Source: Streptomyces umbrinus
GTDB taxonomy: Bacteria; Actinomycetota; Actinomycetes; Streptomycetales; Streptomycetaceae
Length of the DNA stretch: 64,000 bases
Assembly (NCBI RefSeq): GCF_030817415.1
Contig: NZ_JAUSZI010000002.1
Coordinates: 9,362,001-9,426,000, forward strand
Reading direction: 5' to 3'
Shown: one piece after another, positions 1 to 64,000 of the stretch
How positions within the stretch are numbered: position 1 is the first letter of the stretch
Layout of the letters: every line of letters begins with the position of its first letter
Position numbers and translations under genes: made by a program
The notes under the pieces: model-generated
Told to the model about the DNA's origin: nothing
What the model saw: only the letters and a program-made list of their open reading frames with translations
The model's database searches: none

Positions 1-1064
1 TCGCCGAACTCGGCCTCGACCCGGACGAACTGCCCGACGGACTCGTGATCGCCGACGAGCGTGGCCGGGTGATCTGCTTCAACGCCGCCGCCGCCCGCAT
101 CACCGCCACTCCCGCCGCCGACGCCCTCGGCCGGCATCTCGAATGGGCCCTGCCGTTAGAGGACCTCGAAGGCCGCCGCTGGTGGCAGCTGACCGATCCG
201 TACGGCGGGCTGGCGATCCGGGTCGGACAGCCCGAGCGCAATCTGCTGCTCCCCGGGGGCCGGGAGGTCCTGGTCTCGGCACGTTACGTGCGGGTGCGGC
301 CCACCGGCCCGATCCGCCGCGTCGTCGTCTCCCTCCGCGACACCGAGGCCCGCCGTCGCACCGAGCGCAGTCACGCGGAACTGATCGCCACGGTCGCCCA
401 CGAGCTGCGTTCGCCGCTCACCTCCGTGAAGGGCTTCACGGCGACGCTGCTCGCCAAGTGGGAGCGGTTCACGGACGACCAGAAGAAGCTGATGCTGGAG
501 ACGGTGGACGCGGACGCCAACCGGGTCACCCGCCTCATCGCCGAGCTCCTCGACATCTCGCGCATCGACTCCGGGCGCCTGGAACTGCGCCGCCAGCCCG
601 TCGACATAGGTGCCGCTGTCGGCCGGCACATCCAGGCGTACGTCGCCTCCGGCCAGTCGGCCGACCGCTTCCTGCTCCGCATCGGCCAGCCCCTGCCCGA
701 TCTGTGGGCCGACCCCGACAAGGTCGACCAGGTGCTCAGTAACCTGCTGGAAAATGCGGTGCGGCACGGCGAGGGAACCGTCACCATCGACGTGGAGCCC
801 GCGCCGTCACTCCGCGAAGGAGAGGACGCCTGCACGTCGGTCACGGTGAGCGACGAAGGCCCCGGCATCCCGGAGGAGTCCATGAACCGCGTCTTCACCC
901 GCTTCTGGCGGGGCAGCAAGCGCGGTGGCACCGGCCTCGGCCTCTACATCGTCAAGGGCATCGTCGAGGCCCACGGCGGCACCATCACGGTCGGCCGCGC
1001 CCCCGAGGGCGGCGCACAGTTCCGATTTACGTTGCCCGTGGGCACCCCGGCGTACTTGCAGTAA
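1..1064 (+). CDS. PAS-domain sensor histidine kinase, 5' end outside window
   Basis: The reading frame is already open at base 3, so the true start lies upstream. What remains is an N-terminal PAS-like segment (about the first 110 residues), a HisKA dimerisation domain with the phospho-accepting His in the motif AHELRSPL (codon at 399-401), and a C-terminal HATPase with N box NLLENAVRHG, G1 box DEGPGIP and G2 box GTGLGLYIV. No membrane segment is visible in the part present, so a soluble kinase is possible. No partner response regulator lies downstream; pheS follows after about 150 bp. The codon at 156-158 is TTA, which is rare in Streptomyces and suggests that translation depends on the bldA tRNA. 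The kinase assignment is secure; the signal sensed is unknown. Confidence 0.93.
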   Translation, partial: AELGLDPDELPDGLVIADERGRVICFNAAAARITATPAADALGRHLEWALPLEDLEGRRWWQLTDPYGGLAIRVGQPERNLLLPGGREVLVSARYVRVRPTGPIRRVVVSLRDTEARRRTERSHAELIATVAHELRSPLTSVKGFTATLLAKWERFTDDQKKLMLETVDADANRVTRLIAELLDISRIDSGRLELRRQPVDIGAAVGRHIQAYVASGQSADRFLLRIGQPLPDLWADPDKVDQVLSNLLENAVRHGEGTVTIDVEPAPSLREGEDACTSVTVSDEGPGIPEESMNRVFTRFWRGSKRGGTGLGLYIVKGIVEAHGGTITVGRAPEGGAQFRFTLPVGTPAYLQ

Positions 1065-1210
1065 CGCTGAGAGGCCCCCACGGGCGCATTCGCACACCTC
1101 ACCCCCGTTAGACTCGGCCTTTGGCACCTTTGCGTCCCCTTTTCAGGGACAGGGCGTCCCGCGAGTCGCGACGGGGACCGTTGGCCAACCAATCGGAAGC
1201 ACGGGAAGAG

Positions 1211-2341
1211 ATGTCGGCACCGAACAAGTCGTACGACCCTGTTGAGGTCGAGGCACTGAAACCGGAAGAGATCGAGCGCATGCGGGACGAGGCGCTCGCC
1301 GCCTTCGCCGCCGCCGGTGACCTCGACGCGCTCCAGGAGGCCAAGGTCGCCCACACCGGCGGCGCCTCGCCGCTGGCCCTCGCCAACCGCGAGATCGGCG
1401 CCCTGCCCCCGCACGCCAAGGCCGCCGCCGGCAAGCTCGTCGGCCAGGCCCGTGGCGCGGTGAACAAGGCGCTCGCCGGCCGCCAGGCCGAACTGGAGGC
1501 CGAGCGCGACGCACGCGTGCTGGTCGAGGAGGCCGTGGACGTCACGCTGCCCCACGACCGCGTACCGTCCGGTGCCCGGCATCCGCTGACCACCATGATG
1601 GAGCGGGTCGCGGACGTCTTCGTGTCCATGGGATACGAGATCGCCGAGGGCCCCGAGGTCGAGGCGGAGTGGTTCAACTTCGACGCTCTGAACTTCGGCC
1701 CGGACCACCCGGCCCGGCAGATGCAGGACACCTTCTTCGTGCAGGGTCCCAAGGGTGCCGATACCGACGGCGAGTCCGGTGTCGTGCTGCGCACGCACAC
1801 CTCGCCCGTGCAGGCCCGCGCGCTGCTCGACCGGGAGCCGCCCGTCTACGTCGTGTGCCCCGGCCGCGTCTACCGCACGGACGAGCTGGACGCCACGCAT
1901 ACCCCGGTCTTCCACCAGATCGAGCTGCTCGCTGTCGACGAGGGCCTGACCATGGCCGACCTCAAGGGCACCCTGGACCACATGGTCCAGTCGCTCTTCG
2001 GCGCGGACATGAAGACCCGGCTGCGCCCGAACTACTTCCCGTTCACCGAGCCGTCCGCCGAGATGGACATGCTCTGCTACGTCTGCAAGGGCGAGTCCGT
2101 CGGCAACCCCGACCGCCCCTGCCGCACCTGCTCCTCCGAGGGCTGGATCGAGCTGGGCGGCTGCGGCATGGTCAACCCGCGCGTGCTGACCGCCTGCGGT
2201 GTGGACCCCGAGAAGTACAGCGGATTCGCCTTCGGGTTCGGCATCGAGCGGATGCTGATGTTCCGCCACAACGTCGAAGACATGCGAGACATGGTCGAGG
2301 GTGACGTCCGGTTCACCCGGCCGTTCGGGATGGAGATCTGA
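1211..2341 (+). CDS. pheS: Phenylalanine--tRNA ligase alpha subunit
   Basis: PheS is the catalytic subunit of the alpha2-beta2 phenylalanyl-tRNA synthetase and charges tRNA-Phe in the cytoplasm. The 376-residue product has the N-terminal coiled-coil arm, the class II motif-2 region around [10 protein letters not shown], and motif 3 as [10 protein letters not shown] near the C terminus. The ATG at 1211 was chosen because the protein then begins [17 protein letters not shown], the usual start of actinobacterial PheS; the frame is open further upstream but without family similarity. The stop TGA shares its A with the ATG of pheT, indicating translational coupling. The leader contains a TAGACT hexamer at 1109-1114 that could be a -10 box, without a good -35. 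Confidence 0.97.
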
Positions 2342-4842
2342 TGCGGGTCCCGCTTTCCTGGCTGCGGGAGTACGTCGACCTCCCCGCCACCGAGACCGGC
2401 CGCGATGTGCAGGCCAAGCTCGTTTCCGCCGGCCTGGAGGTCGAGAGGGTCGAGCAGCTCGGCGCCGACCTCAAGGGGCCGCTCGTCGTCGGCCAGGTGC
2501 TGACCATCGAGGAGCTGGAGGGCTTCAAGAAGCCCATCCGCTTCTGTACCGTCGACGTCGGCACCGCCAACGGCACCGGTGAGCCGCAGGAGATCGTCTG
2601 CGGCGCCCGCAACTTCGCCGTCGGCGACAAGGTCGTCGTGGTCCTGCCGGGCGCGGTGCTGCCCGGCAACTTCGCGATCGCCGCGCGCAAGACGTACGGC
2701 AAGACCTCGCACGGCATGATCTGCTCCGGCGACGAGCTGGGCATGGGCGACGACGGCAGCGGAGGCATCATCGTCCTGCCGCCCGAGCACGAGGTCGGCA
2801 CGGACGCCGTCGAACTGCTCGAACTCGTCGACGAGGTCCTGGACATCGCCGTCACGCCCGACCGCGGCTACGCGCTGTCGATGCGCGGTGTCGCCCGCGA
2901 GGCCGCCACCGCGTACGGCCTGCCGCTGCGCGACCCGGCGCTGCTCGACGTACCGGGTCCGAACGCGTTCGGCTACCCCGTGCAGGTCTCCGACCCGCAG
3001 GGCTGCGACCGCTTCACCGCGCGCACCGTCACCGGTCTGTCGCCCGAGGCGCGCTCCCCGATCTGGCTGCAGCGCCGCCTCCAGAAGGCGGGCATGCGCC
3101 CGATCTCGCTGGCCGTCGACATCACCAACTACGTGATGCTGGAGCTCGGTCAGCCCCTGCACGCGTACGACCGCACCCGCGTCCAGGGCACGATCGGTGT
3201 GCGCCGGGCCGAGCCGGGCGAGAAGCTCACCACCCTGGACGGCACCAAGCGCACGCTGGACGCCGAGGACCTGGTGATCACCGACGACCGTGGGCCGATC
3301 GGCCTGGCCGGTGTCATGGGCGGTGCCAACACCGAGATCGACGACACCGAGGGCACCACCACCGAGGTCGTCGTCGAGGCCGCGCACTTCGACCCGATCT
3401 CCATCGCGCGCACGGCCCGCCGTCACAAGCTGGCCTCCGAGGCGTCCAAGCGCTTCGAGCGGGGCGTCGACCCGGAGGCCACGTCCGCCGCCGCCCAGCG
3501 CACGGTCGACCTGCTGGTCCTCCTCGCTGGCGGCACCGCCGACGGGGGCGTCACCGAGGTCATCGCGCCCTCGGCGCCGCACACCATCAGCATCCCGGCG
3601 AACCACCCGGACAAGGTCGCGGGCGTCGACTACGGCCGCGAGACCGTCGTACGCCGTCTTCAGCAGGTCGGCTGCGACGTCTACGGGCAGGACGAGCTGA
3701 TCGTCACTGTCCCGTCCTGGCGGCCCGACCTGACGGACCCGAACGACCTGGCCGAAGAGGTCATCCGGCTCGAGGGCTACGAGAACCTGCCCTCGACGCT
3801 GCCGAAGCCCCCCGCGGGCCTCGGCCTCACCGACCGGCAGCGGCTGCACCGCCGGGTCGGCCGTGCGCTGGCCGGCGCCGGCTATGTCGAGGCGCTGAAC
3901 TACCCGTTCATCGGCGAGCACGTCTTCGACCAGCTCGGTCTGGCCGCCGACGACCCGAAGCGCAGGGTCGTCAAGCTGGTCAACCCGCTCTCCGACGAGG
4001 AGCCCGCGCTCCGTACGACGTTGCTGCCGGGCCTCCTCCAGGCCCTGCGCCGCAACGACGGGCGGGGCTCGCACGACCTGGCGCTCTTCGAGACGGGCCT
4101 GGTCTTCCACCCGCAGGACGAGCTGCGCGTCGCGGTGCGGCTGCCCGTCGACCGCCGTCCCACGGACGAGGAGATCGCCTCCCTCACCGACGCGCTGCCC
4201 GTCCAGCCCCGGCACGCCGCCGTCGTCCTCGCGGGCGCCCGTGAGCAGGCCGGCTGGTGGGGCAAGGGCCGCCCGGCCGACTGGGCCGACGCCGTCGAGT
4301 CCGCGCGCACCCTCGCCCACGAGGCGGGGACCGAACTCCTCGTGCGCCAGGGCCAGTACGGGCCGTGGCACCCGGGCCGCTGCGCCGAGCTCGCCGTCGT
4401 CGTCGACAACGACGAGCGGGTCATCGGGTACGCGGGCGAGCTGCACCCCCGTGTCCTCAAGGCCCTGGGGCTGCCCGCGCGCACCTGTGCGATGGAGCTG
4501 AACCTGGACGTGCTGGAGCAGGCGAGCGCGGGGCTGCCCAAGGGCCCGCACGTGTCGACCTTCCCGGTCGCCACGCAGGATGTCGCGCTGGTCGTCTCAG
4601 GGGACGTCCCGGCGGCCGACGTCGAGGCCGCGCTCCGCGAGGGGGCGGGTGAACTGCTGGAGTCCATCCGGCTGTTCGACGTCTACGAAGGCGAGCAGCT
4701 CGGTGAGGGGCGGAAGTCCCTGGCGTACGCGTTGCGCTTCCGCGCGGATGATCGCACGTTGACCGTGGACGAGGCTTCCGCGGCTCGTGACGCTGCGGTT
4801 GCCCTCGCGGGTGAGCGTGCGGGGGCTGTTCTTCGGAGCTAG
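2341..4842 (+). CDS. pheT: Phenylalanine--tRNA ligase beta subunit
   Basis: PheT is the structural and editing subunit of phenylalanyl-tRNA synthetase. The 833-residue length fits the family. The order is an N-terminal tRNA-binding OB-fold (about residues 40-155, containing VVCGARNF in the form IVCGARNF), the B3/B4 editing module (about 210-400), the B5 module, a catalytic-like core ([13 protein letters not shown] region around NYPFIGEH) and a C-terminal FDX-ACB anticodon-binding domain beginning near [14 protein letters not shown]. It overlaps pheS by one base (TGATG), so the two subunits are made from one transcript. Nothing is broken or truncated. A hairpin built around a dispersed repeat follows the stop and probably ends the operon. 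Confidence 0.97.
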
Positions 4843-4860
4843 CTCTTTGTAAGTGGTGCC

Positions 4861-4929
4861 GGGGAACTGCGGGTTGATGGCTTGCTGCGGGTGCGTCGTG
4901 GCTTGTCGCGCAGTTCCCCGCGCCCCTTA
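4861..4929 (-). repeat. Stop-associated dispersed repeat, copy a, with hairpin
   Basis: A minus-strand copy of the short form of the window-wide repeat occupies about 4885-4929. The bases GGGGAACTGCG at 4861-4871 pair perfectly with CGCAGTTCCCC at 4909-4919, giving an 11-bp stem just after the pheT stop. The GGGGCGC end can also pair locally (GCGCCC-CTTAT-GGGCGC). It may serve as the pheST terminator. Confidence 0.7.
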
Positions 4930-5068
4930 TGGGCGCTGTTCGTAGTCACCTCACTCATATGGGTGACAAGTGTGGGCGATCCGGCCGATCGGGGCAGGCG
5001 GTCGACAGAATCGATCCGGCCGAACAGGCCGGTGCCTGCGCTGGACAGGGCCTTAGGGGGCCATCGGC

Positions 5069-6319
5069 ATGATCCATACCAAGGCTGGGGGTTTCCGTCG
5101 GGCCAGTCCCGGAGTGAGCCACCGGACACGATGGCGGAAAACCGTCTCCCGGACGCTCGGTCGCACACAGGCCGACAGACTGCGCCGGGCCGGGGCCCGC
5201 CGGCCGGGCCGCAGCGAGGCCCGGCGGCTCGGCCGGGATCAGCAACGACTGCGGCGGATGCTGGAGATGGGGCTGCCCGCCGTGTGGGGCGCGGCGGCGA
5301 TCACGTACAAACTGGCCTGTCCGCTCGCCCAGGAGGACGGGCTCGGTGCCCGGATCGTCAGCTGCGCCGTCTTCTTCGCCGTCGGCACGGGCCTGATGAT
5401 GCACGTCAGACGAGGGCTGCTGCGCGAACTCCGGCAGATCCGCAAGGTCGCGGGTGCTGCCCAGGGCGCCCTCCTTCGCCCGCTGCCGCCACGCGTCGAC
5501 GGGCTGAACATCGCCGCGGCGCAGTTCTCCGCGGACCGCGGGGCCACCGTCGGGGGAGACCTGTACGAGGTGATCGGCACCGAGCACGGTGTGCGGATCG
5601 TGATGGGCGACGTCCGCGGGCACGGGCTCGCCGCCCTCGGTACCGTCGCCGCCGTGCTCGGCAGCTTCCGCGAGGCCGTCCACGACGAGGCCGAACTCGC
5701 GGGCGTACTGCGGAGGCTGGAGCGCGCCATGGCCCGCCATCTGCGGGAGCGCGCGAAGGCCGAGCACCCCTCGTCCGGGCTCGACCCCGACAACCCGGTC
5801 GCCGAGGAGTTCGTCACCGTCCTGCTCCTGGAGATCGGCCCCGACGGCGAGATGCGTGCCCTCAACTGCGGTCACCCGTGGCCGTATCTCCTGCGCCACC
5901 ACACGGAACCGGTCGGGGTACGAGGACAGGTGGAGCACCTCGCCGTCGGCGACCCCCTGCCTCCCCTCGGGCTCTTCCCCCTCCCCGCCGAACTGCCCGT
6001 CGTCCACTGCGGGCCCTTCCGGCCCGGCGAGACGCTTTTCCTGCACACCGACGGTATCGAGGACGCCCGCGACGGCGCCGGCCGGTTCTTTCCACTGGGC
6101 GCCGCCCTGGCCGAGGCCTCCCGCTCCCAGCCGCTCTCACCCCAGTCCGTACTCCGCACGGTCTTCACCCAACTACTGCGCCACGCGGGAGGATTCCCGA
6201 CGGACGACGTAGCCGTACTGGTCCTGCGCAACGATCGTCAGCACGATCGGGCCCCCGTAGGGGCGCGGGGAACTGCGCGACAAGCCACGATGGACCCGCA
6301 GCCGACCAACCACCTTTAG
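5069..6319 (+). CDS. Membrane-anchored PP2C-family (SpoIIE-type) serine phosphatase
   Basis: This 416-residue protein carries a basic N terminus and two likely membrane segments (around MGLPAVWGAAAITYKL and IVSCAVFFAVGTGLMM, about residues 65-120). A C-terminal PPM/SpoIIE phosphatase domain follows, with metal-binding motifs GGDLYEV, GDVRGHGLAA, CGHPWPYL, HTDGIEDARD and TDDVAVLVL. Such enzymes usually dephosphorylate anti-anti-sigma factors or act in partner-switch signalling; no anti-sigma partner is adjacent. The ATG at 5069 has AGGGGG about nine bases upstream. The last roughly 20 residues (GARGTARQATMDPQPTNHL) and the stop codon are encoded by a dispersed repeat copy (6260-6301), so the gene appears to have lost its native end and borrowed one. 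Confidence 0.88.
   Translation: MIHTKAGGFRRASPGVSHRTRWRKTVSRTLGRTQADRLRRAGARRPGRSEARRLGRDQQRLRRMLEMGLPAVWGAAAITYKLACPLAQEDGLGARIVSCAVFFAVGTGLMMHVRRGLLRELRQIRKVAGAAQGALLRPLPPRVDGLNIAAAQFSADRGATVGGDLYEVIGTEHGVRIVMGDVRGHGLAALGTVAAVLGSFREAVHDEAELAGVLRRLERAMARHLRERAKAEHPSSGLDPDNPVAEEFVTVLLLEIGPDGEMRALNCGHPWPYLLRHHTEPVGVRGQVEHLAVGDPLPPLGLFPLPAELPVVHCGPFRPGETLFLHTDGIEDARDGAGRFFPLGAALAEASRSQPLSPQSVLRTVFTQLLRHAGGFPTDDVAVLVLRNDRQHDRAPVGARGTARQATMDPQPTNHL
6260..6301 (+). repeat. Stop-associated dispersed repeat, copy b, inside the 3' end of the phosphatase gene
   Basis: Plus-strand short form: GGGGCGCGGGGAACTGCG followed by CGACAAGCCACGATGGACCC and GCAG. Unlike the other copies it is translated, as the C-terminal tail of the PP2C protein whose TAG lies 16 bp beyond the repeat. 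Confidence 0.75.
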
Positions 6320-6608
6320 TCGTCCGGTGCTCGGTCGTCCGGCCCCAGCCCAGTGGAACGACCCGGCGGAGCCGTCCGCCCCGCCACGGAGTGTCGGGCA
6401 GGCAGCTGGGCGGACGGCGCGAATCGGGCCGCCGCACTGTACGAGGGGGAGCCGGCGGCCCGGCCGGCCTCTTACGAGGCAATTCAGTCAACCGGGTAGC
6501 AACTCTCCGCAACAGCGCGCGTACTGCCCGGATTCGGGCACTCCGTTCACACCCCGTGTGAAGACGGAGGCGCTACGTTATGCAGCATCGTCTGCACCGA
6601 GCCACCGG

Positions 6609-7958
6609 ATGGCATTCATGCAGCCCAACACTCTGCTCGACGCGATCCTCGACGAGGCCGGCGTCTCGCACGCGGGACTCGCCGCCCATGTCAACCAGGC
6701 AGGCCGGGCTCGTGGCCTCGCACTCCGTTACGAACACACGGCCGTGGCGCGGTGGTTGAAGGGGCAGCGACCACGCGGCCAGGTGCCCGACCTGATCTGC
6801 GAGGTGCTCGCCGGCCGGCTCCAACGGCCCGTCACACTCGACGACATCGGCCTCGGCGTGCCAGGCGAACCGGCGACCCCGCACGGCACGACTCTCTCCG
6901 GCTTCGTGGAGCGCGCCACCGCGCTGTGGCGCTCCGACGAACAGCAGCGCCCGCACATCCTGGGCGCCCCCGCCGTCACCGGCACGCCCGCCGTGATGCC
7001 CGTGTGGGAGTGGGAGAACCCGCCCGAGGACGTGGACGTCTCGCGCGGCGGACGGCACCGCGTGAGCATGTCCGACATCGAGATGCTGCGCGCCGCCCGC
7101 GCCCACTACGAGCAGATGTATCGCAAGGCCGGTGGCGTGGCGACCCGTACCCGCATCGTCGGCTTCCTCAACTCCGAGACCGCGCCGCTCCTCAGAGGCA
7201 GCTACACCGACGCCACCGGCCGCCAGCTGCACCGGGCCACCGGCGGCCTGGTGGCGATCGCGGGCATCTGCGCCTACGACTCCGACGCGCACGGCCTGGC
7301 CCAGCGGTACTTCCACCAGGCACTCCGACTCGCTAAGGCCAGCGGGGACAGGGGACTTGGCGCCTACGTCATCGCGCTCCTCGTCAACCAGGCGCTGTTC
7401 ATGCGCGAGCACCGGCAGGCGGTCGCCTTCGCGGAGGCCGCGCTGCGCGCCGCGGGCAGGCACATCACTCCGGCGCTCGCGTCGGACCTCTACGCGATGC
7501 AGGCCAAGGCGTACGCACACCTCGGCGACGGCAGCAGCGCGCTGTCCTGCATCCGGCGTGCCGAGCAGGCCGCCGAGCGCATCCGGCGCGGCCACGAACC
7601 GGACGAGACCGGCTATGTCCAACCCGGTCTGGTGAACGTACAGGTGGCGGAGGCACTCCTGAGCCTCGGCGATCTGTCGGCCGCGCGGGAGCACGCCGCG
7701 GCGGCCGTGGACAATCCGGCGCACGACCGGGGCAGGGTGCACCGGCTCGCGATGCTCAGCCAGATCGAACTGCGCCAGGGCAACGCCGACAAGGCGGTGG
7801 TCACCGCGGTCGAAATGGCGGAGCGGGCCCGGGGGATGGAGTCCCAGCGGCTGCGCGACAGACTGCGGGCGGTACGCGAACACCTGGTGGCCAACGGGTG
7901 CGCGGGCACCTCCGAGGCCGCCGAACTCATCGACGGGGCACTGCGCGTACCGCTCTAG
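6609..7958 (+). CDS. NsdA-like / sporulation-associated TPR regulatory protein
   Basis: The 449-residue product begins MAFMQPNTLLDAILDEAG and shares the family features of Streptomyces NsdA-type proteins: an N-terminal helical region (LAAHVNQ, then RYEHTAVARWLKGQRPRG, about residues 15-60) that resembles a degenerate helix-turn-helix, and a long C-terminal helical region with TPR-like pairs (for example VIALLVNQALFMREHRQAVAFAEAAL). In S. coelicolor, NsdA paralogues negatively affect sporulation and antibiotic production; a similar role here is inference. The frame is open about 280 bp upstream with a GTG, but conserved similarity begins at the chosen ATG; another ATG three codons later is equally possible because no strong ribosome-binding site precedes either. 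A TTA-containing NUDIX gene follows in the same direction. Confidence 0.82.
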   Translation: MAFMQPNTLLDAILDEAGVSHAGLAAHVNQAGRARGLALRYEHTAVARWLKGQRPRGQVPDLICEVLAGRLQRPVTLDDIGLGVPGEPATPHGTTLSGFVERATALWRSDEQQRPHILGAPAVTGTPAVMPVWEWENPPEDVDVSRGGRHRVSMSDIEMLRAARAHYEQMYRKAGGVATRTRIVGFLNSETAPLLRGSYTDATGRQLHRATGGLVAIAGICAYDSDAHGLAQRYFHQALRLAKASGDRGLGAYVIALLVNQALFMREHRQAVAFAEAALRAAGRHITPALASDLYAMQAKAYAHLGDGSSALSCIRRAEQAAERIRRGHEPDETGYVQPGLVNVQVAEALLSLGDLSAAREHAAAAVDNPAHDRGRVHRLAMLSQIELRQGNADKAVVTAVEMAERARGMESQRLRDRLRAVREHLVANGCAGTSEAAELIDGALRVPL

Positions 7959-8081
7959 ACGTTCCGACCACCGCCGGGAGCCCCGAGCCTCCCCGCGGTG
8001 GGCAACTCTGCGCCTGCCGCTGCGCTGTGAAGACGCTCCTGCTGCCATATTGCCATCTACTCGGCGGAAGGTGGCAGAAAA

Positions 8082-8627
8082 GTGCAGTGGACGAAACTGA
8101 ACGAACAAACTGTGTACGCAAACCGCTGGTTCAGCGTCAATCTCGCAGATGTCGAGCTGCCGGACGGTCGGCACCTCGATCACTTCTTAATACGGCTGCG
8201 GCCCGTCGCCGTGGCCACTGTGGTGAATGAGGCGAACGAGGTGCTGCTTCTGTGGCGGCACCGCTTCATCACCGACAGCTGGGGATGGGAGCTTCCCGCG
8301 GGTGTCGTCGAGGACGGCGAGGACATCGCCGTCGCGGCGGCCCGCGAACTGGAGGAGGAGACCGGGTGGCGACCGGGACCCCTGCGCCATCTGATGAGCG
8401 TCGAGCCCTCCAACGGGCTCACCGACGCACGGCACCACATCTACTGGGCCGACGAAGGCGCGTACATCGGGCATCCCGTGGACGACTTCGAGTCGGACCG
8501 TCGGGAATGGGTTCCCCTCAAGCTCGTCCCCGACATGGTCGCCCGCGGCGAGGTCCCGGCCGCCAACATGGCAGCCGCGCTGCTCCTCCTGCACCATCTG
8601 AGGCTCGGGCAGGACGCTCTGCCCTGA
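8082..8627 (+). CDS. NUDIX hydrolase
   Basis: A 181-residue NUDIX-fold pyrophosphohydrolase. The Nudix box is intact: a Gly in GVVEDGED, then AAARELEEETGW, matching GX5EX7REUXEEXGU. The fold resembles ADP-ribose or nucleoside-diphosphate-sugar pyrophosphatases; the substrate cannot be told from sequence. The start is a GTG at 8082 (MQWTKLNEQTVY) about 120 bp after the NsdA-like gene. Codon 36 (8187-8189, in DHFLIRL) is TTA, so expression is probably conditional on bldA. It converges with a small membrane-protein gene that also carries a TTA codon. Confidence 0.92.
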   Translation: MQWTKLNEQTVYANRWFSVNLADVELPDGRHLDHFLIRLRPVAVATVVNEANEVLLLWRHRFITDSWGWELPAGVVEDGEDIAVAAARELEEETGWRPGPLRHLMSVEPSNGLTDARHHIYWADEGAYIGHPVDDFESDRREWVPLKLVPDMVARGEVPAANMAAALLLLHHLRLGQDALP

Positions 8628-8650
8628 TCCCCCCACCGCGTCCTGGGGCC

Positions 8651-8908
8651 TCAGCGGCCCAGAGCCTGATAGACCGCCACGGCGAGCGCGCCCACGGCCG
8701 TGACGACCGCTACCGCACGCAACGGCCAGCGGGTGTGTTCCAGGGTGACGATGCGTGCGCTCAGGTCGTTCACTTCCTTGGCGGTCTGTTCGGCACGATG
8801 GCTGAGCAGAGCCAGGCCGCCCTCGACGCGGGCATGAGCCACATCGAGTTTGCGGCGTAACTCTGCGAGTTCTCCTTGGACCACGGGATGCTCCGGGTCG
8901 GCGGTCAC
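8651..8908 (-). CDS. Small coiled-coil protein with C-terminal membrane anchor
   Basis: An 85-residue protein of unknown function. The GTG at 8908 was chosen because AAGGAG sits seven bases upstream; the frame extends further but the upstream part lacks a binding site. Residues about 10-55 form a heptad-rich helix (ELAELRRKLDVAHARVEGG, then HRAEQTAKEVNDLSARIVTL) and the C terminus is one hydrophobic segment (AVAVVTAVGALAVAVYQAL). This fits a tail-anchored protein with a cytoplasmic coiled coil. The codon at 8858-8860 (Leu in AELRRKL) is TTA, pointing to bldA control. It converges with the NUDIX gene 23 bp away. Confidence 0.75.
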   Translation of the reverse strand: MTADPEHPVVQGELAELRRKLDVAHARVEGGLALLSHRAEQTAKEVNDLSARIVTLEHTRWPLRAVAVVTAVGALAVAVYQALGR

Positions 8909-9038
8909 GGGTCCGCTCCTTTCCGTAGTCGGCACATCCGCTTCATGCGCACGGAAAGTCAACTCGCCTGGTGGACGCGTGGGGAGAGTGTGCGAGGGGC
9001 ATATGCGAGCCCGCCACGCACACGGTGTGTGAATGACA

Positions 9039-9070
9039 CGGGCCCGGCCCCCCAAAGGGAGCCGGGCCCG
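9039..9070 (-). terminator. Rho-independent-type hairpin downstream of the HBDH gene
   Basis: CGGGCCCGGC (9039-9048) pairs perfectly with GCCGGGCCCG (9061-9070), a 10-bp GC stem with a 12-nt loop, in the gap after the stop of the minus-strand dehydrogenase gene. No T tract follows, as is usual in Streptomyces. Confidence 0.7.
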
Positions 9071-9103
9071 CGTCGGCCTGAGGTTATACGGACAGTAGCC
9101 AAG

Positions 9104-9153
9104 CCCCGTGAGGGGCGCGGGGAACTGCGCGACAAGCCCCAACGAACCCGCAG
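9104..9153 (+). repeat. Stop-associated dispersed repeat, copy c
   Basis: Short form on the plus strand at 9112-9153, ending in ACCCGCAG. Its G-rich end is part of a small hairpin GCCCC-GTGA-GGGGC (9104-9117). It lies 48 bp beyond the stop of the 3-hydroxybutyryl-CoA dehydrogenase gene and runs antisense to it. Confidence 0.72.
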
Positions 9154-9200
9154 ACAACGGACAACCCGCGGGAGCGTCCGCTCAGGCGGTTACGCGGAAA

Positions 9201-10076
9201 TCAGGCGTACGTATAAAAACCGGAGCCGGACTTACGTCCGAGCCGCCCCGCGTCGACCATCCGCTGAAGCAGCGGCGGAGCCGCATACAGCGGCTCCTTG
9301 TACTCCTCGTACATCGAGTACGCGACAGACGAAACCGTGTCGAGCCCGATCAGGTCGGACAACTTGAGCGGCCCCATGGGATGGGCACACCCCAGCTCCA
9401 TCCCGTTGTCGATGTCCTCGCGGCTCGCCATCCCGGACTCGAACATCCGGATCGCGGAGAGCAGATACGGAATCAGCAGCGCGTTGACCACGAACCCCGA
9501 GCGGTCCTGCGCACGGATCGCGTGCTTGCCGAGGATCTTCTCGACCAGCGACTGCGCCCGGCTGATGGTGCCCTCGGACGTGGTGAGCGCCGGGATCAGC
9601 TCGACGAGCTTCTGCACCGGGGCCGGGTTGAAGAAGTGGATGCCGATGACCTGGTCGGGACGCGACGTGGCGACGGCGAGCTTCACCAGCGGGATCGAGG
9701 AGGTGTTGGAGGCGAGGATCGCGTCCTGCCGGGTCACCACCTGGTCCAGCACCTGGAAGATCTCGGTCTTCACCTGCTCGTTCTCGACGACCGCCTCGAT
9801 CACCAGATCGCGGTCGGAGAACTCGCCGAGGTCGGTGGTGAAGGAGAGCCGCGCCTGGGTGGCATCGTGCTCCTCCTCGGAGATCTTGCCGCGCTCGGCC
9901 GCCTTGGAGAGCGAGTTGTAGAGCCGGGTCCGGCCAATCTCCAACGCCTCACCGGTGGTCTCGGCGACCTTCACATCCAGGCCGGCGCGGGCGCACACCT
10001 CGGCGATGCCCGCCCCCATCTGGCCGCAGCCCACCACTCCGACGCGTGCAATGTCTCCCGCCGGGATGTCCGTCAC
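9201..10076 (-). CDS. 3-hydroxybutyryl-CoA dehydrogenase
   Basis: A 291-residue NAD(P)-dependent 3-hydroxyacyl-CoA dehydrogenase. It shows the N-terminal Rossmann fingerprint GVVGCGQMGAGIAEV, the catalytic region HFFNPAPVQKLVELI (with the conserved His), and the C-terminal dimerisation domain containing GCAHPMGPLKLSDLIGLDT. The length is typical of stand-alone enzymes of the HbdA/FadB2 type, which act in butyryl-CoA or fatty-acid metabolism. The GTG at 10076 is used because AAGGGA precedes it by about six bases; upstream frame extension lacks similarity. It diverges from the GHL10-like gene with about 170 bp between them. Confidence 0.93.
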   Translation of the reverse strand: MTDIPAGDIARVGVVGCGQMGAGIAEVCARAGLDVKVAETTGEALEIGRTRLYNSLSKAAERGKISEEEHDATQARLSFTTDLGEFSDRDLVIEAVVENEQVKTEIFQVLDQVVTRQDAILASNTSSIPLVKLAVATSRPDQVIGIHFFNPAPVQKLVELIPALTTSEGTISRAQSLVEKILGKHAIRAQDRSGFVVNALLIPYLLSAIRMFESGMASREDIDNGMELGCAHPMGPLKLSDLIGLDTVSSVAYSMYEEYKEPLYAAPPLLQRMVDAGRLGRKSGSGFYTYA

Positions 10077-10247
10077 ATCGTCCCTTTCGCTCTCACTCGT
10101 CACTGGCCAGACAGGTCCCCGTACGGCGCCTGTCACCGCCACGCACGTTACTCCGGAACTGCACACGATCGTCCGGCCGGGTCGGGCATGCTGTGCGGTG
10201 GAAACGGTCCGTGACCAGGCGGACCCGGAGTGTTTGGAGCGTGCGGC

Positions 10248-11528
10248 ATGGGGCGTATGTCACGTCGGGGATTCGCGACGGCCGCGGCGGTCGGGCTGTC
10301 GGGACTCGTGACGGCGGGACTGACGGCGGCGGTGGATGTCTCCGGGGGCGACGGATCCGGCGACGACTCCCGGCCCCGCAAGCGCCGCGCTCCGGGAGGC
10401 GAGCTGCGCGGCATGTGGGTGGCGACCGTCGCCAACCGCGACTGGCCCTCGAAGCCCGGGCTGACCGCGGACCGGCAGCGCACCGAACTGCTCGGGCACC
10501 TCGACCAGGCGGTGGCGCGCCGGCTGAACGCGGTGATCTTCCAGGTGCGGCCCACCGCCGACGCCCTGTGGTCCTCGCCGTACGAGCCCTGGGCCCAGTG
10601 CCTCACCGGTGTCCAGGGAAAGGCCCCCGGCTGGGACCCGCTCGGCACCGCGGTGAAGGAGGCCCACGCGCGCGGTCTGGAACTGCACGCCTGGTTCAAC
10701 CCGTACCGGATCGCCAACCACACCGACCCGACGAAGCTCGTCGCCTCGCACCCCGCGCGCAAGCACCCCGACTGGGTCGTGCCGTACGGCGGGAAGCTGT
10801 ACTACAACCCGGGTCTGCCCGAGGTCCGCACGTTCGTCCAGGACGCGATGCTCGACGCGGTGAAGAAGTACGCCGTGGACGCCGTGCACTGGGACGACTA
10901 CTTCTACCCGTATCCGGTGGCGGGCCAGGTCTTCGACGACGACGACGCGTACGCCAAGTACGGCGACGGCTTCGCCGACCGGGCGGCCTGGCGGCGGGAC
11001 AACATCGACCGGCTGGTGCTGGAGACGGCCGCCCGGATCAAGAAGGTCCGGCCGGGCACGAAGTTCGGGATCAGCCCCTTCGGGGTGTGGCGCAACGCCA
11101 CGACCGACTCACGGGGCTCGGACACCCGGGCCGGGGTGCAGACGTACGACGATCTGCACGCCGACACCAGGAAGTGGGTCCGGCAGGGCTGGATCGACTA
11201 CATCGTCCCGCAGCTCTACTGGAACATCGGCTTCGCCGCCGCGGACTACGCGAAGCTGGTCCCCTGGTGGGCCGAGACCGCGCGCGGCAGCAGCACGAAG
11301 CTGTACGTCGGTGAGGCGCTCTACAAGGCCGGTGACCCCGCGCAGCCCGCAGCCTGGCAGGACGTGGCCGAGCTGTCCCGCCACCTCACCTTCGCGCGGG
11401 ACCATCCCGAGGTGCGCGGGCATGTGTTCTTCTCCGCCAGGGAAGTGGCGGCCGACAGCATCGGGGCCATGGCACGCGTGGTCGCCGACCACTACAAGCA
11501 GCCGGCGAAGCCCGCGCGCAGGGCCTAG
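10248..11528 (+). CDS. Secreted GHL10-type glycoside hydrolase-like protein
   Basis: A 426-residue exported protein. The N terminus MGRMSRRGFATAAAVGLSGL has the twin-arginine signature followed by a hydrophobic stretch, so Tat export is likely. The mature part matches the GHL10 (former DUF187) family: ELRGMWVATVANRDWPS, NAVIFQVRPTADALW, ELHAWFNPYRI, and the acidic motif DAVHWDDYFYPYP, which probably holds catalytic acids of a TIM-barrel fold. Characterised relatives act on peptidoglycan-derived or other glycans; the substrate is not deducible here. The ATG at 10248 has GGAG eight bases upstream. Its TAG stop lies within a CTAG shared with the convergent DUF1918 gene. Confidence 0.88.
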   Translation: MGRMSRRGFATAAAVGLSGLVTAGLTAAVDVSGGDGSGDDSRPRKRRAPGGELRGMWVATVANRDWPSKPGLTADRQRTELLGHLDQAVARRLNAVIFQVRPTADALWSSPYEPWAQCLTGVQGKAPGWDPLGTAVKEAHARGLELHAWFNPYRIANHTDPTKLVASHPARKHPDWVVPYGGKLYYNPGLPEVRTFVQDAMLDAVKKYAVDAVHWDDYFYPYPVAGQVFDDDDAYAKYGDGFADRAAWRRDNIDRLVLETAARIKKVRPGTKFGISPFGVWRNATTDSRGSDTRAGVQTYDDLHADTRKWVRQGWIDYIVPQLYWNIGFAAADYAKLVPWWAETARGSSTKLYVGEALYKAGDPAQPAAWQDVAELSRHLTFARDHPEVRGHVFFSAREVAADSIGAMARVVADHYKQPAKPARRA

Positions 11529-11722
11529 TGGGCTGTGTCCTTGTGGTGCTGGACCACGCAGTCGGGGCCGGGTGACATCAGGGTCTCGTGGCCGTCCTCG
11601 AAGCGGACCCGGTAAGGGGGGCTGCCCTTCTGCCCGAGCACCTCGATGACTTCCGCGACCCGGTCGTGCTGCCCGACGATCCTGCCGTGCACCAGCAGTT
11701 GGTCGCCTACGGTTGCTTGCAT
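11525..11722 (-). CDS. DUF1918 domain protein
   Basis: A 65-residue protein of the DUF1918 family, common in actinomycetes and without an assigned biochemical role. The sequence starts MQATVGDQLLVHGRIVGQ and forms a small SH3-like barrel with the typical RVRFEDGHETLMSPGPD segment. The ATG at 11722 was preferred to the longer frame because AGGAGG sits eight bases upstream and family similarity begins there. The stop TAG is formed by the complement of the same CTAG that ends the GHL10-like gene on the other strand. Confidence 0.88.
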   Translation of the reverse strand: MQATVGDQLLVHGRIVGQHDRVAEVIEVLGQKGSPPYRVRFEDGHETLMSPGPDCVVQHHKDTAH

Positions 11723-11815
11723 CTGTAGGGCCTCCTCGTTTCGCACGGGAGTAGCGGTTGGTGGCCGTAAGTCTACGGCGGGTGACACGGGTTGGTACCG
11801 GCTCGTACGGGCCGG

Positions 11816-12763
11816 TCAACCCCGGGCCCGTTGGGTGACGGCGATGCAGACGAGCACGGCCGCAGCCGTCAGCGGTGCGGCCGGTGTCAGATGCTCGCCC
11901 AGGAGCAGCACCGACCACACCAGTGTGAGCAGTGGCTGGGCCAACTGCAACTGGCTGGCCTTCGGGATGCCGATCGCCGCCATGCCGCGGTACCAGACGA
12001 CCAGACCGACGAACTGGGAGCCCGCCGCGACCCACAGCAGCCCGGTCACGCTGTGCGCGGTCAGCTGCACGGGCTCGTACGACAGCGCGACCACGGCCAC
12101 GGGAACCGTCACCGGCAGGCACAGGACCAGCGCCCAGCCGATGACCTGCCAGCCCGGCATCACGCGGGCCAGCCGGCCGCCCTCCGTGTATCCCGCGGCG
12201 CAGACCAGCAATGCCGCGAAGAGATAGGCGTCCGCGCTGGTCAGCGCGCCGCCGCTCTGCTGCACGGTGAACGCGATCACCACGGCCGCGCCCGCTGACG
12301 CCGCGACCCAGAAGGTGCGCGAGGGGCGGGTGCCGACGCGCAGGGCCGAGAACAGGGCCGTGGTCAGGGGGAGCAGTCCGACCACGACCGCGGCGTGCGC
12401 GGTGGTCGACGTCTGCAGGGCGAGGGTCGTCAGCAGTGGGAAGCCGAGCACGACTCCGGCGGCGACGACGGCCAGGCCCGCCCAGTGACGGCGGCCGGGG
12501 AGCGGTACCCGCAGGGCGAGCAGGCAGCCGCCCGCGATGACGGCCGCCAGAACGGTCCGTACGGCGACGAGCGACCAGGGGCCGAACCCCTCAAGACCCC
12601 AGGCGGTGGCCGGGAAGGTGAGGGAGAACGCCGTGACGCCGAGGGTGGCCTGGAGGGTGCCGGCCCTCGCGGCGGAGCCCCGGCCCGTGGCGGGCCGACC
12701 GGGTCCGGGGGCGACGGGCACCGCTATCGCGGTCTGCGCAGTAGCGCTATCCTGTGCTCTCAT
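11816..12763 (-). CDS. EamA/DMT-family transporter
   Basis: A 315-residue inner-membrane protein with about ten hydrophobic helices in two EamA repeats (first half through GVVLGFPLLTTLALQTS, second half through SGAAVVIAFTVQQ to the end). Such proteins export small metabolites or amino acids. It is divergent from a MocR regulator, a pairing seen often in actinobacteria, where the regulator usually controls the exporter. The ATG at 12763 (MRAQDSATAQ) overlaps on the opposite strand with the ATG of the regulator, as one CATG. A later start cannot be excluded because the first 40 residues are not membrane sequence. Confidence 0.85.
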   Translation of the reverse strand: MRAQDSATAQTAIAVPVAPGPGRPATGRGSAARAGTLQATLGVTAFSLTFPATAWGLEGFGPWSLVAVRTVLAAVIAGGCLLALRVPLPGRRHWAGLAVVAAGVVLGFPLLTTLALQTSTTAHAAVVVGLLPLTTALFSALRVGTRPSRTFWVAASAGAAVVIAFTVQQSGGALTSADAYLFAALLVCAAGYTEGGRLARVMPGWQVIGWALVLCLPVTVPVAVVALSYEPVQLTAHSVTGLLWVAAGSQFVGLVVWYRGMAAIGIPKASQLQLAQPLLTLVWSVLLLGEHLTPAAPLTAAAVLVCIAVTQRARG

Positions 12764-12798
12764 GCAAGAGCGTAGCAGTGTCGGTGATCTGGCCAATC
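12740..12798. promoter_or_regulatory. Overlapping divergent start region of exporter and MocR regulator
   Basis: The two start codons overlap in CATG at 12761-12764. Reading leftwards, TTGGCC and TACGCT with a 16-bp spacer stand just ahead of the exporter ATG; reading rightwards, TATCCT at 12748-12753 stands nine bases before the regulator ATG. CTCT and AGAG arms flank the shared start (CTCT-CATGCA-AGAG). Both mRNAs would be leaderless or nearly so, and a regulator bound here would cover both starts. Confidence 0.45.
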
Positions 12799-14201
12799 GG
12801 TTGAGGGGTGAGCTGAACCGCTACTCTCCAGGTGGAAAGCTGCCGTCCAGTCGGGCCCTCGTTGAGCGGTTCCGAGTGAGTCCCGTGACCGTGTCCCGGG
12901 CGCTGGCTCAACTGGCCGCCGAGGGGCTGGTGGTCACACGGCCCGGAGCCGGCGCGTTCCGGGCCGCGCCGCGCGATGCCGGGCCGGCCGTCGGGGACAC
13001 GTCCTGGCAGGAGGTCGCGCTGAGCGCCGACTCCGCCGCCGAACTCGTACCGCGCACGGTGGACGCCTCCGCGGTGGTCGCCACGCTCGCCGCCCCGCCG
13101 CCGGGAGTCGTCGAGTTCAACGGCGGCTATCTGCACCCCTCGCTCCAGCCGGAGCGGGCGATGTCCGCCGCCCTGTCCCAAGCCGGCCGCCGCCCCGGCG
13201 CCTGGGGGCGTCCGCCCGTGGACGGGCTGCCGGAGTTGCGCGAGTGGTTCGCGCGGGGCATCGGCGGTGCCGTCACCGCCGCCGAGGTGCTCATCACGGC
13301 CGGCGGCCAGTCCGGGCTGACCACCGCGCTGCGCGCGCTCGCCCCGCCCGGCGCTCCGGTCCTCGTCGAGTCGCCCACCTACCCCGGCATGCTGGCGATC
13401 GCCCGCGCCGCCGGCCTCAGACCCGTGCCGGTGCCCGTGGACCGGGACGGTGTGAAACCGGCGCTGCTCGCCGACGCCCTGAGGGCGACCGGCGCCCGCG
13501 TCTTCGTCTGCCAGCCGCTCTTCCAGAACCCCACCGGCGCGGTGCTCGCCCCCGAGCGACGCGGCGAGGTACTGCGGATCGCGCGCGACGCGGGCGCGTT
13601 CGTCATCGAGGACGACTTCGTGCGCCGACTCGTGCACGAGGACTCTGGGCCGCTGCCGCGTCCGCTGGCCTCGGAGGACCCCGACGGAGTCGTCGTGCAC
13701 GTCTGCTCCCTCACCAAGGCGACCTCGCCGAGCTTCCGGGTGAGTGCGCTGGCCGCCCGCGGCCCCGTACTCGAACGGCTGCGGGCGATCCAGGTCGTCG
13801 ACACCTTCTTCGTGCCGCGCCCGCTCCAGGAGGCGGCCCTGGAACTCGTCGGCTCGCCCGCCTGGCCACGGCATCTGCGTGCCGTCGCGACCGAGCTGAG
13901 GAACCGCCGCGACACGATGACCGCCGCACTCCTTCTGAACCTTCCCGAACTCGCCCTGCCCCACATCCCGTCCGGCGGCTACCACCTGTGGCTGCGCCTC
14001 CCCCACGGCACGGACGAACAGGCCCTGTTCACCGCCGCGCTCCGCTCGGGCGTCGCCGTCACCCCGGGCCGCCCCTACTTCAGCGCCGAACCCCCGGCCG
14101 CACACCTGCGGCTGAGCTTCGCGGCGGTCGCGGGGACGGCGGAGATCGCAGAGGGCGTACGGAGGCTGCGGGCAGCCTGTGACGAGGTGCTCCGGGCCTG
14201 A
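12762..14201 (+). CDS. MocR-family (GntR-aminotransferase) transcriptional regulator
   Basis: A 479-residue regulator. An N-terminal winged-helix GntR domain (residues about 5-70, with GGKLPSSRALVERFRVSPVTVSRAL) is joined to a class I/II aminotransferase-like domain. The PLP lysine is in CSLTKATSPSFRVS, and the substrate-pocket motif is CQPLFQNPTGAVL. MocR proteins use PLP as effector sensor and often control vitamin B6, GABA or transporter genes; the divergent EamA exporter is the likely target. The chosen ATG directly precedes the HTH; an upstream extension in frame would run through the exporter gene. Confidence 0.9.
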   Translation: MQERSSVGDLANRLRGELNRYSPGGKLPSSRALVERFRVSPVTVSRALAQLAAEGLVVTRPGAGAFRAAPRDAGPAVGDTSWQEVALSADSAAELVPRTVDASAVVATLAAPPPGVVEFNGGYLHPSLQPERAMSAALSQAGRRPGAWGRPPVDGLPELREWFARGIGGAVTAAEVLITAGGQSGLTTALRALAPPGAPVLVESPTYPGMLAIARAAGLRPVPVPVDRDGVKPALLADALRATGARVFVCQPLFQNPTGAVLAPERRGEVLRIARDAGAFVIEDDFVRRLVHEDSGPLPRPLASEDPDGVVVHVCSLTKATSPSFRVSALAARGPVLERLRAIQVVDTFFVPRPLQEAALELVGSPAWPRHLRAVATELRNRRDTMTAALLLNLPELALPHIPSGGYHLWLRLPHGTDEQALFTAALRSGVAVTPGRPYFSAEPPAAHLRLSFAAVAGTAEIAEGVRRLRAACDEVLRA

Positions 14202-14328
14202 GCCGGGCCCCGCTCGGACCCGGAGATCCGATGGCACCGGGTCCTTGGCGATCCACCGTCCGTGAGCATTCCGTGCGCGCTGCCGATCACCTCTTGACCT
14301 GCGGAGTCCCGCCCTCCACCATCGCCGC

Positions 14329-14913
14329 ATGCATGTTCGGGTCACGCTGGTCGCCGCCGCCCGCAGTTCCTCGCTGCTCGCCGAGCGTTTCGACGACGAC
14401 CGGCCGCTTGACCAGGCGGGCTGGGGCGAGGTGCAGCGCGTCGCGCACATGCTGGTGCCGTTGGCGGCGGCCGAGCTGCGGTACTGCTCGCCGACGCCGC
14501 GCAGCCGGGCGACCGGTGACGCGCTGGGCCTCGCGCCGCTGGCCCAGCCGGCCCTGCGGGACTGCGACATGGGGCGCTGGCGCGGGCTGACGCTCGGCGA
14601 GGCGATGGCCCGCGAACCCGAGGCCGTGGACGCCTGGCTCGCCGACCCGTACTCCGCGGCGCACGGCGGGGAGTCGCTGGTGGAGTTCATCCAGCGGGTG
14701 GGCGGCTGGCTCGACACCCGCCCGGCCGACGACGGGGGCCGTATCGTCGCGGTGGCCGAGCCCGCCGTCGTACGGGCCGCCCTCGTCTACGTCCTGAAGA
14801 CGCACCCGTCGGCGTACTGGAACCTCGACGTCCGCCCCTTGTCGACGGCCACGCTCACCGGCCGGGCCGGGCGCTGGAACCTCCGCTTCGAGGCGCAGTC
14901 CGAACGCCTCTAG
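14329..14913 (+). CDS. Histidine-phosphatase-fold protein lacking the catalytic RHG motif
   Basis: A 194-residue member of the phosphoglycerate-mutase-like superfamily by overall pattern: a beta strand then RSSSLLAERFDDDRPLDQAGWGEVQ, later YCSPTPRSRATGDALG, DCDMGRWRGLTLGEA, and a C-terminal strand VAVAEPAVVRAALVYVL. In active enzymes the first strand ends RHG and the last contains a His (SHGG-like). Here they read VTLVAAARSS and AVAEPAVVRA, so both catalytic histidines are absent. The protein may bind a phospho-ligand without hydrolysis. Close relatives with the same AAARSS signature occur, I believe, in other Streptomyces. The stop overlaps the convergent DUF6314 gene in CTAG. Confidence 0.75.
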   Translation: MHVRVTLVAAARSSSLLAERFDDDRPLDQAGWGEVQRVAHMLVPLAAAELRYCSPTPRSRATGDALGLAPLAQPALRDCDMGRWRGLTLGEAMAREPEAVDAWLADPYSAAHGGESLVEFIQRVGGWLDTRPADDGGRIVAVAEPAVVRAALVYVLKTHPSAYWNLDVRPLSTATLTGRAGRWNLRFEAQSERL

Positions 14914-15404
14914 CCCTGCCCTGGTTTGCGCTTGGAGGCGTGCTCGGGGTCCTGTCCGGTGTCCCGCGTGTAGTCCGTCGTGAGGAGCAGGTCCTTGGTG
15001 GGGCCGCCCACCCGCCACACCGTCCGCCAGTGGTCAGCGTCGCGCACGGTGAACTCGCCCCGGTAGAGGTCCGCCGCGCACGGATGGTCGGTGACGTGCC
15101 GCCCGGAGGTCAGGTCCAGGTCGTGGAAGGGGCGGCCGTCCGCGAACCGTACGTCGGCCCGGCCGGCTCCGTCGCCGTCCGCCAGGAACCGCAGGGTGCG
15201 CTCGGCGGGGCGGGTCACGTCCTGCCACACGAAGGTGCCGGACTCGTGGTGGAGCAGCCCCTTCTCGTCGTCGAGCGGCTCGAACACCGTCGTCCCGCTG
15301 AACGAGCCCTGGGCCCCGCTCGCGAGATCCCGCACCGAACGTTCCACGCGCCAACTGCCCGTCAGATACGCCAGCACATCGGTCACCGGCCAGTATTCGG
15401 ACAT
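14910..15404 (-). CDS. DUF6314 family protein
   Basis: A 164-residue soluble protein that I place in the DUF6314 family by its features: YLTGSWRVERSVRD at the start, FSGTTVFEPL, GLLHHESGTFVW, and DLYRGEFTVRDADHWRTVWRVGGPTKDLLL. The predicted fold is a lipocalin-like beta barrel; no biochemical role is known to me. The ATG at 15404 follows GGAGG and GGAGGGG directly. It is convergent with the histidine-phosphatase-like gene and shares the stop palindrome CTAG with it. Confidence 0.8.
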   Translation of the reverse strand: MSEYWPVTDVLAYLTGSWRVERSVRDLASGAQGSFSGTTVFEPLDDEKGLLHHESGTFVWQDVTRPAERTLRFLADGDGAGRADVRFADGRPFHDLDLTSGRHVTDHPCAADLYRGEFTVRDADHWRTVWRVGGPTKDLLLTTDYTRDTGQDPEHASKRKPGQG

Positions 15405-15440
15405 CCCCTCCGCCTCCCCGGCCTCTCCTGTGCAACCCAT

Positions 15441-15551
15441 TGACGTGCTCCTGTCCTCTACCTATCTTGCCGTTCGAAGTATTGATCAGCGTCCGATATC
15501 CCGAACGAATTGATCTCGCTTGCTGACCCCCTCTAGAGCCGCGGAGGATCC
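15441..15551 (+). promoter_or_regulatory. Upstream region of the arabinofuranosidase gene
   Basis: The gap holds GTTCG and CGAAC arms about 25 bp apart around ATTGATCAGCGTCCGATATC, which could be part of a sugar-responsive (LacI-type) operator, and GCGGAGGATCC as a strong ribosome-binding site before the ATG. No convincing -35/-10 pair was recognised. Confidence 0.3.
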
Positions 15552-18047
15552 ATGTCACGCACCCGCACCCGCTGGAGACTCTCTCTGACGGCCACCGCAC
15601 TGCTGGCCGCGTCCTTCCTCGTCCCGGCCCCGGTGAACGCCGCCGCCGAGGACGTCACCGCCGAGGACACCACCGACTACGCGATCACCGTCGACCCGAA
15701 GACCTCGGGCGCGAAGATCGACGACACGATGTACGGGGTCTTCTTCGAGGACATCAACCGGGCCGCGGACGGCGGCCTGTACGCGGAGCTCGTGCAGAAC
15801 CGGTCCTTCGAGTACTCGAAGGCCGACAACGGCTCGTACACGTCGCTCACCTCCTGGGCGGCCACCGGCACCGCGAAGACCGTGGACGACGACGGCCGAC
15901 TGAACGCCCGCAACCGCACCTACCTCGCCCTGGACGGCGGCTCGTCCGTCACCAACTCCGGCTACAACACCGGTATTTCGGTCGAGAAGGGCAAGGTCTA
16001 CGACGTCTCGGTGTGGGCCCGAGCGGAGGGAAGACCGGCCCTCACGGTCACTCTCCAGGACGCCGACGGCGAACTCGCCGAGGCCAGGCGCGTGACCGCC
16101 CGCGGCGGCTGGGCGAAGTACACGGCACGCTTCACCGCGACCCGTACCAGCGCCACCGGCCGGCTCACCGTGGCCGCCGCCGGCCCCGTCGCGCTCGACA
16201 TGATCTCGCTCATCCCGCGCGACACGTACAAGGGCCACGGTCTGCGCAAGGACCTCGCCCAGAAGATCGCCGCCCTCGACCCCGCCTTCGTCCGTTTCCC
16301 GGGCGGCTGCCTGGTCAACACGGGCTCCATGCAGGACTACAGCGAGGCCTCCAACTGGGAGCGCAAGCGCTCGTACCAGTGGAAGGACACCGTCGGACCC
16401 GTCGAGCAGCGGGCGACGAACGCCAACTTCTGGGGCTACAACCAGAGTTACGGGCTCGGCTACCACGAGTACTTCCAGTTCTCCGAGGACATCGGCGCCA
16501 TGCCGCTGCCCGTCGTGCCCGCGCTCGTCACCGGCTGCGGCCAGAACAGGGCCGTCGACGACGAGGCGCTCCTCCAGCGGCACATCCAGGACACCCTGGA
16601 CCTCATCGAGTACGCCAACGGTCCCGTGACCAGCGAGTGGGGCCGGAAGCGGGCGAAGGCGGGTCACCCGAAGCCCTTCCACCTCACGCACCTCGCGGTC
16701 GGCAACGAGGAGAACCTGCCGAACGAGTACTTCGAGCGCTTCAAGAAGTTCCGCGCGGCCATCGAGGCGAAGTACCCGGACATCACCGTCGTCTCCAACT
16801 CCGGCCCGGACGACAGCGGTTCGACGTTCGACACGGCCTGGAAGCTCAACCGGGAAGCGAACGTCGACATGGTCGACGAGCACTACTACAACAGCCCGCA
16901 GTGGTTCCTCCAGAACAACGACCGCTACGACTCGTACGACAGGAACGGGCCGAAGGTCTTCCTCGGCGAGTACGCCTCGCAGGGCAACACCTTCAAGAAC
17001 GCCCTCTCCGAAGCCGCGTTCATGACCGGCCTGGAGCGCAACGCGGACATCGTGAAGCTCGCCTCGTACGCCCCGCTGCTCGCCAACGAGGACTACGTGC
17101 AGTGGCGCCCCGACCTGATCTGGTTCAACAACCACGCGTCCTGGAACTCGGCCAACTACGAGGTCCAGAAGCTCTTCATGCGCAACGTCGGCGACCGGGT
17201 CGTGCCCTCGACCGCGACCGGTACACCCTCGCTGAGCGGGCCCATCACGGGCGCGGTCGGCCTGTCGACGTGGGCGACGACCGCCGCGTACGACGATGTG
17301 TCGGTGACCGGTGCGGACGGTACGGCGCTGCTCAGCGACGACTTCTCCGGTGACGCCTCCAAGTGGACCCACACGGGAGGCGGCAGCTGGAGCGTCCAGG
17401 ACGGGCAGTACGTGCAGAGCGACGAGGCGGCCGAGAACACCATGGTCTCCGCGGGCGACCCGGCCTGGCACGACTACGACCTGCATGTGAAGGCCACCAA
17501 GAAGTCCGGCAAGGAGGGCTTCCTCGTCGCCTTCGGCGTCAAGGACACCGGCAACTACTACTGGTGGAACCTGGGCGGCTGGAACAACACCCAGTCCGCG
17601 GTCGAACAGGCCGTGGACGGCGGCAAGTCGACGCTCGTCTCCAAGGCCGGGTCCATCGAGACGGGCCGCGCCTACGACATCGACATCAAGGTGCGCGGCC
17701 GACAGGTGACCCTCCTCCTCGACGGGAAGGAGTGGGGCAGCTTCACCGACGACAAGCCGGCCGAGCCGTTCCGGCAGGTGGTCACCAAGGACAAGAGGAC
17801 CGGTGACCTGATCGTCAAGGTGGTCAACGCCCAGGCGGCGGACGCCCGTACGGCGATCGACCTCGGCGGCGCGAAGGTCCGCCCGAAGGCCGGGGTGACC
17901 ACGCTGGCCGCCGCGCCCGACGCCGTGAACACCGAGACGGAGGCGCCCGTCGCGCCGGTCACGTCCACGTTCTCGGGAGTGGCCGACAGGTTCACGTACA
18001 CCTTCCCGGCGAACTCGGTGACGTTCCTGCGGATCAAGAAGGGGTGA
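15552..18047 (+). CDS. Secreted alpha-L-arabinofuranosidase (GH51) with extra sugar-binding-like domains
   Basis: An 831-residue exported enzyme that would release arabinose from arabinan or arabinoxylan. A Sec signal peptide (about 1-30, ending PVNAAAE) precedes a carbohydrate-binding-like beta domain (about 80-215) and the GH51 barrel, with RFPGGCLVNT, the acid/base Glu in AVGNEENLPNE (about 387), HYYNSPQWF, and the nucleophile Glu in FLGEYASQG (about 472). A C-terminal LamG/DUF1080-like region (about 590-760) with NYYWWNLGGWNNTQ is inserted before the last strand. The length is greater than bacterial intracellular GH51 enzymes but usual for secreted actinobacterial ones. It is monocistronic and followed by a strong hairpin. 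Confidence 0.93.
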   Translation: MSRTRTRWRLSLTATALLAASFLVPAPVNAAAEDVTAEDTTDYAITVDPKTSGAKIDDTMYGVFFEDINRAADGGLYAELVQNRSFEYSKADNGSYTSLTSWAATGTAKTVDDDGRLNARNRTYLALDGGSSVTNSGYNTGISVEKGKVYDVSVWARAEGRPALTVTLQDADGELAEARRVTARGGWAKYTARFTATRTSATGRLTVAAAGPVALDMISLIPRDTYKGHGLRKDLAQKIAALDPAFVRFPGGCLVNTGSMQDYSEASNWERKRSYQWKDTVGPVEQRATNANFWGYNQSYGLGYHEYFQFSEDIGAMPLPVVPALVTGCGQNRAVDDEALLQRHIQDTLDLIEYANGPVTSEWGRKRAKAGHPKPFHLTHLAVGNEENLPNEYFERFKKFRAAIEAKYPDITVVSNSGPDDSGSTFDTAWKLNREANVDMVDEHYYNSPQWFLQNNDRYDSYDRNGPKVFLGEYASQGNTFKNALSEAAFMTGLERNADIVKLASYAPLLANEDYVQWRPDLIWFNNHASWNSANYEVQKLFMRNVGDRVVPSTATGTPSLSGPITGAVGLSTWATTAAYDDVSVTGADGTALLSDDFSGDASKWTHTGGGSWSVQDGQYVQSDEAAENTMVSAGDPAWHDYDLHVKATKKSGKEGFLVAFGVKDTGNYYWWNLGGWNNTQSAVEQAVDGGKSTLVSKAGSIETGRAYDIDIKVRGRQVTLLLDGKEWGSFTDDKPAEPFRQVVTKDKRTGDLIVKVVNAQAADARTAIDLGGAKVRPKAGVTTLAAAPDAVNTETEAPVAPVTSTFSGVADRFTYTFPANSVTFLRIKKG

Positions 18048-18052
18048 CCGGG

Positions 18053-18091
18053 CGGGCGGCCCAGGCTCCGAACGGGCTCCTGGGCCGCCCG
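18053..18091 (+). terminator. Terminator hairpin after the GH51 gene
   Basis: CGGGCGGCCCAG (18053-18064) pairs perfectly with CTGGGCCGCCCG (18080-18091), giving a 12-bp stem and 15-nt loop starting five bases beyond the stop codon. Confidence 0.8.
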
Positions 18092-18197
18092 TACCTCCTG
18101 TGCACCCGGGCAGGTACCTCGGCCGTGACCGGGTGCGCACCCCGACGCCGGAGTAGCCGCGCCGCCGGAACCGGGCGCTGACCTCGGCAGGAGGCGC

Positions 18198-19274
18198 TCA
18201 GTCCCCGGTGCGCTCCGGCTCGGTGGTCGGAGATCGCAGGGCGAGGAGGTGGCCGTTGAGGGTGCCGACGTAGACCACGCCGTCCACGACCGTCGGCGAG
18301 CCCACCCGGTGACCCGCTGGGAACTTCCCGCGCAACGCGCCGGTGGCCGCGTCCACGGTGTACAGGTGGTGGTCCCAGGAGCCGAAGTGGACCAGCCCGT
18401 CGGCCACCGCCGCCGAGGACGCCACCGCCCCGTCGGCGGCGAACCGCCATCGCGGCTCGCCGGTGGCGGCATCCACCGCGTAGTGATGGTTGTCCCAACT
18501 GCCGCAGTGCACAAGGCCGTCGGCGACTGCGGGGGAGGCGGTCACATAGTGGCCGGTGCGGCACTCCCACTTCCGCCGCCCGTCGTGGGCGTCCACCGCG
18601 TACAGGCTGCTTCCGCTGCTCAGGAAGACGGTTCCCCCGGACACCGCCGGCACCGATGCCTCGTTCCACTCGCGGCCGGTGGTGAACCGCCAGCGCCTCT
18701 CCCCGGTGGCCGCGTCCACGGCATGGAGACCCTTGTTGTCGCGCTCCCCGCCGACGTGTGCGTACACCACCCCGTCGGCCACGGCCGGGCATCCGAGCAC
18801 CTCGCCGCCGGTCAGTTCCCATCGCTGCTCCCCGGTGGTGGCGTCGAGGGCCCGCAGACCGTTCCCGTTGCCGATGTACACCATCCCGTCGGCCACGGCG
18901 GCACGTGAGCTCACGGGCGCACCGGTACCGGCCTTCCAGAGCTGCCGCCCGGTGGGTGCGTCCAACGCGTACACGACGCCCATCGCGTCGTCGCTGCCGA
19001 AGTGGACCACCGAGCCGGCCACCACCGGCGCCAGCGGGCTGATCCGGTCATGACCGGTGACGAAGCTCCACCGCTGCTGCCCGGTGGCCGCGTCCAGGGC
19101 ATACAGCTCAGGCCCGCTGCTGACGTGCACGACGCCGTCCGCCACGGCCGGCCTCGACATCCCCCCGTGGCCGGACGCGAAGCGCCACCGCTCCCTCGAC
19201 TCCAGCGACACCATCCGCCGCACCCCGTTTCCGCCCGTCCCCACCCCGTGGGCCCGGTCGGAGCCCACGGGCAT
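18198..19274 (-). CDS. PQQ-like beta-propeller repeat protein
   Basis: A 358-residue protein made almost entirely of about eight repeats of the PQQ/quinoprotein type. Each has a strand of the form PAVADGVVY, then ALDAATGEQRW or a variant. This predicts an eight-bladed beta-propeller. No signal peptide, kinase domain or dehydrogenase active-site residue is visible, although in Streptomyces such propellers often form the C-terminal sensor half of Ser/Thr kinases. The start is uncertain: an ATG at 19274 has GGGGGA close upstream, and a second ATG at 19214 (MVSLESRERW) begins right at the first blade. The function is unknown. Confidence 0.75.
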   Translation of the reverse strand: MPVGSDRAHGVGTGGNGVRRMVSLESRERWRFASGHGGMSRPAVADGVVHVSSGPELYALDAATGQQRWSFVTGHDRISPLAPVVAGSVVHFGSDDAMGVVYALDAPTGRQLWKAGTGAPVSSRAAVADGMVYIGNGNGLRALDATTGEQRWELTGGEVLGCPAVADGVVYAHVGGERDNKGLHAVDAATGERRWRFTTGREWNEASVPAVSGGTVFLSSGSSLYAVDAHDGRRKWECRTGHYVTASPAVADGLVHCGSWDNHHYAVDAATGEPRWRFAADGAVASSAAVADGLVHFGSWDHHLYTVDAATGALRGKFPAGHRVGSPTVVDGVVYVGTLNGHLLALRSPTTEPERTGD

Positions 19275-19359
19275 GATCCCCCACAGGAGCCGGGTGGAGA
19301 AGAAGACGTTCAGCGACGCCCGCAGGGCTCAGGTGTCGGGGTGTCGTCGAGGTGCCGTG

Positions 19360-20100
19360 TCAGGACGGGGCGAGGACGCAGAACTCGTGGCCCTCAGGGT
19401 CGGTCAGGCACGTCCACGGGACGTCGCCCTGGCCGAGGTCGAGGTCGATGGCGCCGAGGGCGCGCAGCCGGTCCACCTCTGCGGCCTTGTCGTCGCCGGG
19501 GTAGGGCAGCAGGTCGAAGTGGATGCGGTCCGGCACGGTCTTCACGTCGGGCGAGCGGAGGAACTCGAGATACGGGCCGCCACCCTTGGCGGAGCGCAGC
19601 GACGCGTGATCGTCGGTCACCTCGTGCAGGGTCCAGTCCGTCGCCTCGCCCCAGAACCGGGCCATGGCCCGAGGATCCACGCAGTCGACCACCACCGCGG
19701 CGATCGGCCCGGTGTCCCGGTAGACGTCCCGCGGCTCCAGCACGCAGAACTCGTTGCCCTCGGGGTCGGCGAGGACCGTCCACGGCACGTCTCGCTGACC
19801 CACGTCGACAGGCTTCGCACCGAGCGCCTTCAGGCGCGCGACCAGCTCCGTCTGATGGCCCGCGGAGGTGGTGGCGAGATCGAGGTGCGTACGGTTCTTC
19901 GTCGCCGTCTTGGGTTCCGGGACGGGAGCGACGTCGATGCAGACGGCGACCGGGTGCGGCCGGACGAGGTCGCCGCCGGGTCCGACGTAGGTGGTCACGC
20001 CGGGGCTGAACACACTCCAGCCGAGTGCCTCCGCCCAGAACCGGCCGACCGCCAAGCCATCGAGAGCCTTGATGTTCACCTGAACAGGTCGCAGTGCCAT
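19360..20100 (-). CDS. Two-domain VOC (glyoxalase-like) protein
   Basis: A 246-residue cytoplasmic protein with two VOC modules in tandem. Each module begins with a RFW-type segment (GLAVGRFWAEALGW; DPRAMARFWGEATDW) and ends with the same signature (DVPWTVLADPEGNEFCVLEP; DVPWTCLTDPEGHEFCVLAP). VOC proteins include glyoxalases, dioxygenases and antibiotic-sequestering proteins. His in HLDLAT and HFDLLP and the terminal Glu of each module could ligate metal, but the reaction is unknown. The ATG at 20100 is the first start that keeps the conserved N terminus (MALRPVQVNIKALD). It is divergent from argC. Confidence 0.85.
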   Translation of the reverse strand: MALRPVQVNIKALDGLAVGRFWAEALGWSVFSPGVTTYVGPGGDLVRPHPVAVCIDVAPVPEPKTATKNRTHLDLATTSAGHQTELVARLKALGAKPVDVGQRDVPWTVLADPEGNEFCVLEPRDVYRDTGPIAAVVVDCVDPRAMARFWGEATDWTLHEVTDDHASLRSAKGGGPYLEFLRSPDVKTVPDRIHFDLLPYPGDDKAAEVDRLRALGAIDLDLGQGDVPWTCLTDPEGHEFCVLAPS

Positions 20101-20173
20101 GCCGGCGATCCTATGCACCCGCTCTGCGACGACATCCGCAGGTCGCGGCCCCTGTCCCGCGCCACACCCCTGA

Positions 20174-22432
<2,259 letters not shown>

Positions 22433-22594
22433 CGTGCCCGCTTGGTTGTCGCGGGTCCTCGTCGTCGCCGACGAGAGTTCCTGTTTCTCAGGCGACCGCT
22501 CGCCCCGGACGAGTCCGGGATGAGTCTTACATCGCCTCCGCAGGCCAACACCGCCCGCCCGGCGGCTGATCCGAGATCCTTCCGAAAGTCGGCT
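22433..22594 (+). other. Atypical argJ-argB spacer
   Basis: In an operon otherwise joined by 4-bp overlaps or very short gaps, this 162-bp stretch separates argJ from the chosen argB start. It is open in the argB frame and contains an in-frame ATG at 22520, so it could be translated as an N-terminal extension. I saw no ARG box, terminator or strong ribosome-binding site in it. Confidence 0.5.
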
Positions 22595-23575
22595 ATGACG
22601 GTCAATCACTCAGAAGAGCGAAAGTCTTCGACTCGCAAGCACACCGCACTGCCCAAGGCGCAGATCCTCATCGAGGCGCTGCCCTGGCTGACGCGGCACA
22701 ACGGCAGGACGGTCGTCATCAAGTTCGGCGGCAACGCCATGATCGACGAGGACCTGAAGGCCGCGTTCGCACAGGACGTCGTGTTCCTGCGCCAGGCCGG
22801 GCTCAAGCCCGTGGTCGTGCACGGCGGCGGCCCGCAGATCAGCGCGGCCCTGGACCGGCACGGCATCGTCAGCGAGTTCAAGGCGGGCCTGAGGGTCACC
22901 ACCGAGGACGCCATGGACGTCGTACGCATGGTGCTCGCCGGACAGGTCCAGCGTGAACTCGTCGGGCTGCTCAACCAGCACGGACCGCTCGCCGTGGGAC
23001 TCACCGGCGAGGACGCGCACACCATCACCGCCACCAAGCACCAGCCCGAGATCGACGGGGAGTTGGTCGACATCGGGCGGGTGGGCGAGATCACCGCGAT
23101 CGACACGGGCGCGATCGAGGCACTGCTCGCCGACGGCCGTATCCCGGTCGTCTCGTCGATCGCCCGTAGCCAGGACGACGGACATGTCTACAACGTCAAT
23201 GCTGATACGGCGGCTGCGGCACTCGCTGCGGCGCTGGGTGCCGAAACACTGATGGTCCTCACGGACGTCGAGGGACTCTACGAGGACTGGCCGAACTCCG
23301 ACGAGGTCATCAGCCGGCTCACCGCGAGAGAGCTGGAGAAGCTGCTGCCCGAACTGGCCAGCGGCATGGTGCCGAAGATGGAGGGCTGTCTGCACGCCGT
23401 CCGCAACGGCGTGAACACCGCCCGGGTGATCGACGGCCGGGTCCAGCACTCGATCCTGCTGGAGATCTTCACCGACGAGGGCATCGGCACGATGGTCGTG
23501 CCGGACGCGCAAGAGCCGCACGGGCATGAGCCGATCAGTCATGAGCCGCACAGGCATGAGGGGGAAGCCGTATGA
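22595..23575 (+). CDS. argB: Acetylglutamate kinase
   Basis: ArgB phosphorylates N-acetylglutamate with ATP, the second arginine step. The 326-residue protein has the amino-acid-kinase core: [34 protein letters not shown], and the ATP-site lysine in MVPKMEGC. The conserved protein usually starts about at [12 protein letters not shown]; the ATG at 22595 adds about a dozen residues ([12 protein letters not shown]) and has only a weak GAAAG upstream, while another ATG at 22520 would add 25 more. The C terminus is also unusual: three 15-bp units add a His-rich tail ([20 protein letters not shown]). The stop overlaps the argD ATG by four bases. Confidence 0.94.
23513..23557 (+). repeat. Three 15-bp tandem units in the 3' end of argB
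   Basis: Units GAGCCGCACGGGCAT, GAGCCGATCAGTCAT and GAGCCGCACAGGCAT run head to tail, encode [10 protein letters not shown] and EPHRH, and add a His-rich tail to ArgB. Confidence 0.75.
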
Positions 23576-24774
23576 CCGCCAACGAACAGCTCACCCAGCG
23601 ATGGCAGGGCGCGCTGATGGACAACTACGGCACCCCGCGGCTGCCCCTCGTCCGGGGCGCGGGCACCAGGCTGTGGGACGCCGACGGCAAGGAGTACCTG
23701 GACTTCGTCGGCGGGATCGCGGTCAACGCGCTGGGCCACGCCCACCCGGCGATCGTCGAGGCCGTCAGCCGGCAGATCGCCTCCCTCGGCCATGTCTCCA
23801 ACCTCTTCGTCGCCGAGCCGCCCGTCGCGCTCGCCGAACGGCTGCTCCAGCTCTTCGGGCGGGACGGCCGCGTCTACTTCTGCAACTCGGGGGCCGAGGC
23901 CAACGAGGGCGCCTTCAAGATCGGCCGGCTCACGGGCCGCGGGCACATGGTCGCCACCGACGGCGGTTTCCACGGCCGGACCATGGGCGCGCTCGCGCTC
24001 ACCGGCCAGCCGGGCAAGCGGGAGCCGTTCCTGCCGCTGCCAGGAGACGTCACGCATGTGCCGTACGGGGACCCGCAGGCGCTCGCCGCCGCCGTCACCG
24101 AGGACACGGCGCTGGTCGTCATCGAGCCGGTCCAGGGCGAGAACGGCGTGGTCGTACCGCCGCCCGGTTACCTCAAGGCGGCCCGTGCCATCACCGCCGC
24201 CACCGGTACGCTCCTCGTCCTCGACGAGGTGCAGACGGGTGTCGGCCGGACGGGGCACTGGTTCGAGTACCAGGCCCACGAGGGTGTCCTGCCGGACGTC
24301 GTCACGCTCGCCAAGGGGCTCGGCGGCGGGCTTCCGCTCGGCGCGACCGTCGCCTTCGGCCGGGCCGCGCAGCTGCTGAAGCCCGGCCACCACGGCACGA
24401 CGTTCGGCGGCAACCCGGTCGCCTGCGCCGCCGGACTCGCCGTCCTCGACACGATCCAGGCGGAGGGGCTGCTGGAGAACGTGAAGCGGACGAGCGAGAA
24501 GCTGCGGGACGGAATCGAGACGCTCGGCCACCCGCTGATCGACCATGTCCGGGGAGCGGGTCTCCTCCTGGGTATCGTGCTCACCGAGCCGCTCGCGCCC
24601 CGTGCGCAGCAGACGGCTCAGGACGCCGGTCTCCTGGTGAACGCGCCCGCCCCCGATGTCGTACGGCTGATGCCGCCGCTGAACGTGAGCGACGACGAGG
24701 TGGACGTGTTCCTGCGGGCCCTGCCCGGCGTCCTCGACCAGGCCCGAGACGCCGACGGGGACGGAGCATCCTGA
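23572..24774 (+). CDS. argD: Acetylornithine aminotransferase
   Basis: ArgD converts N-acetylglutamate semialdehyde to N-acetylornithine with glutamate as donor. The 400-residue fold-type I PLP enzyme shows [13 protein letters not shown] near the start, [13 protein letters not shown] for cofactor phosphate binding, [12 protein letters not shown], and the Schiff-base lysine in [14 protein letters not shown]. The ATG overlaps argB (ATGA), and argR follows after 17 bp. Nothing unusual is seen in the protein. Confidence 0.96.
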
Positions 24775-24791
24775 GGAATGGGACGACGACG

Positions 24792-25328
24792 ATGAGTCAG
24801 GCGCAGGACCACGAGCACGCGGGGCCGGCGGTCCCGCAGACCCGCACCGCACGCCACCGCCGGATCGTGGACATCCTCAACCGGCAACCGGTGCGCTCCC
24901 AGAGCCAGTTGGCCAAGCTTCTGGCCGACGACGGGCTGAACGTCACTCAGGCGACGCTCTCCCGGGACCTGGACGAGCTGAACGCGGTGAAGATCCGCAA
25001 CAACGACGGCGACCTGATCTACGCGGTGCCGAGCGAGGGGGGTTTCCGTACGCCTCGCGCGCCGCTGGGGGAGTCGGCGAAGGAGGAGCGGATGCGGAGG
25101 CTGTCCTCGGAGCTGTTGATCTCCGCGGAGGCTTCGGCGAACCTCGTGGTGCTGCGGACACCTCCGGGGGCTGCGCAGTTTCTTGCCTCGGCGATCGACC
25201 AGGCCGAGTTGCACGACATTCTCGGGACGATCGCCGGGGATGACACGCTGTTGCTGATCAGCCGCAACCCCACTGGGGGGCAGGAGTTGGCCGATCACTT
25301 GCTGCGGTTGGCTCAGAACCATCATTGA
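24792..25328 (+). CDS. argR: Arginine repressor
   Basis: ArgR is a hexameric arginine-responsive repressor and activator that binds ARG boxes. The 178-residue protein has an N-terminal winged helix (residues about 20-85, with [28 protein letters not shown] split across the recognition helix) and a C-terminal oligomerisation and arginine-binding domain with [14 protein letters not shown]. It is the last gene of argCJBDR. Likely targets in this window are the argC and argG promoters. A dispersed repeat begins 16 bp after the stop. Confidence 0.95.
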
Positions 25329-25343
25329 GGTTGTGTCTCGGGT

Positions 25344-25384
25344 GCGGGTGGGCTGTGGCTGGTCGCGCAGTTCCCCGCGCCCCT
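25344..25384 (-). repeat. Stop-associated dispersed repeat, copy d
   Basis: Short form on the minus strand, read in plus orientation as GTGCGGGTGGGCTGTGGCTG followed by GTCGCGCAGTTCCCCGCGCC. It starts 16 bp after the argR stop and leads directly into a degenerate array. Confidence 0.72.
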
Positions 25385-25657
25385 GAAAAGCTTGGCCCGG
25401 CCCGGCGGATTGCCAGGCCATCCGCGCCCCTGAAAGCTGCAGCAGCTCAGGCCGCTTACCAGGGCGCCCGCGCCCCGAAGAGCTTGCGCCGGCCCCAGAC
25501 GGGGTTGCCAAGCCATCCGCGCCCCTGAAAAACCCGCTGCAACCCAGGCCGCCCGCGTGCCCGAAGGGCTGACTCCGCCTCAGTCCAGGCCGCTCGTCGG
25601 GACGCCCGTGCCTCTGAAAACCCCCGGCTGCCCGTGCGCCTGAAGGGTGACTCCGCC
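25370..25657. repeat. Degenerate short-unit array after argR
   Basis: The 329-bp gap after argR holds no gene I can support. About seven imperfect copies of a unit containing GCGCCCCTGAAA recur every 25-50 bp (near 25378, 25423, 25468, 25520, 25556, 25608 and 25633), joined by variants of CAGGCCGC and GACTCCGCCTCAG. The unit equals the G/C-rich end of the adjacent dispersed repeat plus its flank, as if that end had been amplified locally. Confidence 0.6.
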
Positions 25658-26482
25658 TCAGCCCAGCCTGTTGGCCAGGCCGCCCGTGCATCTGACCTCG
25701 TCGCCCGCTGTGATCAGTAGGGCTTCGACGTCCGGTAGGGATTCCAGCCAGGTGAGGGCCTGGCGGGAGCCCATGGCGAAGGCTGCTGTGGCCCAGGCGT
25801 CGGCCCAGGTGATGCGGGGGCCGACGACGGTCACGGCGACCAGGTCGGTGACCGCGGAGCGGCCGGTGCGCGGGTCCACGATGTGGGTGCCGCGCTCGGC
25901 GGAGCCGGAGGTGGCCACAGCCAGCTCGTCGACACCGGCCGCGGAGACCACCGCGGCCAGACCGCCGGGCCGCAGTGGGTCGGAGACGCCGACCCGCCAG
26001 GGCCGGTGCGGCCCCGGCACGCCGTACATCTGCACGTCACCGCCGCCGTTCACGCTGACGCCGCTCGCCCCGGCCGCGACGAGATGCCGGGCCACGCGCT
26101 CGACGGCCCAGCCCTTCACCATGCCGGTCGGGTCGATGAGACCCGCGTATCTCGTACTGAACCAGCCGTCGCTCAACCGCTCGGCCTCGGCGCACAGTTC
26201 GAGCACCTCGGCGACCTCCGGGTCGCAACTCTCGACGGTCAGTTCGCCGCGCGCCAGCCGGGAGATCTGGCTGTCCTCGCGATAGGTGCTGAACACCTCG
26301 TCCACTGCGTGGAGTTGGGCCACGGCCTGAGCCAACGCGGCCTGTACGGCCCCGGGTTCACCACCCCGTACGTCGAAGGAGAAGACCGTGCCCATCACCT
26401 CCTCCGCGTGACGCACCGCTACGGGCGCCTCGGCGGGTTCGGTGGGTTCGGCCAGACCGGCCGGCTCGGTCGGTTCAGCCAC
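25658..26482 (-). CDS. apbE: FAD:protein FMN transferase (ApbE family)
   Basis: This enzyme would transfer FMN from FAD to a threonine of a target protein outside the cytoplasmic membrane. The 274-residue sequence shows the family core MGTVFSFDVRGG, FSTYREDSQISRL, VNGGGDVQMYGV, HIVDPRTGRSAV and the metal-site region ITWADAWATAAFAMG. The GTG at 26482 overlaps the stop of the FMN-binding gene by eight bases (GTGGCTGA), so the two are coupled. No signal peptide is obvious, as in several actinobacterial ApbE proteins. The neighbouring product carries two SGATYTS flavinylation sites and is the likely substrate. Confidence 0.9.
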   Translation of the reverse strand: MAEPTEPAGLAEPTEPAEAPVAVRHAEEVMGTVFSFDVRGGEPGAVQAALAQAVAQLHAVDEVFSTYREDSQISRLARGELTVESCDPEVAEVLELCAEAERLSDGWFSTRYAGLIDPTGMVKGWAVERVARHLVAAGASGVSVNGGGDVQMYGVPGPHRPWRVGVSDPLRPGGLAAVVSAAGVDELAVATSGSAERGTHIVDPRTGRSAVTDLVAVTVVGPRITWADAWATAAFAMGSRQALTWLESLPDVEALLITAGDEVRCTGGLANRLG

Positions 26483-27311
26483 CGGCCTGGTCCAGGGCCG
26501 ACTGCAGGGACTCCTTGTAGCCGCCGCTGGTGTACGTGGCGCCGGACACGGCGTCGATGTCGGCGCTGCCCGCCGCGACCGCGGCCTGGTTGAGCTTGGG
26601 CACCGCGTCACCGCTGATCTGGCTGCTGCGGCCACCGCTGGGCGACTTCACCGCCTCGGCCTTGGTGATCTTCCCACCGGTGACGGTGATCCGGACCTGC
26701 ACGGGGCCGTAGTCGGTCTCGACGGCCGTGCCCGTGAGGGTCTTCGCCTGGGCGGAACCCCCACCGGTGGATCCGCCGGTGGATCCACCCGTGGACCCGC
26801 TCGCGTCGGCCGAGCCGCCTCCGCCGCCCGAGCCTCCGCCGGTCGCCGAGGACGCGCCGGCCTTGTCGAGGGCCGACTGCAGGGACTTCTTGTAGCCGCC
26901 GCTCGTGTAGGTGGCACCCGAGACCGCGTCGATGTCGGCGCTGCCCGTCTGGATGGCCGCCTGGTTGAGCTTGGGCACCGAGTTGGTGCTGACCTCGGTG
27001 CTGCGACCGCCGCTGGGTGCCTCGATGGCGGCGGCCGAGGTGATCTTCCCGCCGCTCATCGTGATACGGACCTGGACGTTGCCGTACTCGGTCTTGACGA
27101 CGTCACCGGTGAGGGTCTGGTCACCTCCGCCGCCCGCGGCCTGTACGCCTCCGGAGCCCTGGGGCGCGACCGACTGCTGCCCTTGTGGCGTGCCCTCGGC
27201 CGACGCGGCCGCCGGGTCCGAGGAGGGCTTCAGCGTCAGCAGCAGCACGATCCCGGATACCGTGGCGGCACCGGCCAGCACGACGCGTCGCAGGGGGTGG
27301 CTCTTCTTCAT
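26475..27311 (-). CDS. Membrane-anchored protein with two FMN-binding domains
   Basis: A 278-residue protein with an N-terminal signal anchor (RVVLAGAATVSGIVLLL), a low-complexity linker, and two FMN_bind domains (about residues 63-150 and 188-278) separated by a Gly/Ser-rich linker. Each ends in DAVSGATYTSGGYKKSLQSAL or its twin, where the Thr of SGAT is the covalent FMN site used by ApbE in NqrC/RnfG-like proteins. The two domains are alike enough in DNA to indicate duplication. With the upstream ferric-reductase-like gene it would pass electrons outside the membrane. It lies second in a three-gene minus-strand operon. Confidence 0.9.
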   Translation of the reverse strand: MKKSHPLRRVVLAGAATVSGIVLLLTLKPSSDPAAASAEGTPQGQQSVAPQGSGGVQAAGGGGDQTLTGDVVKTEYGNVQVRITMSGGKITSAAAIEAPSGGRSTEVSTNSVPKLNQAAIQTGSADIDAVSGATYTSGGYKKSLQSALDKAGASSATGGGSGGGGGSADASGSTGGSTGGSTGGGSAQAKTLTGTAVETDYGPVQVRITVTGGKITKAEAVKSPSGGRSSQISGDAVPKLNQAAVAAGSADIDAVSGATYTSGGYKESLQSALDQAGG

Positions 27312-27330
27312 CGGTGCGGACTCCCGTTCG

Positions 27331-28701
27331 TCACAGCTCGAAGGACTCGTGGTGGATGCGGCGGGCCGGCACGCCCGCGCCGCGCAGTGCGGTGTACGCG
27401 CCCTCGGCGAAGCCGGGAGGCCCGCACAGGAACACGTCGTGCTCGTCGATGTCGGGCAGCTTCCGGCGCAGCGTCTCCGGGTTGATGTCCGGGCGCTCTC
27501 CGTCGGGGCTGTTCACCGCGTACATCAGGCGGGCGCCGCGCTCGTCGGCGATCGCCGACAGCTCGTCCCACAGCGCCAGGTCCTGCGTGCTGTTGGCCCG
27601 GTACAGCAGGGTGAGGTCGCCGCGCTCGGCGGGCAGCGTCTCGAACAGCGCCCGCATCGGGGTGATCCCCACGCCGCCGGCCATCAGCAGCACCTTGCCG
27701 CGGCTGCGCCGGGACGCGGTCATCGCGCCGTACGGGCCCTCGGCCCACACCCGCGTGCCCCGCTTCAGCCCCTTCAGCGCGGTGCTGTGGTCGCCGAGCG
27801 CCTTGACCGTGATCCTGAGCAGACCGGGCCTCGGCGCCGCCGACAGCGAGTACGGGTGCGAACTGAGCCGCATGCCCGGTGCCAGGAACCGCCAGCGGAA
27901 GAACTGCCCGGGCTCGGCACCGATGCGGTGCAGCCGCTTCCCGCTGATCAGCACGGAGACGATGCCGGGCGCCTCCTCGACGACCTCCTCGACCCGCATC
28001 CGGTGCCGCAGGTTCAGCCGGATCGGCGTGATCACCCGGTACCAGAGCACCAGCGCGGTCACGGTCCCGTACAGCGCGTACCAGGCCGTCGTGGCGGCCG
28101 GCTCGACCGCGAAGTCGTTGCCGGTGGACAGCTGGTGCCAGAACGACAGATACACGGCCGCGTACGTGAGCAGGTGGATGTGGTACCAGGTGTCGTACGG
28201 GATCCGCTTGCGCAGGCCGCCGACGGAGATCAGGCCGATGAACAGCAGCACACCCGTGCCGATGGCCGCCTTGCCCATGTCGGGCAGGGTCTTGACCGAC
28301 TCGATGGTCTGGTCGACGACCCCCGTGTTCGCCTGGAGGGCGTAGCCGTACATCGTCAGCCCGATGTGGGCGAGCGTGAGACAGAGCATGTAACGGCCGC
28401 TCATGGCGTGCCAGCGGGCGACCCGGTCGGAGCCGACCCGGCGTTCCAGCGCCGGCACCCGGGCCATCTGCAGGACCACGAGAGCCATCAGATACCCGGC
28501 CAGCAGACCGGTGATCCGGCCCGCGTTCAGGATCCGGCCCTTGTCGTCCGCGATGGACGGGGTGTTGCTCCACCACAGCCAGATCACGCCCGCCGCACCC
28601 GCCCACACGGCGATCAGCAACGGGATGGCGGGGGAGCGACGTGGGCGAATGCGGCGCATCGTCTGGCGCCGCGCCGCGCGGCCGCCGGCGATCGTGCTCA
28701 C
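27331..28701 (-). CDS. Ferric-reductase-like transmembrane flavocytochrome
   Basis: A 456-residue membrane oxidoreductase. The N-terminal half holds about six helices with paired histidines (RWHAMSGRY, LAHIGLTMYGY, WYHIHLLTYAAVY, FWHQL) suited to binding two b haems. The C-terminal half is a ferredoxin-reductase-type FAD/NAD(P)H module: the FAD motif HPYSLSAAP, the nucleotide motif LLMAGGVGITPMRAL, and CGPPGF near the end. It would move electrons from NAD(P)H across the membrane. The GTG at 28701 follows GGAGGA; the upstream frame lacks family similarity. The FMN-binding and ApbE genes follow, pointing to delivery of electrons to covalently bound FMN. Confidence 0.88.
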   Translation of the reverse strand: MSTIAGGRAARRQTMRRIRPRRSPAIPLLIAVWAGAAGVIWLWWSNTPSIADDKGRILNAGRITGLLAGYLMALVVLQMARVPALERRVGSDRVARWHAMSGRYMLCLTLAHIGLTMYGYALQANTGVVDQTIESVKTLPDMGKAAIGTGVLLFIGLISVGGLRKRIPYDTWYHIHLLTYAAVYLSFWHQLSTGNDFAVEPAATTAWYALYGTVTALVLWYRVITPIRLNLRHRMRVEEVVEEAPGIVSVLISGKRLHRIGAEPGQFFRWRFLAPGMRLSSHPYSLSAAPRPGLLRITVKALGDHSTALKGLKRGTRVWAEGPYGAMTASRRSRGKVLLMAGGVGITPMRALFETLPAERGDLTLLYRANSTQDLALWDELSAIADERGARLMYAVNSPDGERPDINPETLRRKLPDIDEHDVFLCGPPGFAEGAYTALRGAGVPARRIHHESFEL

Positions 28702-28876
28702 GGTTCCTCCGTGGGGGACGCTGGGAAGGGGAGTGGCCCCTTGGCCCAGTGGTACGTCCCGGGACGGCGGAGTGTTCAACGGCCCGCGGAGCAAGCCGTG
28801 AACTGGTGCGACTCGCGGTAACCCGAGGTGGCGAGGGTCTCCTCGGCGGACGGCCGCACGAAGTCGGACGCAGCGG

Positions 28877-29593
28877 TCAGTAGCGGACGATCGAGGTGGG
28901 CCCGTCGTCCGTCCCGATGGCGATGTGCGGCCTGCGCGCCGGATCGGCCCAGGTCAGGATGCGCCGCATCGCGTCGTGGGACACGGAGACACAACCGGCC
29001 GTCGCTCCGCTCCCGTTGACGTGCAGGAAGATCCCCGCGCCGCGCCCCCGCACCGGCCGCTCGTAGTTGAAGCCGATGACGAGCGCGTACGCGTACTGCG
29101 TCTTGTACGTGATCAGGTGCTCGGACTCGGCGGCACGGCAGTCGGCCGGGCGTGGCTCGGTCCAGCGGTTGTAGGAGCGGGAGGCGTTGTCCTCGCACCA
29201 CCAGGAGTCCTGCTTCACCGGGCGGTACTTCGCCCTCGTCCCCTCGGGCGCCGCCTTGATGCCGAAGGCGTACGGCAGGTCGTACAGGCCGGTGGGGGTG
29301 GTGTTCGTGCCCTGCTCGCGGGAGCCGCCCTCGACGAGCCCCTTGGCGCCGAACCGCGCGGGCACGGAACCGGCCTTCGCCCAGCGCCTGTCCCGCCGGT
29401 CCCACCAGGTGACCGTGCCGGTCGTCGAGGAGGTCCGGGAGGCCTGCGCGGTGATGAGCTGGCTGCCGCCGCCCGTGTCCGCCATCCGCTCGGGCAGCGG
29501 CGGCTGACTGCCGGCGTCACCGGCCGCACCGGGGGCACTCGGGGCCAGTACGAAGAGGGACACGGACGCGAGAAGGGCGGCTCCTGGGCGCAT
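28877..29593 (-). CDS. Secreted L,D-transpeptidase (YkuD-like)
   Basis: A 238-residue exported protein with a Sec signal (MRPGAALLASVSLFVLAPSA). The catalytic region is HVNGSGATAGCVSVS, which contains the His and Cys of L,D-transpeptidases in the order HX(3-5)S/GXXGC. The upstream part shows TPTGLYDLPYAFG, also typical. Such enzymes crosslink peptidoglycan or related substrates through L,D bonds. It precedes the flavocytochrome operon on the same strand with a 175-bp gap, so it is probably transcribed separately. Its start lies two bases from the stop of the PPOX-fold gene. Confidence 0.85.
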   Translation of the reverse strand: MRPGAALLASVSLFVLAPSAPGAAGDAGSQPPLPERMADTGGGSQLITAQASRTSSTTGTVTWWDRRDRRWAKAGSVPARFGAKGLVEGGSREQGTNTTPTGLYDLPYAFGIKAAPEGTRAKYRPVKQDSWWCEDNASRSYNRWTEPRPADCRAAESEHLITYKTQYAYALVIGFNYERPVRGRGAGIFLHVNGSGATAGCVSVSHDAMRRILTWADPARRPHIAIGTDDGPTSIVRY

Positions 29594-29595
29594 GC

Positions 29596-30183
29596 TCAGA
29601 CGCTACTGGGAGGCAGGGGCAGCGGCAGCCCGGGTAGGCCATCCAGGCTGGTCTCCACGTGGTCCTTCTTCTCGAAGTACGCGTTCAGCGAGACGTCGTC
29701 CTCCCGCGCGAAGCGCTTGGCGTGCAGGTCGCGGTCCTCGTCGTACGACATGTTGGGCACCGCGTAGCCGCAGGTGTCCCGGACGAGTTCGGCCGTCACC
29801 ACGATGATCGCGCGCAGGCCGTGCGGCGTCGGGTCGATGCCCGGGAAGTGCGTGAGGAGTTCCTTGAAGCGCGGGTCGTCGCGGAAGACCGGCTCGCCCC
29901 GGCCGTGTACGCGGACGATGTTCGGCGGTCCCTGGAAGGCGCACCACATCAGGGTGATCCGGCCGTTCTCCCGGAGGTGGGCGATCGTCTCGGCGTTGCT
30001 GCCCGCGAAGTCCAGGTAGGCGACGGTGAGTTCGTCGAGGACCGCGAACGAACCGGTGAGGCCCTTGGGCGAGAGGTTGACCGTGCCGTCGCCCGACAGG
30101 GGCGCGGTCGCGGTGAAGAAGAGGGGCTGCGCCTCGATGAACGTACGCAGGCGGCCGTCTATGCGCTCATAAGTCTTTCCCAT
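29596..30183 (-). CDS. Pyridoxamine 5'-phosphate oxidase-fold protein
   Basis: A 195-residue cytoplasmic flavin- or F420-binding split-barrel protein. Typical elements are PLFFTATAPLSGDGTVNLSP, LTVAYLDFAGSNAETIAHL, RITLMWCAFQGPPNIVRVHG, and a C-terminal extension with GYAVPNMSYDEDRD. Relatives oxidise or reduce small molecules; residues specific for pyridoxal synthesis are not evident, so PdxH activity is unlikely. The next gene on the strand, the L,D-transpeptidase, begins two bases after its stop, so the two may be cotranscribed. Confidence 0.87.
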   Translation of the reverse strand: MGKTYERIDGRLRTFIEAQPLFFTATAPLSGDGTVNLSPKGLTGSFAVLDELTVAYLDFAGSNAETIAHLRENGRITLMWCAFQGPPNIVRVHGRGEPVFRDDPRFKELLTHFPGIDPTPHGLRAIIVVTAELVRDTCGYAVPNMSYDEDRDLHAKRFAREDDVSLNAYFEKKDHVETSLDGLPGLPLPLPPSSV

Positions 30184-30267
30184 GTCTAACGATTATGGGC
30201 GCAACTCGTTCGTCTGTCTAAGGAATTGCGCCCATCCGCGTGCGGGGGGTGTGGGGGAGGGGTGCCT

Positions 30268-30329
30268 GGTCTCCGGGTGGTGCCCGGAGATCCCCGGGGC
30301 CCGCGGGCCTTGTGGCCTACGGGCCCCGG
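30268..30329 (-). terminator. Double hairpin downstream of the duplicated-domain secreted protein gene
   Basis: TCTCCGGG (30270-30277) pairs with CCCGGAGA (30283-30290), and CCGGGGCCC (30294-30302) pairs with GGGCCCCGG (30321-30329). Both lie downstream of the minus-strand stop at 30385 and upstream of the PPOX gene. Confidence 0.65.
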
Positions 30330-30384
30330 AGTCGCCCCGGCCGGCGTGCGGGGCGCCCGTGGGGGGACGTCGGTGATTCGGTGA

Positions 30385-31248
30385 CTACTTGTTGAGCGTG
30401 CAGGCGGCGAGGGAGTCGAGGCCCTGGGGCTTGGCGGCGGTGCGGCCGATGGCGGTGGCGATGCGGTTGATGGTCGCTACGCGCTTGTCCTTGAGCGGGC
30501 CGACGATGGCGTTCTGCGCGAAGTTCGCGCCGCCCTGGCCGACGGTGTCGACGAGGCGCTTGTTGGCCTCGGCGATCTGGGTGTCGAGCAGAGCCAGGTT
30601 GCGGTCGACCTCGGCCTTGGCGGAGGCGGGGATCGCGGGGAGGCTCGGCGCGACGGCGGGGCAGCTCACGGTGCCGGCCGCGTTCGTGTTGCCGGTGTTC
30701 CCCGTATTCCCGGTGTTGCCCGTGTTTCCGGTGTTGCCGCCCGCCTGCTGGGTCGGGGACGGGCTCGGCGACGCCGCGGCACCGCCTCCTGCCGCCCCGC
30801 CCGCGTTCAGCGTGCAGGCGGCGAGGGAGTCGAGGCCCTGGGGCTTGGCGGCGGTGCGGCCGATGGCGGTGGCGATGCGGTTGATGGTCGCTACGCGCTT
30901 GTCCTTGAGCGGGCCGACGATGGCGTTCTGCGCGAAGTTCGCGCCGCCCTGGCCGACGGTGTCGACGAGGCGCTTGTTGGCCTCGGCGATCTGGGTGTCG
31001 AGCAGAGCCAGGTTGCGGTCGACCTCGGCCTTGGCGGAGGCGGGGATCGCGGGCAGGCTCGGCGCGACCGCGGGGCAGCTCACCGTGCCGGGGGACGCCT
31101 TTGTTCTGGCGGCCTGACTGTTGGTGCTCTTGGACGTTTCCCCGGCCAAGGCCGATCCGGCGATGACCGCTCCGGACAACGCCACCGCGGCCGCGCCACC
31201 GATGATCGCCACGCGGCGCTTGTTGTACTTCGGGAGAGCCCTGGACAT
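30385..31248 (-). CDS. Secreted protein with two near-identical domains
   Basis: A 287-residue protein of unknown function. A signal peptide (RRVAIIGGAAAVALSGAV, cleavage after SALA) is followed by two copies of one domain of about 95 residues, each running from VSCPAVAPSLPAIPASAKAE to LDSLAACTLN. Each copy has one Cys near each end, likely forming a disulfide, and a helical middle (ALLDTQIAEANKRLVDTV). The linker is Gly/Ala/Pro-rich with about six GNT repeats. The underlying DNA copies differ at only three positions over 283 bp. No enzyme motif is present; a cell-surface or structural role is a guess. It is divergent from argG. Confidence 0.8.
   Translation of the reverse strand: MSRALPKYNKRRVAIIGGAAAVALSGAVIAGSALAGETSKSTNSQAARTKASPGTVSCPAVAPSLPAIPASAKAEVDRNLALLDTQIAEANKRLVDTVGQGGANFAQNAIVGPLKDKRVATINRIATAIGRTAAKPQGLDSLAACTLNAGGAAGGGAAASPSPSPTQQAGGNTGNTGNTGNTGNTGNTNAAGTVSCPAVAPSLPAIPASAKAEVDRNLALLDTQIAEANKRLVDTVGQGGANFAQNAIVGPLKDKRVATINRIATAIGRTAAKPQGLDSLAACTLNK
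30395..30677. repeat. Intragenic 283-bp duplication, C-terminal copy
   Basis: Matches 30809-31091 (offset 414 bp) with only three substitutions that I can see, all within the last 40 bp. It encodes the second domain of the secreted protein. Confidence 0.9.
30809..31091. repeat. Intragenic 283-bp duplication, N-terminal copy
   Basis: Partner of 30395-30677. The near-identity, including third codon positions, points to recent duplication or ongoing gene conversion. Confidence 0.9.
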
Positions 31249-31312
31249 GCGAGTGCCTCACTTGGGTCAGGAGTGGGTTTACAAACGCGGCGCCGGCGTT
31301 CGGGGTGGAGTA

Positions 31313-31330
31313 CGGGAAAGCGGTTTCCCG
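31313..31330. promoter_or_regulatory. Palindrome in the argG / secreted-protein divergent gap
   Basis: CGGGAAA and TTTCCCG flank GCGG, a perfect 7-bp inverted repeat. It lies 65 bp upstream of the secreted-protein start and may be an operator for that gene. Confidence 0.35.
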
Positions 31331-31371
31331 CGTTCAAACGACTCCGAAATTACTTCCTGGCGCACCCCGGA

Positions 31372-31424
31372 TTGACGAATCATGCAGAGGACTGCATACT
31401 CATGCATGTCAGTGAATGCATTGT
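31372..31424 (+). promoter_or_regulatory. argG promoter with ARG-box half-sites
   Basis: TTGACG (31372-31377) and CATACT (31395-31400) stand 17 bp apart. Between and beyond them lie repeated ATGCA/TGCAT half-sites (ATGCAG-AGGAC-TGCAT, then ATGCATGTCAGTGAATGCAT), the pattern expected for a pair of ARG boxes covering the promoter. ArgR repression is inferred. Confidence 0.72.
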
Positions 31425-31436
31425 GAGGAGAAGCCC

Positions 31437-32630
31437 GTGACCGAGCGCGTCGTACTCGCCTACTCAGGCGGTCTGGACACCTCCGTCGCCATCGGCTGGA
31501 TCGCCGAGGAGACGGGCGCCGAGGTCATCGCCGTTGCGGTCGACGTCGGCCAGGGCGGCGAGGACCTGGACGTCATCCGCAAGCGCGCCCTCGCGTGCGG
31601 CGCCGTCGAGGCCGAGGTCGCGGACGCGAAGGACGAGTTCGCCGAGGAGTACTGCCTCCCGGCGATCAAGGCCAACGCCCTCTACATGGACCGCTACCCG
31701 CTGGTCTCCGCCCTCTCCCGGCCCACGATCGTCAAGCACCTCGTCGCGGCCGCCCACAAGCACGGCGCGGGCATCGTCGCCCACGGCTGCACCGGCAAGG
31801 GCAACGACCAGGTGCGGTTCGAGGCCGGTATCCAGGCCCTCGGCCCTGACCTCAAGTGCATCGCCCCGGTCCGTGACTACGCGATGACCAGGGGCAAGGC
31901 GATCGCCTTCTGCGAGGAGAAGGGCCTGCCGATCGCCACCACCAAGAAGTCCCCGTACTCCATCGACCAGAACGTCTTCGGACGCGCCGTCGAGACGGGC
32001 TTCCTGGAGGACATCTGGAACGCCCCGATCGAGGATGTCTACGAGTACACGCAGAACCCGGCGCTGCCGCGCGAGCCCGACGAGGTGGTCGTCACCTTCA
32101 AGGCGGGCGTCCCGGTCGCCATCGACGGCAGGCCCGTCAGCGTCCTCCAGGCCATCCAGCAGCTCAACGACCGCGCGGGCGCCCAGGGCATCGGCCGGAT
32201 CGACATGGTCGAGGACCGGCTCGTGGGCATCAAGTCCCGCGAGGTGTACGAGGCTCCTGGCGCGATCGCGCTGATCACGGCCCACCAGGAGCTGGAGAAC
32301 GTCACCGTCGAGCGTGAACTCGCCCGCTACAAGCGGCAGGTCGAGCAGCGGTGGGGCGAGCTGGTCTACGACGGCCTGTGGTTCTCCCCGCTCAAGCGGG
32401 CCCTGGACGGCTTCATCAACGAGGCCAACCAGCATGTGTCCGGGGATATCCGGATGACCCTGCACGGGGGCCGTGCCGTCGTCACCGGCCGGAAGTCCGA
32501 GGAGTCGCTGTACGACTTCAACCTCGCGACCTATGACTCGGGCGATACGTTCGACCAGTCGAAGGCGCAGGGGTTCATCGACATCTTCGCGCTGTCTTCG
32601 AAGATCGCGGCGAAGAGGGATTTGGCGTAG
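31437..32630 (+). CDS. argG: Argininosuccinate synthase
   Basis: ArgG joins citrulline and aspartate with ATP. The 397-residue protein begins [21 protein letters not shown], containing the N-type ATP pyrophosphatase P-loop [20 protein letters not shown] and [12 protein letters not shown] are further family signatures. The GTG at 31437 follows GAGGAG by six bases; an in-frame ATG at 31416 would lie in the ARG-box region. It stands next to argH rather than in argCJBDR. A long-form dispersed repeat separates it from argH. Confidence 0.97.
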
Positions 32631-32654
32631 GGGGAGCTGCGGGTGGTGCGTAGT

Positions 32655-32730
32655 CTGCGGGTTGTCGTGGGCTGATCGCGCCCACGCGGCGGAGCCGCAT
32701 ATCGACACAGCCCCGCGCCCCTGACGGGGC
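32655..32730 (-). repeat. Stop-associated dispersed repeat, copy e (long form)
   Basis: Minus-strand long form at 32655-32721, carrying the extra inner hairpin GCGGCTCCGCCGCGTGGGC relative to the short form. Its end forms GCCCC-TGAC-GGGGC (32717-32730). It starts 25 bp after the argG stop. Confidence 0.72.
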
Positions 32731-32753
32731 ACGTCCGTACTTGACAGTCTTGA

Positions 32754-34199
<1,446 letters not shown>

Positions 34200-34206
34200 G
34201 ACCAGT

Positions 34207-34280
34207 GCCCCGTCAGGGGCGCGGGGCTGTGACTTTTGCGGCTCCGCTGCGGGGCGCGACAAGCCACGACACACCCGCAC
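34207..34280 (+). repeat. Stop-associated dispersed repeat, copy f (long form)
   Basis: Plus-strand long form at 34216-34280 with GCCCC-GTCA-GGGGC at its front (34207-34220) and the inner GCGGCTCCGCTGCGG hairpin. It begins 17 bp after the argH stop. Confidence 0.72.
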
Positions 34281-34387
34281 CCGCCAAAGCGCCACACGAA
34301 CCGAGCTCTCAGGCGCCCTTCGCCAAAGGTCATCGCGGGTTACGTTGGTCGGACAGCCGTACTGGAGCCGACCAAACGGAGCCCGCG

Positions 34388-35359
34388 ATGCCCTTCGCCC
34401 GACTGGCCACAGCGACGACCCCCACCTGCCACATCGGACTGGGCCTCGCCGCAGTCGGCCGCCCCGGCTACATCAACCTCGGCCGGGACACCGACCTCGG
34501 AGAGAACCGGAGCGTCGAGACGCTCCGCACCCGCACACACGAACTCCTCGACGCCGCCTACGCCCAGGGCGTGCGCTACTTCGACGCCGCCCGCTCGTAT
34601 GGCCGTTCGGAGGAGTTCCTCGCCGGCTGGCTGAACACGCGGTCCGACATCGGGGACGTCGTCGTCGGCAGCAAGTGGGGCTACACCTATACGGCCGACT
34701 GGCGCACCGACGCCGAGGCGCACGAGATCAAGGACCACAGCCTCGCCACGTACGAGAGGCAGCGCGCCGAGAGTGCCGAACTGCTCGGCGACCGGCTCGA
34801 CCTCTACCAGATCCACTCGGTGACCCCGGACAGCCCGGCCCTCACCGACAAGGAACTGCACGCCAGGCTGGCCGAGGCGGCGGCGCAGGGCCTGACCGTC
34901 GGCTTCTCCACCAGCGGTCCGGCCCAGGCCGACGCGATCCGTACCGCGCTCGCCGTGACGGTCGACGGCGAGCCGTTGTTCCGTACCGTCCAGTCCACCT
35001 ACAACGTCCTGGAGACCTCCGCGGGCCCCGCGCTCGCCGAGGCGCACGACGCCGGGCTCACCGTGATCGTCAAGGAGGGCATGGCCAACGGCCGGCTCGC
35101 CGACCCGCACGCACCGGACGCCGTACGCGCCATCGCCGAAGAGGCCGGCCTCGGCTCGGACGCGGTCGCCCTGGCGCTCGTCCTGCGGCAGCCCTGGGCG
35201 GGCGTCGTCCTCTCCGGCGCGGCCACGGCCGTCCAGCTCTCCTCGAACCTGCACGCCGCCGTGGTCGACCTCGACGACGAGCAGCAGTCCCGGCTCGACG
35301 CGCTGGCCGAGGAGCCGGTGGCGTACTGGGAGCGGCGCGGCCAGCTGCCCTGGCACTGA
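34388..35359 (+). CDS. Aldo/keto reductase
   Basis: A 323-residue NADPH-dependent oxidoreductase of the AKR superfamily (TIM barrel). Catalytic residues can be placed as Asp in VRYFDAARSYG with the Tyr two turns later, Lys in VVVGSKWGY, and His in LYQIHSVTP. NADPH contacts lie near the C terminus (LSGAATAVQLSSNL). The ATG at 34388 is used because the upstream frame is repeat-derived sequence. The substrate is unknown. It precedes a TetR-MFS pair in the same direction, with an operator-like palindrome in the gap. Confidence 0.9.
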   Translation: MPFARLATATTPTCHIGLGLAAVGRPGYINLGRDTDLGENRSVETLRTRTHELLDAAYAQGVRYFDAARSYGRSEEFLAGWLNTRSDIGDVVVGSKWGYTYTADWRTDAEAHEIKDHSLATYERQRAESAELLGDRLDLYQIHSVTPDSPALTDKELHARLAEAAAQGLTVGFSTSGPAQADAIRTALAVTVDGEPLFRTVQSTYNVLETSAGPALAEAHDAGLTVIVKEGMANGRLADPHAPDAVRAIAEEAGLGSDAVALALVLRQPWAGVVLSGAATAVQLSSNLHAAVVDLDDEQQSRLDALAEEPVAYWERRGQLPWH

Positions 35360-35416
35360 GCCGTCACAGGCAGACCCACGGTGGACCCCTTGGTGGTGAG
35401 CGTCGCACGCTTCGGG

Positions 35417-35434
35417 TGAGACATTGATGTCTCA
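35417..35434. promoter_or_regulatory. Probable TetR operator
   Basis: TGAGACATTGATGTCTCA is an 8+8 bp perfect inverted repeat around TG, 20 bp before the tetR start. Position and symmetry fit autoregulation by the adjacent TetR protein. Confidence 0.65.
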
Positions 35435-35453
35435 TATGGTTTATGGTTGCCTC

Positions 35454-36005
35454 ATGGCCATCGACCGTGACCACGTGCTGCGCAGCGCAGCCGCCCTGCT
35501 CACCCGGAAATCCACCGCCACCATGGACGAGGTCGCCAAGGCGGCCGGGATCAGCCGGGCCACGCTGCACCGCCAGTTCGCGGGGCGCGACGCCCTCGTG
35601 CGCGCGCTGGAGGATCTCGGCATCCGCGAGTGCGAGGCGGCGCTGGACGCGGCACGGCTCGACCAGGACACCGCCCGGGAGGCCGTACGCCGCCTGGTGG
35701 CGGAGATCGAGAGCGCCGCCGGGCTGCTCGCCTTCCTCTACTCCGAGAACCAGTTGTTCGAGGGCGAGGAGCGGCACGAGGGCTGGGCCCGGCTCGACGC
35801 GCGGATCGCCGCGGTGTTCCGACGCGGCCAGGAGAGCGGCGAGTTCCGCATCGACCTTACCCCGGCCTGGCTCACCGAAGCCCTCTACGGACTCATCGCC
35901 TCCGGGGCGTGGGCCGTGGCCGAGGGCCGGGTGGCCGCCAACGACTTCCACCACATGATCGTCGAGCTGCTGCTCGGCGGCGCGCTACGGAGAGAGGAAT
36001 CATGA
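35454..36005 (+). CDS. TetR-family transcriptional regulator
   Basis: A 183-residue repressor with an N-terminal helix-turn-helix (residues about 10-50: TMDEVAKAAGISRATLHRQF, then GRDALVRAL) and a helical ligand-binding C-terminal domain. The ATG at 35454 (MAIDRDHVLRSAAALL) was preferred over ATGs at 35424 and 35427, which fall inside the operator palindrome. Its stop overlaps the start of the MFS gene by four bases (ATGA), so it almost certainly controls that exporter. The inducer is unknown. Confidence 0.92.
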   Translation: MAIDRDHVLRSAAALLTRKSTATMDEVAKAAGISRATLHRQFAGRDALVRALEDLGIRECEAALDAARLDQDTAREAVRRLVAEIESAAGLLAFLYSENQLFEGEERHEGWARLDARIAAVFRRGQESGEFRIDLTPAWLTEALYGLIASGAWAVAEGRVAANDFHHMIVELLLGGALRREES

Positions 36006-37540
36006 CCAGCACGGTGCGGCCGGCGTTCGCGGCGGAGACGGAGAAGCGCCCGGGCCGCTGGCTCGCGCTCGCCGTCCTCGTCCTCGCCGTGCTGCTGGTG
36101 GCCGTCGACGCGACCGTCCTCGGTCTCGCGACCCCCTACATCAGCGAGGACCTCAAGCCCTCCGGTACGCAGCTGCTGTGGATCGGAGACGTCTACTCGT
36201 TCGTCATCGCGGGCCTGCTCGTCTCGATGGGCAGCCTCGGTGACCGCATCGGGCGCAAGAAGCTGCTGCTCATCGGCTCGGTCGCGTTCGGTCTCATCTC
36301 CGTGCTCAACGCCTATGCGAGCACTCCCGAGTTGATGATCGTGGCGCGGGCACTGCTCGGCGTCGCGGGCGCGACCCTGATGCCCGCCACCCTCGCGCTC
36401 ATCCGCAACCTCTTCCACGACCCGCGCGAACGCAGCCTCGCCATCGGCATCTGGGGCGCCACCGCCTCGGCCGGCACGGCGGTCGGCCCGGTCGTCGGCG
36501 GATTCCTCCTCGAACACTTCTGGTGGGGCTCCGTCTTCCTGATCAACCTCCCCGTGATGGCGGTCCTCGTCCTCGTCGGCGTGAAGCTGCTCCCCGAGTC
36601 CCGCAACCCCGAGCCCGGCCCCTGGGACCTGATGAGCGTCGTGCTGTCGCTCGTCGGCATGGTCGGCATCGTGTACGGGATCAAGGAGGCCGCCTCGCAC
36701 GGCCCGAACGCCACGGCGGGCGCCGCGGCCCTGCTCGGCGCGGTCGCGCTCTACGGCTTCGTACGCCGTCAACTCACCCTCCCCGTCCCCCTGTTGGACA
36801 TGCGGCTGTTCCGCAACCGCGGCTTCTCCGGGGCCGTGCTCGCCGACCTGCTGACCATCCTCGGCCTGTCCGGACTGGTCTTCTTCCTCTCGCAGTACCT
36901 CCAACTCGTGCAGGGCCGGGGCCCGTTGGAGGCGGGCCTTGCCGAACTGCCCGCCGCCCTGGGCGCGGTGGCGGCCGGCCTGGTCGCGGGTACGGTCGCA
37001 CGCCGGTACTCGGTGCGTGCCGTCACCGCCGGCGGTCTCGCCGCGATCGGACTCGCCCTGGGTGCACTGACCCTGCTCGACGAGTCGACCGGGTATCCGC
37101 TCCTCGGCGGGGCCCTGCTGGTCGTCGGCGTGGGCGCGGGCTTCGCCTTCACCGTGACCGCCGACGTCATCCTCTCCAGCGTGCCCAAGGAACAGGCGGG
37201 CGCCGCGTCCGCGGTCTCCGAGACGGCGTACGAACTCGGCGCGGCCCTGGGCATCGCCCTGCTCGGCTCCATCGTCACCGGCGTCTACGCCGGGTTCACA
37301 GCCCCACCGGGCACACCCCCCGAGGTGGCCGCCGCGGCCCACGAGTCCCTCGGCGGCGCCGTCGACGCGTCGACGGCCCTGCCCAACGCCGAGCCCCTGC
37401 TCACCGCCGCCCGCACAGCCTTCGTCGACGGCATCGCCCTGGCGGCGGGCCTGGGCGCGGCGGTCCTGCTGGCGGCGTCGGTGGCGGCATGGGTGCTGCT
37501 GCGGGGCCAGAAGCTGGGGGATGGGGCGCAACACCCGTAG
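36002..37540 (+). CDS. MFS multidrug exporter (DHA2/EmrB-QacA type, 14 helices)
   Basis: A 512-residue membrane transporter. The first helix carries VDATVLGLATPYI (the D-x-T-I/V-V-N-V-A-like motif D1 of the DHA2 group), the loop motif A is MGSLGDRIGRKKLLLIG, and motif C appears as GIWGATASAGTAVGPVVGG. These indicate a proton-driven drug or metabolite exporter. It is translationally coupled to the upstream TetR gene, a standard resistance arrangement. Last-helix sequence AAGLGAAVLLAASVAAWVLL is intact. A nested dispersed repeat follows. Confidence 0.92.
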   Translation: MTSTVRPAFAAETEKRPGRWLALAVLVLAVLLVAVDATVLGLATPYISEDLKPSGTQLLWIGDVYSFVIAGLLVSMGSLGDRIGRKKLLLIGSVAFGLISVLNAYASTPELMIVARALLGVAGATLMPATLALIRNLFHDPRERSLAIGIWGATASAGTAVGPVVGGFLLEHFWWGSVFLINLPVMAVLVLVGVKLLPESRNPEPGPWDLMSVVLSLVGMVGIVYGIKEAASHGPNATAGAAALLGAVALYGFVRRQLTLPVPLLDMRLFRNRGFSGAVLADLLTILGLSGLVFFLSQYLQLVQGRGPLEAGLAELPAALGAVAAGLVAGTVARRYSVRAVTAGGLAAIGLALGALTLLDESTGYPLLGGALLVVGVGAGFAFTVTADVILSSVPKEQAGAASAVSETAYELGAALGIALLGSIVTGVYAGFTAPPGTPPEVAAAAHESLGGAVDASTALPNAEPLLTAARTAFVDGIALAAGLGAAVLLAASVAAWVLLRGQKLGDGAQHP

Positions 37541-37586
37541 GCACCGCCGTTGTTCCTGTCCGGCTGCGGGCAACCGCGCCTCTTCA

Positions 37587-37689
37587 GGGGCGCGGGGCTG
37601 TATCGATTTGCGGCTCCTCCCCCACTCTCGGCTTCGCTCGAGCGGGGGGACCCCCATCGTGGGCGCGACAAGCCACAACGCGCCCGCAG
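37587..37689 (+). repeat. Stop-associated dispersed repeat, copy g, interrupted by a second element
   Basis: Plus-strand long form, starting GGGGCGCGGGGCTGTATCG and ending GGGCGCGACAAGCCACAACG with CGCCCGCAG. Its inner hairpin segment is replaced at about 37617-37657 by the small palindromic element otherwise seen three times in the HAD gene. Confidence 0.75.
37617..37657 (+). mobile_element. Small palindromic element (about 40 bp), nested copy
   Basis: CTCCCCCA, then CTCTCGGCTTCGCTCGAGC, then GGGGGGACCCCCAT. The arms CTCCCCC/GGGGGG and the inner CTCGGCTTCGCTCGAG are self-complementary. The host repeat resumes on both sides, which indicates insertion into an existing copy. No coding capacity; mobility would need help in trans and is inferred. 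Confidence 0.55.
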
Positions 37690-37815
37690 CCAACAAACAA
37701 CCCCCCGCCCCCAAACCCGCAGGCAGCGCCCCCCTTTAAGCCCGTTTTCGCCCTCACCTGATGGTCTTGGCTCCGTACCGGACGTCGTCCCACACGGCCG
37801 AAGGAGCCACCGACC

Positions 37816-38079
37816 ATGACCCGTCGTATCCGTAACCGAAAGATCCTCGTCGTAGCCGTGCTGGCCGCCGCAGGCCTGGCAGGCGGCGGCGTCGCCCTCG
37901 CCGCCGACAGCGACGAGGCCCCCCGCGAAAAGGTCCGCTTCGTCGTGGAGGAAGGCACGGCCGAAGAGGGCACGCACGACAGCGGAACCCGCACCTGGAC
38001 CCGCGAGGACTGCCCTGACAAGGACGGCACCAGCGGCACCCCCTCCGCGGATCCGAGCAACCCCGCGGCCGCGCTGTGA
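37816..38079 (+). CDS. Small secreted acidic protein
   Basis: An 87-residue protein with a signal peptide (RKILVVAVLAAAGLAGGGVALAA) and a short acidic, probably unstructured mature part (EKVRFVVEEGTAEEGTHD to the C terminus), with one Cys. AAGGAG precedes the ATG. It is the first gene of a row joined by 4-bp overlaps to a MoxR ATPase (GTGA at 38076-38079), so it is likely part of that system. No family was recognised. Confidence 0.75.
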   Translation: MTRRIRNRKILVVAVLAAAGLAGGGVALAADSDEAPREKVRFVVEEGTAEEGTHDSGTRTWTREDCPDKDGTSGTPSADPSNPAAAL

Positions 38080-39167
38080 CCACCGCCGATCCACGCGGCG
38101 ACAGCGCGAACCCACGTGGCGACACCACGGACGGGAAGCTCCTCGAAGAAGCGCTCTTCGAGGTAAAACGGGTGATCGTGGGCCAGGACCGCATGGTGGA
38201 GCGGATGTTCACCGCGGTCCTGGCCCGGGGCCACTGCCTGCTCCAGGGCGTCCCGGGCGTCGCCAAGACACTCGCCGCGAAGACCCTCGCGCAGGTGGCC
38301 GGCGGACGCTTCGCCCGCCTGCAGTTCACCCCCGACCTCGTCCCGTCCGACATCACCGGCACCCGGATCTACCGTCCGTCCCAGGAAGCGTTCAGCGTCG
38401 AACCCGGCCCGGTCGTCGCCAACTTCGTCCTCGCCGACGAGATCAACCGCGCCCCCGCCAAGGTGCAGTCCGCGCTCCTCGAAGTGATGGGCGAGCACCA
38501 GGTTTCCATCGGCGGCACCACCATCCCCGTCCCCCAGCCGTTCCTCGTGCTCGCCACCCAGAACCCCATCGAGTCCGAGGGCGTCTACCAGCTCCCCGAA
38601 GCCCAGCGCGACCGCTTCCTGCTCAAGGTCGACGTCGCCGTCCCCAGCGAGTCCGAGGAACTCGCGATCCTCTACCGCATGAGCGTCGACCCGCCCCGGG
38701 CGCGACCCGTCCTCACCCCCGAGCGGCTCATCGCGCTCCAGCGCACCGCCGACGAGGTGTTCGTGCACCACGCGGTCGCCGAGTACGCCGTACGACTGGT
38801 CGTCTCGACCCGTGAACTCGCGGGCCCCGGCAGCCGGTTGGCGCACGGCGCCGGCCCGCGCGCCACGCTGGGCCTGGTCGCCGCCGCCCGCGCGCTCGCC
38901 CTGCTGCGCGGCCGCGGTTACGTCCTCCCCGAGGACGTGCACGACCTGGCCCACGAGGTCGTCGCCCACCGGCTCGTGCTGTCCTTCGACGCGCTCGCCG
39001 ACGGCATCTCCGGCGCCGAGATCGTCGACGAGGTACTGGCCGCAGTGGAGCAACCGCGCATCACCCCGCGCCAGGCCGCCACGCGCCCCGAAGGGCGAAC
39101 CGAGGCGCGAACAGAAGGACGTGCAGAGGGCCGCACCGAGGGGGGAACGGAGGGCGAAGCGGCATGA
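38076..39167 (+). CDS. MoxR-family AAA+ ATPase
   Basis: A 363-residue AAA+ chaperone-like ATPase. Walker A is GVPGVAKT, Walker B is NFVLADEINRAPAK, sensor 1 is LVLATQNPIE, and the Arg-finger region is YQLPEAQRDRF. MoxR proteins act with VWA-domain proteins, as encoded just downstream, in maturation or stress tolerance. The GTG overlaps the preceding small-protein gene, and the stop overlaps the DUF58 gene (ATGA). The last 30 residues are a low-complexity run of EGR/TEGR repeats (RTEARTEGRAEGRTEGGTEG), probably slipped-repeat growth. Confidence 0.93.
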   Translation: MTTADPRGDSANPRGDTTDGKLLEEALFEVKRVIVGQDRMVERMFTAVLARGHCLLQGVPGVAKTLAAKTLAQVAGGRFARLQFTPDLVPSDITGTRIYRPSQEAFSVEPGPVVANFVLADEINRAPAKVQSALLEVMGEHQVSIGGTTIPVPQPFLVLATQNPIESEGVYQLPEAQRDRFLLKVDVAVPSESEELAILYRMSVDPPRARPVLTPERLIALQRTADEVFVHHAVAEYAVRLVVSTRELAGPGSRLAHGAGPRATLGLVAAARALALLRGRGYVLPEDVHDLAHEVVAHRLVLSFDALADGISGAEIVDEVLAAVEQPRITPRQAATRPEGRTEARTEGRAEGRTEGGTEGEAA

Positions 39168-40087
39168 GCGGCACCCCGACCCTCAGTGAACTCACCCCCG
39201 AACAGGCCCTGAAACACCTGGAGTTGCTCTTCACCCGCCGCCCCGACGGACTCCTCCAGGGCGACCACCCCGGTCTCGTACCGGGACCGGGCACCGAGGT
39301 GTCCGAGACCCGGCCGTACGTCATCGGCGACGACGTACGCCGGATGGACTGGAACGCCACCGCACGCACCACCGTCCCGCACGTCCGCCTCACCCTCGCC
39401 GACCGTGAACTGACCACCTGGATCGTGCTCGACGCGTCCGCGAGCATGGACTTCGGCACGGCACGGATGGAGAAACGCGACCTGGCCGTCGGCGCGGCGG
39501 CGGCCGTCGCCTTCCTCACCGAACGGGCCGGGAACCGGCTCGGCGCGCAGATCACCGGACCGGCCGGCATTCAGCGGATCCCGCCCCGCACCGGGCGCCA
39601 CCACCTCCTCACGATCCTGCGGGCGGCCCTGGACCGGCCCCGGGTGTCGGCGGGCACGGCCCAGGACGCCCGGCATTCCCTGGCCGACGCCCTGCGCTCG
39701 CTGCGCACACTCCCCGGCAGCGGCCTGGTCGCCGTCGTCTCCGACTTCCTGGAGACCGGCTGGGAGCAACCCCTTCGAACGATCGCCCACCGCCACCAGA
39801 TCCTCGCCGTCGAGACCGTCGATCCCCGTGAACTGGAGCTGCCCGCTGTTGGGTTGCTCAACGTCGTAGATCCCGAGACCGGCGTCAGGCGTGAAATCCC
39901 GACCCACTCAAGGAAGTTGCGTGAGCGGTACGCCGAAGCGGCCCTGGAACAGCGTGCGTTGATCAAGGCATCCATCCGACGGGCGGGCGCGGCCCACCTC
40001 CGGCTGCGTACGGACCGCGACTGGGTGCGCGACGTCGTACGCCATGTCGAGGAGCAGCGACGCCGGTCGGGAGGCGGTGCCGCGTGA
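39164..40087 (+). CDS. DUF58 domain protein
   Basis: A 307-residue protein of the DUF58 group that accompanies MoxR and VWA proteins. The core motif GDDVRRMDWNATART precedes a degenerate von Willebrand A fold with the MIDAS-like stretch VLDASASMDFG. It would be a cytoplasmic or membrane-proximal partner of the MoxR ATPase. The ATG overlaps the MoxR stop by four bases. Its own stop is overlapped by a GTG that opens a chain of two micro-ORFs leading to the VWA gene. Confidence 0.9.
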   Translation: MSGTPTLSELTPEQALKHLELLFTRRPDGLLQGDHPGLVPGPGTEVSETRPYVIGDDVRRMDWNATARTTVPHVRLTLADRELTTWIVLDASASMDFGTARMEKRDLAVGAAAAVAFLTERAGNRLGAQITGPAGIQRIPPRTGRHHLLTILRAALDRPRVSAGTAQDARHSLADALRSLRTLPGSGLVAVVSDFLETGWEQPLRTIAHRHQILAVETVDPRELELPAVGLLNVVDPETGVRREIPTHSRKLRERYAEAALEQRALIKASIRRAGAAHLRLRTDRDWVRDVVRHVEEQRRRSGGGAA

Positions 40088-40172
40088 ATCCGCCCGTCGC
40101 CCCCATGTCCGTACCCCCGTCCGTACGCCCGGACCCCCTGGAGGGGCCATGAGTCCGCTGGAGGTGCCGTGA
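40084..40172 (+). other. Chain of two overlapping micro-ORFs between DUF58 and VWA genes
   Basis: GTG at 40084 overlaps the DUF58 stop (GTGA) and opens a 22-codon frame ending TGA at 40150-40152. ATG at 40149 overlaps that stop (ATGA) and opens a 7-codon frame ending at 40170-40172, which in turn is overlapped by the GTG of the VWA gene. The second start region is a near copy of the third (CTGGAGGGGCCATGAGTC versus CTGGAGGTGCCGTGAGTC). It may be the remnant of a lost gene, or a translational-coupling relay. Confidence 0.6.
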
Positions 40173-41119
40173 GTCTTCACTCGCCCGGCTGGCTGCTGCT
40201 CCTGGTGCCGCTCGCCCTGCTGATCGGCGCCTATCTGCTGGTGCAGCGCAGGCGCGGCCGGTACGCGGTCCGCTTCACCAACCTGGAACTACTGGACAAG
40301 GTCGCTCCCCGGCGGCCCGGCTGGCGCCGCCATGTACCCGCGGCCGCCTTCTGCGGCACGCTCGCGCTGCTCGTCGTGGGCTTCGCCCGGCCGACCACGG
40401 AGGTACAGGTGCCGCGTGAGCGGGCCACGATCGTGGTGGCGTTCGACGTGTCGGCGTCCATGGAGGCCACCGACGTCGAGCCGACCCGCTTCGAGGCCGC
40501 CCAGCGTGCCGCGCTCGCCTTCGTCGACCGGCTGCCCGAGCGTTTCAACGCGGGACTCGTACCCTTCAGCGGCTCCGCGACGGTCGCGGTCCCGCCGACC
40601 ACCGACCGTGGCGCCCTGAGCTCGGCCATCGAACGGCTCACCACCGGCGAGGGCACGGCGATCGGCGAGGCCGTCGTGGCCGCCCGTGACGCCGTCCGCA
40701 TGCTCGACCGGGAGGCCGAGACCAAGCCCCCGCCCGCGCACATCGTGCTGCTGTCCGACGGTTCCAACACCACGGGCCGGTCCGTCGAGTCCGCGGCCCG
40801 GGAGGCGGCCGACGACAAAATCCCGGTCTCGACCATCGCGTACGGCACGGAAAGCGGGACCATTGACCTGCCGTCCGGCGACACGGTGAGCGTCCCGGTC
40901 GACGGCCCCGCCCTGCGGGAGCTCGCCGCCGGCACCGGCGGCGACTTCCACGAGGCCGCGACGGGCGAAGAACTCCAGGAGGTGTACGAGGACATCGGCA
41001 GTTCGGTGGGGCACCGCACCGAGGAACGCGAGATCTGGCAGTGGTTCGTAGCGGCCGGTCTCCTCACGGCCCTCGCCACCGCGGCCACCTCACTGCTCTG
41101 GTTCTCCCGACTCCCCTGA
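40169..41119 (+). CDS. VWA-domain membrane protein (BatA-like)
   Basis: A 316-residue protein with two N-terminal membrane segments (LLLLVPLALLIGAYLLV; AAAFCGTLALLVVGFA), a von Willebrand A domain (about 85-290) with a complete MIDAS (AFDVSASMEATD, then the Thr and Asp in EGTAIGEA and LLSDGSNTTG), and a final membrane helix (FVAAGLLTALATAATSLLWF). This is the Bat operon topology. It would bind a protein ligand through a divalent metal, in partnership with MoxR and DUF58. GGAGG precedes the GTG. Confidence 0.9.
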   Translation: MSLHSPGWLLLLVPLALLIGAYLLVQRRRGRYAVRFTNLELLDKVAPRRPGWRRHVPAAAFCGTLALLVVGFARPTTEVQVPRERATIVVAFDVSASMEATDVEPTRFEAAQRAALAFVDRLPERFNAGLVPFSGSATVAVPPTTDRGALSSAIERLTTGEGTAIGEAVVAARDAVRMLDREAETKPPPAHIVLLSDGSNTTGRSVESAAREAADDKIPVSTIAYGTESGTIDLPSGDTVSVPVDGPALRELAAGTGGDFHEAATGEELQEVYEDIGSSVGHRTEEREIWQWFVAAGLLTALATAATSLLWFSRLP

Positions 41120-41240
41120 TCCGCAACCCTTCCGGCTCCGGGCGCCGCGCTCAAGGCTTCCGGCATCCGGCATCCGGCACCACCGGGTTCCGCGCCCCGG
41201 CCCCTCGGGTCCAGGGTTCCGCGACCAAGGAGGAACGACC

Positions 41241-42443
41241 GTGTCGTACGACCGATTCCAGGGCCACCCGGGCCCACCGCGTCACCCGGGACCACCGCGC
41301 GACGCGGGCCTCCCTGTACAGCCGGTTCTTCCGGACCAGCCCGTTCTTCCCGACCGGCCGGGTCTTCCGGGCGGCACGGGCCTCCCCGGCCGGGCGGGGC
41401 CTCCGGCGCACCCCAGCCCGACCCGCCCGCTGGGCCCGTCACGCCCCACCGGGCCACCCCGTCCACCCGGCCCGCTCGGCCCCAACGGCCCCAGGGCGGA
41501 GGGGCTTTGGGCCGAGGAAGAGCCCGGCGACCCGTACCGGAGCGGGCGCCGGCCCCACACCCCCTACCCGGGCCTCGGCGAGCCGCGCGGCCCTTCCTTC
41601 CTGCCCGGTCGGCCCCCCTCGGGATTCGGTCCGGCCGCACCGCCGGAGACGGCATACCCGCGCCCGTACGCGACCCCGGCCCCGATCTCCCCTCCACCTC
41701 AGGCCCCCCGACCTCCCCGCAAGGTCAGCCCCCTCGTGGCCGCGGTCCTCGCCGCCGTCCTCGCGGGCGGGGCCGCCGGGTACGCGGCCGGGGCCGTCGG
41801 CGATGAGGAGCCCGCCGCGTCGGCGGCCGGGCAGGAGAACGTCACGGGGCTCGAAGCGGTCGCCGCGCGTGTGCTGCCGAGTGTCGTGTCGATCGAGACG
41901 GCGGAGGGACAGGGCTCCGGGTTCGTGTTCGACGAGCGCGGCCGGATCCTCACCAACGCGCATGTGGTGGCGGGGAGTTCGGAGGTGTCGATCGAGCTCC
42001 AGGACGGGCGCCGGCTCCGTGCGGACGTGCTCGGCGACGACCCCGCCAACGACGTGGCCGTCCTGGAACCGGAGACCGCCCGCGGGCTGCGCGCCGCCGA
42101 CCTGGCCGCCGGTGCCCGGGCGAGGCCCGGCGTGGGCGACACCGTCCTCGCCATCGGGTCCCCGCTCGGCCTCAGCGGCACCGTCACCTCGGGCATCGTC
42201 AGCGCGCTCGACCGGTCCGTGCGGCTCGGTGAGGGCGGTGAGCGGCGGCGTGCGCTGCAGACCGACGCGTCGATCAACCCGGGGAACTCCGGCGGTCCGC
42301 TCGTCGACGCTGACGGTCGTGTGATCGGCATCAATACGGCCATCGCGACGTTGGACCAGGAGTGGGGCGGTTCGATAGGGATCGGGTTCGCCATTCCGAT
42401 GGCGGACGCGCGGGCCGCTGCGCGGGCGATCATCGATGGATGA
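41241..42443 (+). CDS. HtrA/DegP-like trypsin-fold protease with proline-rich cytoplasmic tail
   Basis: A 400-residue membrane-anchored serine protease. Residues 1-160 are extremely Pro/Gly/Arg-rich and presumably cytoplasmic; one helix follows (LVAAVLAAVLAGGAAGYAAGAVG); then the S1C protease domain with catalytic His in LTNAHVVAGSS, Asp in DPANDVAVLEP and Ser in NPGNSGGPLVD. No PDZ domain is present, so it is shorter than classical DegP. The GTG follows AAGGAGG. It lies between the MoxR group and a two-component pair and may degrade misfolded envelope proteins. Confidence 0.92.
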   Translation: MSYDRFQGHPGPPRHPGPPRDAGLPVQPVLPDQPVLPDRPGLPGGTGLPGRAGPPAHPSPTRPLGPSRPTGPPRPPGPLGPNGPRAEGLWAEEEPGDPYRSGRRPHTPYPGLGEPRGPSFLPGRPPSGFGPAAPPETAYPRPYATPAPISPPPQAPRPPRKVSPLVAAVLAAVLAGGAAGYAAGAVGDEEPAASAAGQENVTGLEAVAARVLPSVVSIETAEGQGSGFVFDERGRILTNAHVVAGSSEVSIELQDGRRLRADVLGDDPANDVAVLEPETARGLRAADLAAGARARPGVGDTVLAIGSPLGLSGTVTSGIVSALDRSVRLGEGGERRRALQTDASINPGNSGGPLVDADGRVIGINTAIATLDQEWGGSIGIGFAIPMADARAAARAIIDG

Positions 42444-42477
42444 GCGGTTCGCGGGACGGTTCGTGCTCAATTGAAGC

Positions 42478-42542
42478 GGCGGGTTCGTTGTGGCTGATCG
42501 CGCCCACACGGCGGAGCCGCAAAATGTCACGCCCCGCGCCCG
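42478..42542 (-). repeat. Stop-associated dispersed repeat, copy h (long form)
   Basis: Minus-strand long form, beginning 35 bp after the protease stop, with the inner hairpin GCGCCCACACGGCGGAGCCGC and the terminal GCCCCGCGCCCG. Confidence 0.7.
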
Positions 42543-42587
42543 TGAAAAGGCGCGACTCGGCTCGGCGTTGGAAGGCGGGTGGGGCAG

Positions 42588-43256
42588 ATGAGACTACTGG
42601 TCGTCGAGGACGAGGAAGATCTCGTCGTCGCTCTCAAGGTCGGGCTGGTGCGGGCCGGTTACGCGGTGGACATCGCGCCCGATGTCGACACGGCCACGGA
42701 GAAGCTGGCCGTCAACGACTACGACCTGGTGCTGCTCGACCTCAACCTGCCCGACGGCGACGGCTTCTCGGTCTGCCGTGCCGTACGGGCCACGCCCGGC
42801 GGTCCCCGCATCCTGATGCTCACCGCCCGCGACCGTCTCGCCGACCGGGTCCGGGGCCTCGACGAGGGCGCCGACGACTACCTGGTGAAACCGTTCGCGC
42901 TGCCCGAACTCCTGGCCCGGATAAGGGCGTTGCTGCGCCGCGAGGACGGCGGGACCGCGGTCGTCGAGGTCGGCGAACTCCGCCTGGACACCGCCCGGTT
43001 CGAGGCGTTCCGGGGCGCACGCCCGCTCCAGCTCACGCCCAAGGAGTTCGGCGTCCTGCACTACCTGATGACCCGCCCGGGACGCGTCGTACCGGCCGAG
43101 GAACTCCTCGAACACGTCTGGGACGAATACGCCGACCCGTTCACCAACACCGTGCGGGTCACGGTCGGTTCGCTGCGGCGCAAGATCACAGGAGAAGAGG
43201 AACCGCTCATCGAGACGGTGATCAGGCAGGGATACCGCCTCAAGGAGACACGATGA
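42588..43256 (+). CDS. OmpR/PhoB-type response regulator
   Basis: A 222-residue two-component regulator. The receiver domain has the acidic pair in VVEDEEDL, the phospho-acceptor Asp51 in LVLLDLNLPDG, the Thr in LMLTARD and the Lys in DDYLVKPFA. The C-terminal winged-helix domain ends FTNTVRVTVGSLRRKI. It is cotranscribed with the sensor kinase downstream. The ATG at 42588 (MRLLVVEDEED) is taken as start; GTG at 42579 would add three residues. Its stop takes part in a duplicated 17-bp start region. Confidence 0.94.
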   Translation: MRLLVVEDEEDLVVALKVGLVRAGYAVDIAPDVDTATEKLAVNDYDLVLLDLNLPDGDGFSVCRAVRATPGGPRILMLTARDRLADRVRGLDEGADDYLVKPFALPELLARIRALLRREDGGTAVVEVGELRLDTARFEAFRGARPLQLTPKEFGVLHYLMTRPGRVVPAEELLEHVWDEYADPFTNTVRVTVGSLRRKITGEEEPLIETVIRQGYRLKETR

Positions 43257-43277
43257 TCGGCAGGACACGATGATCGG
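43246..43277 (+). repeat. 17-bp direct repeat creating a 6-codon ORF between regulator and kinase
   Basis: The segment ACACGATGATCGGC occurs twice, 17 bp apart. The first copy gives ATGA overlapping the regulator stop and opens M-I-G-R-T-R-stop; the second copy repeats the ATGA overlap and starts the kinase. This is a duplication of a coupled stop/start junction. Confidence 0.75.
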
Positions 43278-44499
43278 CGCGCTGCGGATCGTCAGGGCGA
43301 GGCTCCGCCTCCCGGCGTTCACCCACACCATCCGCTTCCGCCTCACCGTCCTCTACTCCGGTCTCCTGTTCGTCCTCACCGCACTCGTCCTCGGCGGGAC
43401 GTATCTCGCGGTCGAGCGCAGCGGTGAGGCGCACCCCGTCAGCAAGCAGTTCTCGGCGTCGAAGTACGTGAACGACGAGTACGTCGGCGAGATCCCGGTG
43501 GTGAAGGTCCAGGAGGTCGAGGCCGCCGTCAACTACGAGACCCTCGCCAACCTCCGCCGCTTCTCCTTCGCCGTGCTCGGCGGACTCGCCGTCACCAGCC
43601 TCGCCATCGGCTGGATCCTCTCCGGCCGCGCCCTGCGTCCCGTACGCGCCATCTCCCGTACGGCCGCCGAGATCCAGGCCACCGACCTCTCGCAGCGCAT
43701 CCGCCTCGACGGGCCCAAGGACGAACTCCGCGACCTCGCCGACACCGTCGACTCCATGCTCGACCGCCTCGACGAGGCCTTCCGCGCCCAGCGCCAGCTC
43801 ATCGACGACGCCTCCCACGAACTGCGCAGCCCGCTCGCGATCATCCGGGCCAACCTGGACGCGGTGCTGACGGCCGAGGAGTCCGAGGAGGCGGAGCGCA
43901 GGGCGGCCGTCCGAAGTGTGGACCGCGCAACGACCCGTATGACGCGTCTGGTCGAGGACCTGCTGGCCACCGCCCGCCGTACGGCACCCGCGCTCGCCGA
44001 CGCGGACGTCGATCTGGCCGCGGCCGCAGGTGAGGCCTGCGAGGAGTTCGCGCCGCTCGCCGCCGAGCGCGGGCTCGTACTGCACCGGCGTCTCACCACA
44101 GGCCTGACAGTCATCGGCGACCACGACGCGCTGCGCAGGGCGGTCGGTAACCTGCTCTCCAACGCCGTACGACTCTCGCCGCCGGGCACCGGAATCACGG
44201 TCGCCGCGGGCCGGGTGGACGGCTGGCTCTGGGCATCGGTCCAGGACGAGGGCCCCGGCATCCTCGACGACGACCAGACCCGGGTCTTCGACCGCTTCTG
44301 GCGCGCGAAAGGCAACGGCGGTGGCCGCGACCGTCACGCGGGCCTGGGCCTTGCGATCGTCCGCCAGATAGTCGAGTCCCACGGCGGCCAGATCCGCCTC
44401 TTCTCAACCCTCGGCAAGGGCTCGACCTTCGTCCTCTGGTTCCCGTCCCCGGGAGCCGACCACACGAACACGGCCCCACCGGACGAACAGCCCAGCTGA
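43270..44499 (+). CDS. Two-component sensor histidine kinase
   Basis: A 409-residue membrane kinase. Two helices (RLTVLYSGLLFVLTALVLGG and FAVLGGLAVTSLAIGWIL) bound a short extracytoplasmic loop of about 70 residues. A HAMP domain, HisKA with His183 in DDASHELRSPLAII, and HATPase boxes NLLSNAVRLSPPG, DEGPGILDDD and HAGLGLAIVRQ follow. It pairs with the upstream OmpR-type regulator. The ATG at 43270 is the second of two repeated ATGA junctions. A dispersed repeat lies 12 bp after its stop. Confidence 0.94.
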   Translation: MIGALRIVRARLRLPAFTHTIRFRLTVLYSGLLFVLTALVLGGTYLAVERSGEAHPVSKQFSASKYVNDEYVGEIPVVKVQEVEAAVNYETLANLRRFSFAVLGGLAVTSLAIGWILSGRALRPVRAISRTAAEIQATDLSQRIRLDGPKDELRDLADTVDSMLDRLDEAFRAQRQLIDDASHELRSPLAIIRANLDAVLTAEESEEAERRAAVRSVDRATTRMTRLVEDLLATARRTAPALADADVDLAAAAGEACEEFAPLAAERGLVLHRRLTTGLTVIGDHDALRRAVGNLLSNAVRLSPPGTGITVAAGRVDGWLWASVQDEGPGILDDDQTRVFDRFWRAKGNGGGRDRHAGLGLAIVRQIVESHGGQIRLFSTLGKGSTFVLWFPSPGADHTNTAPPDEQPS

Positions 44500-44500
44500 G

Positions 44501-44552
44501 GCGCCCCTAAGGGGCGCGGGGAACTGCGCGACAAGCCACAACGAACCCGCAG
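44501..44552 (+). repeat. Stop-associated dispersed repeat, copy i, with perfect hairpin
   Basis: GCGCCCC-TAA-GGGGCGC (44501-44517) stands two bases after the kinase stop, and the short-form repeat runs on to 44552. It lies between convergent genes and could terminate both. Confidence 0.75.
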
Positions 44553-44605
44553 CGCACCACCAACCAGAAGCCCCCACCCCCGGAGCCCCCGCCCAACCAG
44601 CGGAG

Positions 44606-45281
44606 CTAAGCCGCTTCCTTGGCCTTCGTGGCGTACATGTCCACATACTCCTGCCCCGACAACCGCATGACCTCAGCCATCACCGAGTCGGTCACGGCCC
44701 GCAGCACATACCGGTCCCGGTCCATCCCCTCGTACCGAGAGAACTCCATCGCCTCACCGAACCGAACAGTCACGCGGCCGGGCCGCGGAAACCCCGCACC
44801 GCCGGGCTGGATCTTGTCCGTGCCGATGATGGCGAACGGGACGACGGGCGCGCCGGTCATCATGGCCAGGCGGGCGATGCCGGTGCGGCCCCGGTAGAGC
44901 CGGCCGTCGGGGGAGCGGGTGCCCTCGGGGTAGATGCTGAAGACCTTGCCCTCCTCCAGCACGCGCCGGCGCGGTCATCAGCGCCGCGACACCGCCGCGG
45001 CCGCCGTCACGGTCGACCGGGATCATGCCGCAGCCCGTGAAGAACCAGGCCATCAGCCGGCCTTTGACGCCCTTCCCGGTGACGTACTCGTCCTTGCCGA
45101 TGAAGAAGACCTGCCGGTCGCAGAAGAGCGGCATGATCATCGAGTCGATGAACGTGAGGTGGTTGCCGGCCAGGATGACCGGGCCCGTGCCCGGGATGCG
45201 CTCCGCACCCTCCACCCGTGGGCGGAACATCAGGCGCATGATCGGTCCGAGCACTGCCTTGATGAGCGCGAAGCGGGACAA
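44606..45281 (-). pseudogene. 1-acylglycerol-3-phosphate O-acyltransferase (PlsC-like), frameshifted
   Basis: The gene would acylate lysophosphatidic acid in phospholipid synthesis. The first part (45281 to about 44970) encodes GNHLTFIDSMIMPLF (HX4D-type acyltransferase motif, with NHLTFID), FFIGKDEYVTGKG and GCGMIPVDRDGG. The second part, in another frame, encodes VFSIYPEGTRSPDGRLYRGRTG and MTGAPVVPFAIIGTDKI. The span of 676 bp is one base over a multiple of three. The shift lies near 44961-44970, where the minus strand reads GCGCCGGCGCG and one extra C restores nothing; removing one base gives the expected ALMTARRVLEEGK. A sequencing error in a GC run is as likely as a real mutation. TTG at 45281 follows GGAGGG. 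Confidence 0.75.
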
Positions 45282-45712
45282 CGTGCCCTCCGGTGTCAAG
45301 GGATCGGTATAAGTCTGTGCAGGTGAGGACGATACTCGCGGCCCCCCGGGTCTTGCACATCGGGTTCACCGAGTGGATACGCACTGTTGACCCTTGTTTA
45401 CCTGCGGTGGCGCCCCGTCGCACGGCTGTCATCCGTACGACACGGTGTGACGAAGTCCGCACCTGTTAGGCCTTTTGGGAGGCCGGGTACCCACCCCGGT
45501 CACCTCCACCCACCCGGCCGGGCGTTTGATGACAAGTCAGTCGAGGGCGAGTCGCTCCGGGACGACCCCCGCCGACTCCCCGCCAACTCACGCACCCCAC
45601 ACGACATCCAGCGTCACCCGCGTGTTCCGTCCAAGGTCTCCCCTCCGTCACCCCCGCGCACCTACGATCGTCCCGCTTTGACAGGTGCAGCGCAGTATGC
45701 GGAGGAGCGCAC
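45282..45712 (+). promoter_or_regulatory. Divergent plsC-glpQ gap with PHO-box-like sequence
   Basis: No gene was recognised in these 431 bp. Near 45385-45406 GTTGACCCTTG and TTTACCTGCGG stand in 11-bp register, and GTCACCC-type units recur near 45611 and 45648; both resemble direct-repeat units of Streptomyces PHO boxes. TACGAT at 45663-45668 could be a -10 box about 45 bp before the glpQ start. glpQ genes belong to the PhoP regulon in S. coelicolor, which is why I looked; the match itself is weak. Confidence 0.3.
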
Positions 45713-46882
45713 ATGGGGACGCAGGAGTCGAACGAGGGACTGAACGGGACCGGCCCGGGACGGCGTGCGCTGCTCGGGGCCGCGGTCCTCGGCGCCGGCG
45801 GAGCGGTCCTCGGGGTACCGGCCACGGCGAGAGCCGACGAGAAGCACGGCGGCGGTGGCTACAAGAGCCTGCCGAAGCCGACGATCATCGGGCACCGCGG
45901 GGCCAGCGGCTACCGGCCGGAGCACACGCTCGGCTCGTACCAGCTGGCCCTCGACATGGGCGCGCACGTCATCGAGGCCGGCGACCTGGTGCCCACCAAG
46001 GACGGCCACCTCGTCTGCCGCCACGAGCCGGAGATCGGCGGTACGACGGACGTCTCCGCGCACCCCGAGTTCGCGAGCCGCAAGACCACCAAGCTCCTCG
46101 ACGGGGTGTCCACCACCGGCTGGTTCACCGAGGACTTCACGCTCGCGGAGCTGAAGACCCTGCGCGCCAAGGAGCGCATCCCGGCCAACCGCCCGCACAA
46201 CACCCTCTACGACGGCCGCTGGGAGATCCCCACCTTCGAGGAGGTGCTGCGCTGGCGCGAGGAGCAGAGCCGCAAGCGCGGCAAGCAGGTCTGGATCTAC
46301 CCCGAGCTCAAGCACCCCACCTACTTCCGCAAGCTGGGCCTCGGCCTGGAGGAGCGGGTCGCCAAGGTGCTGCGCAGGCACGGCCTGGACAAGAAGAACT
46401 CGCCCGTCATCGTCCAGTCCTTCGAACCGACCAGCATCCAGCGCCTCAACAAGCTGGTCGGCAACCCCCTGGTCGTGCTCCTGTCCGCCGCCGGCACCCG
46501 TCCCTGGGACTTCGTGGAGACGGGCGACCCGCGTACGGTCGCCGACCTGGTCAAGCCCGCGGGCCTGAAGGAGATCGCCTCCTACGCGCAAGGTATCGGC
46601 CCGACCCTGGACCTGATCATCCTGAAGGACACGAGCGGCAACCTCACCACCCCGACCACCCTGGTCCGGGACGCGCACGCCAAGGGCCTGATCCTGCACC
46701 CGTACACGATGCGCAACGAGAACCCGTTCCTGCCCACGAACTTCCGCAAGGGCACCGACGCGGACGGCTACGGGGACCCCTTCGGCGCCTTCAGGACGTA
46801 CTTCGCGACGGGCATCGACGGGGTCTTCACCGACAACCCCGACACCGGTGTCCTCGCCCGCGAGGACTTCCTGAAGGGCTGA
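45713..46882 (+). CDS. glpQ: Secreted glycerophosphodiester phosphodiesterase
   Basis: A 389-residue exported enzyme that hydrolyses glycerophosphodiesters (and possibly teichoic-acid-type polymers) to glycerol 3-phosphate. The N terminus has a twin-arginine-like GRRALLGAAVLGAGGAVLG signal. The GDPD core shows IIGHRGASGYRPEHTL (catalytic His and Arg), IEAGDLVPTKDGHLVCRHEP (metal ligands), YPELKHP, and GIDGVFTDNPDTG near the end. GCGGAGGAG precedes the ATG. In related species this gene answers to phosphate limitation; sequence support for that here is modest. Confidence 0.94.
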   Translation: MGTQESNEGLNGTGPGRRALLGAAVLGAGGAVLGVPATARADEKHGGGGYKSLPKPTIIGHRGASGYRPEHTLGSYQLALDMGAHVIEAGDLVPTKDGHLVCRHEPEIGGTTDVSAHPEFASRKTTKLLDGVSTTGWFTEDFTLAELKTLRAKERIPANRPHNTLYDGRWEIPTFEEVLRWREEQSRKRGKQVWIYPELKHPTYFRKLGLGLEERVAKVLRRHGLDKKNSPVIVQSFEPTSIQRLNKLVGNPLVVLLSAAGTRPWDFVETGDPRTVADLVKPAGLKEIASYAQGIGPTLDLIILKDTSGNLTTPTTLVRDAHAKGLILHPYTMRNENPFLPTNFRKGTDADGYGDPFGAFRTYFATGIDGVFTDNPDTGVLAREDFLKG

Positions 46883-46988
46883 GTCCTGTAGGCACCGCGC
46901 TCGTCAACAGCTGAGCCCCCGGCCCCGGTTGGGGTGACAGACGGTCGCCCCGGCAACCTCGTGCCGGCGCGGCCGCGTCGTGCCGCAT

Positions 46989-47495
46989 ATGACCCACGAC
47001 ATGCTCGACACGCTGCGTCCACTGCTCGCCGCCGAGGCCTCCGCGGAGGCATATGCCTCGGGCGCGGAGCCCGGCGACCTGGAACAGGCCGTCTGGGTGC
47101 GCCTCCTGGAGCACCTCGGCACGGACGGCCCGCCCGCCGACCCGGCCGGCTGGCTGCGCGGCGCCGTCCGCTCCGAGGCCCGCCGCACCCGGCACACCGC
47201 GAGCATCGAGCTGCCGTACGCGTCCGAGCCCGCCGACGACGGCCGGCCCGGCCCGGAACAGCTCGCGCTCACCGCGGCCCGGCGCCGGGCCCTGCACTCC
47301 GCCGTACGCAAGCTGCCGGGCCGCTGTCCGCGTCTCATGGCCGCGCTGCTGTCCCCGCAGGACCTCACATACCGGGAGATCGCGGGGGAGTTGGGTATCT
47401 CACAGGGCAGTCTCGGTCCGGAACGTTCCAGATGCCTGGGTTGTCTGCGCCGAATGCTTACGTCGGAGGTTGCGGCGCACGAAGCACGGGGATAG
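46989..47495 (+). CDS. RNA polymerase sigma-factor-like protein
   Basis: A 168-residue protein resembling small sigma factors. A region-2-like helix (GDLEQAVWVRLLEHL, then DPAGWLRGAVRSEARR) is followed by a linker and a region-4 helix-turn-helix (LTYREIAGELGISQGSLGPERSRCLGCLRRML). The region-2.3/2.4 part looks short for a full ECF factor. No anti-sigma gene is adjacent. The ATG at 46989 is assumed; a GTG three codons upstream is possible and neither has a strong ribosome-binding site. Confidence 0.7.
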   Translation: MTHDMLDTLRPLLAAEASAEAYASGAEPGDLEQAVWVRLLEHLGTDGPPADPAGWLRGAVRSEARRTRHTASIELPYASEPADDGRPGPEQLALTAARRRALHSAVRKLPGRCPRLMAALLSPQDLTYREIAGELGISQGSLGPERSRCLGCLRRMLTSEVAAHEARG

Positions 47496-47540
47496 GAGTG
47501 AGGGACAACGGCGGAACAGGTGAGCGGGAGGCATGCACAC

Positions 47541-48044
47541 ATGGGCATGAGCGTGACCATCTCGGCGGCGACCGAACAGGACGCCGAACAGATCCTCAAA
47601 CTGCAGTTCCTCTGCTACCAGAGCGAGGCCGAGCTGTACGGCGACTACAGCATCGAGCCCCTCACCCAGCCCCTCGACTCCCTCAAGGCGGAGCTCGCGG
47701 GCGGCACGGTCCTGGTGGCCCGGCTGGGTCACGAGGTGGTGGCCTCGGTGCGTGCGGCGGTGGATGCGGATGGCACGGCCCGCATCAACAAGTTGATCGT
47801 CCATCCGCGGATGCAGCGGCACGGGCTGGGCGGGCGGTTGCTCGACGCGATCGAGTCCCGGCTGGCCGAGGACGGCGGGGCGAAGAGTTTCCAGCTCTTC
47901 ACGGGGCATCGCAGTGAGCACAATCTGCGGTTGTACCGGAAGCACGGGTATCAGCTCGTTTCCACGGAGCGGGTGGATGAGCGGCTGAGTCTGGTGACCC
48001 TTGCGAAGGGGTCTTCGACCAGTGCCTTTGTCGCCAGTGCGTAG
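47541..48044 (+). CDS. GNAT-family N-acetyltransferase
   Basis: A 167-residue acetyltransferase. Motif A for acetyl-CoA binding reads KLIVHPRMQRHGLGGRLLDAIE, and the C-terminal motif B region is SEHNLRLYRKHGYQLVS. The acceptor is unknown. The ATG at 47541 is preceded by GGGAGG about nine bases upstream. It converges with a small membrane-protein pair, with a dispersed repeat between them. Confidence 0.88.
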   Translation: MGMSVTISAATEQDAEQILKLQFLCYQSEAELYGDYSIEPLTQPLDSLKAELAGGTVLVARLGHEVVASVRAAVDADGTARINKLIVHPRMQRHGLGGRLLDAIESRLAEDGGAKSFQLFTGHRSEHNLRLYRKHGYQLVSTERVDERLSLVTLAKGSSTSAFVASA

Positions 48045-48069
48045 CGCTCCGCGGGGGTGCCGGATGCGT

Positions 48070-48125
48070 CTGCGGGTTCGTTGTGGCTTGTCGCGCAGTT
48101 CCCCGCGCCCCTAAAAAAGGGGCGC
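48070..48125 (-). repeat. Stop-associated dispersed repeat, copy j, with hairpin
   Basis: Minus-strand short form at 48070-48111, 26 bp after the GNAT stop. Its end forms GCGCCCC-TAAAAAA-GGGGCGC (48105-48125), a bidirectional terminator shape between convergent genes. Confidence 0.75.
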
Positions 48126-48143
48126 GCCGGACCCGCCGTACGC

Positions 48144-48566
48144 CTATGAAGCGGCGGTTCTGCTGCGGCGTAGCCAGAACAGTGCCGTCACCGGGAGCAG
48201 GACCGGGATGAACAGGTAGCCCATGCCGTAGTCCGACCAGACCGTGGCGTCGGGGAAGGCCGAGGGGTCGGTCAGGGTCCAGGTGCCCACGATCAGGACG
48301 CCCGCGAGTTCGGCGGCGCAGCACACCAGCGCCGCCTTGCGGGCCGTCTCGCCGCCGCGTACGAGCGAGTACGTGATGAAGCCGTAGACCAGACCGGCCA
48401 CCGCGGACAGCGAATAGGCGAGCGGCGCCTTGTCGAACTCCGTCGCGATCTGCACGGCGGAGCGCGACACGGCGCCGACGACCATCACGCCGTACAGCCA
48501 GACCAGCAGGATGCCCGGACCGCCGATGAGCCGCGTCCGCCCAGGCTGCTTGTCGGTCGCCGCCAT
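48144..48566 (-). CDS. Small integral membrane protein
   Basis: A 140-residue protein with four likely helices (GILLVWLYGVMVVGAVSRSA; LAYSLSAVAGLVYGFITYSL; ALVCCAAELAGVLIVGTWTL; YLFIPVLLPVTALFWL). No enzyme motif is present; the function is unknown. The ATG lies one base after the stop of the upstream membrane gene (TGAGATG), so the two are coupled and probably form a complex or share a task. Confidence 0.8.
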   Translation of the reverse strand: MAATDKQPGRTRLIGGPGILLVWLYGVMVVGAVSRSAVQIATEFDKAPLAYSLSAVAGLVYGFITYSLVRGGETARKAALVCCAAELAGVLIVGTWTLTDPSAFPDATVWSDYGMGYLFIPVLLPVTALFWLRRSRTAAS

Positions 48567-48567
48567 C

Positions 48568-48927
48568 TCAGCCTCCCCAGATGTCGTAGAGCCGCACCTG
48601 AAGCACGGCGAGGACCACGCCGCCGGCCGCGACCGTGATCGAACCCCAGCGGGTGCGCTCCGCCAGTGACATGAAGCCGGCCGCCGGGACGCACGCGAAG
48701 GAACCGATGAGGTACGCGACGAAGATCGTCGTGCCCTGCTCCGGCTTCTCGCCGCGGGCCAGCTGGACGATGCCCACCACGAGCTGGACGAGGGTGAGCA
48801 CCGTCACCACGGCCATACCGATGAAGTGCCAGTCCTTGGTCGGCTGGTCGCGGTAGGCGGCCCAGCCGCACCAGGCGGCGAGCGCGAGCGCGGCGACGGC
48901 GGTCGCGACCGTCAGGGCAACAAGCAT
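48568..48927 (-). CDS. Small integral membrane protein
   Basis: A 119-residue protein with four hydrophobic segments (VALTVATAVAALALAAWCGW; FIGMAVVTVLTLVQLVVGIV; TIFVAYLIGSFACVPAAGF; ITVAAGGVVLAVLQVRL). It is the first of a coupled pair with the 140-residue membrane protein and diverges from the HAD pseudogene. No family function was recognised. Confidence 0.8.
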   Translation of the reverse strand: MLVALTVATAVAALALAAWCGWAAYRDQPTKDWHFIGMAVVTVLTLVQLVVGIVQLARGEKPEQGTTIFVAYLIGSFACVPAAGFMSLAERTRWGSITVAAGGVVLAVLQVRLYDIWGG

Positions 48928-49082
48928 GCCGCGACCCTATTACGGGCCAAAAGGCCCGATGCGATCGCCCCCCCCGGGGTGCCCCGTAGGGTCGGGGGTA
49001 TGAAGATCCAAGCTGATGCCCTGCTGTTCGACAACGACGGAACGCTCGTCTCGTCCCTGGAGTCGGTGTACCGCTGCTGGAC

Positions 49083-49119
49083 CCTCCCCCAGAGCTGAAC
49101 GCCTGGGGGGACCCCCAGC
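49083..49119 (+). mobile_element. Small palindromic element, HAD copy 1 (divergent core)
   Basis: CCTCCCCCAGAGCTGAACGC followed by CTGGGGGGACCCCCAG. The outer arms match the other copies; the centre differs. It carries the stop codon that ends the HAD frame. Confidence 0.55.
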
Positions 49120-49209
49120 CGAGGAGTACGGGATCACCGCCGAGGAGTTCGCCCGGGTCGAGCTGCACGGCCGCCCCGCCGCCGAGATAGCCGCCGACCT
49201 GCTGCCCGC

Positions 49210-49255
49210 CATGGGGGTCCCCCCGCGCGAGCGAAGCCGAGCGTGGGGGAGGGTC
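49210..49255 (-). mobile_element. Small palindromic element, HAD copy 2
   Basis: ATGGGGGTCCCCCCGCGCGA followed by GCGAAGCCGAGCGTGGGGGA and GGG: the reverse complement of the nested copy at 37.6 kb. Confidence 0.65.
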
Positions 49256-49350
49256 CCCGAGGCCGTCGTACGCATCGAGCAGCTGGAGGTCGAGGACGTC
49301 GAGGGCGGTGTCCATTTGTTGCCGGGGACCCGGGCGCTCCTCGACTCCGT

Positions 49351-49398
49351 GCCCTCCCCCAACTTCTCGGCTTCGCTCGAAGCCGGGGGGACCCCCAT
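49351..49398 (+). mobile_element. Small palindromic element, HAD copy 3
   Basis: CCCTCCCCCAACTTCTCGGC followed by TTCGCTCGAAGCCGGGGGGA and CCCCCAT; same orientation as the nested copy at 37.6 kb. Confidence 0.65.
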
Positions 49399-49760
49399 CC
49401 GCTGGGCCGTCGTCACCTCCGCCACCCGGCGGCCGGCCGAGGCCCGCCTCGACGAGGCCGGTATCCGGACCAAGACCCTGATCGCTGCGGACGACATCAC
49501 GCGCGGCAAGCCCGACCCCGAGCCGTTCCTGCTCGCCGCCCGCCGGCTCGGTGTGGACCCGGCCCGCTGCGTCGTCTTCGAGGACGCGCCCGCGGGTCTG
49601 CGGGCCGGCCGCTCCGCCGGGATGACCACCGTGGCATTGACCACAACCCACCAGGCCGCCGAGCTGCACGCGGACGTCGTCGTCGGTGACCTCTCGGCCG
49701 TGTCGGCGCTGGTCACGGACGGGGGAGTGGAGATCTCCGTCGGCGACTGAGGAGTGTCCA

Positions 49761-49785
49761 CCGCTGTCCGCGATGCGGACAGCGG
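49761..49785 (+). terminator. Perfect hairpin after the HAD pseudogene
   Basis: CCGCTGTCCGC (49761-49771), loop GAT, GCGGACAGCGG (49775-49785): an 11-bp perfect stem 11 bp after the stop. It isolates the met operon from upstream transcription. Confidence 0.8.
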
Positions 49786-49822
49786 TTCCCGGTCGCGCGC
49801 CTACGTCTGCTTTACTTTTCTC

Positions 49823-49909
49823 ATGACCACGACGAGCAGCCGCATCCTTGCGACCGAGGCGACCATGACGCCCGGTGCTCGCTGTATGTGTCGAATGTGC
49901 GCCTTCTAG
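49823..49909 (+). CDS. Cys/Met-rich leader peptide ORF ahead of metNIQ
   Basis: A 28-codon ORF starting ATG at 49823 and ending TAG at 49907. The C-terminal codons read RCMCRMCAF, with three Cys and two Met codons within six positions, an arrangement expected of a ribosome-mediated attenuation leader sensing charged tRNA-Cys or tRNA-Met. A TACTTT hexamer at 49813-49818 could be the -10 of a nearly leaderless mRNA. The methionine ABC transporter genes begin about 220 bp downstream with possible alternative RNA stems between. Existence of the ORF is certain; translation and function are inferred. Confidence 0.55.
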   Translation: MTTTSSRILATEATMTPGARCMCRMCAF

Positions 49910-50128
49910 AGGGCCCCCGCACCACCCAGAGCCTCGCGCCCCGAAGCGAGACCGCTCAGGTCTGCCCGTACGACCCTTTCGTACGCGACTGAGCCTGCCC
50001 CGCGCACGCAGTTCTGCCGAAGCCCGGCTTTCATCGCCACCGCGTGAACAACCGTGCCGCGTTCCGACCGAATGCACCCGTGCCCGGCGCACACCCACGC
50101 CCTGCACTCGACAGTGACGGAAACCCCA
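49910..50128 (+). promoter_or_regulatory. Structured metN leader
   Basis: Between the leader ORF and metN are several stems: CTCGC with GCGAG (near 49931-49948), and CGTACG with CGTACG enclosed by GCTCAG and CTGAGC (about 49955-49996). These could be antiterminator/terminator alternatives. I could not match the conserved core of a SAM riboswitch here. Confidence 0.4.
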
Positions 50129-51172
50129 GTGATCACGACAACAGGCCTGAAGAAGGTCTACCGCTCGCGCGGCCGTGAGGTCACCGCCCTGGACGGCGTC
50201 GATCTGCACGTCCGCGAAGGCGAGGTGTACGGCGTCATCGGACAGTCCGGCGCCGGCAAGTCCTCCCTCATCCGCTGCGTCAACCTCCTGGAGCGCCCCA
50301 CCGCCGGCACCGTGACCGTCGCCGGACAGGACCTCACGGCCCTCGCCGGCCGTGGCCCGCGTGCGGGCCGGGAGCTGCGGAAGGCGCGCAGCCACATCGG
50401 CATGGTCTTCCAGCACTTCAACCTGCTGTCCTCGCGGACGGTCCAGGACAACGTCGAGCTACCGCTGGAAATCCTTGGCACGTCAGGGAAGGAACGTTCC
50501 CGCAAGGCGCTGGAGCTGCTGGACCTCGTCGGCCTGTCCGACAAGGCCAGGTCCTACCCGGCCCAGCTCTCCGGCGGCCAGAAGCAGCGCGTGGGCATCG
50601 CCCGCGCCCTGGCCGGCGACCCGAAGGTGCTCCTCTCCGACGAGGCGACCAGCGCACTGGACCCCGAGACCACCCGCTCCATCCTCCAACTGCTGCGCGA
50701 CCTGAACCGTCAGCTGGGTCTGACCGTCCTGCTCATCACGCACGAGATGGACGTCGTCAAGAGCATCTGCGACTCGGCCGCCCTCATGGAGAACGGGAAG
50801 ATCGTCGAGTCCGGCACCGTCAGCGAGCTGCTGGCCACCCCCGGCTCCGAGCTGGCCGCCGCGCTCTTCCCGGTGAGCGGCGACGCCTCCGCCGACGACC
50901 GCACGGTCATCGACGTCACCTTCCACGGCGACGCCGCGACCCAGCCGGTCATCTCTCAGCTCTCGCGCACGTACAACATCGACATCTCGATCCTGGGCGC
51001 CGCGATGGACACCGTCGGCGGCAAGCAGGTCGGCCGGATGCGCATCGAACTGCCCGGCCGCTACGAGGAGAACGTCGTGCCGATCGGCTTCCTGCGCGAG
51101 CAGGGGCTGCAGATCGACTTCGTCGAAAAAGCAGTCCAGGCGCCCGTGCTGGTCAAGGAAGGTGCCAAGTGA
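50129..51172 (+). CDS. metN: Methionine ABC transporter ATP-binding protein
   Basis: MetN energises uptake of D/L-methionine. The 347-residue protein has Walker A GQSGAGKSS, Q-loop MVFQHFNLLSSRTV, signature LSGGQKQRVGIARAL, Walker B VLLSDEATSALD and H-loop LLITHEMD. A C-terminal NIL/C2 regulatory domain (from about 265, VIDVTFHGDAATQPVISQL) can bind methionine and inhibit transport. The GTG at 50129 (VITTTGLKKVYRS) fits family length and follows GGAA; a GTG five codons upstream is possible. The stop overlaps metI (GTGA). Confidence 0.95.
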   Translation: MITTTGLKKVYRSRGREVTALDGVDLHVREGEVYGVIGQSGAGKSSLIRCVNLLERPTAGTVTVAGQDLTALAGRGPRAGRELRKARSHIGMVFQHFNLLSSRTVQDNVELPLEILGTSGKERSRKALELLDLVGLSDKARSYPAQLSGGQKQRVGIARALAGDPKVLLSDEATSALDPETTRSILQLLRDLNRQLGLTVLLITHEMDVVKSICDSAALMENGKIVESGTVSELLATPGSELAAALFPVSGDASADDRTVIDVTFHGDAATQPVISQLSRTYNIDISILGAAMDTVGGKQVGRMRIELPGRYEENVVPIGFLREQGLQIDFVEKAVQAPVLVKEGAK

Positions 51173-51894
51173 CCTGGTCGGAGATGCAGCCGCTGCTGGA
51201 GCAGGCCTGTTGGGACACCCTCTACATGGTCGGCTGGTCGACGGTCATCGCCGTCGTCGGCGGTCTGCCGCTGGGCATCCTGCTGGTCCTCACGGACCGG
51301 GGCGGCCTGCTGCAGAACACCGTGCTGAACAAGGTCATCGGGCAGGTCGTGAACGTCGCCCGCTCGATGCCGTTCATCATCCTGATGGTCGCGCTGATGG
51401 GCTTCACCCGCTCGATCACCGGCACCACCATCGGCCGTGAGGCCGCCATCGTGCCGCTCGCGATCGGCGCCATCCCCTTCTTCGCGCGCCTCGTCGAGAC
51501 GGCGGTCCGCGAAGTGGACGGCGGGCTCGTGGAGGCCGTGCAGTCGATGGGCGGCAACACCTGGACCGTCGTCCGCAAGGTGCTCGTCCCCGAGTCGCTG
51601 CCGTCGCTGATCTCCAGCACCACGACGACGATCGTCGCGCTCATCGGCTACTCGGCGATGGCGGGCACGGTCGGCGCGGGCGGACTCGGTGACATCGCCA
51701 TCCGCTACGGCTACCAGCGCTTCGAGACCGACCTGATGTGGATCACCGTCGGCATCCTCGCCGTGGTCATCTCCCTCATCCAGTTCGCCGGGGACTTCGC
51801 CGCCCGCGGGCTGCACCGCCGAGGTGGCCAGTCCGGCGCCGCCCCGAGGCTCAGGCTCCTGAAGGCCGCCACCGCGACCAGCAAGACCGTCTGA
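51169..51894 (+). CDS. metI: Methionine ABC transporter permease
   Basis: A 241-residue membrane permease with about five helices. The coupling-loop EAA motif reads EAVQSMGGNTWTVVRKVLVPE, and the preceding segment is PFFARLVETAVREVDGGL. It forms the channel of the MetNIQ importer. It overlaps metN by four bases. The 117-bp gap to metQ contains three imperfect copies of TCCTCCACCCCCTCAG and a final AGGAAAGG binding site. Confidence 0.95.
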   Translation: MTWSEMQPLLEQACWDTLYMVGWSTVIAVVGGLPLGILLVLTDRGGLLQNTVLNKVIGQVVNVARSMPFIILMVALMGFTRSITGTTIGREAAIVPLAIGAIPFFARLVETAVREVDGGLVEAVQSMGGNTWTVVRKVLVPESLPSLISSTTTTIVALIGYSAMAGTVGAGGLGDIAIRYGYQRFETDLMWITVGILAVVISLIQFAGDFAARGLHRRGGQSGAAPRLRLLKAATATSKTV

Positions 51895-52011
51895 CTCCTA
51901 CGGCTTCCGCCTCCACCCCCTCAGTCCTCCACCCCCTCAGTCCTCACCCCCCTTCAGTTCTCCCCGCACACCCTCCGCGGGGCCGCTACACCCTCAGGAA
52001 AGGCACTTTTC

Positions 52012-52842
52012 GTGCGTAACACTGCCAAGATCACCACCGCCGTCCTCGCCGCCGGAGCCCTCACCCTGGGTCTCACCGCCTGCGGTTCGGAGGAGGCCTC
52101 GGGCTCCGCCGACACGAGCGGCCCGCTGGTCGTCGCCGCGAGCCCGGTCCCGCACGCCGAGATCCTCAGCTACGTCAAGGACAACCTGGCGAAGGACGCG
52201 GGCCTCGACCTGCAGGTCAAGGAGTTCACCGACTACGTCCTGCCGAACACGGCGACCCAGGACGGCTCCGTCGGCGCCAACTACTTCCAGAACCAGCCGT
52301 ACCTCGACGACTTCAACAAGAAGAACGGCACCGACATCGTGCCCGTCGTCACGGTCCACCTGGAGCCGCTCGGCCTCTACTCCAGCAAGATCGAGAAGGC
52401 CGACGAGCTGAAGAGCGGTGCGACGGTCGCCGTCCCGAACGACACGGTCAACGAGGCGCGGGCGCTCAAGCTCCTCGACGCCAACGGGATCATCACGCTC
52501 AAGGACGGCGCGGGCAACGACGCGACCCCCAAGGACATCGCGAAGAACCCGAAGAACCTCAAGTTCAAGGAGCTGGAGGCGGCCCAGACCCCGCGCTCCC
52601 TGGACGACGTCGACGCCGCGGTGATCAACGGCAACTACGCCATCGAGTCCGACCTCAAGCCCTCCGAGGACGCCCTCGTCCTGGAGTCCGCCAAGAACAA
52701 CCCGTACGGCAACTTCCTCGCTGTCAAGAAGGGCAACGAGGACGACCCGCGCGTCAAGAAGCTCGCCAAGCTCCTGACCTCGCCCGAGGTCAAGAAGTTC
52801 ATCGCGGACAAGTACGCCGGCTCCGTCGTCGCGTCGTTCTGA
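52012..52842 (+). CDS. metQ: Methionine-binding lipoprotein
   Basis: MetQ is the extracytoplasmic solute receptor of the MetNI importer. The 276-residue precursor has a lipoprotein signal with lipobox LTAC (about residue 24), then the NlpA/MetQ fold: VVAASPVPHAEILSYV, LQVKEFTDYVLPNTA, NYFQNQPYLDDFNKKNGTD, LKLLDANGIITLKD and INGNYAIESDL. The start is a GTG preceded by AGGAAAGG. A second, broken metQ follows after 31 bp as a tandem duplicate. Confidence 0.94.
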   Translation: MRNTAKITTAVLAAGALTLGLTACGSEEASGSADTSGPLVVAASPVPHAEILSYVKDNLAKDAGLDLQVKEFTDYVLPNTATQDGSVGANYFQNQPYLDDFNKKNGTDIVPVVTVHLEPLGLYSSKIEKADELKSGATVAVPNDTVNEARALKLLDANGIITLKDGAGNDATPKDIAKNPKNLKFKELEAAQTPRSLDDVDAAVINGNYAIESDLKPSEDALVLESAKNNPYGNFLAVKKGNEDDPRVKKLAKLLTSPEVKKFIADKYAGSVVASF

Positions 52843-52873
52843 ACCCCCTTCCAAGGATCGAGGACGACCACAG

Positions 52874-53671
52874 ATGCGTAAGCCCGTAATTCCCGCCGCC
52901 GCGGCCGCACTTGCCCTGGGGCTCGGGCTCACCGCCTGCGGCTCCGAGTCCGGCTCGGGCGGCGGCGGTTCCGACGGCCCCCTCGTCGTCGGCGCCACCG
53001 CGGTCCCGGCCGGCGAGGTCCTCTCGTACATCAAGAAGGATCTCGCCGCGAAGAACGGACTCGACCTGGAGATCAAGGAGTTCACGGACTACGTCCTGCC
53101 GAACACCGCGCTCCAGGAGGGCTCGCTCGACGCGAACCTGTACCAGAACAAGCCCTACCTGGACGACTTCAACAAGTCCAAGGGCACAGACGTCGCGCCG
53201 GTGGCCGCATAGGTGACAGTGTGTGCTCGGTAAGTCACCTTGTGCTACGGTGTGTTCACTCCTCCGGTACGCAGTGCCGATGGGCCTACCGCCGGGCTGG
53301 CGGGAAGCAAGGTCTGTGGAGCTCGTGTAAGACCGCTGGGCGGCACTCCGTCCCCCGCCGTTCATTCGGGGCGGCAGTGAGCGATGAAGCAGAAAGGGTC
53401 GGTCCGCGAGGACCGGCGGCTCCCCACTCCGGTGAGGGGCGGAGGTCAACAACAACAACTACGCCCTCAGGCAAGGGGCTTGGCCCCGAAGCGGGACGTC
53501 GTTGTGTCGGAGTCCGCACAGGACATCCGTACGCGGCGTCCCCGTCACCAACTCGGCGACGGGGACGACCCGCGCGTCGAGAAGCTCGCGAAACGCGTGA
53601 CCTCCGTAGAGGTGAGGCAGTTCATCGAGGACGAGTACGAGAGATCGGTGCTGCCGGTCACCTCGGGCTGA
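52874..53671 (+). pseudogene. Second metQ, truncated by an inserted element and frameshifts
   Basis: The first 112 codons (52874-53212) encode an intact lipoprotein start (LTAC lipobox, LEIKEFTDYVLPNTALQEG, LYQNKPYLDDFNKSKGTD) parallel to metQ, then stop at TAG. Similarity resumes near 53446 as VNNNNYALRQ, then in another frame GLAPKRDVVVSESAQD, then GDDPRVEKLAKRVTSVEVRQF to the end at 53671. About 115 residues of the middle are missing, replaced by roughly 230 bp of IS605-like DNA. A truncated lipoprotein without a complete ligand pocket may still be made. Confidence 0.85.
53211..53446 (+). mobile_element. IS200/IS605-like remnant (MITE-type) inside the second metQ
   Basis: The insert begins with AGGTGAC paired with GTCACCT (53211-53217 and 53234-53240), a subterminal hairpin as in IS200/IS605 left ends. 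The right part holds GATGAAGCAGAAAGG, then hairpins GGTCC-GCGA-GGACC and CCCC-ACTCCGGT-GAGGGG, an arrangement I associate with the region after tnpB in IS605-family elements. No transposase or complete TnpB remains. Both exact ends and family are inferred. Confidence 0.5.
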
Positions 53672-53803
53672 CGCCGTTCCACCTGCGCTCACGGGGTCGA
53701 CTCATCGACAAGTCGTCGACCCCGTGGTGCAGTTCGGTGCTTTCATGCTGCATGCTGGGCAGTTCAGCAGGCCCGACGGTCCCTGATGGTTACGGAGCGG
53801 CGC

Positions 53804-54442
53804 ATGACTAACACCTTCCCCGACATCTCCCTCAGCACGGAGCGGTTGGTGCTGCGCCCTCTTGAGGACGAGGACATTCCGGCCCTCACGGAGATGATGA
53901 ACGACGAGCAGGTCGTGGCCTGGACCTCCGTTCCGCAGCCCTTCACCGAGGACGCCGCCCGCTCCTGGATCAACCGGTACGCGCCGGGCGAGCGCACGTC
54001 CGGCCGCGGGCTCGACCTTGCCGTCACGGAGTTCCTCACCCAACGCCTCGTCGGCATCGTGCAGTTGGGCAAGACGAATTGGCATGTCCGCTCCACGGAG
54101 CTGTCGTACATCGTCGCCCCGTGGGCGCGCGGTGAGGGATACGCGTCCGAGGCGGCGCTCGCCACCGCCCAATGGCTCTTCGGCGACCAGAAGTTCGAGC
54201 GCCTGGAGCTGCGCACCGCCGCGGACAACACCGCCTCGCAGCAGGTCGCGCAGAAGATCGGCTGCATCAGCGAGGGAGTCCTGCGCAACGCCTGTATAGC
54301 GCGCACCCGTACCGAGGACGGGAGCTGGGTCACCCTGCGCACCGACTTCATCGTGTGGGGCCTGCTCCCCGAGGACATCGAGGGCATCGCCGAGCAGCTC
54401 GCCGACACCGGCGGCTTCACCTCGTACTCCGACTGGAACTGA
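53804..54442 (+). CDS. GNAT-family acetyltransferase (RimJ/RimL-like)
   Basis: A 212-residue acetyltransferase of the Acetyltransf_3 type: STERLVLRPLEDEDIPAL at the start, LSYIVAPWARGEGYASEAAL as the acetyl-CoA motif, and NTASQQVAQKIGCISEGVL near the end. Such enzymes acetylate protein N termini or small molecules; the substrate is unknown. The ATG at 53804 follows GGAG by six bases. It stands alone between the metQ remnant and cobL. Confidence 0.9.
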   Translation: MTNTFPDISLSTERLVLRPLEDEDIPALTEMMNDEQVVAWTSVPQPFTEDAARSWINRYAPGERTSGRGLDLAVTEFLTQRLVGIVQLGKTNWHVRSTELSYIVAPWARGEGYASEAALATAQWLFGDQKFERLELRTAADNTASQQVAQKIGCISEGVLRNACIARTRTEDGSWVTLRTDFIVWGLLPEDIEGIAEQLADTGGFTSYSDWN

Positions 54443-54617
54443 CGTCGCGGTCGCGTCGGAACCGACGCCGTAGCCGGACGGCCACCGCACGGAGGACGGC
54501 CGCGGACCCGCGCCCCCGCTCCCGGAAGTCCCGAGGTACGCTCACGGGGCTCCGCATGCCTGCCTGGCGGCCGCATGCCCATCCGAGACCTGCGAAGACT
54601 CCAGGAGACTGACGACG

Positions 54618-55829
54618 ATGGCCGACCGGGTCACGGTGATCGGCTGGGACGGCTCGCCGCTGACCGACGCGGCGCGCTCGGCTCTCGGTGCCGCCACGCT
54701 GGTGGCGGGCGCGGGCCATCACCTCGTCCTCCCCGAGGTCCCCGCGGGCGCCGAGCGCATCCGGCTCGGCAGCGTCGCCCTCGCCGCCCGCCGCATCGCC
54801 GCCCACCGGGGCACGGCCGTCGTCCTCGCCGACGGCGACCCGGGCTTCTTCGGAGTCGTACGCACCCTGCGCGTCCCCGAGTTCGGCCTGGAGGTCGAAG
54901 TCGTCCCGGCCGTGTCGTCCGTGGCCACCGCCTTCGCCCGTGCCGGTATGCCCTGGGACGACGCACAGGTGGTCGTGGCACACAGGCGCACCCTGCGACG
55001 CGCGGTGAATGTGTGTCGCGCCCACACCAAGGTCGCCGTCTTCACCTCGCCCGGAGCCGGCCCTGCCGAGCTGGGCCTGCTCCTCGAAGGGGTCCACCGC
55101 ACCTTCGTCATCTGCGAGGAACTGGGCACCGCGCGCGAACGCGTCACGATCCTGACCTCCGACAAGGTCGCCGACCACACCTGGCGCGACCCGAACATCG
55201 TCATCGTCATGGGCGGGCCCGTCGCCGCCGCCGAGGGCGGCAGCTGGATCGCCGGACGCGACCCGGGAACGGGACCGCGCGGCTGGGCCCTGCCCGACGA
55301 GGTGTACGGCGGTGATCTCGGCGAGGGTGAGACCGAGGTACTGCGGGCGGCCCAACTCGCCCGCCTGGGACCGCGCGTCGGCGACCTCGTGTGGGACATC
55401 GGCTCCGGCAGCGGCGCCTTCGCCACGGAGGCCGCGCGCTGCGGAGCCGCCGTCATCGCCGTCGACCGCGATCCCAACGCCTGCGCCCGCACCATGGCCA
55501 CCGCCCGCCGCTTCGGCGTCCAGCTCCAGATCACCCACGGCAGCGCGCCCCACGTCCTGGAGAACCTGCCCGAACCGGACGTCGTACGCGTCGGGGGCGG
55601 CGGCGCCGCGGTGGTCTCCGCCGTCGCCGACCGGCGCCCCCAGCGGATCGTCACGCACGCCGCGACACGCGACGCCGCCGAACTCGTCGGCAGGGACCTG
55701 ACGGAGCACGGCTACCAGGTCGAATGCGCCCTTCTGCAGTCCGTCGAGCTGGACACCAGGGCCTGGACGGAGAAGGAGCGGAGCGTCGCGTTCCTGCTCA
55801 CCGGGCTCCTGCCCGACCGCGCCCTGTGA
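54618..55829 (+). CDS. cobL: Precorrin-6Y C5,15-methyltransferase (decarboxylating)
   Basis: A 403-residue bifunctional corrin enzyme. The N-terminal half is a CbiE-type tetrapyrrole methylase (VTVIGWDGSPLTDAARSAL, LADGDPGFFGVVRTL, VVPAVSSVATAFARAGMPWDDA). The C-terminal half is a CbiT-type class I methyltransferase with SAM motif VWDIGSGSGAFATEAAR and VDRDPNACARTMATARRFG. Together they methylate C5 and C15 and decarboxylate the acetate side chain of precorrin-6Y on the route to cobalamin. It precedes the bluB-cobT fusion. Confidence 0.94.
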   Translation: MADRVTVIGWDGSPLTDAARSALGAATLVAGAGHHLVLPEVPAGAERIRLGSVALAARRIAAHRGTAVVLADGDPGFFGVVRTLRVPEFGLEVEVVPAVSSVATAFARAGMPWDDAQVVVAHRRTLRRAVNVCRAHTKVAVFTSPGAGPAELGLLLEGVHRTFVICEELGTARERVTILTSDKVADHTWRDPNIVIVMGGPVAAAEGGSWIAGRDPGTGPRGWALPDEVYGGDLGEGETEVLRAAQLARLGPRVGDLVWDIGSGSGAFATEAARCGAAVIAVDRDPNACARTMATARRFGVQLQITHGSAPHVLENLPEPDVVRVGGGGAAVVSAVADRRPQRIVTHAATRDAAELVGRDLTEHGYQVECALLQSVELDTRAWTEKERSVAFLLTGLLPDRAL

Positions 55830-56168
55830 TCCGGTTGTCGTACCGCGCGCGGTAAGCTGGCCGATCGTTGCACCGCGCTCGGCTTGTCCGGTATTTCGCC
55901 GGTCAATGTCCGGAAAACGCACCTGTTTTGGGATGCGTGTGGTACGGCGGAAAACCGGAGGACGCGCAACGTGGCGCAGTCCACAGCGGGCCGTGGCGGA
56001 TCACCCTGTCGCGGTGGCGGGCCGACCGCGACAATGCCTGTTAATGGCTTTGTCGACCGGTCGTTCGTGCCGCCCGGCACGCATGCTCGTTACTTCATTG
56101 CGGGCGGTCGGTGCGCCGCTCCGGACGAGCAGGTCGTTGGAGCACTAACCGATGGGCGAGGGGTACGC
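55830..56168 (+). other. cobL to bluB-cobT gap, no gene assigned
   Basis: The 339 bp hold short stems (AAAAC/GTTTT and ACGCA/TGCGT near 55916-55942) but no B12-box core of a cobalamin riboswitch that I can recognise. The frame of the next gene is open throughout, so a start as early as 55884 is possible, although the residues there are unlike the rest of the protein. Confidence 0.5.
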
Positions 56169-59100
56169 ATGACCGACACCGGCCAGGTCCCGGGCGAGGG
56201 GCTGCCGGAGAACCAAGGCATGGTGGAGCAGCCGGGCGTCCCCGCCCCCGGCGCGTACACCTACCTCTCCGACAGCACCGCCGAAGACGAAGACCTGTTG
56301 CTGCTGCCGGGCGCCCAGGGCGCGTGGGGCAACGAAGTGGCCCCGCCGGCCCCGGCGCCGGTCGTCGAGACCGTCCACGAACCGGGACCGCACGAGACGG
56401 CGGGCCGCGACAGCGGCTCGGTCGACCTCAGCGCCGTCCGGATGTCCTCGCCCGCTCCGCAGCCGCCCGTCGCCCGTCGCCCGCTGCACCTCGGCCCGCC
56501 CACCCCGGACGGCGCCGGCAGCCCGGTCCGTTCCCTCGCCGACCGCGGCCCGGCGGGAGCACCGGTCCACGCCGTTCCCGTACGACAGGCCGGTCCGCCC
56601 ACCGTCGGTCCCGAGTACCTCGACGTGCCGCGGGACGAGATCGCGCCGCAGGGCGCGGCTCCCTGGGGAGCACAGGCTCAGGTACAGGTCGCGCCGCCGG
56701 TGGCACAGGTCGGCTCGGAGGCCGCGGCTGCAGAAACGGTCTTCCCCGAGAGCGGGGGAGCGCACGCCGGTGGCACTCCGGACGACGGGCCCGCGCCGGT
56801 CGCGGAGGCCGCGCACGCTTCCGACGCCGGGGGTGTCCCGCTCGCGGGGGGCGAAGGAATCCCCGCCGCTCAGTCTCCGGCCGAGGTGCCCGCCCCCGAG
56901 CAGGCCCAGGTGGAGCAGGCACAGCAGGTGCATCCGGACCCGCCGGGCGCTGCCGAGGTCCACGAGGCCGGGCCCGCTCCGGTCCAGGCCGTCGCCGACG
57001 TTCCGGAGGCGGAGCCGGCCCCGGAGGCCGTACCGGCTCCGGATCCCGCGTACGTTCCTCAGCAGCCGGAAGCCGTGCAGGTTCCCGAAGCCGTGCAGGT
57101 TCCCGAAGCCGTGCAGGCTCCCGAAGCGGTACAGGCTCCCGAAGCGGTCCAGGCACCGGAGGCCGTCGCCCAGGCCCCGGAAGCGGTTCAGGTCCAGGAC
57201 TACGCGCAGGCCCCGCTGCTCGCGGACGGTTCGCTCTTCCCGCAGGCTCCGGAGACGCCCCAGACCCACGAGGTCGCCCAGACCGCCCCCGAGTTCGCGC
57301 CCGCTCCGGACCTCGCCCAGTTCCCGCAGCCCACGCCGTTCCCGGTAGCGCCGGTCGCCGCATACGCCTCGCAGCAGTCGGACGACACCGGCTCGCACGC
57401 GCCCGAGGCGTACCAGCCTCCGCAGGCGCTCGGCGAGGTGCAGCCCGCGCACGCGGAGCCGGACCCGCACTCGCAGGCCGCGTACGCGGCGGAGCAGCAG
57501 TTCCAGGACCATGCGGCGCAGTTCGCCGAGGCCGGTCCGCAGGCCGAGATCCCGCAGCAGCAACCGCAGTTGGCGGAACCCGCGCCCGCCGTGGAAGAGG
57601 CCGCCCAGGCTCAGGAGGCCGCCCAGCCCCCGCAGTTCACGGAGCCCGCGGAAGCGCCCGTCGTGAGCGTCGCCGACGTCGACCCCTCGCAGGCGGCCCA
57701 GGTCGACATCGCCGTACAGCCCGAGGCACCCGAACCGGCGGCGGTACCCGACCAGGTCGCGGCACCCGAACCGCTCGCGGTCCACGGCGACCCGAGCCAC
57801 GACGCCCCGGCCCAGGGCCACGAGTCCCACGGCCACGAGTCCCACGGCCACGAGCCCCACGACGAAGCGGCCGTCGTCATGGCCGCCCCCGTGGAGGTGG
57901 CCCACGCGGAAGAGCGCGTCGGTCAGTTCGTGCCGGTCGAGGGCACCATCCCGACCACCCCGCACCTGGCTCCGACCCCGCCGCACGCCATGACCGTGCC
58001 GCCCTTCCCGGAGGAACTCGCCGAGCAGCCCGCCGAGGAGACGCCGGCCCCGGTCGCGGCGACCACAGAGCAGCTCGCGACCGCTGAACAGTTCGCGCCC
58101 GTCGAGCAAGTCATGCCGGTCGAGCAGCCCGCGCCCGAGCCCGTGCCCGACGCCGCGCCCGCGGAGGAGCCGGTACCGGCACTCACCCTGCCCACCCCCA
58201 GGGAGCCCGAGCAGGCCCCCGAGGCCGAGGCAACTCCCGTACCGGAGGCTCCGGTCGAGGACCAGGACCACCAGGGCCAGGGCCACGACCAGGACGCGGA
58301 GCCCGTAGCCGCACAGCACGCGGAGGACCTGGACACCAGGGCCGCCGACCAGGAAGAGAGCACGGCCGCCGTGGCAGAGACGAGAGAGCCCGCCGGCCCG
58401 GCCGCGCCCGGCTACGACGACGCCGAGCGCGAGGCCGTCCTGCGCGTGATGCGCGAGCGCCGGGACATCCGCAACGGCTTCCGCAGCGACCCCATCCCGC
58501 ACGACGTGCTGCTCCGGGTCCTGGAAGCTGCCCACACGGCACCGTCCGTCGGCCACTCCCAGCCGTGGGACTTCGTCGTCATCCGCTCGGCGGAGACCCG
58601 GCGCACGATGCACGAACTGGCCCAGCGCCAGCGCGAGGCGTACGCCAAGTCGCTGCCCAAGGGCCGCGCGAAGCAGTTCAAGGAACTGAAGATCGAGGCC
58701 ATCCTCGACACCCCGGTGAACATCGTCGTCACCGCCGACTCGACCCGGGGCGGCCGGCACACCCTCGGCCGTCACACCCAGCCGCAGATGGCCCCGTACT
58801 CATCGGCGCTCGCGGTCGAGAACCTGTGGCTCGCCGCCCGGGCCGAGGGCCTGGGCGTGGGCTGGGTCAGCTTCTTCGACGAGCGGGAGATGGTCCGCGA
58901 ACTGGGCCTGCCCGAGCACCTGGACGTCGTCGCCTACCTCTGTGTCGGATACGTCGACGAGTTCCCGGAGGAGCCCGAGCTGCTGCAGGCGGGCTGGTCC
59001 AAGCGCCGCCCGCTCTCCTGGGTCGTGCACGAGGAGACGTACGGCCGTCGCGCGCTGCCCGGTGAGGAGCCGCACGACCTGCTCGCCGAGACCGTCTCCA

Positions 59101-60128
59101 ACATCCGCCCGCTGGACGCCAAGGCGCTCGGTGAGGCGTGGGAGCGCCAGAAGCGCATGACCAAGCCGGCCGGGGCCCTGGGCATGCTGGAGATCATCTC
59201 CGCCCAGCTCTCGGGCCTCTCCAGGATGTGCCCGCCGCCGATCCCGGAGCCCGCGGCCGTCGCGATCTTCGCGGGCGACCACGGTGTCCACGCCCAGGGC
59301 GTCACCCCGTGGCCGCAGGAGGTCACCGGCCAGATGGTGGCCAACATCCTCGGCGGCGGAGCGGTCTGCAACGCCTTCGCCAACCAGGTCGGCGCCGAGG
59401 TCTGCGTCGTGGACGTCGGCGTGGCCTCCGATCTGCCCGCGACCCCGGGCCTCCTGCCGCGCAAGGTCCGCGCGGGCACGGCCGACATGACGACCGGCCC
59501 CGCGCTGACCCGCGAGGAGGTCAAGGCGGCCATCGAGGTGGGCATCGAGACGGCCCGTGACCTCGTGGCGGCCGGCAACAAGGCCCTGATCACGGGCGAG
59601 ATGGGCATCGCCAACACCACCGCCTCCGCTGCCCTGATCTCCGTCTTCACGGACAGCGACCCGGCCGACGTCACAGGCCGCGGTACCGGCATCAACGACG
59701 AGACCCTGGCCCGCAAGACCGAGGTCGTACGCCGTGCCCTGGAGCTCCACCAGCCGGACCCGGCCGACCCGATCGGCGTCCTCGCGGCCATCGGCGGCCT
59801 GGAGCACGCCGCGATGGTGGGCCTCCTGCTGGGCGGCGCCTCCCTGCGCACCCCGGTGATCCTGGACGGCGTCAGCGCCGGCGCCGCCGCCCTGGTGGCC
59901 CGCGCCATCGCCCCCGAGGTCCTCGCGGCCTGCATCGCCGGCCACCGCAGCGCCGAACCGGGCCACGTGGCCGCCCTCAACAAGCTCGGCCTACGCCCCC
60001 TGGTCGACCTCGACCTCCGCCTCGGCGAGGGCACAGGCGCCCTCCTGGCCCTCCCGGTGGTCCAGAGCGCGGCCCGAGCAATGCACGAGGTAGCGACATT
60101 CGACTCGGCGGGGGTAACCGAGAAGTAG
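56169..60128 (+). CDS. BluB-CobT fusion with very long disordered N-terminal region
   Basis: A 1319-residue protein. Residues 1 to about 745 are Pro/Ala/Glu/Gln-rich and probably disordered, with 6-residue PEAVQV/A repeats (about 300-340) and a His-rich patch GHESHGHESHGHEPHDE (about 550-567). Residues about 747-960 are a BluB-type flavin-fold domain (RRDIRNGFRSDPIPHDVLL, TAPSVGHSQPWDFVVIRS, WVSFFDEREMV), which makes 5,6-dimethylbenzimidazole from FMNH2. Residues about 975-1319 are CobT (IFAGDHGVHAQGVTPWPQ, TGEMGIANTTASAAL, LDGVSAGAAALVA, and catalytic Glu in RLGEGTGALLA), which activates that base to alpha-ribazole phosphate. The ATG at 56169 follows GAGGGG. Confidence 0.9.
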   Translation: MTDTGQVPGEGLPENQGMVEQPGVPAPGAYTYLSDSTAEDEDLLLLPGAQGAWGNEVAPPAPAPVVETVHEPGPHETAGRDSGSVDLSAVRMSSPAPQPPVARRPLHLGPPTPDGAGSPVRSLADRGPAGAPVHAVPVRQAGPPTVGPEYLDVPRDEIAPQGAAPWGAQAQVQVAPPVAQVGSEAAAAETVFPESGGAHAGGTPDDGPAPVAEAAHASDAGGVPLAGGEGIPAAQSPAEVPAPEQAQVEQAQQVHPDPPGAAEVHEAGPAPVQAVADVPEAEPAPEAVPAPDPAYVPQQPEAVQVPEAVQVPEAVQAPEAVQAPEAVQAPEAVAQAPEAVQVQDYAQAPLLADGSLFPQAPETPQTHEVAQTAPEFAPAPDLAQFPQPTPFPVAPVAAYASQQSDDTGSHAPEAYQPPQALGEVQPAHAEPDPHSQAAYAAEQQFQDHAAQFAEAGPQAEIPQQQPQLAEPAPAVEEAAQAQEAAQPPQFTEPAEAPVVSVADVDPSQAAQVDIAVQPEAPEPAAVPDQVAAPEPLAVHGDPSHDAPAQGHESHGHESHGHEPHDEAAVVMAAPVEVAHAEERVGQFVPVEGTIPTTPHLAPTPPHAMTVPPFPEELAEQPAEETPAPVAATTEQLATAEQFAPVEQVMPVEQPAPEPVPDAAPAEEPVPALTLPTPREPEQAPEAEATPVPEAPVEDQDHQGQGHDQDAEPVAAQHAEDLDTRAADQEESTAAVAETREPAGPAAPGYDDAEREAVLRVMRERRDIRNGFRSDPIPHDVLLRVLEAAHTAPSVGHSQPWDFVVIRSAETRRTMHELAQRQREAYAKSLPKGRAKQFKELKIEAILDTPVNIVVTADSTRGGRHTLGRHTQPQMAPYSSALAVENLWLAARAEGLGVGWVSFFDEREMVRELGLPEHLDVVAYLCVGYVDEFPEEPELLQAGWSKRRPLSWVVHEETYGRRALPGEEPHDLLAETVSNIRPLDAKALGEAWERQKRMTKPAGALGMLEIISAQLSGLSRMCPPPIPEPAAVAIFAGDHGVHAQGVTPWPQEVTGQMVANILGGGAVCNAFANQVGAEVCVVDVGVASDLPATPGLLPRKVRAGTADMTTGPALTREEVKAAIEVGIETARDLVAAGNKALITGEMGIANTTASAALISVFTDSDPADVTGRGTGINDETLARKTEVVRRALELHQPDPADPIGVLAAIGGLEHAAMVGLLLGGASLRTPVILDGVSAGAAALVARAIAPEVLAACIAGHRSAEPGHVAALNKLGLRPLVDLDLRLGEGTGALLALPVVQSAARAMHEVATFDSAGVTEK
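57066..57195 (+). repeat. In-frame 18-bp tandem repeats in bluB-cobT
   Basis: About seven units of the form CCCGAAGCCGTGCAGGTT encode PEAVQV/PEAVQA with one PEAVAQA variant. It is a slippage-prone coding minisatellite. Confidence 0.85.
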
Positions 60129-60130
60129 CC

Positions 60131-60188
60131 CGTTCCTGGTTGTGGGCAGGCGTTCCGCACGGCGGAACGGGTGGGCACAACCAGGAAC
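60131..60188 (+). terminator. Large two-tier hairpin after bluB-cobT
   Basis: GTTCCTGGTTGTG (from 60132) pairs with CACAACCAGGAAC (60176-60188), and an inner CGTTCCGC pairs with GCGGAACG. The perfect 13-bp outer arms make a long stem three bases after the stop codon. Confidence 0.82.
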
Positions 60189-60201
60189 CCACCCGCACGG
60201 T

Positions 60202-60242
60202 TCGGGGGTCCGGGGGCAGAGCCCCCGGTTTCGGGAAGGGGC
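60202..60242 (+). repeat. GC-rich palindrome of dispersed type
   Basis: CCGGGGGC-AGA-GCCCCCGG (60210-60228) inside GGGGGTCCGGGGGCAGAGCC, followed by TTTCGGGAAGGGGCGGG. This motif is frequent between Streptomyces genes in my recollection. Only one copy was seen in the window. Confidence 0.6.
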
Positions 60243-60370
60243 GGGCCTGGGGAAAGAACCCCCACCCACCCCGGCCACCCACCACCCCGCACCATAAAAT
60301 CCGCACGTCAGGCCCGCTCCAAGGCAGCAGCGCGCCCACCCGCACCACCCGCATGAGGAGCCGCACCTCC

Positions 60371-61615
60371 ATGGCCGAAAACCCCGCCTACCCCGTAGGC
60401 CTCCGCCTCACCGGCCGCCGCGTAGTAGTCCTCGGCGCCGGCCAGGTGGCCCAACGCCGCCTCCCGGCCCTCATCGCGGCAGGCGCGGACATCCACCTCG
60501 TGTCCCCGGCCGCCACCCCCTCCGTCGAGGCGATGGCGGACGCGGGCGAGCTGACCTGGACAAGGCGCCCGTACGAGCCCGGCGACCTCGCGGAAGCCTG
60601 GTACGCCCTGATCGCCACCAGCGACACCGAGGCGAACGCCGCCGCCTCCGCCGAGGCGGAGGCCCACCGAGTGTGGTGCGTCCGCTCGGACGACGCGGAC
60701 GCGGCCACGGCCTGGACCCCGGCCACCGGCCACAGCGAGGGCGTCACGATCGCCGTCCTCACGACGAACGCGAAGGGCCGCGACCCCCGCCACACGGCGG
60801 CCATCAGGGACGCGGTCGTGGAGGGCCTGCGCGACGGCACCCTCGTCGCGCCCCATCACCGCACCCGCACCCCCGGCGTCGCCCTGGTCGGCGGCGGCCC
60901 CGGCGACCCGGACCTGATCACGGTCCGCGGCCGCCGCCTCCTCGCCGAGGCGGACGTGGTCATCGCCGACCGCCTCGGCCCCCGCGACCTCCTCGCCGAA
61001 CTCCCGCCGCACGTCGAGGTGATCGACGCGGCGAAGATCCCGTACGGCCGTTTCATGGCTCAGGAGGCCATCAACAACGCGCTGATCGAGCACGCCAAGC
61101 AGGGCAAGGCGGTCGTCCGTCTGAAGGGCGGTGACCCCTACGTCTACGGCCGTGGCATGGAGGAGGTCCAGGCGCTGGCCGAGGCGGGCATCGCCTGCAC
61201 GGTCGTCCCGGGCATCTCCAGCTCGATCTCCGTCCCGGGCGCGGCGGGCATCCCGGTCACCCACCGCGGGGTGGCCCACGACTTCACGGTCGTCAGCGGT
61301 CACATCGCCCCCGACGACGAACGCTCCCTGGTCGACTGGGCGGCCCTCGCCAAGCTCCGCGGCACCCTGGTCATCCTGATGGGCGTGGACAAGGTCGGCG
61401 CCATCGCCCGTACGTTGATGGACAACGGCAAGTCGGCGGACACGCCCGTGGCCGTCGTCCAGGAGGGCACGACCGCCGCGCAGCGCAGGGTCGACGCGAC
61501 GCTCGCCACGGTCGCCGAGACCGTACTCGCCGAGAACGTGAAGCCCCCGTCGGTCATCGTCATCGGCGAGGTCGTGGCCGTGCGCCCGGGCAGCTCCTCG
61601 AGGGCGTCCGAGTAA
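60371..61615 (+). CDS. cysG: Uroporphyrinogen-III C-methyltransferase with siroheme-synthase N domain
   Basis: A 414-residue fusion. The N-terminal 160 residues resemble the NAD-dependent precorrin-2 dehydrogenase domain (VVVLGAGQVAQRRLPALIAAG, then LIATSDTEANAA). The C-terminal part is a CobA-type SAM:uroporphyrinogen-III methyltransferase (VALVGGGPGDPDLITVRG, VVRLKGGDPYVYGRG, VVPGISSSISVPGAAGIPVTHRG). It makes precorrin-2, the branch point to cobalamin and siroheme. The protein is shorter than enterobacterial CysG, so the ferrochelatase part may be incomplete. The ATG at 60371 follows the dispersed palindrome; upstream frame is non-coding in character. Confidence 0.93.
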   Translation: MAENPAYPVGLRLTGRRVVVLGAGQVAQRRLPALIAAGADIHLVSPAATPSVEAMADAGELTWTRRPYEPGDLAEAWYALIATSDTEANAAASAEAEAHRVWCVRSDDADAATAWTPATGHSEGVTIAVLTTNAKGRDPRHTAAIRDAVVEGLRDGTLVAPHHRTRTPGVALVGGGPGDPDLITVRGRRLLAEADVVIADRLGPRDLLAELPPHVEVIDAAKIPYGRFMAQEAINNALIEHAKQGKAVVRLKGGDPYVYGRGMEEVQALAEAGIACTVVPGISSSISVPGAAGIPVTHRGVAHDFTVVSGHIAPDDERSLVDWAALAKLRGTLVILMGVDKVGAIARTLMDNGKSADTPVAVVQEGTTAAQRRVDATLATVAETVLAENVKPPSVIVIGEVVAVRPGSSSRASE

Positions 61616-61679
61616 CCCCGGGTAACCCAACCCGTTCCAAGCCGTTGGCACCACACCCAGGACAAGGCAGTATCACCCT

Positions 61680-62498
61680 GTGGCCGATCTCATCACCGTT
61701 GAGGACCCAGCCGACCCCCGTCTGCGCGACTACACGGGCCTGACCGACGTGGAGCTGCGCCGCAAGCGAGAACCCGCCGAGGGCCTGTTCATCGCCGAGG
61801 GCGAGAAGGTCATCAGACGGGCCAAGGACGCCGGTTACGAGATGCGCTCGATGCTGCTCTCCGCCAAGTGGGTCGACGTCATGCGCGACGTCATCGACGA
61901 GCTGCCGGCCCCGGTGTACGCGGTCAGCCCGGACCTCGCCGAACAGGTCACCGGCTACCACGTGCACCGAGGCGCCCTCGCCTCCATGCAGCGCAAGCCG
62001 CTGCCGACCCCGGACGACCTGCTCCAGACGGCCCGCCGGGTCGTCGTCATGGAGTCGGTCAACGACCACACCAACATCGGCGCGATCTTCCGCAGCGCCG
62101 CCGCCCTCGGCATGGACGCGGTTCTGCTGTCCCCCGACTGCGCCGACCCGCTCTACCGCCGCTCCGTGAAGGTCTCCATGGGCGCGGTCTTCTCCGTCCC
62201 GTACGCCCGTCTGGACACCTGGCCCAAGGGCCTGGAAACGGTCCGCGAGGCAGGCTTCACCCTCCTCGCCCTCACCCCGGACGAGAAGGCCAAGTCCCTG
62301 GACGAGGCGGCCCCGCACAAGATGGACCGCGTGGCCCTGATGCTGGGCGCGGAGGGCGACGGCCTGTCCACCCAGGCCCTGGTGGCGGCGGACGAATGGG
62401 TCCGCATCCCCATGGCCCACGGCGTCGACTCCCTGAACGTGGGAGCGGCGGCAGCGGTCGCGTTCTACGCGGTGGCAACGGGCAGACCACAGAGTTAG
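61680..62498 (+). CDS. SpoU/TrmH-family RNA 2'-O-methyltransferase
   Basis: A 272-residue SPOUT methyltransferase for rRNA or tRNA ribose. The N-terminal substrate-binding domain (EGLFIAEGEKVIRRA) precedes the trefoil-knot domain with motif 1 ESVNDHTNIGAIFRSAAAL, motif 2 LMLGAEGDGLS and motif 3 IPMAHGVDSLNVGAAAAVAFY. The start is GTG at 61680. It is 64 bp after cysG, probably under its own control. The exact target nucleotide is unknown. It converges with the kinase gene. Confidence 0.93.
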   Translation: MADLITVEDPADPRLRDYTGLTDVELRRKREPAEGLFIAEGEKVIRRAKDAGYEMRSMLLSAKWVDVMRDVIDELPAPVYAVSPDLAEQVTGYHVHRGALASMQRKPLPTPDDLLQTARRVVVMESVNDHTNIGAIFRSAAALGMDAVLLSPDCADPLYRRSVKVSMGAVFSVPYARLDTWPKGLETVREAGFTLLALTPDEKAKSLDEAAPHKMDRVALMLGAEGDGLSTQALVAADEWVRIPMAHGVDSLNVGAAAAVAFYAVATGRPQS

Positions 62499-62518
62499 AG
62501 GGGCCTACGGCCCCGCAA

Positions 62519-62585
62519 GGGGCGCGGGGCTGTGACGTTGTGCGGCTCCGCCGCGTGGGCGCGACCAGCCACGACGCACCCGCAG
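62519..62585 (+). repeat. Stop-associated dispersed repeat, copy k (long form)
   Basis: Plus-strand long form starting 21 bp after the methyltransferase stop, with inner hairpin GCGGCTCCGCCGCGTGGGC and ending GACGCACCCGCAG. It lies between convergent genes. Confidence 0.75.
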
Positions 62586-62599
62586 CCGGCAAAAAACGC

Positions 62600-63877
62600 T
62601 CACCCGCCGAGCTGAACCGCTCTCTGTCCGTACGTCTGCGCCTGCCGCACATCCCCGCCCGGGCCCCCACGATCAAGCCCCCGGGCGGGCCCCTGACACC
62701 CCTGCGCCGCCGCAATCCCCAACGCCACCAACAGCGTCACGACCACGAACACAAACAACCGCTGCCGCAACAACCGCGGATTGGCAGGCCGCCGCCCCGT
62801 CCCGGTGGTCCGCGGCCCGGAACGTCCCGACCCACTCCGGGGCGGCCCGGGCCGACTCCCCGTACCGGACCGCGAGGGCGCCGGACGGGCCCCCGACCGC
62901 GACGCACCGCCGCTGCCGTTCCCGCGAGGCGAGGACGTGCCCTGCGTACGCCGCTGAGTGCGCTGCTCCGGGTAGCTCTCGGTGAGCCGCCCGGTCGGCC
63001 GGTCGGCCTCGGCGGTACGGGGCGCGGGCGGCCGTGCGTCGCCCATCCCCTGTGCCTCCCGGGCCGCGATCTCCTTCAGCCGCAGCGACAACTGCAGCGT
63101 GCTGGGCCGCTCCTCGGGGTCCTTCGCCAGACAGGCCCGTACGAGAGGGGCCAGCGCGTCCGGCACCCCGTGCAGCTGCGCCTCCTCGTGCACGACTCTG
63201 TAGAGCATCACTTCGGAACTGCCGTGCCCGAAGGGCGAGTCCTGGGTCGCCGCGTAGGCCAGCGTGGCCCCCAGGGCGAACACGTCCGTGGCCGGCGTGA
63301 CCGCCGCGCCCCGCACCTGCTCAGGCGCCAGGAACCCGGGCGACCCCACCGCCGTACCGACGTGCGTCAGCGTGCTCGCACCGGTCGCCCAGGCGATGCC
63401 GAAGTCGATGATGCGTGGCCCCTTCGGGGACAGCAGGATGTTCGACGGCTTCAGGTCGCGGTGGACGACACCGGCCTCGTGCACGGCGACGAGCCCCTCG
63501 GAGAGGGCGGCGCCGACGGCCGCGACCTCGGCCGCGCAGAGCGGGCCCTCGTCGTTGACCTTGTCGTGCAGCGAGGGTCCCGGCACGTACTGCGTCGCGA
63601 ACCAGGGCCGGTCCGCTTCCAGATCCGCGGCGACCAGCCGCGCGGTGCAGCCGCCCCGGATCCGCCGTGCCGCGGACACCTCACGGGCGAACCGCGACCG
63701 GAACTCCTGATCCTCCGCCAGGTCCGGCCGGATCACCTTCAGCGCGACCCGCTGGCCACGCCGGTCGGAGCCCAGATAGACAACGCCCATCCCGCCCGCG
63801 CCGAGCCGTCGGTGAAGCCTGAACGAGCCGACGACACGCGGGTCCTCGCGCCTCAGGCGCATCATCGCCATGTCCAT
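62600..63877 (-). CDS. Membrane-anchored Ser/Thr protein kinase
   Basis: A 425-residue Hanks-type kinase. The catalytic domain (about 20-275) is complete: Gly loop LGAGGMGVVYLG, Lys in ALKVI, catalytic loop VVHRDLKPSNILL, DFGIAWATG, and GSPGFLAPEQVRG. A Pro/Ser/Arg-rich linker (about 290-385) leads to one membrane helix (LFVFVVVTLLVALGIAAA) and an extracytoplasmic tail of only about 40 residues, so no PASTA or other sensor domain is present. The ATG at 63877 (MDMAMMRLRRED) is chosen; a GTG ten codons upstream is possible. Confidence 0.92.
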   Translation of the reverse strand: MDMAMMRLRREDPRVVGSFRLHRRLGAGGMGVVYLGSDRRGQRVALKVIRPDLAEDQEFRSRFAREVSAARRIRGGCTARLVAADLEADRPWFATQYVPGPSLHDKVNDEGPLCAAEVAAVGAALSEGLVAVHEAGVVHRDLKPSNILLSPKGPRIIDFGIAWATGASTLTHVGTAVGSPGFLAPEQVRGAAVTPATDVFALGATLAYAATQDSPFGHGSSEVMLYRVVHEEAQLHGVPDALAPLVRACLAKDPEERPSTLQLSLRLKEIAAREAQGMGDARPPAPRTAEADRPTGRLTESYPEQRTQRRTQGTSSPRGNGSGGASRSGARPAPSRSGTGSRPGPPRSGSGRSGPRTTGTGRRPANPRLLRQRLFVFVVVTLLVALGIAAAQGCQGPARGLDRGGPGGDVRQAQTYGQRAVQLGG

Positions 63878-64000
63878 CCCCGCTGCCCGGTCCGTTTGAC
63901 GAGCCACAGCTTACGTTTCCGCGGCCGGGTGCGCGCAGAGGCCGCGCCCTCACGGCCCGATCGATTGTCAGTGCCGGGTGGGAAACTTGAAAGGTGGTCA

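What the first reader, a model, noticed from the sequence alone, without database searches (positions are those of the whole stretch)
49000..49750. One HAD phosphatase gene hit three times by the same small palindromic element
Three segments of about 37-48 bp with CTCCCCC / GGGGGGACCCCCA arms interrupt the gene at separate sites and in both orientations. The first introduces a stop and a +1 shift; the other two are in frame. Three independent hits on one 750-bp gene suggest a mobile or amplifying non-coding unit with local preference, and a gene already free of selection.
Basis: seen in the sequence. Interest (0 to 1): 0.75.

Follow-up and report, generated by a model that had tools for sequence, protein, structure and literature searches.

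The report
Tiny mobile hairpins inside Streptomyces genes
A Streptomyces enzyme gene has been hit three times by members of a family of roughly 30-45-letter DNA hairpins that is widespread in the Streptomyces family of bacteria and usually slips into genes without breaking their reading frame, although here one copy did break the gene.

Summary
The HAD-hydrolase gene (49000-49750) carries three hairpin inserts, two forward and one reverse: net +28 (TGA stop, frameshift), +36 and +39. S. phaeochromogenes, 95% identical here, lacks all three. Of 109 orthologous loci, one (S. violascens) has its own in-frame hairpin, of another arm type, at the third insert's exact site.

They belong to one family: T-CCCCCA - variable paired core - GGGGGA-CCCCCA. 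This genome has 67 exact copies. Copies occur in 297 of 392 Streptomyces genomes, in 10 of 17 sampled genera of the family, and in 0 of 287 sampled genomes of the phylum outside the genus.

Empty sites show that copies replace short targets, mostly 3-4 nt after a C, preferentially GCT (9 of 23 against 1.6% expected). A second arm type replaces GTCG after CC (3 of 4). Net lengths of the common types (27, 36, 39) are multiples of three; 26 of 29 copies in coding sequence keep frame.

Best explanation: a non-autonomous hairpin copied by an unidentified trans-acting enzyme at CGCT-like sites. The enzyme is inferred. Polymerase template switching is the main rival. Nearest known kinds are REPs and Rickettsia palindromic elements; REP's tag and transposase were not met. 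My paper searches found no description. "Gene already free of selection" is not shown.

The parts
49000..49750 (+). HAD-family hydrolase gene, broken: 751 nt against 648 nt in the intact S. phaeochromogenes orthologue
   Evidence: Pfam PF00702/PF13419 on the 3' frame; HAD-IA family over its cut-off
49085..49117 (+). insert E1: TCCCCCA - GAGCTGAACGCCT core - GGGGGGACCCCCA; replaces GCTGG after a C; net +28
49096..49098 (+). in-frame TGA inside E1; ends the product after 32 codons
   Evidence: frame from ATG 49000; E1 frame 1 has a stop
49212..49250 (-). insert E2, reverse orientation, core CGCTCGGCTTCGCTCGCG; with the T at 49211 replaces 4 nt; net +36
49355..49397 (+). insert E3, core ACTTCTCGGCTTCGCTCGAAGCC; replaces GCCGA after a C (counting the T at 49398); net +39; the same site holds an arm-type-2 copy in S. 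violascens
37618..37656 (+). fourth copy in the window (39-nt type), with flanks shared with two other copies of the genome (L179, L185)

Best explanation
E1-E3 are copies of a non-autonomous mobile hairpin element of Streptomycetaceae. Anatomy: T-CCCCCA, a variable core that pairs with itself, GGGGGA, then a CCCCCA tail; a second arm type is CC-TCCCCCA ... GGGAGGTG-CCCCCA. Shown: copies arise at new places between close species; each replaces a short target (3-4 nt in most, up to 6) right after a C, preferentially GCT, or GTCG after CC for the second arm type; the common types add 27, 36 or 39 nt net; most copies in coding DNA keep frame, in both orientations; two core pairs are kept by changes on both sides; two sites were hit separately in two lineages. 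Inferred: a trans-acting enzyme that recognises the folded single strand cuts at CGCT-like sites and inserts a copy in place of the cut bases, and insertions that break genes are mostly purged, so stop-free types with a net length divisible by three fill genes. In the HAD gene, E1 escaped that rule because 5 nt were lost rather than 3, which shifted the frame. E2 and E3 were inserted in the same recent lineage; the order is not known.
For: 67 exact copies, 0 reversed control. 297 of 392 Streptomyces genomes, 2761 matches summed; 115 of 200 genomes and 10 of 17 genera in the family; 5 of 296 in the phylum sample, all among its 9 same-genus genomes. Empty sites in S. phaeochromogenes for 24 of 26 located copies. 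Target after C: G first in 21 of 23 (background 0.41, P=6e-7), GCT in 9 of 23 (background 0.016, P=4e-11). Three nested copies in G376 sit at C^GCTC of a host element's core, with GCTC gone. Arm type 2: GTCG three times and GTTC once after CC. 26 of 29 coding copies in frame, 13 per orientation (P=5e-10 against 1/3). Core pairs 9-26 and 10-25 change on both sides in 8 of 42 sequences each; covariation score 0.121 against 0.045 +/- 0.009, 0 of 500 shuffles. Same site hit in two lineages: E3 in S. violascens and L043 in G032.
Against: No enzyme was found. Y1 transposases are not needed for copies to be present (180 of 253 genomes without Y1_Tnp have copies). Loss of target bases fits no transposase class that I can name. 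The outer arm pairs are invariant because the search pattern fixes them; two other measures (pairs with a change on both sides, 3 against 2.6 shuffled; further pair types, 7 against 7.0) do not stand out. Single-strand folding of five elements with flanks is not far beyond shuffles (z -0.2 to -1.8). Of 22 located single-copy sites, 5 have a script net not divisible by three (32, 29, 37, 40, 26; the 26 of L250 reads 27 between its nearest shared flanks). Lengths divisible by three also dominate outside genes (30 of 39 noncoding copies outside the large repeat), so frame keeping is not proof of selection in each gene.
Confidence: 0.6

Rival explanations
1. Polymerase template switching: a stalled replication or repair fork jumps through short C-rich homology to an existing hairpin, copies it and returns 3-6 nt further on. 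No dedicated enzyme; the hairpin is copied because it stalls polymerases.
For: Target loss rather than duplication; C before the replaced target, sharing C or CCC with the element's start; variable loss of 3 to 6 nt; clustering in three genes, recurrent sites and tandem or nested copies.
Against: Ends are the same in the copies read (T ... CCCCCA) and no donor flank is carried along at the sites aligned. The GCT preference (9 of 23 against 1.6%) lies in the lost bases, not in the shared ones. The return junction shares little with the element.
Confidence: 0.22
2. A REP-type element moved by a RAYT, or a minimal derivative (PATE-like) of the IS200/IS605 elements present in this genome, inserted through single-strand hairpin recognition.
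For: Imperfect palindrome of 30-43 nt with a kept mismatch and a variable paired core; IS200/IS605-type TnpA and TnpB genes in this genome; genomes with Y1_Tnp have more copies (median 6 against 2, p=4e-9, not corrected for genome size).
Against: No GTAG or CGTC tag at an end. The three Y1 proteins tested score 19-24 bits against the RAYT cut-off of 80. No complete copy in the DNA fetched around the five Y1 loci (lone CTCCCCC strings occur). 180 of 253 Y1-free genomes have copies, 33 with ten or more. IS200/IS605 insertion is not known to delete target bases (recalled).
Confidence: 0.13
3. An ordinary DDE-type MITE with terminal inverted repeats and target duplication.
For: Short, palindromic, non-autonomous, many copies, insertion differences between species.
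Against: No target duplication at any of the 23 sites read; bases are lost instead. No autonomous relative with these ends was seen in the loci read; no dedicated search for one was made.
Confidence: 0.04

Closest known systems
REP (repetitive extragenic palindromes, GTAG/CGTC super-families) with RAYT/TnpA-REP
   Same: small imperfect hairpins in many copies; a kept mismatch in the stem (E. coli REP); copies inside genes and genes hit twice are reported for REPs (PMC3733652, passages; PMC8266576, passages)
   Different: no GTAG or CGTC tag; no RAYT among the Y1 proteins tested; short target replaced; seen only in Streptomycetaceae in my samples. 'Streptomyces' and 'Actinobacteria' have 0 occurrences in the main text of PMC3733652
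Rickettsia palindromic elements (RPE)
   Same: palindromes with open frames that insert in frame into unrelated protein genes (PMC10969869 and PMC2229807, passages)
   Different: RPE are 105-146 or about 150 bp in Rickettsia; here 30-43 nt in actinobacteria, main types open in all six frames, with a readable target (C^GCT) and target loss; target duplication of RPE is marked '?' in the table of PMC2229807
IS200/IS605 family and its short derivatives
   Same: hairpins recognised as single strands; sequence-specific insertion site (recalled); members present in this genome
   Different: one hairpin only, no element arms found next to the IS copies, target bases lost
Integron attC sites
   Same: arms fixed, centre variable but paired, recognised as a folded strand (recalled)
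   Different: no integrase searched for, no cassette, target loss; an analogy only

Membership tests
REP / RAYT | GTAG or CGTC tetranucleotide at the foot of the hairpin | tested here: not met
   ends read as C^TCCCCCA and CCCCCA(N) in 23 sites; tags as named in PMC3733652
REP / RAYT | REP-associated tyrosine transposase in the genome | tested here: not met
   3 of the 5 Y1 loci of this genome tested: 19-24 bits against cut-off 80, while the IS200 model gives 140-144 against 55. The other 2 loci, and a RAYT too divergent for PF01797, are not excluded
REP / RAYT | small (20-40 bp) palindrome in many copies | tested here: met
   67 exact copies, 30-43 nt; two core pairs kept by both-sided changes
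MITE (DDE) | target site duplication | tested here: not met
   23 empty/filled pairs show loss of bases, none a duplication
Rickettsia palindromic element | in-frame insertion into protein genes | tested here: met
   26 of 29 coding copies keep frame
Rickettsia palindromic element | 105-150 bp size and Rickettsia host | tested here: not met
   30-43 nt in G000; in the samples seen only in Streptomycetaceae; no sequence comparison with RPE was run
IS200/IS605-derived element | ends shared with an IS200/IS605 copy | tested here: inconclusive
   complete element arms not found in 3.4-3.5 kb around the five Y1 loci; the IS ends themselves were not mapped
Described RNA family | match to an Rfam model at its gathering score | tested here: not met
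   0 of 7 matches in six loci reach gathering score

The most novel reading that the evidence does not exclude
A family-wide selfish hairpin that has evolved to be invisible inside proteins. The two arm types lose different numbers of target bases (3 after C; 4 after CC), yet their lengths differ so that the same cores give the same net 27 or 36 nt in both, and at the E3 site the two arm types gave the same net 39 in two species; the six frames of the common types are open; and insertion replaces a CGCT-like target, hitting some sites again in separate lineages, by a mechanism that none of the known transposase classes shows. It would be a sequence-targeted, target-replacing, frame-tuned hairpin mover.
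Probability: 0.35. Interest if true: 0.82.

Novelty: new variant of a known kind. Interest (0 to 1): 0.7.

Why it matters
Selfish palindromes that insert in frame into proteins are described chiefly from Rickettsia, and how those move is open (target duplication '?' in PMC2229807). Here a similar class is spread through a large family with tractable laboratory members, with recent copies, close sister genomes, readable target sites (C^GCT) and sites hit more than once, so its mechanism can be tested directly. It also supplies a source of 9-13-residue insertions in Streptomyces proteins and of pseudogenes that annotators can recognise.

Tried and rejected
Target duplication was looked for and not found. 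Y1 transposase as the required mover was tested across 392 genomes and rejected as a requirement, although genomes with Y1_Tnp carry more copies. Rfam gave nothing above gathering score. Eight paper searches aimed at this family, by words or by element letters, and one aimed at Rickettsia elements listed no paper on it among the titles shown; only open-licence full texts were searched, and lists were capped. I saw passages of four papers (PMC3733652, PMC10969869, PMC2229807, PMC8266576) and listings with starts of abstracts for the rest. A dead gene collecting further hits by neutrality alone was considered: at 67 copies per 12.3 Mb, three in 271 nt are expected 7e-5 times, so neutrality does not suffice and the clustering is left unexplained. 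Recovery of frame by the two hits in the ABC-transporter gene (26+34=60 nt) was considered and rejected, because a stop lies between them in the shifted frame.

Mended on checking: I had written that no orthologue carries a copy; that scan covered arm type 1 only. Searches found an arm-type-2 copy in S. violascens at the E3 site.

Rows dropped before counts: of 39 queried flank pieces, 13 had no two-sided match among the 30 fetched loci of S. phaeochromogenes, 1 (L179) was ambiguous and 1 (L182) had a diverged copy at the same place. The 23 target sites were read by hand (sites known only from G032/G087, such as L032, L045, L178, L181, L197, L254, were not counted), and the search pattern itself forces a C before the T. 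In one search, 113 of 142 copies were not called coding on both sides. In one search, 5 of 14 orthologues were given in the wrong orientation, so only 9 count there.

Full report
What is there. The window is part of a 12.3-Mb replicon of a Streptomyces genome (G000:C2:9362001-9426000; genus from the relatives found). The gene at 49000-49750 is a HAD-family hydrolase (PF00702, PF13419; HAD-IA). It carries three hairpin segments at 49085-49117, 49212-49250 (reverse) and 49355-49397. The closest orthologue found, S. phaeochromogenes NRRL B-1248 (L061, 95% identical over 644 compared columns), is intact, and against it the segments add 28, 36 and 39 nt. The first puts TGA at 49096-49098, after 32 codons, and shifts the frame; the nucleophile motif (FDNDGT, read by eye) is cut off from the rest. 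A scan of 109 orthologous loci for both arm types finds one copy: in S. violascens JCM 4424 (L078) an arm-type-2 hairpin stands at the exact site of the third insert, in the same orientation and with the same net 39 nt. Its nearest relative in the set (L127, 89%) is empty there, so this is a separate event. An earlier scan for arm type 1 alone had found none.

One family. Oriented alike, all three read C-TCCCCCA-core-GGGGGGACCCCCA. The exact pattern occurs 67 times in the genome and its reversed control 0 times. It occurs in 297 of 392 Streptomyces genomes, 115 of 200 genomes from 10 of 17 genera of the family, and 5 of 296 genomes of a phylum sample, all five among its nine same-genus members. 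A second arm type, CCTCCCCCA-core-GGGAGGTGCCCCC, has 14 matches here, overlapping ones included, and shares cores with the first. On 42 distinct 39-nt copies typed from earlier outputs, core pairs 9-26 and 10-25 each change on both sides in 8 sequences; the covariation score is 0.121 against 0.045 shuffled (0 of 500) and lower at every slide, while two cruder measures do not exceed shuffles. Folding energy alone is not remarkable (five strings, z -0.2 to -1.8).

Precise insertion sites. Flanks of G000 copies with the element left out were searched in G032 and G087 (alignments) and then in the S. phaeochromogenes genome. Of 39 queried pieces, 26 were located on both sides; 24 show an empty site, one (L182) a diverged copy at the same place, one (L179) is ambiguous. 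In 23 sites of the first arm type, including E1-E3, the element begins after a C and takes the place of a short target: the first lost base is G in 21 of 23 (0.41 expected from the flanks, P=6e-7) and the first three are GCT in 9 of 23 (0.016 expected, P=4e-11). In the four sites of the second arm type readable there, GTCG (three times) or GTTC is lost after CC. Three copies in another genome (G376) sit inside a copy of the family itself, at C^GCTC of its core, with GCTC gone; there the target follows from the family's own sequence. The base after CCCCCA is T in most 39-nt copies, also where the empty site has another base, so it probably belongs to that type.

Frame. The common types give net 27 (30-mers), 36 (39-mers) and 39 (42-mers); arm type 2 gives 27 (32-mers) and, for one 41-mer read against G087, 36. 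Of the 22 located single-copy sites with an empty counterpart, 17 have a script net divisible by three; the others are 32, 29, 37, 40 and 26 (the last, L250, reads 27 between its nearest shared flanks). The two copies in one ABC-transporter gene add 26 and 34 (sum 60). By third-position G+C of the flanks, 29 of 142 distinct copies lie in coding sequence on both sides, and 26 of these keep frame, 13 in each orientation (P=5e-10 against one in three). The 39-, 30- and 42-nt types tested have no stop in any of six frames; a 35-nt type and E1 do. Outside genes, too, 30 of 39 noncoding copies that are not in the large intergenic repeat have a length divisible by three, so the property belongs to the family and is not only the result of purging in each gene.

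Age and recurrence. Twenty-four copies plus the three in the HAD gene are absent from a relative about 5% away, so the family has moved recently. L182 is shared and diverged, so some copies are old. Two sites were hit in two lineages: the E3 site (S. violascens), and the L043 site, where G032 holds a diverged copy while G087 and S. phaeochromogenes are empty with the target bases present. Independent insertion into one site is the simplest reading of both; no formal test against random targeting was run.

Several hits in one gene. Besides the HAD gene (three), an ABC-transporter ATPase gene (L033; PF00005 in the empty orthologue) has two hits, one of each arm type, and a zinc-binding dehydrogenase gene (L203; PF00107, PF08240; both sites fall in one 361-codon frame of the empty locus) has two of the same core type in the same orientation. 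All three hold at least one frame-breaking copy, against 1 of the 14 single-hit coding copies of this genome (p=0.006; L033 itself was not among the coding-both calls). Three copies within 271 nt would be expected 7e-5 times at the genome's density. Neutral accumulation in a dead gene is therefore not enough: coupled insertion or a locally exposed target is needed, and this stays unexplained. Outside the borders the HAD gene shows 6 synonymous and 4 nonsynonymous changes in this lineage against 7 and 2 in the sister lineage by the script (p=0.63); one of the four is a silent leucine change when both steps are polarised. So it has not visibly decayed for long. My first, uncorrected count (6, 5 and 6 private changes at codon positions 1, 2, 3, against 1, 0 and 8 in the sister) had pointed the other way, but it included columns at the insert borders.

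Machinery. Y1 transposases occur in 139 of 392 genomes. Genomes with them have more copies (median 6 against 2, not corrected for genome size), but 180 of 253 without them also have copies, up to 44. The Y1 proteins of this genome that were tested (three of five loci) are IS200/IS605 transposases and fall far below the cut-off for REP-associated transposases; TnpB-type proteins sit beside the two loci examined for them, and no complete element copy lies in the DNA fetched around the five. No mover is identified, and no other enzyme family was searched for.

Reading. The best account is a non-autonomous hairpin inserted by an enzyme working in trans at CGCT-like sites, with loss of the cut bases. 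Mobility, target preference, target loss, frame keeping and pairing of the core are shown; the enzyme, the single-strand intermediate and the reason for clustering are inferred or open. Template switching by a polymerase is the main rival. Known relatives in behaviour are REPs, for which copies in genes and double hits are reported (PMC3733652, passages), and RPEs, which insert in frame (PMC10969869, PMC2229807, passages). REP's tag and transposase were tested and not met, RPE's size and host not met, and a MITE's duplication not met. The paper searches listed no description of this family (for RPE); subscription papers and preprints are not held.

Noticed in passing
L078 1701-1743 (S. violascens JCM 4424): An arm-type-2 hairpin at the exact site of E3 in the orthologous HAD gene, in frame (extra 39 nt), with a core resembling E3's; the nearest relative L127 is empty.
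   Followed up: partly
L039 1400-1850, L054 1400-1850 (G000:C2 near 3292309 and 4486471): A larger intergenic repeat (TTCGCCCCCGCCGCCCCTACC - hairpin - ATCGTC ... GCGCAGTTCCCCGCGCCCC palindrome). 26 of the 67 copies sit at its end, and three examples have the hairpin at both ends, 201-202 nt apart. Its function was not tested.
   Followed up: partly
L246, L252, L255 (G000:C2 2820979, 4833492, 6809464): Arm-type-2 hairpins in the end of an IS- or MITE-like repeat bounded by GGGCCTGTCTGACAATTC; in L246 and L252 the unit CCCCCA-core-GGGAGGTG is repeated in tandem.
   Followed up: no
G000:C2, whole replicon: Copies are rare in the outer parts of the chromosome: 2 of 67 below 1.3 Mb or above 9.5 Mb, 22 expected (P=2e-9; limits chosen after seeing the data). 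IS elements are usually said to favour the arms (recalled).
   Followed up: no
L197, L199, L163, L297, L311, L312: A recurrent composite in several genomes: 30-nt hairpin followed by AT[CT]TCGCTTCGCTC (last bases vary); the two in G000 have net +39 in coding sequence.
   Followed up: partly
window 49084-49098: E1 places CTC CCC CAG AGC TGA in frame; a +1 slip on the C-run before the hairpin would lead into the downstream frame of the gene. Whether ribosomes do this is unknown.
   Followed up: no
L227 (G032) against L043, L234, L317: The same site in a gene was hit in two lineages in the same orientation, with empty sites in two other genomes.
   Followed up: partly
G000:C2 5.7-8.0 Mb: Copies in this stretch are 2 forward and 13 reverse, against 20/13 and 10/7 in the neighbouring stretches (limits chosen after seeing the data); a replication-strand bias could be tested once oriC is placed.
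   Followed up: no
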